Of a DNA stretch of 33,183 nt, positions 1 through 33,183 are shown in pieces (positions within the stretch are counted from its first letter, which is position 1; the number at the start of each line of letters is the position of its first letter). Source of the stretch: Dysosmobacter sp. (GTDB taxonomy: Bacteria; Bacillota; Clostridia; Oscillospirales; Oscillospiraceae). The position numbers and the translations under genes were made by a program. The DNA is taken from the NCBI GenBank assembly GCA_022778785.1, contig JALFSO010000049.1, positions 1-33,183 of the forward strand. The letters run 5' to 3'. The notes below the pieces were generated by a model. That model did no database searches. It was given only the letters and a program-made list of their open reading frames with translations, and was not told the DNA's origin.

Positions 1-32
1 TCTGATTGGATATGGCGTTCCGCCCTTTACTC

Positions 33-169
33 ATTGCCTGTTCAATCTCCTGGGTGACGCGAGCGCACAAGGTGGCTCTACCTGCGCAAATCGAATGCTG
101 CGAATGAAAGAGGCGGCTGACGGACTCCTGTGCGGGCGTGTCAGCCCAAGGTCTTAACTGTCAGGCCAT
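33..169 (+). ncRNA. Rod-shaped structured RNA, possible 6S RNA (ssrS)
   Basis: This stretch folds by eye into a long rod. An outer stem pairs 33-40 with 162-169 (one mismatch). An open bubble follows (41-48 opposite 152-161). A long inner stem pairs 49-68 with 130-151: 56-68 matches 130-142 at 11 of 13 positions, and CCTGGG pairs with CCCAAGG around small bulges. The tip holds two short hairpins. A closing stem, central bubble and terminal arm is the general 6S RNA plan, and the bubble strand AAGGTCTTAACTG resembles the AAGCCUUAAAACUG segment of E. coli 6S. The outer stem is short, the 5' end may lie outside the window, and no promoter is visible. It could instead be the leader of thiI. No TPP-riboswitch signature was seen. 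Confidence 0.38.
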
Positions 170-265
170 TTACTCTCTCATTCTAACAGCTTCGGCTTTG
201 AGATGGAAAAAGACGCGGCTGGCTGCCGCGCCTTAAACCGTAATTATTATTGTAGGAGGTTTTCT

Positions 266-1507
266 ATGACTGAAACTATGACTTCCACAGCCGGAGCGCC
301 CCAGGAGATCCTGTTGCTGAAGCTGGGCGAGGTGGTCCTGAAGGGACTGAACCGCAGCGCCTTTGAGGACAAGCTGGTGTCCAACGTCAGCCGCCGCATC
401 CGGCCCTTTGGGCGGTTCCAGGTGTACACCCGGCAGTCCACCATCTATGTGGAGCCGCTGGGCGAGTGCGACGTGGAGAGCGCCTGGCAGGCCTGCACCC
501 AGGTGTTCGGCGTGGCGGCGGTGGCCCGGGCGGTGCCCTGCGGCAAGACGGTGCCGGATATCGTGGAGACGGCGAAGCACTATCTGGCGGACGCCTTCGC
601 CTCGGCAAAGAGCTTCAAGGTGGAGAGCAAGCGGGCGGACAAGCGGTATCCCATGACCTCCATCCAGCTGTCCCAGGCCGTGGGCGGCGAGCTGGCGGAG
701 GCGTTTCCCGACGTGGCGGTGGACGTCCACCATCCGGAACTGACGGTATTCGTGGAGATACGGGAGAAGGCGGCCTACGTCCACGGCCCCGCCGCCGAGG
801 GCGCCGGCGGTCTGCCGGTGGGCATGGGCGGCAAGGCGGTGAGCCTGCTGTCCGGCGGCATCGACAGCCCCGTGGCCTCCTGGATGATGGCCCGGCGGGG
901 CGTGTGGCTGGAGATGGTCCACTTCGAGTCCCCGCCCTACACCTCCCAGCAGGCCCAGGACAAGGTGCTGGAGCTGGCGCGGCTGCTGGTGCCCTGGTGC
1001 GGCCAGCTGACGGTTCACATCGTGCCCTTTACGGAGATCCAGGAGGAGATCCGCCGGAAGTGCCCGGAGGAGTATTTCACCCTGATCATGCGGCGGTTCA
1101 TGATGCGGCTCAGTCAGGCTGTGGCGAAGAAGGTCCAGGCCAAGGCCCTTGTGACCGGCGAGTCCCTGGGCCAGGTGGCCAGCCAGACCATGATGGCCCT
1201 GGGCGTCACGGAGAGCGTGGCGGAGATGCCGGTGCTGCGACCCCTCATCGGCATGGACAAGGTGGAAATCATCCGTCTGTCCCGCCGCATCGGCACCTAT
1301 GACACCTCCATCCTGCCCTATGAGGACTGCTGCACCGTGTTCACGCCCCGGCATCCCTGCACCCGGCCCAATCTGGAGGATGTGGAGGCCGCCGAGGCGG
1401 CAATGGACGTGGAGGCCCTGATGGCCAAGTCCCTGGCCGGGGTGAAGCGGGTGCGCATCAAGAGCAACGGCGCCATGACCGTCCGGGGGACGGAGACAGA
1501 GGCATAA
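266..1507 (+). CDS. thiI: tRNA 4-thiouridine synthase ThiI (no rhodanese domain)
   Basis: ThiI adenylates U8 of tRNA and inserts sulfur to make 4-thiouridine; in many bacteria it also helps supply sulfur for the thiamine thiazole. The 413-residue protein has an N-terminal ferredoxin-like/THUMP region and a PP-loop ATPase whose SGGIDS signature is at residues 196-201. A DCC motif (Cys355, Cys356) lies near the end. The protein stops there, so the C-terminal rhodanese domain of E. coli ThiI is missing, as in Bacillus, where a dedicated cysteine desulfurase (NifZ) supplies the sulfur. No such desulfurase gene is visible in the window. The start at 266 is chosen because AGGAGG (254-259) is 6 bases upstream; an in-frame ATG at 203 has no such site. 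cinA follows 39 bases later and is probably co-transcribed. Confidence 0.95.
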   Translation: MTETMTSTAGAPQEILLLKLGEVVLKGLNRSAFEDKLVSNVSRRIRPFGRFQVYTRQSTIYVEPLGECDVESAWQACTQVFGVAAVARAVPCGKTVPDIVETAKHYLADAFASAKSFKVESKRADKRYPMTSIQLSQAVGGELAEAFPDVAVDVHHPELTVFVEIREKAAYVHGPAAEGAGGLPVGMGGKAVSLLSGGIDSPVASWMMARRGVWLEMVHFESPPYTSQQAQDKVLELARLLVPWCGQLTVHIVPFTEIQEEIRRKCPEEYFTLIMRRFMMRLSQAVAKKVQAKALVTGESLGQVASQTMMALGVTESVAEMPVLRPLIGMDKVEIIRLSRRIGTYDTSILPYEDCCTVFTPRHPCTRPNLEDVEAAEAAMDVEALMAKSLAGVKRVRIKSNGAMTVRGTETEA

Positions 1508-1546
1508 AGCACGGGATTTCAGATCAAAACGAAAGAAGGCATTTCT

Positions 1547-2809
1547 ATGGCACATTCGGCGGAGATCATTGCGGTGGGAACGGAGATCCTGCTGGGCAAT
1601 ATCGCCAATACCGACGCCCAGTTCCTGTCCCAGGAGCTCAGCGGCATCGGCGTCAACGTGTTCTGGCACACTGTGGTGGGGGACAACCCGGAGCGGCTGC
1701 GGGAGGCCCTGGCCATCGCCCGGAAGCGGGCGGACATCATCATTACCACCGGCGGCCTGGGCCCCACCTATGACGACCTCACCAAGCAGACCATCTGCGA
1801 GGAGTTCGGGCAGGAGCTGGTGCTCCATGAGGACATTGTGGAGAACCTGAAGACCTTCTACCGGGAGTCCCTCCACCGGGAGATGCCGGAGAACAACAAG
1901 CGGCAGGCGGAGCTGCCGGTGGGCTGCACCATCTTCGACAACGCCGTGGGCACTGCCCCCGGCTGCGCCTTTGAGAGCGGCGGCGTCCATGTACTGATGC
2001 TCCCCGGCCCGCCCTTTGAGTGCAAAACCATGACCACCCGCTGCGCCATCCCCTATCTGAGGACCCTCAGCGGAGATGTCATCGTCTCCCGGGATATCAT
2101 GTGCTTCGGACTGGGAGAGTCCTCCGTGGAGGAGATCCTCCACGACCGGATGGTGGTGATGGAGAATCCCTCCCTGGCCACCTACGCCAAGCCCGCCGAG
2201 GTGCGGCTCCGGGCCACCGCCAAGGCCGCCAGTCAGGCGGAGGCGGAGGCCATGCTGGCCCCGGTGGTGGAGGAGGTGAAGGCCGCCCTGGGCGACTATG
2301 TGTACGGCGTGGACGTGTCCGGCCTGCCGGAGCAGTGCCTGAAGCTGCTGCGGGAGAAGGGCATGACCTTCGCCACCGCCGAGTCCTGCACCGGCGGACA
2401 GATCGCCCAGCAGATCACCGCCCTGCCCGGGGCGTCGGATGTGTACCGGGGCGGCGTGGTGAGCTACTGGACCGCCGTGAAGGCCTCCGTCCTGGGGGTG
2501 CCCCAGGAGATTCTGGACGAGTTCGGCGCGGTGTCCGAACCCACCGCCCGGGCCATGGCGGAGGGCGCCGCCCGAATCACCGGGGCGGATCTGGCGGTGT
2601 CCGTCACCGGCGTGGCGGGACCGGACAGCGACGAGCGGGGAAATCCCGTGGGGCTGGTGTTCGTGGGACTGGCCACGCCCACAGGGACGTACTGCCGGAA
2701 GCTGGATCTGGGGCGCAAGCGCCGGGACCGCATCCGCAACGTGTCCTGCAACCACGCCTACGACATGCTCCGGCGGTACATCACGGGCCTGGACCCGGAG
2801 GCGCTGTGA
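1547..2809 (+). CDS. cinA: CinA family protein (MoaB-like domain plus NMN amidohydrolase)
   Basis: This 420-residue protein has the two-domain CinA layout. The N-terminal half is a MoaB/MogA-like molybdopterin-binding fold, carrying GTEILLGNIANTD at the start and TTGGLGPTYDDLTK around residue 65. The C-terminal half is PncC-like, with the ESCTGG motif near residue 281, then VSYW and VTGVAGPD segments. PncC-type domains hydrolyse nicotinamide mononucleotide to nicotinate mononucleotide in pyridine-nucleotide salvage, and the N-terminal domain of some CinA proteins hydrolyses ADP-ribose. The competence link behind the name comes from streptococci and need not apply here. Length is typical. The start is preceded by a purine-rich GAAAGAAGG site. 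A strong palindromic terminator follows 21 bases after the stop codon, so thiI-cinA ends as a unit. Confidence 0.95.
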   Translation: MAHSAEIIAVGTEILLGNIANTDAQFLSQELSGIGVNVFWHTVVGDNPERLREALAIARKRADIIITTGGLGPTYDDLTKQTICEEFGQELVLHEDIVENLKTFYRESLHREMPENNKRQAELPVGCTIFDNAVGTAPGCAFESGGVHVLMLPGPPFECKTMTTRCAIPYLRTLSGDVIVSRDIMCFGLGESSVEEILHDRMVVMENPSLATYAKPAEVRLRATAKAASQAEAEAMLAPVVEEVKAALGDYVYGVDVSGLPEQCLKLLREKGMTFATAESCTGGQIAQQITALPGASDVYRGGVVSYWTAVKASVLGVPQEILDEFGAVSEPTARAMAEGAARITGADLAVSVTGVAGPDSDERGNPVGLVFVGLATPTGTYCRKLDLGRKRRDRIRNVSCNHAYDMLRRYITGLDPEAL

Positions 2810-2830
2810 GGCCCGCACACAGATAACGAA

Positions 2831-2862
2831 AACGCCGCCCGGCCAGATGGCCGGGCGGCGTT
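2831..2862. terminator. Bidirectional intrinsic terminator
   Basis: A perfect 14-bp GC-rich stem (2831-2844 with 2849-2862) encloses an AGAT loop between the convergent cinA and AIM24-family genes. On the minus strand it is followed by TTTTCGTT, so it fits best as the end of the minus-strand gene. On the plus strand only a weak T tract follows. Confidence 0.85.
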
Positions 2863-2895
2863 CTGCCGTATGGAGAAGTTGATTTGAAATCAGGA

Positions 2896-3582
2896 TCAGT
2901 CGCCGTTCCCCGTGGGGATGAAGGGACGAATGGCGCCAGCCACGGCGCTGACCGGCATGGTCTGGAGCCAGACGCGGCCAGGGCCGGTGATGACGGTGTT
3001 GAAAACGCCCTCGCCGCCGAAGAGCATGTTCTTCATGCCGGGCACTGACTGGATGTCGATGGAGCAGGAGGCGTCCATGGCGGCGAGATAGCCGGTGTCC
3101 ACCACAATGGACTGGCCCGGCGCCAGGTCGTACTGCTTCACATAGCCGTCGAACTCACAGAAGGCCGTGCCCCGGCCGGACAGCTTCTGCATGATGAAGC
3201 CCTCGCCGCCGAAAAAGCCGGCGCCCAGCTTCTTCTGGAAGAAAACCGACAGCTCCACCGTGGACTCGCTGGCCAGAAAGCCGCTTTTCTGCACCACCAG
3301 CTCCCGCCCCGGGGCGATATCGAAGGCCCGGATGTCTCCGGGGAAGCTGGAGGCGAAGGCGATGAGGCCGGGACCTCCCTGGGCGGTGTAGCGGTTCTGG
3401 AACAGGGCCTCTCCGGCGAACATCCGGCCCAAGGCCTTTCCCAGGCCTCCCCGGGTGGTGGTCTCCATCCGCATGTTGGGGCTCATCCAGCTCATGCTGC
3501 CCCGCTCGGTGAGCATGGACTCGCCGGTCTCCAGCTGGCAGATGGCCACCGGCAGCGGCGTTCCCTCAATGGAATAGCGCAT
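2896..3582 (-). CDS. AIM24 / TIGR00266 family protein
   Basis: This 228-residue soluble protein resembles the TIGR00266/AIM24 family, a beta-rich fold of unknown biochemical role found widely in bacteria and in yeast mitochondria. Supporting features are the repeated glycine-rich turns (GGPGLIAFASSFPGD, FFGGEGFIMQKLSG, LFGGEGVFNTVITGPG) and the closing GNGD tail. It has no signal peptide or membrane segment. The start at 3582 is chosen over an in-frame ATG at 3636 because AAAGGAG lies 8 bases upstream; the earlier start would fall within the predicted promoter-leader. The gene has its own promoter just past the end of the DUF1275 gene and a strong terminator, so it looks monocistronic. Its TGA stop is embedded in a short repeat also found at the prsW stop. 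Confidence 0.85.
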   Translation of the reverse strand: MRYSIEGTPLPVAICQLETGESMLTERGSMSWMSPNMRMETTTRGGLGKALGRMFAGEALFQNRYTAQGGPGLIAFASSFPGDIRAFDIAPGRELVVQKSGFLASESTVELSVFFQKKLGAGFFGGEGFIMQKLSGRGTAFCEFDGYVKQYDLAPGQSIVVDTGYLAAMDASCSIDIQSVPGMKNMLFGGEGVFNTVITGPGRVWLQTMPVSAVAGAIRPFIPTGNGD

Positions 3583-3634
3583 ACGCGATGCTCCTTTCGA
3601 TCTCCCCGGCGGTCCTCCGGGGATGGTTTCTCCC

Positions 3635-3664
3635 ATTGTAATACAATCCAGCGCCTTCGGTCAA
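3635..3664 (-). promoter_or_regulatory. Sigma-A-type promoter of the AIM24-family gene
   Basis: On the minus strand a TTGACC -35 box (3659-3664) is followed after 18 bases by a TACAAT -10 box (3635-3640). The start of transcription would be near 3628, giving a leader of about 45 bases that contains a small CCCCGG/CCGGGG hairpin before the ribosome binding site. Confidence 0.7.
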
Positions 3665-3692
3665 TTCCATCGCCGCTTTTTGTCCGGAAAGT

Positions 3693-4376
3693 TCAGGCGG
3701 GAGAGGCGCCCCTGCCCCACATCAGCACAAAGGCCGCCGACTGAAGAGCCGCCGCCCCCAGCACCGCCCGCTGAGGGGCGGGACCGGTGAGGAACGCGCC
3801 CAGGGCGGCACCGGCGATGAAGCAGCCGATGATGCCGTAATAGCACAGCGCCTTCTCCAGAGCCGTCCGGTCCCGGCGGACCAGACCATGGTACAGAGCC
3901 TCCGTGCCGCTGCGGAGATTGCCGGTGCACATGGTGGAGGCGAAGGCGTTGCCCCGGACCTTCCGGAAGGTCTCCACCTGCAGGGCGCAGACGAAGGCCA
4001 CCATCGCGTTGGACGGCATGTCCCAACTGCCCAGCGGCAGGAACGCTACAACACAAATGACGGCGATCTCCGCCAGCAGGATGGTGTGGCGCCAGTGATA
4101 CCGGCCGCTGTTGGGATGGCGGTCCCGGATGAGCTCCGCCGCCAGCACGCCGGCGGCAAAGGCCAGGATGGGAAGCAGATACGTACCGGCCGCCCGCCAC
4201 TGGCCTCGGGCCAGATGAAGGCCCAGCAGGACGATGTTGCCGGTCTCGGCGTTGGCGAACACGCCGCCTCTGCTGAGATAGGTGTAGGCGTCCAGCAGGC
4301 CGCCTGCCGCCGCCAGCAGTGCACTCACCAGAAAGGATTCGGATCTCTGAAACTGCTTTTTCGGAAGATGCTCCAC
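3693..4376 (-). CDS. DUF1275 / YoaK family membrane protein
   Basis: This 227-residue polytopic membrane protein belongs to the DUF1275 (YoaK-like) family. Family features seen are the N-terminal GGLLDAYTYLSRGGVFANAETGN segment, a central ALQVETFRKVRGNAFASTMCTGNLR motif and about six hydrophobic segments. The family has no established function and is usually annotated as a possible transporter. The start is a GTG at 4376 with AAGGAG 10 bases upstream; no better ATG is near. Its promoter lies at 4470-4498 and its leader carries a stable hairpin. It is separated from carB by that promoter and is not obviously linked to pyrimidine synthesis. Confidence 0.88.
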   Translation of the reverse strand: MEHLPKKQFQRSESFLVSALLAAAGGLLDAYTYLSRGGVFANAETGNIVLLGLHLARGQWRAAGTYLLPILAFAAGVLAAELIRDRHPNSGRYHWRHTILLAEIAVICVVAFLPLGSWDMPSNAMVAFVCALQVETFRKVRGNAFASTMCTGNLRSGTEALYHGLVRRDRTALEKALCYYGIIGCFIAGAALGAFLTGPAPQRAVLGAAALQSAAFVLMWGRGASPA

Positions 4377-4411
4377 AGGATGTGCGCTCCTTTTTCAAAA
4401 TTCCGTGAAGA

Positions 4412-4442
4412 AGCCGGTACGCACGTTCGGCGCGTACCGGCT
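4412..4442 (-). promoter_or_regulatory. Leader hairpin of the DUF1275 gene
   Basis: AGCCGGTACGC (4412-4422) pairs perfectly with GCGTACCGGCT (4432-4442), an 11-bp stem inside the predicted 87-base leader. There is no T tract after it, so it is not a standard terminator. It may stabilise the message or affect translation. Confidence 0.45.
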
Positions 4443-4469
4443 CCTCTCGCTGCTCGGATGGGCGGTTCT

Positions 4470-4498
4470 ATTCTAATACAGACCGGCATGGCGGTCAA
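4470..4498 (-). promoter_or_regulatory. Promoter of the DUF1275 gene
   Basis: On the minus strand TTGACC (4493-4498) is followed after exactly 17 bases by TAGAAT (4470-4475). It sits just downstream of the carB stop codon, so the DUF1275 gene can be transcribed independently of carAB. Confidence 0.7.
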
Positions 4499-4525
4499 GT
4501 GCCGCCGCCGGAGCGCGGGGGCGTA

Positions 4526-7500
4526 TCAGTACTCGGTGATGCCCTCGTAGACCAGCTTGGCGCCGCCCACCAGCAGGACCGTGTCGTCGGTGTAATTCAC
4601 CACCAGGTCGCCGCCGCCGGTCTTGACGGTGATGTCCCGGCCCTTTTCACACTGGCCTGTGGCCACGGCGGCCACCACCGCCGCGCAGGCGCCGGAGCCG
4701 CAGGACAGCGTCTCGCCGCTGCCCCGCTCCCAGGTGCGCAGCTTGATGGTGCTGGGATTTACCACCCGGACGAACTCCGTGTTGATGCGCTCCGGGAAGT
4801 AGTCCGCGAACTCGAACTGGGGACCCACGGTGTTCAGATCCACGGCGTCCACCCGGGGACAGAACACCACGCAGTGGGGGTTGCCGATGTCCACGCAGGT
4901 GACGGCGTACTCCTGTCCGCCCACGGTCAGCGGGTAGTTGACGGCCTCCTTCACCGGGAGGTTCAGACGGAGAGCGGAGAGGTCCAGGGAGGCCTTGCCC
5001 ATGTCCACACAGGCGGAGGTGACCTTGCCGTTGGTGGTGTAGAGGGTGACGGTCTTCACGCCCCGGTCCGTCTCGATGGTGATGGTCTCCTTGTGGACGA
5101 TGTTCTTGTCGTAGAGGTACTTCACAATGCAGGACAGGGCGTTGCCCGCCACCGGGCTCTCGGAGCCGTCGGCGTTGAACATCCGCATCCGGATGCCCGC
5201 CGTCTCAGAGGGCTCCATGAGGATGATGCCGTCGGCGCCGATGCCGTAGTGCCGGTCGCAGAACAGGATGCACAGGGACTCCGGGCAGGTGATCTCGCCG
5301 TGGAAGTTCTCCAGAAGGATGTAGTCGTTGCCGCTGGCCTGGATCTTGGAGAAGGGGAGCTTCTGATGCTCCGTCCGAAGGTGGCAGATGTCCACCAGTT
5401 CCGTGTTGTTCTGGTTGTACCGGGAGGCCAGAATGTCCGCCAGGGCGCCGGCGGTGTCCAGAGAGGTGAGGCAGGGGATGCCCAGCTGGACGCAGCGGTG
5501 GTTCAGGTGGATGAAGTCCCGGATGTAGTTGGGCTCCGTGGAGCCAGTGAGGATGACGTAGTCGATCTTTCCGTCCTCCAGCAGCTGGAAGACCCGGCTG
5601 TCCCGGCCCAGCTTGCCCACCACCTCCACGGTGGTGCCCAGACGGGAGATCTCCTTGGCGGTGCCGTCGGTGGCGTAGAGCTTGTAGCCCATGTCGTCCA
5701 GCTTCCGGGCGATGCCCACGATCTCCGGCTGGTCCCGGCGGTTGACAGAGATCAGCACGCCGCCCCGGACAGGCTTTTCCACGTGATAGCCCGCGGAGAG
5801 CAGTCCCTTGAACAGGGCCTCGTGGAGATTCTTGCCCAGGCCCAGCACCTCGCCGGTGGACTTCATCTCAGGGGACAGAGCGGCGTTGGCGTCGGTGATC
5901 TTCTCAAAGGAGAACACGGGGACCTTCACCGCCACGTAGGGAGGCTGCCGGTACAGACCGGTGCCGTAGCCCAGGGACTTCAGGGGCTGGCCGATCATGA
6001 CACGGGTGGCCAGATCCACCATGGGCACGCCGGTGACCTTGGAGATGTAGGGCACCGTCCGGGAGGCCCGGGGATTCACCTCGATGACATACAGCTCGCC
6101 CTGATAGATCAGGTACTGGATGTTGATGAGGCCCCGGGTCTTCAGGGAGAGGGCCAGCTTCTCGGAGCAATCGATGATGGTGTGGAGCATCTTGTCGCCG
6201 ATGGAGAAGGGGGGATAGACGGCGATGGAGTCGCCGGAGTGGACGCCGGTGCGCTCGATGTGCTGCATGATGCCGGGGATCAGCACGTCCGCGCCGTCGG
6301 AGATGACGTCCACCTCCAGCTCCGTGCCCATGAGGTACTGGTCCACCAGCACCGGGTTCTCGATCTTGCCGGAGAGGATGATGTCCATGTACCGGCGGAC
6401 CTCGCCGTCGTTGTGGGCGATGACCATGTTCTGTCCGCCGATGACGTAGGAGGGGCGCAGCAGCACGGGATAGCCCAGCTCATGGGCCGCCGCCAGGGCT
6501 TCGTCCAGGCCCAGCACGCCACGGCCCGCGGCCCGCTTGATGTGGAACCGCTCCAGCAGCTCGTCGAACCGCTCCCGGTCCTCCGCCATGTCGATGGACT
6601 CGGCGGAGGTGCCCATGATGCGGATGCCACGGCTGTCCAGGAACTTGGTGAGCTTGATGGCCGTTTGGCCGCCGAAGGCCACCACCACGCCCATGGGCTT
6701 CTCCACCTCGATAATGTGCATGACGTCCTCCGGGCAGAGGGGCTCGAAGTACAGGCGGTCGGCGGTGTCGTAGTCCGTGGAGACGGTCTCCGGGTTGTTG
6801 TTGACGATGACCACCTCATAGCCCAGCTGCTTCAGCGTCCAGACGCAGTGGACGGAGGAGTAGTCGAACTCAATGCCCTGGCCGATGCGGATGGGGCCGG
6901 AGCCCAGCACCATAATGACGGGCTTTCTGGACCGGGGGAAGGTCCGGGACTCGCAGAAGCGGTCGAAGGTGGAGTAGAAGTAGGGGGTCTCCGCGTCAAA
7001 CTCCGCGGCGCAGGTGTCCACCATCTTGTAGACGGCGGCCTTGCTCTCACAGGGCAGCGCCTGAGCGCCGGAGAGCCGCAGCAGGGCGCTGTCGGGATAG
7101 CCGAACTGCTTGCCCTGTTCATAGAGCTCCGCCGTCAGGCCCTCCCGCTCCAGCGTCTGCTCAAAGTCCGCCAGACGCCGGATGTGGCTGAGGAACCAGT
7201 GGTCGATCTTCGTGATGTCATGGATGGTATCCAGGGACACGCCGGACTTCATGGCCTCAAAGATGGTGAACAGCCGGTGGTCGTCTACCCGGCGGAGCCG
7301 CTCCTCAATGGGGGCGGTGTCGTCCTCGTCGGGCTTGCGGTTCAGGGTGTCCATGCCGATCTCCGCGCCCCGGACGGCCTTCATCAGGGCCATCTCGAAG
7401 TTGGGGGCGATGGACATGACCTCGCCGGTGGCCTTCATCTGGGTACCCAGGGTCCGGGAGGCGTCGGCGAACTTGTCGAAGGGCCACTTGGGCATCTTCA

Positions 7501-8563
7501 CCACGATGTAGTCCAGCGCAGGCTCGAAGCAGGCGCAGGTCTTGCCGGTGATGTCGTTTTTGATCTCGTCCAGGGTGTAGCCCAGGGCGATTTTGGCGGT
7601 GATCTTGGCGATGGGATAGCCGGTGGCCTTTGAAGCCAGGGCGGAGGAGCGGGAGACTCTGGGGTTCACCTCAATGACGGCGTACTCGAAGCTGTCGGGA
7701 TTCAGGGCCAGCTGGCAGTTGCAGCCGCCCACGATGCCCAGATGGGTGATGATGTCCAGGGAGGCCTTCCGCAGCATCTGGAACTCCTTGTCGGACAGGG
7801 TCTGGGTGGGGGCCACCACGATGGAGTCGCCGGTGTGGACGCCCACCGGGTCCAGATTCTCCATGGAGCAGACGGCGATGACGTTGCCCGCACTGTCCCG
7901 CATGGTCTCGAACTCGATCTCTTTCCAGCCGAAGATGGCCTTTTCAATGAGTACCTGGGTGATGGGTGAGGCGTCCAGACCCGTCTGGGCGATGATGCGC
8001 AGCTCATCGGCGTCCTTGGCCGCGCCGCCGCCGGCGCCGCCAAGGGTAAAGGCGGGACGGACGATGACGGGATAGCCGATGCGGTCCGCCGCGGCCAGGG
8101 CGTCCTCCACAGTCTCAGCGATGTCCGAGGCGATGACGGGCTGGCCGATCTCGGCCATGGCCTCCTTGAACAGTTCCCGGTCCTCCGCCCGGGAGATGGC
8201 CGCGGCGTCGGTGCCCAGCAGGCGGACGCCCTGTTCCTTCAGGAAGCCCTCTTTGTCCAGCTGCATGGCCAGCGTCAGGCCGGTCTGGCCGCCCAGGCCC
8301 GCCAGAATGGAGTCGGGCTTCTCCTTTTTGATGATGCGCTTGATGGTATCCGCCGTCAGAGGCTCCAGATAGATCTCGTCCGCCATGGCCTGATCGGTCA
8401 TGATGGTGGCGGGGTTGGAGTTGCACAGCACCACGTTGACCCCGGCCTCTTTCAGGACCCGGCAGGCCTGGGCACCGGCGTAGTCGAACTCCGCGGCCTG
8501 GCCGATGACGATGGGGCCGGAGCCGATGACGAGGACTTTCTTGATACTGGTATCGAGAGGCAT
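4526..8563 (-). CDS. carB: Carbamoyl-phosphate synthase large subunit fused to a DapF-like epimerase domain
   Basis: The 1345-residue protein starts as a full CarB. Two ATP-grasp halves make carbamoyl phosphate from bicarbonate, ammonia and ATP for arginine and pyrimidine synthesis. The paired openings VLVIGSGPIVIGQAAEFDY and IMVLGSGPIRIGQGIEFDY, and an MGS-like domain ending near residue 1055, are clear. Instead of stopping at about 1070 residues, the frame continues through a short linker into a complete diaminopimelate epimerase-like domain (about 1069-1345; PFSKIQASGNDYI, RHYGIGADGIIL, GNPHCVVF, ERGSGETLSCGSGACAA). DapF converts LL- to meso-diaminopimelate for lysine and peptidoglycan. 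Its second catalytic Cys is present (residue 1288). The first lies in the usual CGN motif but here reads AGN (Ala1139), and the conserved Arg of that motif is Ser1144. No internal start with a ribosome binding site precedes the domain. The carB start overlaps the carA stop (TAATG). Confidence 0.95.
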   Translation of the reverse strand: MPLDTSIKKVLVIGSGPIVIGQAAEFDYAGAQACRVLKEAGVNVVLCNSNPATIMTDQAMADEIYLEPLTADTIKRIIKKEKPDSILAGLGGQTGLTLAMQLDKEGFLKEQGVRLLGTDAAAISRAEDRELFKEAMAEIGQPVIASDIAETVEDALAAADRIGYPVIVRPAFTLGGAGGGAAKDADELRIIAQTGLDASPITQVLIEKAIFGWKEIEFETMRDSAGNVIAVCSMENLDPVGVHTGDSIVVAPTQTLSDKEFQMLRKASLDIITHLGIVGGCNCQLALNPDSFEYAVIEVNPRVSRSSALASKATGYPIAKITAKIALGYTLDEIKNDITGKTCACFEPALDYIVVKMPKWPFDKFADASRTLGTQMKATGEVMSIAPNFEMALMKAVRGAEIGMDTLNRKPDEDDTAPIEERLRRVDDHRLFTIFEAMKSGVSLDTIHDITKIDHWFLSHIRRLADFEQTLEREGLTAELYEQGKQFGYPDSALLRLSGAQALPCESKAAVYKMVDTCAAEFDAETPYFYSTFDRFCESRTFPRSRKPVIMVLGSGPIRIGQGIEFDYSSVHCVWTLKQLGYEVVIVNNNPETVSTDYDTADRLYFEPLCPEDVMHIIEVEKPMGVVVAFGGQTAIKLTKFLDSRGIRIMGTSAESIDMAEDRERFDELLERFHIKRAAGRGVLGLDEALAAAHELGYPVLLRPSYVIGGQNMVIAHNDGEVRRYMDIILSGKIENPVLVDQYLMGTELEVDVISDGADVLIPGIMQHIERTGVHSGDSIAVYPPFSIGDKMLHTIIDCSEKLALSLKTRGLINIQYLIYQGELYVIEVNPRASRTVPYISKVTGVPMVDLATRVMIGQPLKSLGYGTGLYRQPPYVAVKVPVFSFEKITDANAALSPEMKSTGEVLGLGKNLHEALFKGLLSAGYHVEKPVRGGVLISVNRRDQPEIVGIARKLDDMGYKLYATDGTAKEISRLGTTVEVVGKLGRDSRVFQLLEDGKIDYVILTGSTEPNYIRDFIHLNHRCVQLGIPCLTSLDTAGALADILASRYNQNNTELVDICHLRTEHQKLPFSKIQASGNDYILLENFHGEITCPESLCILFCDRHYGIGADGIILMEPSETAGIRMRMFNADGSESPVAGNALSCIVKYLYDKNIVHKETITIETDRGVKTVTLYTTNGKVTSACVDMGKASLDLSALRLNLPVKEAVNYPLTVGGQEYAVTCVDIGNPHCVVFCPRVDAVDLNTVGPQFEFADYFPERINTEFVRVVNPSTIKLRTWERGSGETLSCGSGACAAVVAAVATGQCEKGRDITVKTGGGDLVVNYTDDTVLLVGGAKLVYEGITEY

Positions 8564-9627
8564 TACCGGTCACCACCTTTCATCATTTCCACAAACCGGT
8601 CAAACAGGAAGCCGGTGTCCTTGGGGCCGGAGCAGGCCTCCGGATGGAACTGCACCGTAAAGGCGTTCCACTCCGGATAGTCAATGCCCTCGCAGGTGCC
8701 GTCGTTGGCGTTGATGTAGCGCACCTTGCCGGTCTTCAGACTGTTTCCGTCCACGGCGTAGCCGTGGTTCTGGCTGGTGATGTAGGTCCGGCGGCCCTCC
8801 AGATCCCGGACGGGCTGGTTGACACCCCGGTGGCCGTACTTCAGCTTGTAGGTGCTGCCGCCGGCGGCCAGCGCCGTCAGCTGATGGCCCAGACAGATGC
8901 CGAACAGGGGGACCTTGCCCAGAAGGTTTTTGATCTGTTCGATCTCAAAGGTATTCTCGGAGGGGTCGCCGGGGCCGTTGGACAGCATGACGCCGTCGGG
9001 GTGTCCGGCCAGGACCTCCTCCGCGGAGACGGAGGCGGGCAGCACCGTGACCGTGCAGCCCCGCTGCTGAAGGCTGCGGATAATGTTCCGCTTGGCGCCG
9101 TAGTCGATGAGGGAGACCCGGTATTTCTCCACGCCCTCCGCCGGATGGACGCTGGGGGCCGGACTGGTGACCGCCCGTACCACGCCCTGGACGGCGTACA
9201 GCTTGATGGGAGTCAGGTCCGCGGGGATCTCACTGCAGATGGATGCGTTCATAACGCCGTGCTCCCGCAGAATGCGGGTCAGCTCCCGGGTGTCCACGCC
9301 GTACAGGCCCGGCACGTTCCGCTCCTTCAGGAAGGTGTCCAGATCGTACTGCGCGCGGAAATTGGAGGGGCTCCCGCACCACTCCCGGACCACATAGCCC
9401 CGGACGGCGCAGTTCCCCTCGAAGTCCTCTTCCATGATGCCGTAATTGCCGATCAGCGGATAGGTCTGCAAAACGATCTGTCCGGCGTAGCTGGGGTCGG
9501 TCAGCGTCTCGATGTAGCCGCACATGCCGGTGGTGAATACCAGCTCGCCCACGGTGTCCGACATGGCGCCGAACCGGCAACCCTCAAACACCTGGCCGTC
9601 CTCCAGCACCAAATATGCCTTTTCCAT
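8563..9627 (-). CDS. carA: Carbamoyl-phosphate synthase small (glutaminase) subunit
   Basis: CarA hydrolyses glutamine and passes the ammonia to CarB. The 354-residue protein has the CarA-specific N-terminal domain (AYLVLEDGQVFEG, ELVFTTGMCGYIETLTDPSY) and a class I glutamine amidotransferase domain. That domain carries the nucleophile Cys245 in GICLGHQ and the catalytic His in FHPEA. Length is normal. TAGGAGAG precedes the start. The stop codon overlaps the carB start by one base, and a GGTGGTGA ribosome binding site for carB lies within the last carA codons, so the two subunits are translationally coupled. Expression probably responds to arginine through the operator-like site next to its promoter. 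Confidence 0.97.
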   Translation of the reverse strand: MEKAYLVLEDGQVFEGCRFGAMSDTVGELVFTTGMCGYIETLTDPSYAGQIVLQTYPLIGNYGIMEEDFEGNCAVRGYVVREWCGSPSNFRAQYDLDTFLKERNVPGLYGVDTRELTRILREHGVMNASICSEIPADLTPIKLYAVQGVVRAVTSPAPSVHPAEGVEKYRVSLIDYGAKRNIIRSLQQRGCTVTVLPASVSAEEVLAGHPDGVMLSNGPGDPSENTFEIEQIKNLLGKVPLFGICLGHQLTALAAGGSTYKLKYGHRGVNQPVRDLEGRRTYITSQNHGYAVDGNSLKTGKVRYINANDGTCEGIDYPEWNAFTVQFHPEACSGPKDTGFLFDRFVEMMKGGDR

Positions 9628-9647
9628 ACTCTCTCTCCTATTTCAAA

Positions 9648-9663
9648 TTTGCATATTTATTTA
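9648..9663 (-). promoter_or_regulatory. Candidate ArgR operator (ARG box) before carA
   Basis: On the minus strand TAAATAAATATGCAAA matches the Bacillus ARG-box pattern TGAATAAAAATKCAAK at 13 of 16 positions by my count. It lies immediately downstream of the predicted transcription start, where a repressor would block carA. The region is AT-rich, which makes chance similarity more likely. Confidence 0.45.
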
Positions 9664-9672
9664 TTGTTCGCT

Positions 9673-9701
9673 ATTATCCGCTATTTTTATGCGCGAGTCA
9701 A
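9673..9701 (-). promoter_or_regulatory. Promoter of carAB
   Basis: On the minus strand TTGACT (9696-9701) and GATAAT (9673-9678) are separated by 17 bases in an AT-rich stretch. This near-consensus pair predicts a start near 9666 and a leader of about 39 bases. No upstream-ORF or riboswitch fold was recognised in it. Confidence 0.8.
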
Positions 9702-9788
9702 CCGCTTTTATTGAAATATTTACCGCCGTTTCCACAGAGTTTTTTCGCCGGAAAGGTCATACTTTTTGTGCATTTTCCCAGTTGGACA

Positions 9789-9817
9789 TTGCAAGCGGCC
9801 TCCATGTCCGGTATAAT
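9789..9817 (+). promoter_or_regulatory. Promoter of the aldo/keto reductase-Sel1 operon
   Basis: TTGCAA (9789-9794) is followed after 17 bases by a perfect TATAAT (9812-9817). The start would be near 9824, leaving a leader of about 94 bases that contains two hairpins. It is divergent from the carA promoter about 100 bases away. Confidence 0.7.
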
Positions 9818-9835
9818 GGACGTTGTTGGATAGCA

Positions 9836-9899
9836 CTCCGGCTGACCGCCGGAGCGCGGAAAGGAAGACCGCCCCGCTGCCGGGGGCAGGGGCATTTTT
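9836..9899 (+). terminator. Attenuator-like hairpins in the 5' leader
   Basis: Two hairpins lie between the promoter and the reductase start. The first pairs CTCCGG (9836-9841) with CCGGAG (9849-9854). The second pairs CTGCC (9877-9881) with GGCAG (9885-9889), extended by CCC/GGG around a bulged G, and runs into five T residues (9895-9899). A GC stem plus T run inside a leader is the form of an intrinsic terminator, suggesting conditional read-through. The stem is short, so this is tentative. Confidence 0.45.
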
Positions 9900-9917
9900 G
9901 AGAATAGAGGAGTCGGT

Positions 9918-11093
9918 ATGCAGTATCGAATGGGAAAACACGGTGAGCAGATCTCTCTGCTGGGTTACGGCTGTATGCGGTTCACCCGCAGCGGCGGCGG
10001 GATCGATCTGGACAAGGCGGAGCGGGAGCTGATGGCGGCCATCGACGCCGGTGTGAACTATCTGGACACCGCCTATATCTATCCCGGCAGCGAGGCGGCG
10101 GTGGGCGAGATCCTGCGGCGGAACCAGTGCCGGGACCGTGTGCTGATCGCCACCAAGCTGCCCCAGTATCTCATCCGCTCCCGGAAGGGCATCGACCGTT
10201 GCTTCGACGAGGAACTGAAGCGGCTGTGCACCGACCATGTGGACTTCTACCTCATGCATATGCTGGCGGACGTCAGTGCCTGGGAGAAGCTGCGGAGCTT
10301 CGGCATCGAGGAGTGGATCGCGGAGAAGAAGGCGTCGGGCCAGATCCGGAATATCGGCTTCTCCTTCCACGGCGGCACCGCCGCCTTTCTGGAGGTGCTG
10401 AACGCCTACGACTGGGACTTCTGCCAGATCCAGTACAACTATATGGACGAGACCACCCAGGCGGGCCGCAGGGGACTGGAGACGGCGGCCGCCCGGGGTA
10501 TCCCCGTCATCATCATGGAGCCCCTTCGGGGCGGACGGCTGGCCAATCAGCTGCCTCCGGCGGCAAAGGAACTGCTGGAGAAAGAGGGAAAGGGCCGCTC
10601 CGCCGCCGAGTGGGGACTGCGGTGGCTGTGGGACCAGCCCGGCGTCACCTGCGTCCTGTCGGGCATGAACTCCCTGGAGATGGTGGCGGAAAACTGCCGT
10701 ATCGCCTCGGAGGCCCGGGCCGGGGAGTTCACGGAGGAGGACCGGGCCCTCATTGCCGGACTGAAGCGGGAGATCAGCGGGGCCCTGCGGGTGGGCTGCA
10801 CCGGCTGCGGCTACTGCCAGCCCTGCCCCAGGGGCGTGGACATCCCCGGCGTATTCCGGTGCTGGAATGAGGTAGGCATCGATGGAAAGGGCAAGGCCCG
10901 CCGGGAGTATATGCAGACCACCGCCATGCGGCGGCAGTCCACCGGCGTCCGGCACTGCGTGGGCTGCGGTAAGTGCGAGCAGCACTGTCCCCAACATCTG
11001 GACATCCGGAAGGAGCTGAAGCGGGCCGCGGCGGAGCTGGAGACACCTGCCTACCGCATCGTGGAGCAGGCCTACCGTCTGCTGAAGATCTGA
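9918..11093 (+). CDS. Aldo/keto reductase with C-terminal ferredoxin-type iron-sulfur domain
   Basis: The 391-residue protein begins with an aldo/keto reductase barrel. The expected catalytic set is visible as Asp50, Tyr55 (in DTAYIYPGSE), Lys80 (ATKLP) and His112 (FYLMH). Its C-terminal part carries cysteine clusters of a bis-4Fe-4S ferredoxin-like domain: CTGCGYCQPCP from residue 294 and CVGCGKCEQHCP from residue 347. This matches the COG1453 group of predicted oxidoreductases, common in anaerobes. The substrate is unknown. The iron-sulfur tail suggests electron exchange with ferredoxin-like carriers as well as, or instead of, NADPH. GAGGAG precedes the start. The Sel1-repeat gene starts 17 bases after the stop, so the two probably share the upstream promoter. 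Confidence 0.93.
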   Translation: MQYRMGKHGEQISLLGYGCMRFTRSGGGIDLDKAERELMAAIDAGVNYLDTAYIYPGSEAAVGEILRRNQCRDRVLIATKLPQYLIRSRKGIDRCFDEELKRLCTDHVDFYLMHMLADVSAWEKLRSFGIEEWIAEKKASGQIRNIGFSFHGGTAAFLEVLNAYDWDFCQIQYNYMDETTQAGRRGLETAAARGIPVIIMEPLRGGRLANQLPPAAKELLEKEGKGRSAAEWGLRWLWDQPGVTCVLSGMNSLEMVAENCRIASEARAGEFTEEDRALIAGLKREISGALRVGCTGCGYCQPCPRGVDIPGVFRCWNEVGIDGKGKARREYMQTTAMRRQSTGVRHCVGCGKCEQHCPQHLDIRKELKRAAAELETPAYRIVEQAYRLLKI

Positions 11094-11110
11094 TCCTACG
11101 GAGGAGACAC

Positions 11111-14100
11111 ATGGCTGACAACGAAAACGGCAGGGAGCCGCTCCGGGAGGACGGCTCCCAGGAGATCATCTATATCAATCCGGAGTTCTTGAAAAGCGCC
11201 GCGGCGTCCCTGCATCAGAAGCAGGAAGATCTCCACAATCTCATGGCCGCCGCGGAGGACGGCGATCTGGAGGCCCAGGAGCGGCTGGCTGCCTGCTATA
11301 TGGAGGGCTCTCAGGGCGCACCGAAGGATGAGCGGAAGGGCGCCTACTGGTTTCAGCAGGCCGCCCAGGGCGGCAGCATCAACGCCCAACTGAATCTGGG
11401 CGTGTGCTATGAGCGGGGCGTCGGCGTGGAGCGGGACCCCCATCGGGCGGCGGAGCTCTATCAGGAGGCGGCGGACGCCGGCTTTCCGCCGGCCCAGTGC
11501 GCCCTGGGCCTTTGCTATGAGTTGGGCAGCGGCGTCCCGCTGGACAAGGAGCGGGCGGCGGAGCTGTACACCCTGGCGGCGGAGCAGGGCTACGCGCCGG
11601 CCCAGTGCAATCTGGGCTTCTTCTATTATCACGGCATCGCCGTGGAGGAGGACGACGTCCAGGCAGTGTCCTGGTTTGAAAAGGCGGCGGAGCAGGACTT
11701 TTCCCGGGCGCTGTTCCTGCTGGGCGAGTGCTATGAGCACGGCTACGGCGTGCCCAAAGACTGGGGCCGGATGCTGGCGCTGTACCGCCGGGCGGCGGAG
11801 CAGGGCTTTGTTCCGGCCCAGTGTTCCCTGGGCTACTGCTATTACCGGGGCAACGGCGTGGGGGAGGACAACGCTCAGGCGCTGCAATGGTTCCTGAAGG
11901 CGGCGGAAAAGGGGTATCCCCGCGCCCAGTATCTGGCCGGTCAGTGCTATGACTACGGCTACGGCACGGAGGAGGACCTGGAGAAGGCGCTCCGGCTCTA
12001 CCGGGCCGCGGCGGAGCAGGACTATCCCCCAGCCCAGTGCGCCCTGGGACTGTGCTATGAGCTGGGCAAGGGCACTGCGGAGGACAAGGAGACGGCGGCG
12101 CGGCTGTATCGTCTGGCGGCAGAACAGGGCTACGCTCCGGCCCTGTGCAACCTGGGTTTTTTCTACTACCACGGCATCACTGTGGAGGAGGACGACCGGC
12201 AGGCCCTGGCGCTGTTTTTAAAGGCGGCGGAGCAGGGCTACGCCCGGGCCCAGTTCCTGGCGGGGGAGTGCCTTCAGTACGGCTACGGCGCGGAGAAGGA
12301 CCTGGAACGGGCGGTGGTCCTCTACCAGAAATCGGCGGAGCAGGGCCATCCCGGCGGCCAGTGCGCCCTGGGGCTGTGCTATGAGCTGGGCGAGGGAGTC
12401 CCGGAGGACAAGGCGGAGGCGGCGCGGCTGTATCGTCTGGCGGCAGAACAGGGCCACGCTCCGGCTCAGTGCAATCTGGGCTTCTTCTACTATCGGGGCA
12501 TCGCCGTGGAGGAGGATGACCGGCAGGCGTTCCAATGGTTCTCCAGGGCGGCGGAGCAGGACTATCCCCGGGCACAGTTCCTGGCCGGACAGTGCTGGGA
12601 GAACGGCTGCGGCACGGAGCGGAACATGGGAAAGGCCGCAGAGCTGTATCGCGCCGCGGCGGAGCGGGAGTATCCCGACGGACAGTGTGCCCTGGGGCTG
12701 TGCTATGAACTGGGCGAAGGCGTGCCGGAGGACAAGGCGGAGGCGGCGCGGCTGTACCGCCTGGCGGCGGAACAGGGACTGGCCCGGGCCCAGTGCAACC
12801 TGGGCTTCTTCTGTTATCACGGCATTGGCGTTCCGGAGGACAATGCGCAGGCCTTTCGGTGGTTCTCCAAGGCGGCGGACCAGGGCTACGCCAGAGGCCA
12901 GTATTTCGTGGGCGAGTGCTACGAGTACGGCTACGGCGTGGAGAGCGATCCGGAGAAGGCCGTGGAATTCTACGGTCAGGCCGCTGAACAGGAATATCCG
13001 GACGGACAGTGCGCCCTGGGGCTGTGCTATGAGCTGGGCAAGGGCGTACCGGAGGACAAGGCGGAGGCGGCGCGGCTGTACCGTCAGGCGGCGGAGCAGG
13101 GGCTGGCCCGTGCCCAATGCAATCTGGGCTTCTTCTGCCTGAACGGCATCGCTGTGGAGGAGGACGAGAAGCAGGCTTTGGAGTGGTTCCTGAAGGCGGC
13201 GGAGCAGGGCCATGCCCGGGCACAGAGTCTGGCGGGCGAGTGCTATGACTACGGCTACGGCACGGAGAAGGATCCGGAAAAGGCAGCGGACTTCTATCGC
13301 GCCGCGGCGGACCAGGACTATGCCCCGGCCATCTGCAACCTGGGCTTGTGCTACGAGCTGGGGAAAGGCGTGGCGGAGGACAAGGCGGAGGCGGCGCGGC
13401 TGTACCGTCAGGCGGCGGACATGGGCTACGCCCGTGCCCAGTGCAATCTGGGCTTCCTCTACTACCACGGCAGCGGCGTGGAGGAAAACAACGACCTGGC
13501 CTTTGACTGGTTCTCCCGGGCCGCAGCCAACGGGCAGGCCAGAGGACAGTATTTCGTGGGAGAGTGCTATCAGTACGGCTACGGCGTGAAAAAGGACCCG
13601 GCCCGGGCCGTAGAGTTCTACCGCCAGGCCGCCGGACAGGGCTATGCCTCCGCGCTGTACAAGCTGGGTGTCTGCTGCTACGAGGGCATCGGGATGCCGA
13701 GGGACTATCAGAAGGCCGTGGAATACTACCGTCAGGCGGCGGACAAGGGCCTCGCGTCCGCCCAGTGCAACCTGGGCTACTTCTATTACATGGGCTACGG
13801 CGTGGAGCAGGACTACGACCAGGCGTTCCGCCTGTACTGTCAGGCGGCAGACCAGGGAAACGTGGTGGGCATCAACAATATGGCGGACTGCTATGAACAC
13901 GGCTACGGCGTGGAGCAGGACCTGAAAAAAGCCGTGGAGCTGTACCGTCAGGCGGCGGACCGGGGGAATCCCACCGCCATGGAGAGCCTGGGCTGTATGT
14001 ACGAGGAGGGCCGGGGCGTGCCCCAGGATCCGGTAAAGGCCGTGGAGCTGTACCGTCAGGCCGCCGATGCGGGGAACCACATGGGTGAGTACCGTCTGGG

Positions 14101-14266
14101 CCGGTGCTACGAACAGGGCACCGGCGTGCGGAAGGACCGCCACCGGGCCATGGAGCTGTACCGACAGGCCTCCGCCGGCGGCTGCAAGGAGGCCGGAGAG
14201 GCCCTGAAACGGCTGCGGGCCGGCGGGCACGGACACGGCCTGCTGGGCTGGCTGAGGGGAAAGTGA
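11111..14266 (+). CDS. Large Sel1-like repeat (SLR/TPR-type) protein
   Basis: The 1051-residue protein is almost entirely Sel1-like repeats of 36 residues; I count about 27. Each follows the pattern AxxxLGxCYxxGxGVxxDxxxAxxxYxxAAxxG. These helical-hairpin repeats build superhelical scaffolds for protein binding. There is no signal peptide or membrane segment, so a cytoplasmic scaffold is likely. About 50 non-repeat residues precede the first repeat and a short basic, Gly/His-rich tail follows the last. The start at 11111 has GGAGGAG just upstream; an in-frame ATG at 10973 lies inside the reductase gene. Unusually, repeats 7-21 fall into a three-repeat super-unit. No partner can be deduced beyond the neighbouring reductase. 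Confidence 0.93.
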   Translation: MADNENGREPLREDGSQEIIYINPEFLKSAAASLHQKQEDLHNLMAAAEDGDLEAQERLAACYMEGSQGAPKDERKGAYWFQQAAQGGSINAQLNLGVCYERGVGVERDPHRAAELYQEAADAGFPPAQCALGLCYELGSGVPLDKERAAELYTLAAEQGYAPAQCNLGFFYYHGIAVEEDDVQAVSWFEKAAEQDFSRALFLLGECYEHGYGVPKDWGRMLALYRRAAEQGFVPAQCSLGYCYYRGNGVGEDNAQALQWFLKAAEKGYPRAQYLAGQCYDYGYGTEEDLEKALRLYRAAAEQDYPPAQCALGLCYELGKGTAEDKETAARLYRLAAEQGYAPALCNLGFFYYHGITVEEDDRQALALFLKAAEQGYARAQFLAGECLQYGYGAEKDLERAVVLYQKSAEQGHPGGQCALGLCYELGEGVPEDKAEAARLYRLAAEQGHAPAQCNLGFFYYRGIAVEEDDRQAFQWFSRAAEQDYPRAQFLAGQCWENGCGTERNMGKAAELYRAAAEREYPDGQCALGLCYELGEGVPEDKAEAARLYRLAAEQGLARAQCNLGFFCYHGIGVPEDNAQAFRWFSKAADQGYARGQYFVGECYEYGYGVESDPEKAVEFYGQAAEQEYPDGQCALGLCYELGKGVPEDKAEAARLYRQAAEQGLARAQCNLGFFCLNGIAVEEDEKQALEWFLKAAEQGHARAQSLAGECYDYGYGTEKDPEKAADFYRAAADQDYAPAICNLGLCYELGKGVAEDKAEAARLYRQAADMGYARAQCNLGFLYYHGSGVEENNDLAFDWFSRAAANGQARGQYFVGECYQYGYGVKKDPARAVEFYRQAAGQGYASALYKLGVCCYEGIGMPRDYQKAVEYYRQAADKGLASAQCNLGYFYYMGYGVEQDYDQAFRLYCQAADQGNVVGINNMADCYEHGYGVEQDLKKAVELYRQAADRGNPTAMESLGCMYEEGRGVPQDPVKAVELYRQAADAGNHMGEYRLGRCYEQGTGVRKDRHRAMELYRQASAGGCKEAGEALKRLRAGGHGHGLLGWLRGK
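12029..13648 (+). repeat. Five tandem copies of a 324-bp (108-residue) super-repeat
   Basis: Sel1 repeats 7-21 read as ABC five times. Type A contains QCALGLCYELG, type B CNLGFFYYHG followed by a WF pair, and type C a GECYxYGYG motif. Equivalent bases recur exactly 324 bases apart, for example the GTGC/GTGT of type A at 12037, 12361 and 12685. An earlier, more diverged ABC set occupies repeats 2-4. Confidence 0.9.
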
Positions 14267-14288
14267 ACGCCACCCGGACGATCAAACA

Positions 14289-14324
14289 AAAAACCGCCGG
14301 AGGTGCGAACCTCCGGCGGTTTTT
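14289..14324. terminator. Bidirectional terminator after the Sel1 gene
   Basis: AAAAACCGCCGGAGGT (14289-14304) pairs perfectly with ACCTCCGGCGGTTTTT (14309-14324) around a GCGA loop. A and T runs on the two sides allow termination in both directions between convergent genes. Confidence 0.9.
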
Positions 14325-14346
14325 ACAGCAGAGATTGTATCATACG

Positions 14347-14484
14347 AAAACCTGATAAAAAGCTTGAAAAGCTTTTTATAGCGCAAAGCGCGTCAGGTTT
14401 TTATGAGACGTGGTGATCCGCGGCACGTGCGGCACCAGCGTGCAAAGCACGCGGGATTTCAAATAAAGCATTTTATTTGAAATC
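14347..14484. repeat. Array of back-to-back palindromes (hairpin element)
   Basis: Almost every base is in a palindrome. AAAACCTGA (14347-14355) and TCAGGTTTT (14393-14401) enclose two hairpins, TAAAAAGCTT/AAGCTTTTTA (14356-14378) and GCGC/GCGC (14381-14391), giving a three-way junction. Then follow TGGTG-CCGC/GCGG-CACCA (14411-14437), GCGTGC/GCACGC (14438-14452) and a perfect 13-bp inverted repeat (14455-14467 with 14472-14484). It ends 4 bases before the prsW stop codon. It may be a small mobile palindromic element, a structured RNA or an extended 3' end of prsW. No open reading frame of note lies in it. Confidence 0.75.
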
Positions 14485-14488
14485 AGTA

Positions 14489-15223
14489 TCAGACCGGCGT
14501 ATCTTGAAGGGACTCCCGGCGGATCAGGCGGAACACCACCAGATACATGACCACCACAAAGACCACGAACGCCACGGTGGCCAGGGCGGTGCCAGACATG
14601 GCGCAGGCGTCATAGAAGCCGTGGAGGAACACGGCGACGAGATAGCCCGCCCGCAGATTGGCCTTGCAGCCCGGCTTGTCGCCCAGATCGAACCGCAGCT
14701 TTGCCCGGCCATAGAAGACGCCCATGAACACGGCGAAGCCCATGTGTCCGGGGACGGCCAGCAGGGCCCGGGGCAGGGCCACGGAGAGTCCATAGCTCAT
14801 AACGTACTGGATGTTCTCATACGCGGCGAAGCCCAGGGAGACGAACACCGCGTAGACGATACCGTCAAAGCTGTAGTTAAAGTTAGGGTCATACCAGGTG
14901 CGGCGCTTCAGGAAGAAGAACTTGGTGCCCTCCTCCACCACCGCCACCACGAAAAAGGCCAGCAGGACCGTGTACCAGGGGCTGCCGGGATCCACCAGAG
15001 CATTCAGGATGCTCTCACCCAGCGATTCCAGCACAATGGAGATCAGCGCCGCGATGACGCCCATAAAAAGGAGCCGTATCAGCAGAAGGGGCGGTTCCGG
15101 CTCCACCGTGTCCTTCCGGTAGATATAGCGCAGCAGAAACACCGCCGGCAGAACGGCCGCCAGCACATAGATGCCCAAAATGTACAGCGCGGGCACCGCA
15201 AAAAACGGGGCGAAGAAAAACAT
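14489..15223 (-). CDS. prsW: PrsW family intramembrane metalloprotease
   Basis: This 244-residue protein has about seven membrane segments and the PrsW-family signature residues: Glu97-Glu98-Gly99 (VVEEGTKFF), Glu136 in AAYENIQY, His160 (VPGHMGF) and His201 (LHGFYD). In Bacillus subtilis PrsW makes the first cut in the anti-sigma factor RsiW, releasing SigW under envelope stress. No sigma or anti-sigma gene pair is next to this copy, so its substrate here is unknown, and the symbol denotes the family. AAAGGAG precedes the start. It lies 59 bases downstream of lepA on the same strand and may be co-transcribed with it. Its stop codon overlaps the end of a hairpin-rich element. Confidence 0.88.
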   Translation of the reverse strand: MFFFAPFFAVPALYILGIYVLAAVLPAVFLLRYIYRKDTVEPEPPLLLIRLLFMGVIAALISIVLESLGESILNALVDPGSPWYTVLLAFFVVAVVEEGTKFFFLKRRTWYDPNFNYSFDGIVYAVFVSLGFAAYENIQYVMSYGLSVALPRALLAVPGHMGFAVFMGVFYGRAKLRFDLGDKPGCKANLRAGYLVAVFLHGFYDACAMSGTALATVAFVVFVVVMYLVVFRLIRRESLQDTPV

Positions 15224-15282
15224 AGGAAGCTCCTTTCTCTGTATATCGCTTTATACCGTCTGGCGGTGGGGAGAAACGAACA

Positions 15283-17091
15283 TCACTCCTCGTCCAGCTT
15301 GAGGACGGCCAGGAAGGCCTCGGTGGGGACCTGGACGGTACCCAGACTCCGCATCTTTTTCTTGCCCTCTTTCTGCTTCTCCAGCAGCTTCTTCTTCCGG
15401 GTGACGTCGCCGCCGTAGCACTTGGCCAGCACGTCCTTCCGCATGGCCTTCACCGTCTCCCGGGCGATGATGCGGCCGCCGATGGCCGCCTGAATGGGGA
15501 TCTCGAACAGCTGGCGGGGGATGTTGTCCTTCAGCTTCTCGCACAGCCGCCGGGCCCGGGGATACGCCTTGTCCTTGTGGGCGATAAAGCTCAGGGCGTC
15601 CACCTGGTCGCCGTTCAGCAGCAGGTCCACCTTCACCAGTTCGCTGGGCCGGTAGCCGGACAGCTCGTAGTCCAGGGAGGCGTAGCCCTTGGTGTTGGCC
15701 TTCAGGGTGTCGAAGAAATCGTAGATGATCTCGTTCAGGGGCATCTGATAGTGGAGCTCCACCAGATTGGTGTCCAGATACTGCATGTCCTTGAACTCGC
15801 CCCGGCGGTTCTGGCACATGGGCATGATGTTGCCCACGTACTCGTTGGGGGCGATGATGGAGACCTTCACATAGGGCTCCTCCGCGTGCTCGATGGAGGC
15901 GGGGTCCGGATAGTTGTGGGGGTTGTCCACCGTCACCATGGAGCCGTCGGTCTTGTAGACATGATAGATGACGGAGGGCAGGGTGGTCACCAGATCCAGG
16001 TCGAATTCCCGCTCCAGCCGCTCCTGGATGACTTCCATGTGGAGCATTCCCAGGAAGCCGCAGCGGAAGCCGAAGCCCAGAGCCGCCGACGTCTCCGGCT
16101 CAAAACTGAGGGAGGCGTCGTTGAGACGCAGCTTCTCCAGAGCGTCCCGCAGGTCCGGGAACTTGCTGCCGTCCGCGGTGTAGATGCCGCAGTAGACCAT
16201 GGACTGCACGGGCCGGTAGCCCGGCAGGGGCTCCGCCGCGGGCGCGGCGGCGTCGGTGACGGTGTCGCCCACACGGGTGTCCGCCACGTTTTTGATGCTG
16301 GCGGTGAAGTAGCCCACCTCGCCGGCCTCCAGCGACTGACAGGGTTCCAGGCCCAGGGGCAGCAGATGGCCGCACTCGATGACCTGATAGACGGCGCCGG
16401 TGGCCATGAGCTTCACCGTCTGGCCCACCCGGAGGGTGCCCTCCTTCAGCCGCATGTAGACGATGACGCCCCGGTAGCTGTCGTACTGGCTGTCGAAGAT
16501 CAGGGCCTTCAGCGGCGCGTTGATGTCGCCGGAGGGAGGGGGCACGTTCTTCACGATGTCTTCCAGCACGGCGTCGATGTTGATGCCCATTTTGGCGGAG
16601 ATCTCCGGCGCGTCCATGGCGGGCAGGCCGATGATGTCCTCCACCTCATGCTTAGCCTTCAGGGGGTCGGCGGCGGGCAGGTCGATCTTGTTGAACACCG
16701 GCAGGATCTCCAGATCGTGCTCCATGGCGAGATAGGTGTTGGCCAGGGTTTGGGCCTCCACGCCCTGGGTGGAGTCCACCACCAGCACCGCGCCCTCGCA
16801 GGCGGCCAGGGAGCGGGAGACCTCGTAGTTGAAGTCCACATGGCCCGGCGTGTCGATGAGGTTCAGCTCGTAGAGCTGGCCGTCCTGGGCATGATAGTTC
16901 AGCTTCACGGCCCGGGCCTTGATGGTAATGCCGCGCTCCTTTTCCAGGTCCATGTTGTCCAGCAGCTGGCTCTCCATCTCCCGCTGGGAGACGGCGTTGC
17001 ACTTCTCCAGCAACCGGTCCGCCAGCGTGGACTTGCCGTGGTCAATGTGGGCGATGATGCTGAAGTTTCGGATGTTGCTCTGTTTCGTCAT
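15283..17091 (-). CDS. lepA: Elongation factor 4 (LepA) GTPase
   Basis: LepA/EF4 is a ribosome-associated translational GTPase, linked to back-translocation and to initiation or 30S biogenesis. The 602-residue protein shows G1 AHIDHGKS (residues 14-21), G3 DTPGH and G4 NKID. It also has the LepA-specific C-terminal region, including YASLDYE and the basic [20 protein letters not shown] segment. The start at 17091 ([11 protein letters not shown]) is chosen because family members usually begin a few residues before [20 protein letters not shown] lies 11 bases upstream, somewhat far. An in-frame ATG 30 bases earlier is less likely. The first 17 codons, the ribosome binding site and upstream sequence are duplicated 242 bases away. 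Confidence 0.97.
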
Positions 17092-17170
17092 AGTTCGGAT
17101 AACCTCCATAGGCAAGTCCACGCAGGCCCCCGCGCAGGCGGGGCGGCGCGGAGCGCCGTCGTTGAAATCA
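17040..17170 (-). repeat. 131-bp direct repeat, copy 1 (includes lepA start)
   Basis: This segment is repeated at 17282-17412 with one mismatch (17126 G versus 17368 A). It covers the first 17 codons of lepA, its GGAGG site and an upstream stretch with two hairpins, CCCCGC/GCGGGG and GGCGC/GCGCC. It ends in GTTGAAATCA. Confidence 0.95.
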
Positions 17171-17181
17171 AATCAGGGGGT

Positions 17182-17208
17182 CCCCGAAAAGCCGCCAGGC
17201 TTTTGGGG
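17182..17208 (-). other. Hairpin in the spacer between the two lepA repeat copies
   Basis: CCCCGAAAAGCC pairs with GGCTTTTGGGG around a GCCA loop with one bulged base. The 111-base spacer (17171-17281) holds no recognisable gene. Its hairpin could act as a weak terminator upstream of lepA. Confidence 0.5.
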
Positions 17209-17243
17209 AGAGGAGGAGCGGCGGAGTGAGTGAGCTTTCGCCG

Positions 17244-17333
17244 TCAGGTGGAAGCGAGGGATGCGGAGCCCGCGACGACGAGGTCAATGTGGGCGATGAT
17301 GCTGAAGTTTCGGATGTTGCTCTGTTTCGTCAT
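17244..17333 (-). pseudogene. Truncated duplicate of the lepA 5' end (29-codon leader ORF)
   Basis: The second repeat copy keeps the lepA ribosome binding site, ATG (17333) and the first 17 codons (ending AHID). It then runs into unrelated sequence and stops after 12 further codons. It lacks the rest of the G1 motif and cannot be a GTPase. Because its translation signals equal those of lepA, it could be translated as a short peptide on any message reading into lepA. Confidence 0.8.
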
Positions 17334-17412
17334 AGTTCGGATAACCTCCATAGGCAAGTCCACGCAGACCCCCGCGCAGGCGGGGCGGCGCGGAGCGCCG
17401 TCGTTGAAATCA
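17282..17412 (-). repeat. 131-bp direct repeat, copy 2
   Basis: This is a near-identical copy of 17040-17170, offset by 242 bases. It ends 25 bases before the Xre-type regulator stop codon. The sequences flanking the two copies differ on both sides. Confidence 0.95.
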
Positions 17413-17437
17413 GAAATCGCAGGTTTGCCGCCGCAGC

Positions 17438-18118
17438 TCACTTCTCCGTCAGGGAGGCGATGCGGCTGTCCGCACCGTGGAGCACCTGGGTGATGCTCTG
17501 GCTGCGGCCGGGATAGTTCTGCGCCACCGCCTCGTCGGACACCGGCGGGAACTCCGCCTTGCGCTCATTCAGCTGCCGGAGCGTCCGGGCGTACCGGGTA
17601 TCGCTGAGGGCCATGTCCGCCGCCGCGCCTGTGGTGCAGGACGCAGAGTCCACGGAGAAATAGGCCTCGTTGCCGCCTGCCGCCCGGTACAGCCGCCGGT
17701 ACATCTGGTAGACAGCAGTGCCCAGATAGGCAGCGGCCTCGTTGATAGCGGCCTTGTCGTTGAGCTTGCCCAGCAGGTCGAACAGCACGCCGATGGCGCC
17801 TGCCAGCAGCTTGCTCTGGAGGGTGGCCATGACGCTGCCCCGGAGGACGTTGCCCTGGTCCGCGGCTGACAGGATGTCCTCCTCTGACAGCATGGCGCCG
17901 TCCCGGGACAGGGTGCGGCCCAGAATGAAGTCCGCCGAGACGTGGTAGTAGTCGCAGGCCTTCACCACAAAGGACAGGCCCGGCTCCCGGATGCCTTTCT
18001 CATAGTGGCTCAGCAGCGCCTGGGAGATGCCCAGGTCTGCCGCGGCTGTCCGCTGGCTGACGCCCCGCTCCTTGCGCAGCAGCGACAGCGTGCGGGAAAA
18101 TTCGGATGTGGATGCCAT
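17438..18118 (-). CDS. Xre-family helix-turn-helix transcriptional regulator
   Basis: The 226-residue protein has an N-terminal Cro/C1-type HTH at about residues 6-62 (LRKERGVSQRTAAADLGIS, LSHYEKGIREPGL, CDYYHVSADFILGRT). A longer, mostly helical C-terminal region follows that I do not recognise. That part ends with a segment seen in no familiar ligand-binding domain. Its target and signal are unknown. AAGGAG lies 8 bases before the start. The upstream gap to the HAD gene (18119-18317) contains an AT-rich patch around 18199-18240 where its promoter probably lies, though no clean -35/-10 pair was found. Downstream lie the duplicated lepA fragments, and lepA is on the same strand. Confidence 0.88.
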   Translation of the reverse strand: MASTSEFSRTLSLLRKERGVSQRTAAADLGISQALLSHYEKGIREPGLSFVVKACDYYHVSADFILGRTLSRDGAMLSEEDILSAADQGNVLRGSVMATLQSKLLAGAIGVLFDLLGKLNDKAAINEAAAYLGTAVYQMYRRLYRAAGGNEAYFSVDSASCTTGAAADMALSDTRYARTLRQLNERKAEFPPVSDEAVAQNYPGRSQSITQVLHGADSRIASLTEK

Positions 18119-18243
18119 CTTTCTCTCTCCTTCGTCAGGCGGCAGCCGCCGCCCTCTCCAACATCAGCGGCTCCAGATCAAATGGAGGATCGCATCAATA
18201 CATACCGTATAGTTTATCAAAAAGGCTACGGAAAGTAAAGAGA

Positions 18244-18279
18244 AAAGCGGGACTTTACCCGACGGTAAAGTCCCGCTTT
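18244..18279. terminator. Terminator after the HAD phosphatase gene
   Basis: A perfect 16-bp stem (18244-18259 with 18264-18279, loop CGAC) lies 38 bases past the HAD stop codon on the minus strand and is followed there by TCTCTTTAC. It separates the HAD gene from the regulator gene. Confidence 0.85.
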
Positions 18280-18317
18280 CGTGGTTTTTCCAACGCCCTG
18301 ACCGGCGAATCAAGGGC

Positions 18318-19196
18318 TCAGAACAGCCCCACCTGATTGGGCAGGACGTCGCCGCCGATGCTGCGGAGCTGCTGGGCCGTCTCCTCCCACAGACGGTCGG
18401 TAATGGACATCTTCCGGATGATGTTCTTTACCGTGGTGTCCAGGGCCGTGCCCTCGCTGTAGTCCGCCGGGAAGATGAAGTCCACCCGGCTCTTGGCCAT
18501 CAGATCCTCCACGCCCAGGCGGTTGTCCTCCTGGTAGACCGCGATGGCCTGGCCGCCGTAGGCCCGCATCATCTTCATGCAGGGCACATCGCTGAGACCG
18601 TCGCCCATGTAGATCATGTTGTGGAAGGGGATCCGCTTGCTGTTGTCCGGCATGGAGTCGTTGAGGGTCTTGTCGTCGGACACGTCCAGCACGCCCTTGT
18701 TGATGCGGTAGACGAACTGGGTCTTGGCGGTGAAATTCACCGCCAGCTTCGGCCACACCGGCCGGCCCGTCTCGTCGTAATAGAACTCGCTGGCGTAGAT
18801 CTCCTTGAACTCCCCGCTGATGGAGGAGCCCTCGATGATCTCCCGCAGACCGGAGGAGATGATGTAGTGCTCCACCGCCACACCCTGGGTTTCGCCAAAT
18901 TCATTGATGCGGCGGAACCAGTCCGCCACACCGGGATACAGCACGATGTCCCGGCCCTTTTCCACCAGATCTGCCCGGGTAAAGGGGCGGTTTTTCCGCT
19001 CCGCCTCACGGAGCATGGTGTACATGTAGGCCAGAATGCCGTCAATGCGGTTGGCCCGGCCGAAGCTGTTGGCCTTTCCCCAGAACTCCGACGGAGTCAT
19101 CCCCAGGGAGGGAATGAAGGCGTAATTCTGCATATCCGTGGTGCAGAGGGTCTTGTCAAAGTCGTACAGGAAGGCGATGATGGGACGGTCTTGCAT
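18318..19196 (-). CDS. HAD-family hydrolase (phosphoserine phosphatase-like)
   Basis: This is a 292-residue cytoplasmic HAD hydrolase. Motif I is DFDKTLC (Asp12 nucleophile, Asp14), motif II is the SSG of YIISSGLRE, a motif III Lys lies in the middle region, and motif IV is GDGLSDVPCM. The insert between motifs I and II is helical, which fits the phosphoserine phosphatase-like subgroup, but the substrate cannot be told. The start at 19196 is preferred because GGAGGAGG lies just upstream; an ATG 42 bases earlier has no clear site. It follows divIVA on the same strand, but a terminator lies between them. Confidence 0.88.
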   Translation of the reverse strand: MQDRPIIAFLYDFDKTLCTTDMQNYAFIPSLGMTPSEFWGKANSFGRANRIDGILAYMYTMLREAERKNRPFTRADLVEKGRDIVLYPGVADWFRRINEFGETQGVAVEHYIISSGLREIIEGSSISGEFKEIYASEFYYDETGRPVWPKLAVNFTAKTQFVYRINKGVLDVSDDKTLNDSMPDNSKRIPFHNMIYMGDGLSDVPCMKMMRAYGGQAIAVYQEDNRLGVEDLMAKSRVDFIFPADYSEGTALDTTVKNIIRKMSITDRLWEETAQQLRSIGGDVLPNQVGLF

Positions 19197-19252
19197 GGCG
19201 GTGTCCTCCTCCAAACCGGCGCCGGCGGACCGGCGCACTCTGCGGGTAAGCA

Positions 19253-19278
19253 GAAAGCGGCCCTGACAGGCCGCTTTC
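19253..19278 (-). terminator. Terminator after divIVA
   Basis: GAAAGCGGCC (19253-19262) pairs with GGCCGCTTTC (19269-19278) in a 10-bp stem directly after the divIVA stop codon, followed on the minus strand by TGCTTACC. It marks the likely end of the long minus-strand operon, perhaps with read-through into the HAD gene. Confidence 0.7.
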
Positions 19279-19283
19279 AGAGT

Positions 19284-20015
19284 TTATTGATCCTCGCCGG
19301 TGTAATTGCGGCCGAATTTCAGGTCTTTCAGATCGATCCTGCGGGTGGGCTCCTCCACGGCGCCGTCCGGCGCAAAGGGGTCGCCGGTGGGATAGTCATC
19401 CGCAGGGACCGGCTGGAGCTCCGGCTCCTCCTGGACGGGAGACTCCGGCTGAGGCGCCTTCTCCGCTTCTCTCTGGAAAGAGGCATAGAGATTCTGCTCA
19501 ATTTCTCCGGCGGTCTGTTCCTTCTGCTGTTCCACGTCCTCCGGCGTGGGGGCGGGAGCATCCACCGGCAGCTGAGGCAGCTGCTCCAGATAGGCCAGCT
19601 GTCTGGAGCAGATATCCTTGGAACTGGCAATGAATTCCGCCAGCTCTCGCTGTCCGGCCCGCAGGCGCTCCTGGACCGTGGCGGCCTCGGCCTGCATGTG
19701 GCTGATCTTCTCCCGCGCATCCGACTCCGTCTGGGCGATGAGCTGGTCCCGCTTGGCCTCCGCCTCCTTGACGATGGAGTCCGCCATCTTCTGGGCGGTC
19801 AGCAGCGTGGAGCGCATGGCGTCCTCCGTGGAGCGGTAGTCCTCAATCTTCTCCACCAGGACCTTCATTTTGGCCTTGAGAGCCGCGTTTTCTTTATAGA
19901 GAGATGTATAGTCGTCGGTGAGCTCGTCCAGGAACTCGTCCACGGAGCTCATGTTATAGCCTCCCACCACGGCCTTGGGAAACGCGTGGCTGGAAACTTC
20001 CTGTGGTGTCAGCAT
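19284..20015 (-). CDS. divIVA: DivIVA family cell-division / polarity protein
   Basis: DivIVA binds negatively curved membrane at septa and poles and recruits other proteins. The 243-residue protein has the family's N-terminal membrane-binding segment (LTPQEVSSHAFPKAVVGGYN, then VDEFLD). A long coiled coil covers about residues 28-120. An acidic, Pro-rich tail follows, with a final basic patch (RRIDLKDLKFGRNY). The GGGGGAGG ribosome binding site is excellent. It begins 21 bases after sepF. In Bacillus, ylmG and ylmH lie between sepF and divIVA; here they are absent. Confidence 0.93.
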   Translation of the reverse strand: MLTPQEVSSHAFPKAVVGGYNMSSVDEFLDELTDDYTSLYKENAALKAKMKVLVEKIEDYRSTEDAMRSTLLTAQKMADSIVKEAEAKRDQLIAQTESDAREKISHMQAEAATVQERLRAGQRELAEFIASSKDICSRQLAYLEQLPQLPVDAPAPTPEDVEQQKEQTAGEIEQNLYASFQREAEKAPQPESPVQEEPELQPVPADDYPTGDPFAPDGAVEEPTRRIDLKDLKFGRNYTGEDQ

Positions 20016-20036
20016 GGTCGGTCCTCCCCCCGCTTT

Positions 20037-20483
20037 TTAGAAATACAGGCCGTTGTTTTCCAGTTCGTCGATGAGATCGCCCTCGATGTCCACGTGGTAG
20101 GGCGTGATGATGTAGGTGTTGGCCGCCACCTTCTTGATCTTTCCCTCACCGGCATAGGCCACGCCGGACAGAAAGTCCACAAGACGCCGGGCAACGTCCT
20201 TGTTGGTGGACTCCAGGTTAATGACAACGGTCCGCTTGTCCTTCAGATGGTCGGCGATCTCGGAGGCGTTCTCGAACCGCTCCGGCTTCACCAAAACCAC
20301 CTTCAGCTGGGTAGTGGCGTGGATGTTCACCACCTTGTTCCGACGGTCCTCCGCCCGGTCACGGGCGCGGCGGTCCTCAAACACCGGCTCCTTCCGGGCT
20401 GTGTCCTCAAAATCGTCCTCGTATTCCTCATCCTCGTCGTCATAGGGATGAGTCCATTTCTTCAGTTCGTCCAAAATGCTCAT
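20037..20483 (-). CDS. sepF: Cell division protein SepF
   Basis: SepF binds FtsZ, bundles its filaments and tethers them to the membrane through an N-terminal amphipathic helix. The 148-residue protein has the short N-terminal helix (MSILDELKKW), a very acidic linker (DDEDEEYEDDFED) and the conserved C-terminal SepF domain. That domain includes KVVLVKPERFENASEIADHL, RTVVINLE and DFLSGVAYA. The start at 20483 is chosen because GGAGG lies 6 bases upstream and it restores the conserved N-terminal helix; an in-frame ATG 24 bases earlier lacks a site. It follows yggS, as in the Bacillus ylmE-ylmF arrangement. Confidence 0.95.
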   Translation of the reverse strand: MSILDELKKWTHPYDDEDEEYEDDFEDTARKEPVFEDRRARDRAEDRRNKVVNIHATTQLKVVLVKPERFENASEIADHLKDKRTVVINLESTNKDVARRLVDFLSGVAYAGEGKIKKVAANTYIITPYHVDIEGDLIDELENNGLYF

Positions 20484-20606
20484 GGATAGCCTCCCACCGG
20501 GCAGCATCCTACCCTGTCATTCCGTAATTTCTCCAATTTCTCCGGGGAGCGCCGGTATTTCCGGCGGAACCTGCCGGACGGTCTCCGTTTTCAGCGGGCA
20601 GCCCTG

Positions 20607-21299
20607 TCAGACATAGTGCCGTGCGCCGAAGATCGCAGTGCCTACCCGCACCATGGTGGCACCGGCCCGGATAGCTTCCTCAAAGTCGCCGCTCATGCCC
20701 ATGGACAGGTATTTCAATTCATTATGGAACATTTTTTGATTCATGTCAACATAAAGCTCCCGGACTTTTTCAAAATATGGAATATTTCCGCCGGGCTCCG
20801 TCTCCACGGGAGGAATGGTCATCAGGCCCTGGACGCGGATGTGGGGACGGGTCAGCGCTGCCTCCGCCGCTGGCAGGATGTCCTCCGGGGCGAAGCCGCT
20901 CTTGCTCTCTTCACCGCCGATATTGACCTCCAGCAGGATGTCCTGCACCAACTCCTGCTTCGCGGCGCACTTCTCAATCTCATCCAGCAGCTCCAGGGAT
21001 CCCACGGACTGGATCAGGACCACCTTGCCCACGATCTGCCGCACCTTGTTCCGCTGGAGATGGCCGATGAAGTGGAGGGGCGCGCCCTCATAGGCGTTCT
21101 GCTCGTATTTGCCCAGCAGCTCCTGCACCCGGTTCTCTCCCAGAGCGTCGATGCCGGCGGCGATGGCCTCCCGGCAGGCGCCGGCGTCATTCATTTTGCT
21201 GGCGCCCACCAGAATGATCTCCGACGGGTCCCGGCCAGCGGCCTCTGCTGCTGCGGCGATGCGCTGCCGGACTTCCTGAATGTTTTCCGCAATGGACAT
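20607..21299 (-). CDS. yggS: YggS/YlmE family PLP homeostasis protein
   Basis: This is a 230-residue single-domain alanine-racemase-fold protein that binds pyridoxal phosphate and buffers its supply, with no known catalytic activity. The PLP lysine is Lys35 in LVGASKMN. Further family signatures are GENRVQEL, HFIGHLQRNKV, SVGSLELLDEI, LEVNIGGEESKSG and the closing SMGMSGDFEEAIRAGATMVRVGTAIFG. AGGAAG precedes the start at 21299. It lies directly upstream of sepF and divIVA, a linkage conserved across Gram-positive bacteria. Confidence 0.95.
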   Translation of the reverse strand: MSIAENIQEVRQRIAAAAEAAGRDPSEIILVGASKMNDAGACREAIAAGIDALGENRVQELLGKYEQNAYEGAPLHFIGHLQRNKVRQIVGKVVLIQSVGSLELLDEIEKCAAKQELVQDILLEVNIGGEESKSGFAPEDILPAAEAALTRPHIRVQGLMTIPPVETEPGGNIPYFEKVRELYVDMNQKMFHNELKYLSMGMSGDFEEAIRAGATMVRVGTAIFGARHYV

Positions 21300-21381
21300 A
21301 TGACTTGCTTCCTTTCTGTCTCTCCGCCGGACGCCGGCGGGTCTCTTTGTCTCCTGATCGCTGTATCGCTGAGCCGGTGCC

Positions 21382-22644
21382 TTAACCGTAGCCCACGACC
21401 TTGCCGTCATACAGATCTCTGGCCGTGACGATGATCTCGTCGCCGGAACGGATGAGCCGGCTGCCGGAGGCGCCTTCCTCCGGCTGGACCAGCACATAGC
21501 CGTCGCTGTCGGTGTAGATCACCTTCACCGGCTTATACTGGGCGGTCATGCCCACCACGCAGTACACACCGGTACCCTCCTGGACGGTCCGCTCTTTCGT
21601 CTCGCTGTCCACCACGGTCTTGCTGGTGCGGATGGCCCTGGAGGGCACCCGGATGCCGGAGACGGTACTGGTGATGATGTCGGCGCTCTGCTGGCGCAGC
21701 AGCGTCACCTCGGACAGGAACTGCGTACTGGAGAACACGACCACCACCCGGCCGCCCTCCTCTTCGCTGATGGAGTCCACCCGGACGGTCAGGTCCCGTT
21801 CCACGCCCTTGGCGAACCGAAGCGTGACGCTGCCGCCCACAGACAGGGCTTCCGCATCCGATGCCGCCATGGAGGCGGCGTAGTACCAGGTGCCACTGGT
21901 GATGAGCTTCCCCAGATCGGAGGTCTCGCCCGTGGACTGGAGCTGGTGGATACTGGAGGGTGTCAGAGTGGTGACGGTCTCCGGCGTCAGGACGCTCTCG
22001 TATCCATCCACCACGGCGGAGTACACACCGGCCTCCGGCGCCGTCACCACCTGGGCGGAGGAGGCTGTCTGTGTCCGCAGGTCCTTCAGCCGGGCGGTCA
22101 GCTCCGTCAGCTGGGCGTCCAGATCACCGCCGCCGGCATATGTATAGTCCCGCTTCAGCACCAGGCTCCGCAGAGCGGCCATATGGCCGTCTGCGGCGTC
22201 CAGCCGGTCCGCCGTCACGTCCTGACGAAGGGAGAGAATGCCGGACATGATCTGCTTGTCCAGTTTCAGGGCGGCCTCGCTGTTCAGGGCTGAGTCCTTG
22301 GCGTATTGGAGCTGTTCCACCTGAGTTTCCAGTGCGCTGATCTCGTTCTGACGGTCCATGGAGGCCTGATCCGCATAGATCACCGCTACCCGGCCGCCCC
22401 GGGCCACTTTTTCCCCCTCGGAACGGGACAGACGCAGCAGGCCGCTGCCGGGATCCGGCAGTACCTGTTCCTGCCGGGCCACCCAGCCAGAGACGGTGGC
22501 GCCCTTCTCCACCTGATAGCTGTAGGCCACCGCCGTGGTCAGGGGATCGGTGTAATATCCCCATATCTGGAGACCGAAATAGGCCAGTACCGCCAGGCAC
22601 ACCAGGGCCATCAGCAGTTTTGTCCCGAGAGCTTTGGATTTCAT
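21382..22644 (-). CDS. HlyD-like single-pass membrane protein of the division cluster
   Basis: This 420-residue protein has one N-terminal membrane segment (about residues 8-30) and a large extracytoplasmic part. That part begins with a barrel-sandwich-like region (VEKGATVSGWVARQEQVL, GEKVARGGRVAVIYAD). A helical stretch (about 95-180) and a second lipoyl-like half (VVTAPEAGVYSAVVDGYE) follow. Beta-rich membrane-proximal domains end in RSGDEIIVTARDLYDGKVVGYG. This is the order of HlyD/RND-type periplasmic adaptors. No ABC, MFS or RND transporter lies beside it. It sits between hfq and yggS-sepF-divIVA and was presumably recruited to envelope or division work, which is inference. AAGGAG precedes the start. 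Confidence 0.8.
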   Translation of the reverse strand: MKSKALGTKLLMALVCLAVLAYFGLQIWGYYTDPLTTAVAYSYQVEKGATVSGWVARQEQVLPDPGSGLLRLSRSEGEKVARGGRVAVIYADQASMDRQNEISALETQVEQLQYAKDSALNSEAALKLDKQIMSGILSLRQDVTADRLDAADGHMAALRSLVLKRDYTYAGGGDLDAQLTELTARLKDLRTQTASSAQVVTAPEAGVYSAVVDGYESVLTPETVTTLTPSSIHQLQSTGETSDLGKLITSGTWYYAASMAASDAEALSVGGSVTLRFAKGVERDLTVRVDSISEEEGGRVVVVFSSTQFLSEVTLLRQQSADIITSTVSGIRVPSRAIRTSKTVVDSETKERTVQEGTGVYCVVGMTAQYKPVKVIYTDSDGYVLVQPEEGASGSRLIRSGDEIIVTARDLYDGKVVGYG

Positions 22645-22680
22645 GGAGCCGCTCCTTTGTGATCGTTGTGTATCCGGGAA

Positions 22681-22914
22681 TCAGCGGGATCCTTCCGGCG
22701 TCAGGTCCACCGGACGGATGGGCGCGATGGTGGAGATGGCGTGTTTGTAAATGACCTGCTGCTTGCCGTCGGAGTCCAGCACCACCACGAAGGCGTCAAA
22801 GCCGACGATGACGCCCCGCAGCTGGAATCCGTTCATGAGGAACATGGTGACCGGGACCCGGTCCCGCTTCACCTTGGTGAGGAATATGTCCTGCAAGTTC
22901 GCTTTTGTCTGCAT
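22681..22914 (-). CDS. hfq: RNA-binding protein Hfq
   Basis: Hfq is a hexameric Sm-fold RNA chaperone for small RNAs and mRNAs. The 77-residue protein has the Sm1 part ([20 protein letters not shown], then [18 protein letters not shown]) and the Sm2 signature VIYKHAIST. The C-terminal tail is short, as in other Firmicute Hfq proteins. AAGGAG lies upstream. It directly follows miaA, the classical miaA-hfq linkage, and precedes the HlyD-like gene by only 36 bases. Confidence 0.95.
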
Positions 22915-22980
22915 ATCATCCGCTCCTTTTTTCTTTGTTCAGAGCGAGGAGATCGTGGGAATCTTCCTCCGCTCCGGACT

Positions 22981-23925
22981 TTATCGTAAGCCCTCAGTGG
23001 TGAGAATTTCCGTCGAAATCTGAAGCGCCCGGGCAAAATCCTGGTTCTTTTCCCAATAGATCCAATGAATGGCCGGATTTCTCCGCAGCCAGGTCAGCTG
23101 CCGCTTGGCGTACTGCCGGGACCGGAGCTTTACCTCCTCCAGGGCCTCCGCCTCGGAGGCGGTGCCCTCCAGCACACCCAGAAACTCCTTGTAGCCGATG
23201 GCCTGGAGGGCTGTGGTGTCCCTGGGGACGCCGGAGGTGAGCAGTGCGCGGACCTCATCCAGCAGGCCGTCCTCCGCCATCCGGTCCACCCGGCGGTCGA
23301 TGAGGCGTTTCATGTCCTCCCGGTCGGCGAACTGAAGGCCCAGATACACCGCGTCGTACCGGGAGGGCAGGGCCTTCGTCTCCGCGTTGTGGGCGGAGAT
23401 GGTCTTTCCGGTTTCCCGCCAGACCTCCAGCGCCCGGAGAATGCGCTTGGTGTCCGACGGATGGAGCTTGGCCGCCGCCTCCGGGTCCGCCTGCCGAAGC
23501 TCCTCCAGCAGGGGGGCAATGCCGCCGGTCTCTAGCTCATGCTGGAGCTGCGCCCGGACGGCCCCGCCGGCACAGCCAGCGGCGAAGCCGTGGCCCCGCA
23601 CCACCGCGTCCAGCCACAGGCCCGTGCCGCCCACCAGAATGGGCAGCTTTCCCCGGGCCAGAATGCCGTCCACGATGGGGATGGCGGTCTGGGCGTACCG
23701 GGCGGCGGACCACTGCTCCGTGGGCTCCGCCACGCCGATCATGTGATGGGGGATACCCTCCATCTCCTCCGGCGTGGGGGCGGCGGTGCCGATGACCATG
23801 CCCCGGTAGATCTGCATGGAGTCTACGGAGACCACTTCTCCGTTGAATTTCTGGGCCAGCAGCACGCCCAGTCTGGTTTTTCCGCAGGCCGTGGGGCCGA
23901 CCACGCAGACGATTTTGGGGGACAT
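22981..23925 (-). CDS. miaA: tRNA dimethylallyltransferase MiaA
   Basis: MiaA transfers a dimethylallyl group to N6 of A37 in tRNAs reading UNN codons, the substrate later methylthiolated by MiaB, whose gene opens the same gene train. The 314-residue protein has the P-loop GPTACGKT (residues 10-17), VSVDSMQIYRGM, the HHMIG motif, LVGGTGLW and the C-terminal RSRQYAKRQLTWLRR. The start at 23925 has AAGGAG 10 bases upstream; an in-frame ATG 27 bases earlier lacks one. Hfq follows 66 bases downstream. Confidence 0.96.
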   Translation of the reverse strand: MSPKIVCVVGPTACGKTRLGVLLAQKFNGEVVSVDSMQIYRGMVIGTAAPTPEEMEGIPHHMIGVAEPTEQWSAARYAQTAIPIVDGILARGKLPILVGGTGLWLDAVVRGHGFAAGCAGGAVRAQLQHELETGGIAPLLEELRQADPEAAAKLHPSDTKRILRALEVWRETGKTISAHNAETKALPSRYDAVYLGLQFADREDMKRLIDRRVDRMAEDGLLDEVRALLTSGVPRDTTALQAIGYKEFLGVLEGTASEAEALEEVKLRSRQYAKRQLTWLRRNPAIHWIYWEKNQDFARALQISTEILTTEGLR

Positions 23926-23989
23926 CGGTCCCACGCTCCTTTCTGCATTCAAATGAGAGTTTGAAAAGATGTACAGCGTCCCTTATACA

Positions 23990-24015
23990 GGCCGGTGAGG
24001 ACACCGGTCCCTGCG
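23990..24015. repeat. REP-like palindrome, copy 1
   Basis: The 26 bases GGCCGGTGAGGACACCGGTCCCTGCG recur at 27438-27463 with two differences. The core CCGGTG-AGGA-CACCGG is a perfect hairpin. It lies between mutL and miaA, within the minus-strand gene train. Confidence 0.85.
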
Positions 24016-24065
24016 GGGATGCCCTCATAAAAGGGAAGGGGGAAAGAGAGATATGGTCCCCCTCT

Positions 24066-26084
24066 TTACGCCCGCCGGAACATCTTTTCCAGCTCGTATT
24101 TTGTCAGCTTCACCGCCACGGGGCGGCCATGGGGACAGTATTTGATCTCCCCGGACTGGACCCTGTCCACCAGCACCCGCAGCTCCCGCTCGTCGGAGTG
24201 CATTCCCGCCTTGATGGCGGCCTTGCAGGCCATGGTGTGGAGCAGGTTCTCCCGGCGCTCCGCCGGATCCCGGCCCGTCCGCAGGTTCTCCGCGAACTCC
24301 TCCAGGGTGGCCACGGCGTCTCCGGCGTCGATGTCCGCCGGGACCTCCCGGATCAGCAGCGTCCCGCCGCCGAAGTCCTCGCAGGCAAAGCCGAACTGCT
24401 CCAGCACCGGCAGATTCTCCAGCAGCAGCGCCGCGTCCTCCCGTTCCAGCTCCGCCGCCGCGATGGGCTGGAGGAGCTGCTGGCGCATGGGGGGCGTCTG
24501 GGCGGCTTTCAGACGGTCAAAGTTGATGCGCTCATGGGCTGCGTGCTTGTCGATGAGCCAGACGGTCTCGTCCTCCGCCTCGCAGACGATGTAGGTGTGC
24601 AGCACCTCCCCGGCGATGCGCCAGGGCGCGGGAGCCGGGGGCTCCATGGCGGTCTGCCCCGGCAGATCCAGCGTCGTCTGCCGCATTTCCGGAATGGCGG
24701 GGACGAAGGGCCGGGTCGGCGGGGCGTCCTGCTTCTCCGGCATCCGGGCCGGGGAGACAGGGACCGGCGGAGCCGCTGTTTCCGTCCGGCGCTCCGGAGC
24801 GGAGACAGCGGGCGGAGTGGGAACGGGCCGCTCCATATGGACCGGCGCCGGGGGTGTCCGCCGGGCGGCATACACCGGACCGGCCCGGTCAATGTCCGAC
24901 ACTTTGGCGCCTGCCCGCAGCTCCGTGTCCCACAGGGGACGGCGGGGCACAGGGGACGGCGCGGGAACGGCGGGCGTCCCGGCGGGGCGCTGGGCCTGCT
25001 TCTGCCGGAAAGTCCCGGCGTCCATGGACTGGAAGAAGTCCTGCCGGGGATTCACAGTCTTCTCCACCGGCGCGGGCCGGGACGGCTCCGGGACGCCATC
25101 GGCGTCCAGCGCGTCCAGCACCGTGTGGTACACGGCGTCGAAAACATCCTTTTCACGGGCGAATTTCACCTGGGTCTTGGCCGGGTGGACGTTGACGTCC
25201 ACCGCCGTCACCGGCATGGTGACGGACAGCACGCAGCCGGGGAACTTGCCCTTCATGATCTGGTTGCGGTAGCCCTCCTCCAGGGCCGCCGTCAGCAGCT
25301 GGGACTTGATGAACCGGCCGTTGACGAAGAAGATCTGCATTCCCCGGGAACCCCGGCCGCACAGGGGCTTTGTCACGAAGCCGGACACGGCGATGTCGCC
25401 GCCCCGCCCCTGAACGGGGATCAATCCCCTGGCGAAATCCCGGCCCAGGGCCGCGTAGACGGCGGACTCCAGCTTCCCGTCGCCGGGGGTGTGGAGGGCC
25501 TCCGCGCCGTCCTTGATGAAGCGGAAGGACACGTCCGGATGGGACAGGGACAGATGCTGCATCAGGCCGTTCACCGCCGCGGTCTCGGCGGTGTCCTTTT
25601 TCATGAACTTCAGCCGGGCGGGGGTGTTGTAGAACAGATCCCGGACGTACAGCGTCGTCCCCTCCGGCACACCGGCGGGCAGCACCTCGCCGGGCACACC
25701 GCCCTCCAGATGGAGGGCCGATCCGGCGGAGGCGCCGGACTGACGGGTCTCAATGTCCAGCCGGGAGACGGCGGAGATGGCCGCCAGGGCCTCGCCCCGG
25801 AAGCCCAAAGTGCCGATTTTGCCCAGGTCGCTCTCCGTCCGGAGCTTGGAGGTGGCATGGCGGAGAAAGGCAGTGGGCAGCTCCTCCGGAGCGATGCCGC
25901 AGCCGTTGTCCGTCACCCGGATGAGGCCCATGCCGCCACGGCGGGTCTCCACCACCACGGCGGAAGCCCCGGCGTCCAGGGCGTTTTCCACCAGCTCCTT
26001 CACCACGCTGGCGGGACGCTCCACCACCTCACCGGCGGCAATGAGATCCGCCACGTGAGAGGAGAGCTGCGCGATATGAGGCAT
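24066..26084 (-). CDS. mutL: DNA mismatch repair protein MutL
   Basis: MutL couples mismatch recognition by MutS to strand removal. The 672-residue protein has the GHKL ATPase motifs ELVENALDAGA, DNGCGI, RHATSK and GFRGEAL, then the transducer domain. A Pro-rich linker covers about residues 330-470. A C-terminal endonuclease-type domain carries LIDKHAAHERINFD (from about residue 510), ACKAAIKAG and CPHGRPV. The metal-site motif, normally DQHAxxExxxxE, reads DKHAAHERINFD here. An intrinsic nickase would fit an organism without MutH. The start at 26084 follows GGGAGG; an ATG 30 bases earlier is less likely. Confidence 0.95.
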   Translation of the reverse strand: MPHIAQLSSHVADLIAAGEVVERPASVVKELVENALDAGASAVVVETRRGGMGLIRVTDNGCGIAPEELPTAFLRHATSKLRTESDLGKIGTLGFRGEALAAISAVSRLDIETRQSGASAGSALHLEGGVPGEVLPAGVPEGTTLYVRDLFYNTPARLKFMKKDTAETAAVNGLMQHLSLSHPDVSFRFIKDGAEALHTPGDGKLESAVYAALGRDFARGLIPVQGRGGDIAVSGFVTKPLCGRGSRGMQIFFVNGRFIKSQLLTAALEEGYRNQIMKGKFPGCVLSVTMPVTAVDVNVHPAKTQVKFAREKDVFDAVYHTVLDALDADGVPEPSRPAPVEKTVNPRQDFFQSMDAGTFRQKQAQRPAGTPAVPAPSPVPRRPLWDTELRAGAKVSDIDRAGPVYAARRTPPAPVHMERPVPTPPAVSAPERRTETAAPPVPVSPARMPEKQDAPPTRPFVPAIPEMRQTTLDLPGQTAMEPPAPAPWRIAGEVLHTYIVCEAEDETVWLIDKHAAHERINFDRLKAAQTPPMRQQLLQPIAAAELEREDAALLLENLPVLEQFGFACEDFGGGTLLIREVPADIDAGDAVATLEEFAENLRTGRDPAERRENLLHTMACKAAIKAGMHSDERELRVLVDRVQSGEIKYCPHGRPVAVKLTKYELEKMFRRA

Positions 26085-26150
26085 GACACACACCTCCCTT
26101 TCTGTCAAGGTCAATTCCTTTATGATCCTGCCCCCGATAGCCGGGGACGC

Positions 26151-26636
26151 TTATTCCGGCCAGCGGACGCCGTAGCCCAGCGCGTCCACCAGATCGTGGA
26201 GCTGCTGCACGGAGCGGTCCGCCAGCGGGCCCTCCGCCACGGAACGGAGGAGTTGGTTTCTGCCGGTGGTCTCGATGTTGACGGACCAACCCGGCAGGCT
26301 GTGGCCCAGGGCGTCCCGGTTGGGCCAGCAGTGGACCTGACGGATGGTGTCCCGCGGGATGGTCTGGCCGTCCAGCGTCAGGGCGTCCTCCGTCAGGGAC
26401 CAGTCCGCGGTGCGGATGGGGATGGTGCTGGGGAGCGCCCGGTCCAGCAGGCCGTACAGCATCCGGAACACCACGTAGGCCGTCAGCGCGGCGGCGATGG
26501 TCAGCGTCCAGCCGGTGAGACGCAGCTGTGTGGCCACGAACCACGCGCCAGCCAGGGCGGCCAGGATGGACAGCGCCGTCACCGGGACGGTGTGCTTCCA
26601 GCCGCCGCCGGATTCCAGAGTCAGTTTGCCGGACAT
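26151..26636 (-). CDS. Small membrane protein with two N-terminal segments and a PH-like tail
   Basis: I do not recognise this 161-residue protein with certainty. Two hydrophobic segments (about 17-36 and 42-62) form a membrane hairpin. A cytoplasmic region follows that reads like a bacterial PH-type (YcxB/bPH-like) domain: IRTADWSLTEDALTLDGQTIPRDTIRQVHCWP. The tail ends LVDALGYGVRWPE. AAAGGAG precedes the start. It is packed between a CPBP protease gene and mutL, 39 and 66 bases from them, so it is co-expressed with mismatch-repair genes, but no functional link is evident. Confidence 0.8.
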   Translation of the reverse strand: MSGKLTLESGGGWKHTVPVTALSILAALAGAWFVATQLRLTGWTLTIAAALTAYVVFRMLYGLLDRALPSTIPIRTADWSLTEDALTLDGQTIPRDTIRQVHCWPNRDALGHSLPGWSVNIETTGRNQLLRSVAEGPLADRSVQQLHDLVDALGYGVRWPE

Positions 26637-26674
26637 AGGGTCAGCTCCTTTGTATGTTCAGGTTGAAAGATGGG

Positions 26675-27379
26675 TCACAGCAGCCAGGCCAGGGCGTTCA
26701 CCGCCGCATGAACGGCGATGGAGGACCAGAGAGTACCGGAATACTCATAGACGCCTGCCAGCACCAGTCCCGGCACCAGATATTGCAGCAGCACCAGGAA
26801 GTAAGCGGTATCCTGATGGACCAGGACGAACTGCCACAGATGGAGGAAGGCGAACAGCAGGCCACTGATCAGATAGGCCGGGACACGGCCCTTGTTCCGC
26901 AGATTGCCGAACACCAGCCCCCGGAACAGCACCTCCTCCACAAAGGGGGACGCCAGGACCACGATCACCATCGCCGTCTGGGGGACGGCCTGGATCTGGG
27001 CGGAGATGACGGAGTCATTGAGATCCAGCTGGTTCCCGGTCAGCAGATGGGAGAGGCGGTAAACCAGCTCGTTGAGGCCGTACAGCGCCACGATGCCGCC
27101 CAGCGCGCCCTTGCAGGCGCTGCCCAGATTATCCATGAGATTCCGGGTGGTCCGCCCCAGAAAGCCGTGGAAGATGACGAGGGCCGTCACAGCCAGCAGC
27201 CCGTAGTAGACGGCGCTCCGGAGACTCTGGGAGAGGGACGTGCCCAGGACCCGGGCCGCCAGGTCGAAGATGGGACCAGCGGCGAAGGGCAGCACCAGCA
27301 GATAGATGACGAAGAACACCGTTCCGGCGACCTGTTCGCCGGGGGACATATAGCCGGCGGCGGATTTTCGTTTTGCCAT
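26675..27379 (-). CDS. CPBP family intramembrane glutamic endopeptidase
   Basis: The 234-residue polytopic membrane protein carries the CPBP (CAAX protease / bacteriocin-processing, Abi) motifs: Glu148-Glu149-xxx-Arg153 in VEEVLFRG, His180 in FAFLHLWQ and His224 in VHAAVNAL. Relatives such as Rce1 cleave prenylated proteins; bacterial members are linked to bacteriocin immunity or envelope functions, mostly unproven. AGGAGG is 6 bases from the start. It lies between mutS and mutL with no bacteriocin gene nearby, so its substrate is unknown. Confidence 0.9.
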   Translation of the reverse strand: MAKRKSAAGYMSPGEQVAGTVFFVIYLLVLPFAAGPIFDLAARVLGTSLSQSLRSAVYYGLLAVTALVIFHGFLGRTTRNLMDNLGSACKGALGGIVALYGLNELVYRLSHLLTGNQLDLNDSVISAQIQAVPQTAMVIVVLASPFVEEVLFRGLVFGNLRNKGRVPAYLISGLLFAFLHLWQFVLVHQDTAYFLVLLQYLVPGLVLAGVYEYSGTLWSSIAVHAAVNALAWLL

Positions 27380-27437
27380 AGATACCTCCTGAGGGGCGGA
27401 AAGGAATGTTGAACTGCCGTGGAACAGGGGGCGTGCG

Positions 27438-27463
27438 GGCCGGTGAGGACACCGGCCCCTACG
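27438..27463. repeat. REP-like palindrome, copy 2, overlapping the mutS stop
   Basis: GGCCGGTGAGGACACCGGCCCCTACG matches the copy at 23990-24015 except at two positions and forms a GGCCGGTG/CACCGGCC hairpin. The minus-strand TAG stop of mutS (27459-27461) lies inside it. Confidence 0.85.
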
Positions 27464-30065
27464 AGAGCTTCTGCTTTAACTGGTACAGCAGCTGCATGGC
27501 CTCCATGGGGGTCATGGTGTCCGGCTGGCAGCGGCGCAGAGCGTCCAGCACCTCTCCCTCACCGATGGCGGTGAGAGAGACCTGTTCCGTCTCCTGCCGG
27601 GGCTGGACGTACTGGACGTTGTGCTCCCGCTCCAGTTCCTCCAGAATGGCCCGTGCCCGGTTCAGCACTTTGGCGGGGAGGCCCGCCAGCTTGGCCACTT
27701 CAATACCGTAGCTGCGGTCCGCGCCGCCGGGGACAATCTTCCGCAGGAAGATGATGTCCTCGCCCCGGGCCTTGACGGCGATGCTGTAGTTCACAGCGCC
27801 GGGGAGGGTGTTCTCCAGCTCCGTCAGTTCGTGGTAGTGGGTGGCGAACAGGGTCTTTGCCCCCAGCAGCTTTTTGTCGGCGCAGTACTCCACCACCGCC
27901 CGGGCGATGGCCATGCCGTCGAAGGTGGAGGTGCCCCGGCCGATCTCGTCCAGGATCAGCAGGGAGTTTTTCGTGGCGTGGTGCAGGATCTCCGACACCT
28001 CGCTCATCTCCACCATGAAGGTGGACTGACCGCCGGTGAGGTCGTCACTGGCGCCGATGCGGGTGAAGATGCGGTCCACCACGCCGATGCGGGCGGAGTC
28101 CGCCGGGACGAAGCTGCCCATCTGGGCCATGAGGACGATGAGGGCCACCTGGCGCATGTAGGTGGATTTGCCCGCCATGTTGGGGCCGGTGATGATGGCC
28201 ACCCGGTTCTCCTTCTCGCCCATGAAGGTGTCGTTGGGGACGAACAGACTGTCCTTCAGCACCTGCTCCACCACCGGGTGGCGTCCGCCGTGGATCTCGA
28301 TGGAGCCGGACTCGTCCATATCTGGGCGACAGTAGTGGTTGTGGACCGCCACGGCGGCGAAGGAGCACAGGGCGTCGGTCTCCGCCACAGCGGCTGCCGC
28401 AGCCTGGATGCGGGTGGCCTGGGCGGAGATATCCTGCCGCAGCTGGGTGAACAGCTCGTATTCCAGCGCCACCACCCGGTCAGAGGCGGTGAGGATCTCA
28501 TGCTCCAGGTCCTTCAGCTCCTGGGTGATGTACCGTTCGCCGTTCACCAGGGTCTGCTTGCGGATGTAGGTATCCGGCACCTGGTCCTTGAAGGCGTTGG
28601 AAACCTCAATATAATAGCCAAAAACTTTATTATAACCGATCTTTAGGGTGCGGATGCCGGTGCGCTCCTTCTCCCGGGCCTCCATGTCGATGATGACGTC
28701 CTTGCCGCCGGTGAGGATCTTCCGCAGACGGTCCACCTCCTCGTTGAAGCCGTCCCGGATGAAGCCGCCCTCCCGGACGGAGAAGGGGGGATCGTCGGCG
28801 ATGGCTTCGGCGATGGCGTCCCGGAGGTCGTCCAGGGTGTCCAGCTCCGCTGCCAACTCGCCGAGGCGGCCGCCGGAAAAGGCCAGCAGTTGATCCCGGA
28901 TGGCGGGCAGCTTCTCCATGGCGGCGCGGAGGGAGGCCATGTCCCTGCCTCCGGCGGTGCCGTAGACGATGCGGCCGATGAGCCGCTCCATGTCGCCCAG
29001 GCCCGTCATGGCGGCGATGAGCTCCTCCCGCTGGATGGTGGCGTCCACCAGCGCCGCCACGGCGGTGTTCCGCTTGGTGATAGCGGTAACGCTGAGCAGG
29101 GGCCGCTCCAGCCAGGAGCGGAGCATCCGTCCGCCCATGGGGGTACGGGTTTTGTCCAGCACCCACAGCAGGCTGCCCTTCTTCTCCCGGCGCTGGAGGG
29201 TCTCCGTCAGCTCCAGATTCCGGCGGGCGGACAGGTCCAGCTCCATGAACCGGCCCTGCTCGTAGTAGTCCAGGTCGTTGATATAGCTGAGATCCGTCTT
29301 CTGGGTCTCGTAGAGATAGTCCAGCAGGCCGCCGATGGCCATGGCCGCGGCGGGATTGCCCCCCGGCAGGCGGCTGAAGGCCTCCTCGCCGAACTGCTTC
29401 CGGATGTTCTTCTCCGCCGCAGGCAGCAGGAAGCGGCGCTCGCCGCCGTTTTCCACCCGGCAGTGCAGCCGGTCCCGCAGCAGGTCCGTCAGGACCCGCT
29501 CCTGAAAGGCGCCGTCGTTCAGCACGGCCTCGGCGGGGGAGAACCGGCCCAGTTCGTTGATGACGTGGTCCAGCCGCTCCTTGCCGGTGAAGGCGGTGGC
29601 GTGGGTCTTGCCGGTGGAGATATCGCAGAAGCTGACGCCCGCCCGCTGGGAATCCAGATAGATGCCGCAGAGGAATTTGCTGCTCTTGTCGTCCAGACAG
29701 GCGGCGTCGATGACCGTGCCGGGCGTCACCACCCGGATGATGTCCCGCTTCACCAGCCCCTTGGCGGTGGCGGGATCCTCCATCTGCTCGCAGATGGCCA
29801 CCTTGTAGCCCTTGGCGATGAGCCGGGCGATGTAGGAGTCGCTGGCGTGGTAGGGGATGCCGCACATGGGCACCCGCTCCTCCTCCGGCTTGGCGTGCTT
29901 GCCGTGGTCCCGGCTGGTGAGGGTCAGGTCCAGCTCACGGGACGCCAGCCTGGCGTCGTCGGCGAACATCTCGTAGAAGTCCCCCAGCCGGAAAAACAGG
30001 ATGGAGTCCGGATTGTCCTTCTTGATCTCCAGGTATTGCTTCATCATGGGGGTCAGCTCCGCCAT
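27459..30065 (-). CDS. mutS: DNA mismatch repair protein MutS
   Basis: MutS recognises mismatches and small loops. The 868-residue protein has the N-terminal mismatch-binding Phe-x-Glu (FRLGDFYEMF), connector and lever domains, and the C-terminal ABC-type ATPase. That ATPase carries Walker A GPNMAGKST near residue 627, the STFMVEMSE signature, Walker B SLLILDEIGRGTS and the FATHYHEL loop. Length is typical of MutS1, so this is the repair enzyme rather than MutS2. AAGGTGA precedes the start. Its last codons run into a palindromic repeat that provides the stop codon. Confidence 0.97.
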   Translation of the reverse strand: MAELTPMMKQYLEIKKDNPDSILFFRLGDFYEMFADDARLASRELDLTLTSRDHGKHAKPEEERVPMCGIPYHASDSYIARLIAKGYKVAICEQMEDPATAKGLVKRDIIRVVTPGTVIDAACLDDKSSKFLCGIYLDSQRAGVSFCDISTGKTHATAFTGKERLDHVINELGRFSPAEAVLNDGAFQERVLTDLLRDRLHCRVENGGERRFLLPAAEKNIRKQFGEEAFSRLPGGNPAAAMAIGGLLDYLYETQKTDLSYINDLDYYEQGRFMELDLSARRNLELTETLQRREKKGSLLWVLDKTRTPMGGRMLRSWLERPLLSVTAITKRNTAVAALVDATIQREELIAAMTGLGDMERLIGRIVYGTAGGRDMASLRAAMEKLPAIRDQLLAFSGGRLGELAAELDTLDDLRDAIAEAIADDPPFSVREGGFIRDGFNEEVDRLRKILTGGKDVIIDMEAREKERTGIRTLKIGYNKVFGYYIEVSNAFKDQVPDTYIRKQTLVNGERYITQELKDLEHEILTASDRVVALEYELFTQLRQDISAQATRIQAAAAAVAETDALCSFAAVAVHNHYCRPDMDESGSIEIHGGRHPVVEQVLKDSLFVPNDTFMGEKENRVAIITGPNMAGKSTYMRQVALIVLMAQMGSFVPADSARIGVVDRIFTRIGASDDLTGGQSTFMVEMSEVSEILHHATKNSLLILDEIGRGTSTFDGMAIARAVVEYCADKKLLGAKTLFATHYHELTELENTLPGAVNYSIAVKARGEDIIFLRKIVPGGADRSYGIEVAKLAGLPAKVLNRARAILEELEREHNVQYVQPRQETEQVSLTAIGEGEVLDALRRCQPDTMTPMEAMQLLYQLKQKLS

Positions 30066-30108
30066 GAAGTCACCTTCTCTTTCTGTCTAAAAACGCTTGT
30101 GTGGCGGC

Positions 30109-30936
30109 TCAAAGCTCCGCCGCGAAACCGGCGGAGATGGACCGCAGGCGGTCCCCCAGAATGCCGTGGAGGACCCGGAAGGGGTACTCGCCGGTGCAGT
30201 GGCCGGTGTAGTAGACGGTGTCTCCCGGAAGCAGGGCGTGGCCGATCTGGTTCAGCAGCTTCTCCGAGGCGGGGGCCGCCGGGTCCAGCTGGAACAGATG
30301 GAAGCCGCCCACCACAGCGTCGGGCTGACGGCCCAGGATCTCCGCGCCCCGGCGCTGGATGTTGACGATGCCCCGGTGAGAGCAGCCCGCCACCAGCACG
30401 GACTTCCCCTCCGCGGTGATGAGCAGGTCCTGCTCATGGGCGAAGGTGTCGGGGATCAGATCCCCGGCGTCGTTCTTCCGCTTCAGGCGATGGCTGGTGT
30501 CCATGGTGGGGAAGTCCCCCGGCACGGCGTCGAACAACGTCAGCTCGTCGTCGATGCGGCAGACGCCCTCCACCACGGTGAAGCGGTGCCGGTACGATTC
30601 CAGACGGGGGTCCAGGCCGATGTAGTTGACGCCCTCCGGCGTCTGGGCGTAGTAGCCCCGGTCCGCGCCGGCGTGGACGTAAACCGCGGCGTGAACGTTC
30701 TTCTCAAAGAAGGTCAGCAGGCCGTCGCTGTGGTCGCTGTGGCCGTGGGAGAGAACGGCGATATCCACGGCGGACAGGTCCACCCCCAGCGCCTCCGCGT
30801 TGGCGGCGAAGTCGCCGTTGGGACCGGCGTCGAACAGGATGCGGTGCTTCGGCGTCTCAAAATACAGGCTCAGGCCGAAGTTGGCCCGGAACGCCTGGGA
30901 ACAGGCGGTATTTTCCAGCAGGGTGACGAGTTTCAT
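30109..30936 (-). CDS. MBL-fold metallo-hydrolase (COG1237-like)
   Basis: The 275-residue protein has the metallo-beta-lactamase metal motif HGHSDH (His64, His66, Asp68, His69), an earlier ILFDAGPNG strand-turn, and the later GCSHRGIVN and YYTGHCTG motifs. These fit the COG1237 group, which includes proteins annotated as 7,8-dihydropterin-6-yl-methyl-4-(beta-D-ribofuranosyl)aminobenzene-5'-phosphate synthase; that activity is poorly supported in bacteria. AAGGAGG precedes the start. It sits between miaB and mutS and is probably co-transcribed with them. Confidence 0.88.
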   Translation of the reverse strand: MKLVTLLENTACSQAFRANFGLSLYFETPKHRILFDAGPNGDFAANAEALGVDLSAVDIAVLSHGHSDHSDGLLTFFEKNVHAAVYVHAGADRGYYAQTPEGVNYIGLDPRLESYRHRFTVVEGVCRIDDELTLFDAVPGDFPTMDTSHRLKRKNDAGDLIPDTFAHEQDLLITAEGKSVLVAGCSHRGIVNIQRRGAEILGRQPDAVVGGFHLFQLDPAAPASEKLLNQIGHALLPGDTVYYTGHCTGEYPFRVLHGILGDRLRSISAGFAAEL

Positions 30937-30952
30937 GGGAACCTCCTTGTAC

Positions 30953-30970
30953 CGGCCCCTGGGGGGGCCG
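30953..30970. repeat. Short CGGCCCC/GGGGCCG hairpin between miaB and the MBL gene
   Basis: CGGCCCC (30953-30959) pairs with GGGGCCG (30964-30970) around TGGG. Its minus-strand sequence CAGGGGCCGGT resembles one arm of the two REP-like palindromes, so it may be a truncated copy. There is no T tract. Confidence 0.5.
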
Positions 30971-30986
30971 CGTCGTATTTCCGGCC

Positions 30987-32399
30987 TTACAGCGCCTCGC
31001 CGTAGAGGGCCCAGGTGTTGCTGCCGGTGATCTTCACATCCGCGAATTGGCCGATGAGGGACTTGTCCCCCTTCAGCCGTACCAGACGGTTGCCCTCCGT
31101 CCGGGAGGACAGGGGGAAGTCCGGGTCGTCGCTCTCACCGTCCACCAGCACCCGCTCCGTCTTGCCGATGTAGGCGGCGTGGAGGGCGGCGGACTGGGCG
31201 TTCTGGACCTCCAGCAGGCGGTCGAACCACTTCTGCTTCTCCTCCCGGGGCACGGGATCCGGCATCTCCGCCGCCTTCGTGCCGGGACGGGGGGAGAAGA
31301 TGAAGGTGAACAGGGCGTCGAAGCCCACCTCCTGCACCAGGGAGACGGTGTCCATGGCCTCGGCCTCCGTCTCGCCGGGGAAGCCGATGATGACGTCGCT
31401 GGTCAGCACCAGCCCGGGCATGACGCTCTTGGCGTAGTTCACCAGCTCCAGATACTGCGCCCGGGTGTAGCGGCGGTTCATCTCCTTCAGCACCCGGTCG
31501 TTGCCGGACTGGAAGGGGAGATGGAGCTGTTTGGCCACGTGCCTGCACCGGGCCATGGTGTCGAATAATTTTTTCGTGGCGTCCTTGGGGTGGCTGGACA
31601 TGAAGCGAATGAGATAGTCGCCGGGGATCCGGTCAATCTCCGCCAGCAGGTCCGCGAAGTCGTAGCCGGTGCGCAGGTCGTTGCCGTAGGAATTGACGTT
31701 CTGACCCAGCAGGGTAATGTCCTTGTACCCGGCTTCCACCAGCCCCCGGACCTCGTCCAGCACGCACTGGGGGTCCCGGCTCCGCTCCCGGCCCCGGACG
31801 TAGGGGACGATGCAGTAGGAGCAGAAATTGTTGCAGCCGTACATGATAGAGACCCAGGCCTTGATGTCCCCCTCCCGGCGGATGGGCAGGCCCTCGGCAA
31901 TGGAGCCATGCTGGTCGGCCACGGAGAAGACCCGCTTATGGGTCTGATACACCTGCCACAGCAGCTCCGGGAACTTCCACAGGGCATGAGGGCCGAAGAC
32001 CAGATTCACATGGGGATAGGACCGCTTCACCCGCTCCGATACCCGGGGCTCCTGGGCCATGCAGCCGCACAGGCAGATGACCTGCTCCGGGTTGGCCTTT
32101 TTCGTGTGGGTCAGGGTGCCCAGATTGCCGAAGACCCGGTCCTCGGCGTGCTCCCGGACGGCGCAGGTGTTCAGGATCACCAGATCGGCGTCCTCCGGCC
32201 GGTCCGTAAAGGAGAAGCCCATGCCGGCCAGCATACCCTGTAACATCTGGCCGTCGGCCACGTTCTGCTGGCAGCCGAAGGTGTCCACGCAGGCCAGGGG
32301 ATGGGCCTCCCGGGCGTCGAACATGGCCTTGATCTTCTGTTGAAAATCCCGCTGGCGTTCCAGGTCCGCGGGAGAGACCAGTACATCTTTCCGTTCCAA
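30987..32399 (-). CDS. miaB: tRNA-2-methylthio-N6-dimethylallyladenosine synthase MiaB
   Basis: MiaB is a radical-SAM methylthiotransferase that adds a methylthio group to i6A37 of tRNA, the product of MiaA encoded further down the same gene train. The 470-residue protein has the N-terminal cluster cysteines (DTFGCQQN, LNTCAVRE, LCGCMAQ) and the radical-SAM CxxxCxxC at Cys189, Cys193 and Cys196 (GCNNFCSYC). A C-terminal TRAM domain ends the protein. No in-frame ATG lies near the expected start. The TTG at 32399, with GGAGG 7 bases upstream, gives a normal length. The frame stays open 372 bases further upstream by chance, through another gene and a terminator. Confidence 0.95.
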   Translation of the reverse strand: MERKDVLVSPADLERQRDFQQKIKAMFDAREAHPLACVDTFGCQQNVADGQMLQGMLAGMGFSFTDRPEDADLVILNTCAVREHAEDRVFGNLGTLTHTKKANPEQVICLCGCMAQEPRVSERVKRSYPHVNLVFGPHALWKFPELLWQVYQTHKRVFSVADQHGSIAEGLPIRREGDIKAWVSIMYGCNNFCSYCIVPYVRGRERSRDPQCVLDEVRGLVEAGYKDITLLGQNVNSYGNDLRTGYDFADLLAEIDRIPGDYLIRFMSSHPKDATKKLFDTMARCRHVAKQLHLPFQSGNDRVLKEMNRRYTRAQYLELVNYAKSVMPGLVLTSDVIIGFPGETEAEAMDTVSLVQEVGFDALFTFIFSPRPGTKAAEMPDPVPREEKQKWFDRLLEVQNAQSAALHAAYIGKTERVLVDGESDDPDFPLSSRTEGNRLVRLKGDKSLIGQFADVKITGSNTWALYGEAL

Positions 32400-32435
32400 A
32401 GGTGTTCCTCCAAATGCAGATACTTTAACTAATCT

Positions 32436-32464
32436 ATCATAGCATAAAAGACAAAAAACCACAA
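32436..32464 (-). promoter_or_regulatory. Promoter of the miaB-mutS-mutL-divIVA gene train
   Basis: On the minus strand TTGTGG (32459-32464) is followed after 17 bases by an extended -10 box, TGC-TATGAT (32436-32441). The start would be near 32428, 29 bases before the miaB TTG codon. Confidence 0.75.
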
Positions 32465-32515
32465 GACCAATCTGCTGGAAGATGTTGCGGCGAAAAGAAA
32501 TCGGAACCGGACAAA

Positions 32516-32550
32516 CAGGAGGCCACGCCCCTTCCGGGCGGAGCCTCCTG
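32516..32550 (-). terminator. Terminator of the 59-codon gene
   Basis: CAGGAGG and CCTCCTG arms extend through a GC-rich stem with one wobble and one mismatch around GGAA, followed on the minus strand by TTTGTCC. It lies 12 bases past the small gene's stop codon and about 50 bases before the miaB promoter. Confidence 0.75.
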
Positions 32551-32562
32551 CTGCGCAAAATC

Positions 32563-32742
32563 TCAATATCCCTCGCTGACCGCTTCCCGCGTTCCGACAG
32601 AGCACCGCAGCGTGCTGGACCGATCCGGCTCCTGAAGAACGCCGGCTCCATGGACCACCTCGAACACCATACCGGCGTAGTAGTTTTCAATGGCCTGCTC
32701 TGACCGGGCTTCAAACAGCCGGATGATCTCATTGTTGTCCAT
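32563..32742 (-). CDS. 59-residue orphan protein, possible sigma-factor remnant
   Basis: This short gene has a complete set of signals: promoter (32804-32832), GGGAGG 9 bases before the ATG, and a terminator just after the TGA. The first 18 residues (MDNNEIIRLFEARSEQAI) resemble the N-terminal helix of clostridial ECF-like sigma factors, which often begin DEEIIxLFxARxExAI. The remaining 41 residues do not resemble a sigma factor and show no motif I recognise. It may be the relic of a sigma gene joined to unrelated sequence by deletion, or a genuine small protein. No function can be assigned. Confidence 0.6.
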   Translation of the reverse strand: MDNNEIIRLFEARSEQAIENYYAGMVFEVVHGAGVLQEPDRSSTLRCSVGTREAVSEGY

Positions 32743-32803
32743 GTTCCGCCACCTCCCGTGCTCCGCTGCATCTCATGCGTATACGACCGGTCCGGAGACG
32801 GAT

Positions 32804-32832
32804 ATCATAGCCTTTTCCTCAAAAATTTTCAA
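32804..32832 (-). promoter_or_regulatory. Promoter of the 59-codon gene
   Basis: On the minus strand TTGAAA (32827-32832) and TATGAT (32804-32809) are separated by exactly 17 bases. The leader would be about 55 bases. Confidence 0.7.
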
Positions 32833-32899
32833 AGCAGGAAAAAGTGAAAAGACCATGTAAAAGGGAACATCCTTTTTTGGAAAATCCCTGACATTCGGG

Positions 32900-32928
32900 T
32901 TGACAACAGGGGAAATTGGGCATACCAT
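32900..32928 (+). promoter_or_regulatory. Candidate promoter of the transposase
   Basis: A perfect TTGACA (32900-32905) is followed after 17 bases by TACCAT (32923-32928); a perfect TATAAT lies 6 bases further on, at 23-base spacing. The stretch 32833-33068 is AT-rich compared with the rest of the window and holds no gene. It has two CTCGGAAA copies about 20 bases apart near 32970-33000 and probably contains the insertion-sequence end, whose inverted repeat I could not define. Confidence 0.5.
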
Positions 32929-33068
32929 TATAATATTAATTAGTGCTTACTGAACAGTGGGAAAAAGCTCGGAAACCCTTGAAAATACTCGGAAAAACAG
33001 GGGTAATGCGGTAAAATATCTGCAAAGGGATTCAGAAGTTTGAAAGAAAAAGTTTGCAGGTGATGAAG

Positions 33069-33183
33069 ATGTATCGGCACGAAGATTATGACCAGCTTAA
33101 GGTGGAGATGCCCTTTGGGGTCACATTGCGTGAGGATAACCGGTGGGTAATCCTCAGCAAGAAGTTCCCTTGGAAAGAGATTG
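33069..33183 (+). CDS. Transposase N-terminus, cut by the window edge
   Basis: The frame opens with MYRHEDYDQLKVEMPFG and continues open to the last base. A compact opening with a PFG and an ENRW/DNRW motif (here LREDNRWVIL, then FPWKEI) is typical of IS5/IS1182-group transposases with a DUF772 N-terminal domain, common in gut Clostridia. Only 38 codons are visible, so the catalytic DDE residues cannot be checked. AGGTGA lies 5 bases before this ATG; an ATG two codons earlier (33063) is an alternative. The lower GC upstream supports an acquired element. Confidence 0.7.
   Translation, partial: MYRHEDYDQLKVEMPFGVTLREDNRWVILSKKFPWKEI

Follow-up and report, generated by a model that had tools for sequence, protein, structure and literature searches.

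A diaminopimelate epimerase-like domain fused to the large subunit of carbamoyl-phosphate synthase in gut Clostridia: a candidate pseudoenzyme

The window (the whole stretch of 33,183 nucleotides of Dysosmobacter sp. contig JALFSO010000049.1 that was analysed) carries a gene in which the large subunit of carbamoyl-phosphate synthase (CarB) continues into a domain similar to diaminopimelate epimerase (DapF) (Table 1). The CarB part was recognised at full length by the NCBIfam profiles NF003671 (1427.8 bits, cut-off 599) and TIGR01369 (1389.7 bits, cut-off 1027), and it adjoins its partner carA, which scored 446.4 bits against the NF009475 cut-off of 221. The DapF-like domain reached 255.2 bits with TIGR00652 (cut-off 114.65), covering profile positions 3 to 268 of 270, and the predicted mass of the fused product is 146.7 kDa. 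The profile of the chlamydial bifunctional DapF/glutamate racemase (DapF/MurI, NF038284) was rejected, with 107.4 bits against a curated cut-off of 350. A sequence-only reading of this DNA had described one open frame holding both enzymes, with a complete DapF-like domain that follows the MGS-like end of CarB and replaces nothing there. The frame and the order of domains were borne out; the domain is indeed full-length, but of its two catalytic cysteines only the second is present. In the MGS-like domain, the loop STSxKGR...KIRRKA, typical of fused copies with two cysteines, is replaced by LTGSTEPNYIRDFIHLNHRC.

Table 1. Position of the fused carB::dapF gene, its parts and carA in the window
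Feature	Positions	Strand	Basis
carB::dapF, single frame, 1345 aa; no other CarB found in the genome	4526..8563	-	frame reading, NCBIfam profiles
CarB part, residues 1-1048: two ATP-grasp halves, oligomerisation domain, MGS	5420..8563	-	NF003671 and TIGR01369 above cut-off; Pfam
MGS-like allosteric domain, residues 947-1033; loop LTGSTEPNYIRDFIHLNHRC	5465..5725	-	
Linker, residues 1049-1070, with motif NTELVDI	5354..5419	-	
DapF-like domain, residues 1071-1343, fold full-length	4535..5353	-	
Codon of Ala1139, at the place of catalytic Cys73 (E. coli numbering)	5147..5149	-	
Codon of Cys1288, second catalytic cysteine (Cys217), retained	4700..4702	-	
carA, carbamoyl-phosphate synthase small subunit, directly upstream, one-base overlap	8563..9627	-	NF009475

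Inspection of the junction revealed that the only ATG, GTG or TTG codon within residues 1036-1099 is the GTG of V1057 (window position 5395), and that the GGAA located just 3 bases upstream of it is poorly spaced for an internal start. The earlier statement that no start codon with a ribosome binding site lies at the junction was thus upheld, and a separate internal start of DapF was discarded. CarB and DapF were found in one frame in all 80 best-scoring loci retained from 324 confirmed ones of named public genomes (67-86% identity; the ranking favours full-length fusions), with relatives such as Oscillibacter valericigenes Sjm18-20 (AP012044, complete genome) and Gemmiger sp. An120. Residue 1339 or further is reached by 79 of these 80 matches, and the remaining one (L075) ends at a contig end. 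Since the frame is common to all 80 best relatives, the fusion does not result from chance, from a missed stop or from an assembly error. These data confirm that the CarB-DapF fusion is genuine and conserved.

The fusion was also detected in at least 68 of 147 genomes of an order sample, at least 38 of 245 of a class sample and at least 12 of 249 of a phylum sample (evenly drawn samples that overlap, with G000 present in all three and G053 in the first two), so that confinement to the order is ruled out. Many gut Clostridia have a DapF domain joined to the end of CarB. No paper describing such a fusion was found among the open-literature papers listed, which is a weak test.

Unfused carA-carB-dapF-dapL clusters were identified in four loci (L211-L213 and L256). 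L214 has carB-dapF-dapL next to a contig end, and in L255 and L257 these genes are arranged in different orders. In the unfused clusters carB and dapF share a reading frame and are separated by one stop, which indicates a likely origin of the fusion. Among loci with at least 1.2 kb downstream, some genomes being counted twice, dapL was found behind the fused gene at 10 of 33 two-cysteine loci (9 genomes; in two after nadE) and at none of 115 loci that had lost a cysteine. Upstream, argF was present in 18 of the 30 loci of the L079-L115 group with at least 2.5 kb of sequence but was absent from all 39 Oscillibacter/Dysosmobacter-like loci (L036-L078), so that the clade as a whole is not marked by a setting in an arginine operon.

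The residue at the place of the first catalytic cysteine is alanine in the window copy, so two-base epimerisation is not expected (Cys73 and Cys217 are the catalytic cysteines of E. coli DapF; PMC4227774), and we infer that the domain has lost its epimerase activity. The cysteine pair was kept in 14 and lost in 53 fused copies of the order sample, one further copy being unreadable at a contig end. The corresponding values were 17 kept and 19 lost in 36 further genomes of the class sample, and 5 kept and 6 lost in 11 further genomes of the phylum sample. Overall, a catalytic cysteine was missing from 78 of 114 readable fused copies; both were present in all 59 separate DapF proteins examined. 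In the order sample, unordered parsimony required at least four changes, and the loss occurred in seven clades (that of the window and six others) if a lost cysteine was never regained.

Loss of the cysteine was usually accompanied by a separate DapF or a meso-diaminopimelate (meso-DAP) dehydrogenase, as identified by sequence. The window genome has a separate DapF with both cysteines elsewhere, which rules out the fused domain as sole epimerase of the cell; its only CarB is the fused one, and no second copy was found. In the order sample, another source of meso-DAP was present in 50 of 53 cysteine-losing genomes vs 9 of 14 two-cysteine genomes (Fisher p 0.008; none was found in G041, G064 and G157), but the link was not significant when shared ancestry was counted (4 independent pairs on the tree). 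It was not significant either in the class sample (15/18 vs 13/17, p 0.69), tallied by eye with G372 left out and with the separate DapF taken from among the matches listed, where misses are possible. Pooling both samples, a mixture of order and class, gave a Fisher p of 0.013.

We propose, from the arrangement in relatives, that carB and dapF once stood in the same frame within a carA-carB-dapF(-dapL) operon, and that loss of the one stop codon separating them gave rise to a bifunctional CarB-DapF. In lineages with a two-cysteine fused copy, meso-DAP is probably still made by the fused domain. In the lineage of the window, and in six other clades of the order sample if the cysteine was never regained, a catalytic cysteine has been lost, usually with a backup present, while the domain has stayed joined to CarB, with purifying selection acting on it and the ligand pocket preserved. 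Most likely the domain is now a pseudoenzyme that would still bind and enclose diaminopimelate or a closely related compound, signal to the neighbouring MGS domain and tune carbamoyl-phosphate synthase; alternatively, it would at least be a fixed structural part of this enzyme. It fits the definition of a pseudoenzyme, an enzyme fold without an essential catalytic residue that is retained in evolution. With moderate confidence, we regard the protein as derived from an enzyme with both activities, the epimerase half of which has turned into a pseudoenzyme domain that probably serves carbamoyl-phosphate synthase as a ligand-responsive or structural element.

The state of the binding pocket bears on whether the domain is a purely structural passenger, which would help CarB to oligomerise or stabilise it and would bind no ligand. 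The DapF fold forms a dimer in free enzymes, and the retention of an intact fold after the cysteine losses described above agrees with such a role. A passenger is expected to show a pocket drifting faster than the core. At the sites that we take to form the pocket (N11, N64, G74, N75, N157, N190, E208, R209, G218 and S219), average retention in the 53 cysteine-losing copies of the order sample was 95%, vs 93% at 51 other conserved sites, with no difference between pocket and core (p 0.68). Retention of Cys73 was 4%. The pocket is not perfect, which speaks against ligand binding: 11 of these copies have Asp or Ser at N11, and five carry Phe at the place of Cys73, where it should crowd the site. 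We regard the passenger as a possible but rather unlikely explanation. A changed enzyme, performing a one-base reaction with Cys217 only (elimination, isomerisation or action on another substrate), appears clearly less probable. Some members of the proline racemase superfamily with one cysteine or none catalyse such reactions, the fold is shared with the structures of PhzF and 3-hydroxyproline dehydratase, and Cys217 is retained in 49 of the 53 copies. However, a new chemistry should have settled on a single replacing residue, and Ala, Gly, Phe, Ser or Thr was found depending on the copy; in addition, the second cysteine was gone too or instead in 4 copies of the order sample and 3 of the phylum sample.

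Selection on the domain was estimated by the plain Nei-Gojobori method, without correction for codon bias, in pairs within set dS limits. The median dN/dS was 0.212 for Oscillibacter/Dysosmobacter-like loci (612 pairs) and 0.404 for the window's own domain (39 pairs), which is evolving faster than its relatives. The window copy also has Ser at a site that is Arg in the other 52 of the 53 copies, and on both grounds constraint may be relaxing there. The faster rate would suit a decaying leftover that does nothing and is being lost, but the low dN/dS of relatives and the nearly universal full length of the public matches make this improbable. Finally, a domain still working as a slower epimerase is very improbable in spite of its score above the DapF equivalog cut-off, because the window genome retains another DapF with both cysteines and the E. 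coli C73A/C217A mutant, which lacks both cysteines and not one as here, fails to convert LL-DAP (PMC4227774).

Returning to the pseudoenzyme, the loss of one catalytic cysteine with retention of the binding pocket suggests that an old enzyme was reused as a built-in part, perhaps acting as a sensor. We hypothesise that the fused domain binds diaminopimelate and exerts regulation; a sensing role is a good guess. A coupling between carbamoyl phosphate and cell-wall precursors would fit, because the pocket is retained, carA-carB-dapF-dapL clusters exist, and a catalytically dead DapF stimulates RppH according to PMC4227774. More specifically, and only tentatively, the fused pseudo-DapF could be a diaminopimelate sensor: binding of this precursor of lysine and the cell wall would close the domain and set the synthase rate via MGS; in the clade whose MGS loops are altered, partly located in argD-argF-carA operons, such control might have replaced that by nucleotides. 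If so, an operon neighbour would have turned into an allosteric domain, directly linking peptidoglycan and lysine supply to arginine and pyrimidine synthesis.

Altogether, these genomes contain the successive stages of a natural series: separate genes with a single stop between them, a fusion with both cysteines, and a fused domain from which a catalytic cysteine has disappeared several times. The series concerns a central enzyme without a second copy in the window genome. It allows direct tests of how an enzyme gives rise to an allosteric or structural domain, and points to a so far unrecognised connection in gut bacteria between the metabolism of cell wall and lysine and that of arginine and pyrimidines. 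Annotation of the fused domain as diaminopimelate epimerase is probably wrong for most of the copies examined.

With regard to known systems, E. coli CarB (NP_414574) shares the domain order of the window protein (catalytic, oligomerisation, MGS), but it ends after MGS, at residue 1073, where the latter continues into DapF. Asn1015 of E. coli CarB was among the positions considered. Lys993 is retained in 7 of 32 members of the window's clade, the window included, and Thr1042 is Thr in 30 of 32; in the papers used (PMC4227774, PMC12039745, PMC6245113), from which the positions of Cys73, Cys217, Gln44, Thr977, Lys993 and Thr1042 were taken, Lys993 is tied to UMP binding and Thr1042 belongs to the ornithine site. 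Unlike free-standing DapF from Anabaena (9mro) and Arabidopsis (3ejx), the window domain has Ala for Cys73 and is joined to CarB. O-ureidoserine racemase (7vdy), which is not known to occur as a fusion, differs from it in being a racemase. A parallel in role is the E. coli RppH-DapF complex (6d13; PMC4227774), where DapF acts, as proposed here, as a non-catalytic partner that alters another enzyme, and where the C73A/C217A protein, inactive on LL-DAP, still binds and stimulates RppH. In that complex DapF is active and bound non-covalently, whereas the DapF domain of the window is fused and naturally devoid of Cys73.

The sequence-only reading had described one frame joining CarB to a complete DapF-like domain that follows the MGS allosteric end. 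Analysis of the contig confirmed the single frame and the position of the DapF domain, with both enzyme matches well over the NCBIfam cut-offs (see table). The fused copy was the only CarB detected in this genome (95% complete), where two other hits scored 26.8 and 22.1 bits, the cut-off being 1027. Regarding other frames, the 245-aa frame may be no gene, and a 1097-aa frame showed partial matches, each below cut-off, to several repeat-type family models.

Features of the carB::dapF region and of the separate dapF
Feature	Position	Strand	Remarks
carB::dapF	4526-8563	minus	ATG start, 1345 codons
CarB	residues 1-1048		NCBIfam
MGS	residues 947-1033		Pfam
DapF-like domain	residues 1071-1343		NCBIfam
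carA			directly upstream of carB::dapF, one-base overlap
245-aa frame	3661-4398	minus	directly downstream of the fusion; no Pfam or NCBIfam match
1097-aa frame	10973-14266	plus	repeat-type models
Separate dapF	L005 6471-7361 (G000 contig 76)		296 aa

The same architecture was found in other genomes: CarB and DapF lay in one frame, at 67-86% identity, in all 80 loci kept as the best of 324 confirmed public relatives, in a ranking that favors full-length fusions. These loci include isolates and one complete genome, which rules out an assembly artefact as the source of the fusion. In evenly drawn samples, the fusion was present in at least 68 of the 147 order genomes, at least 38 of the 245 class genomes and at least 12 of the 249 phylum genomes; as the window's genome (G000) occurs in all three and G053 in order and class, the distinct fused genomes number at least 68 + 36 + 11 = 115.

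DapF uses a thiol/thiolate pair (excerpts of PMC12039745), in E. coli Cys73 and Cys217 (excerpts of PMC4227774). The word "complete" held for the extent of the profile match but not for the active site, since the window's fused domain carries Ala1139 and Cys1288 at these positions. Among the 68 fused copies of the order sample, 14 kept both cysteines and 53 had lost one or both (residues at the two positions: AC 30, GC 10, FC 5, SC 4, CS 2, TS 1, AN 1); the copy of G087, cut by a contig end, was not readable. The pair was kept in 17 and lost in 19 of the 36 further class copies (first position only read in G372), and kept in five and lost in six of the 11 further phylum copies. Two of these six, from the single-contig genomes G595 (L325) and G619 (L324), lack both cysteines and carry Ser and Ala instead. 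The first position held Ala in 72 and Gly in eight of the best 80 of 324 public loci. Unlike the fused copies, all 59 separate DapF proteins fetched (a subset of those found: 57 from order-sample genomes and two from G014 and G015, which belong to the same genus as the window) kept both cysteines. Five fused copies (G070, G089, G105, G119 and G145; e.g. L171, L182) have Phe at the Cys73 position, which should fill the active site.

The window's genome encodes on another contig a separate DapF with both cysteines, and no match to meso-DAP dehydrogenase was found in it. A separate DapF or meso-DAP dehydrogenase was present in 50 of the 53 order genomes with a lost pair and in 9 of the 14 with a two-Cys fusion, the fused domain being the sole meso-DAP source detected in the other five (G037, G062, G099, G169 and G133). 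This association gave a Fisher p of 0.008 in the order sample; on the tree it rested on four independent pairs only and was not significant, and in the class sample p was 0.69. The picture is consistent with cysteine loss matched by a backup meso-DAP source, short of proof. The separate DapF of G000 is of a very divergent type shared with G014 and G015 (branch length 3.12 in the DapF tree), which suggests replacement through gene transfer.

Regarding the origin of the fusion, in four loci (L211-L214) carB and dapF are distinct genes that share a reading frame; one stop codon separates them, and dapL comes next. This gene order recurs in L256, and L255 and L257 hold the same genes in other orders. 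Four genomes with unfused clusters (G113, G132, G125 and G145) also have a fused copy. Among loci with at least 1.2 kb downstream, some genomes being entered twice, 10 of the 33 two-Cys loci (nine genomes; nadE between in two) and none of the 115 Cys-loss loci had dapL downstream of the fusion. In a quick DapF tree the fused domains needed three label changes and 64 of 68 formed one supported group, indicating one or few fusions. The fused-tail tree placed the window in a clade of 32 (support 100/100), 30 of them with Ala. Loss of the pair required at least four changes, or seven clades if never regained, on a tree with some weak branches. By phmmer with hand-entered queries, purF- or nadE-like genes were often found near the unfused clusters; the grouping of carA-carB, dapF and dapL with the glutamine-using genes purF, nadE and guaA (L211-L214, L255-L257, L127 and L116) hints that, in these Clostridia, they belong to one nitrogen-linked regulon.

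The MGS loop STSxKGR...KIRRKA, scored by pattern, was lost in all 32 members of the window's clade and in no other order-sample fused copy, a single change on the tree. It was kept in all two-Cys copies (14 order, 17 class, 5 phylum) and absent from 9 of 18 class and 0 of 6 phylum Cys-loss copies. Two E. coli residues, Thr977 and Lys993, are important for UMP, and a third, Thr1042, is important for ornithine (excerpts of PMC6245113). All 32 clade members retain Thr977, and the Thr1042 position holds Thr in 30 and Ser in two; Lys993 is found in 7/32, the window included, vs 34/36 of the other fused copies. Five members (L117, L120, L122, L123 and L124) lie in argD-argF-carA-carB::dapF operons. 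With argF alone scored, it lay upstream in 18 of 30 loci of L079-L115 with enough upstream sequence, and none of the 39 loci that are closer to the window (L036-L078) had it; none of the frames tested in the window gave an arg gene adjacent to carA. These data suggest that nucleotide control is weakened in this clade, partly in arginine-linked enzymes, with the DapF pocket retained.

The pocket residues contacting both ends of DAP are kept, under the numbering that we assume for them. The main rival explanation is a structural role of the fused domain. Since the pocket is kept and DapF closes to enclose its substrate (excerpts of PMC12039745), we favor a non-catalytic binder: most likely, the fused domain would still bind DAP or a near relative without turnover, and its closure would be relayed to MGS.

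Full-text literature searches returned, among the matches listed, no paper describing a CarB-DapF fusion. Fusions and pseudoenzyme regulators are known in kind; new here is the fusion on carbamoyl-phosphate synthase with repeated cysteine loss. A precedent for the mechanism is the E. coli DapF-RppH pair (complex 6d13), in which DapF with both cysteines mutated (C73A/C217A) still bound and stimulated RppH (excerpts of PMC4227774).
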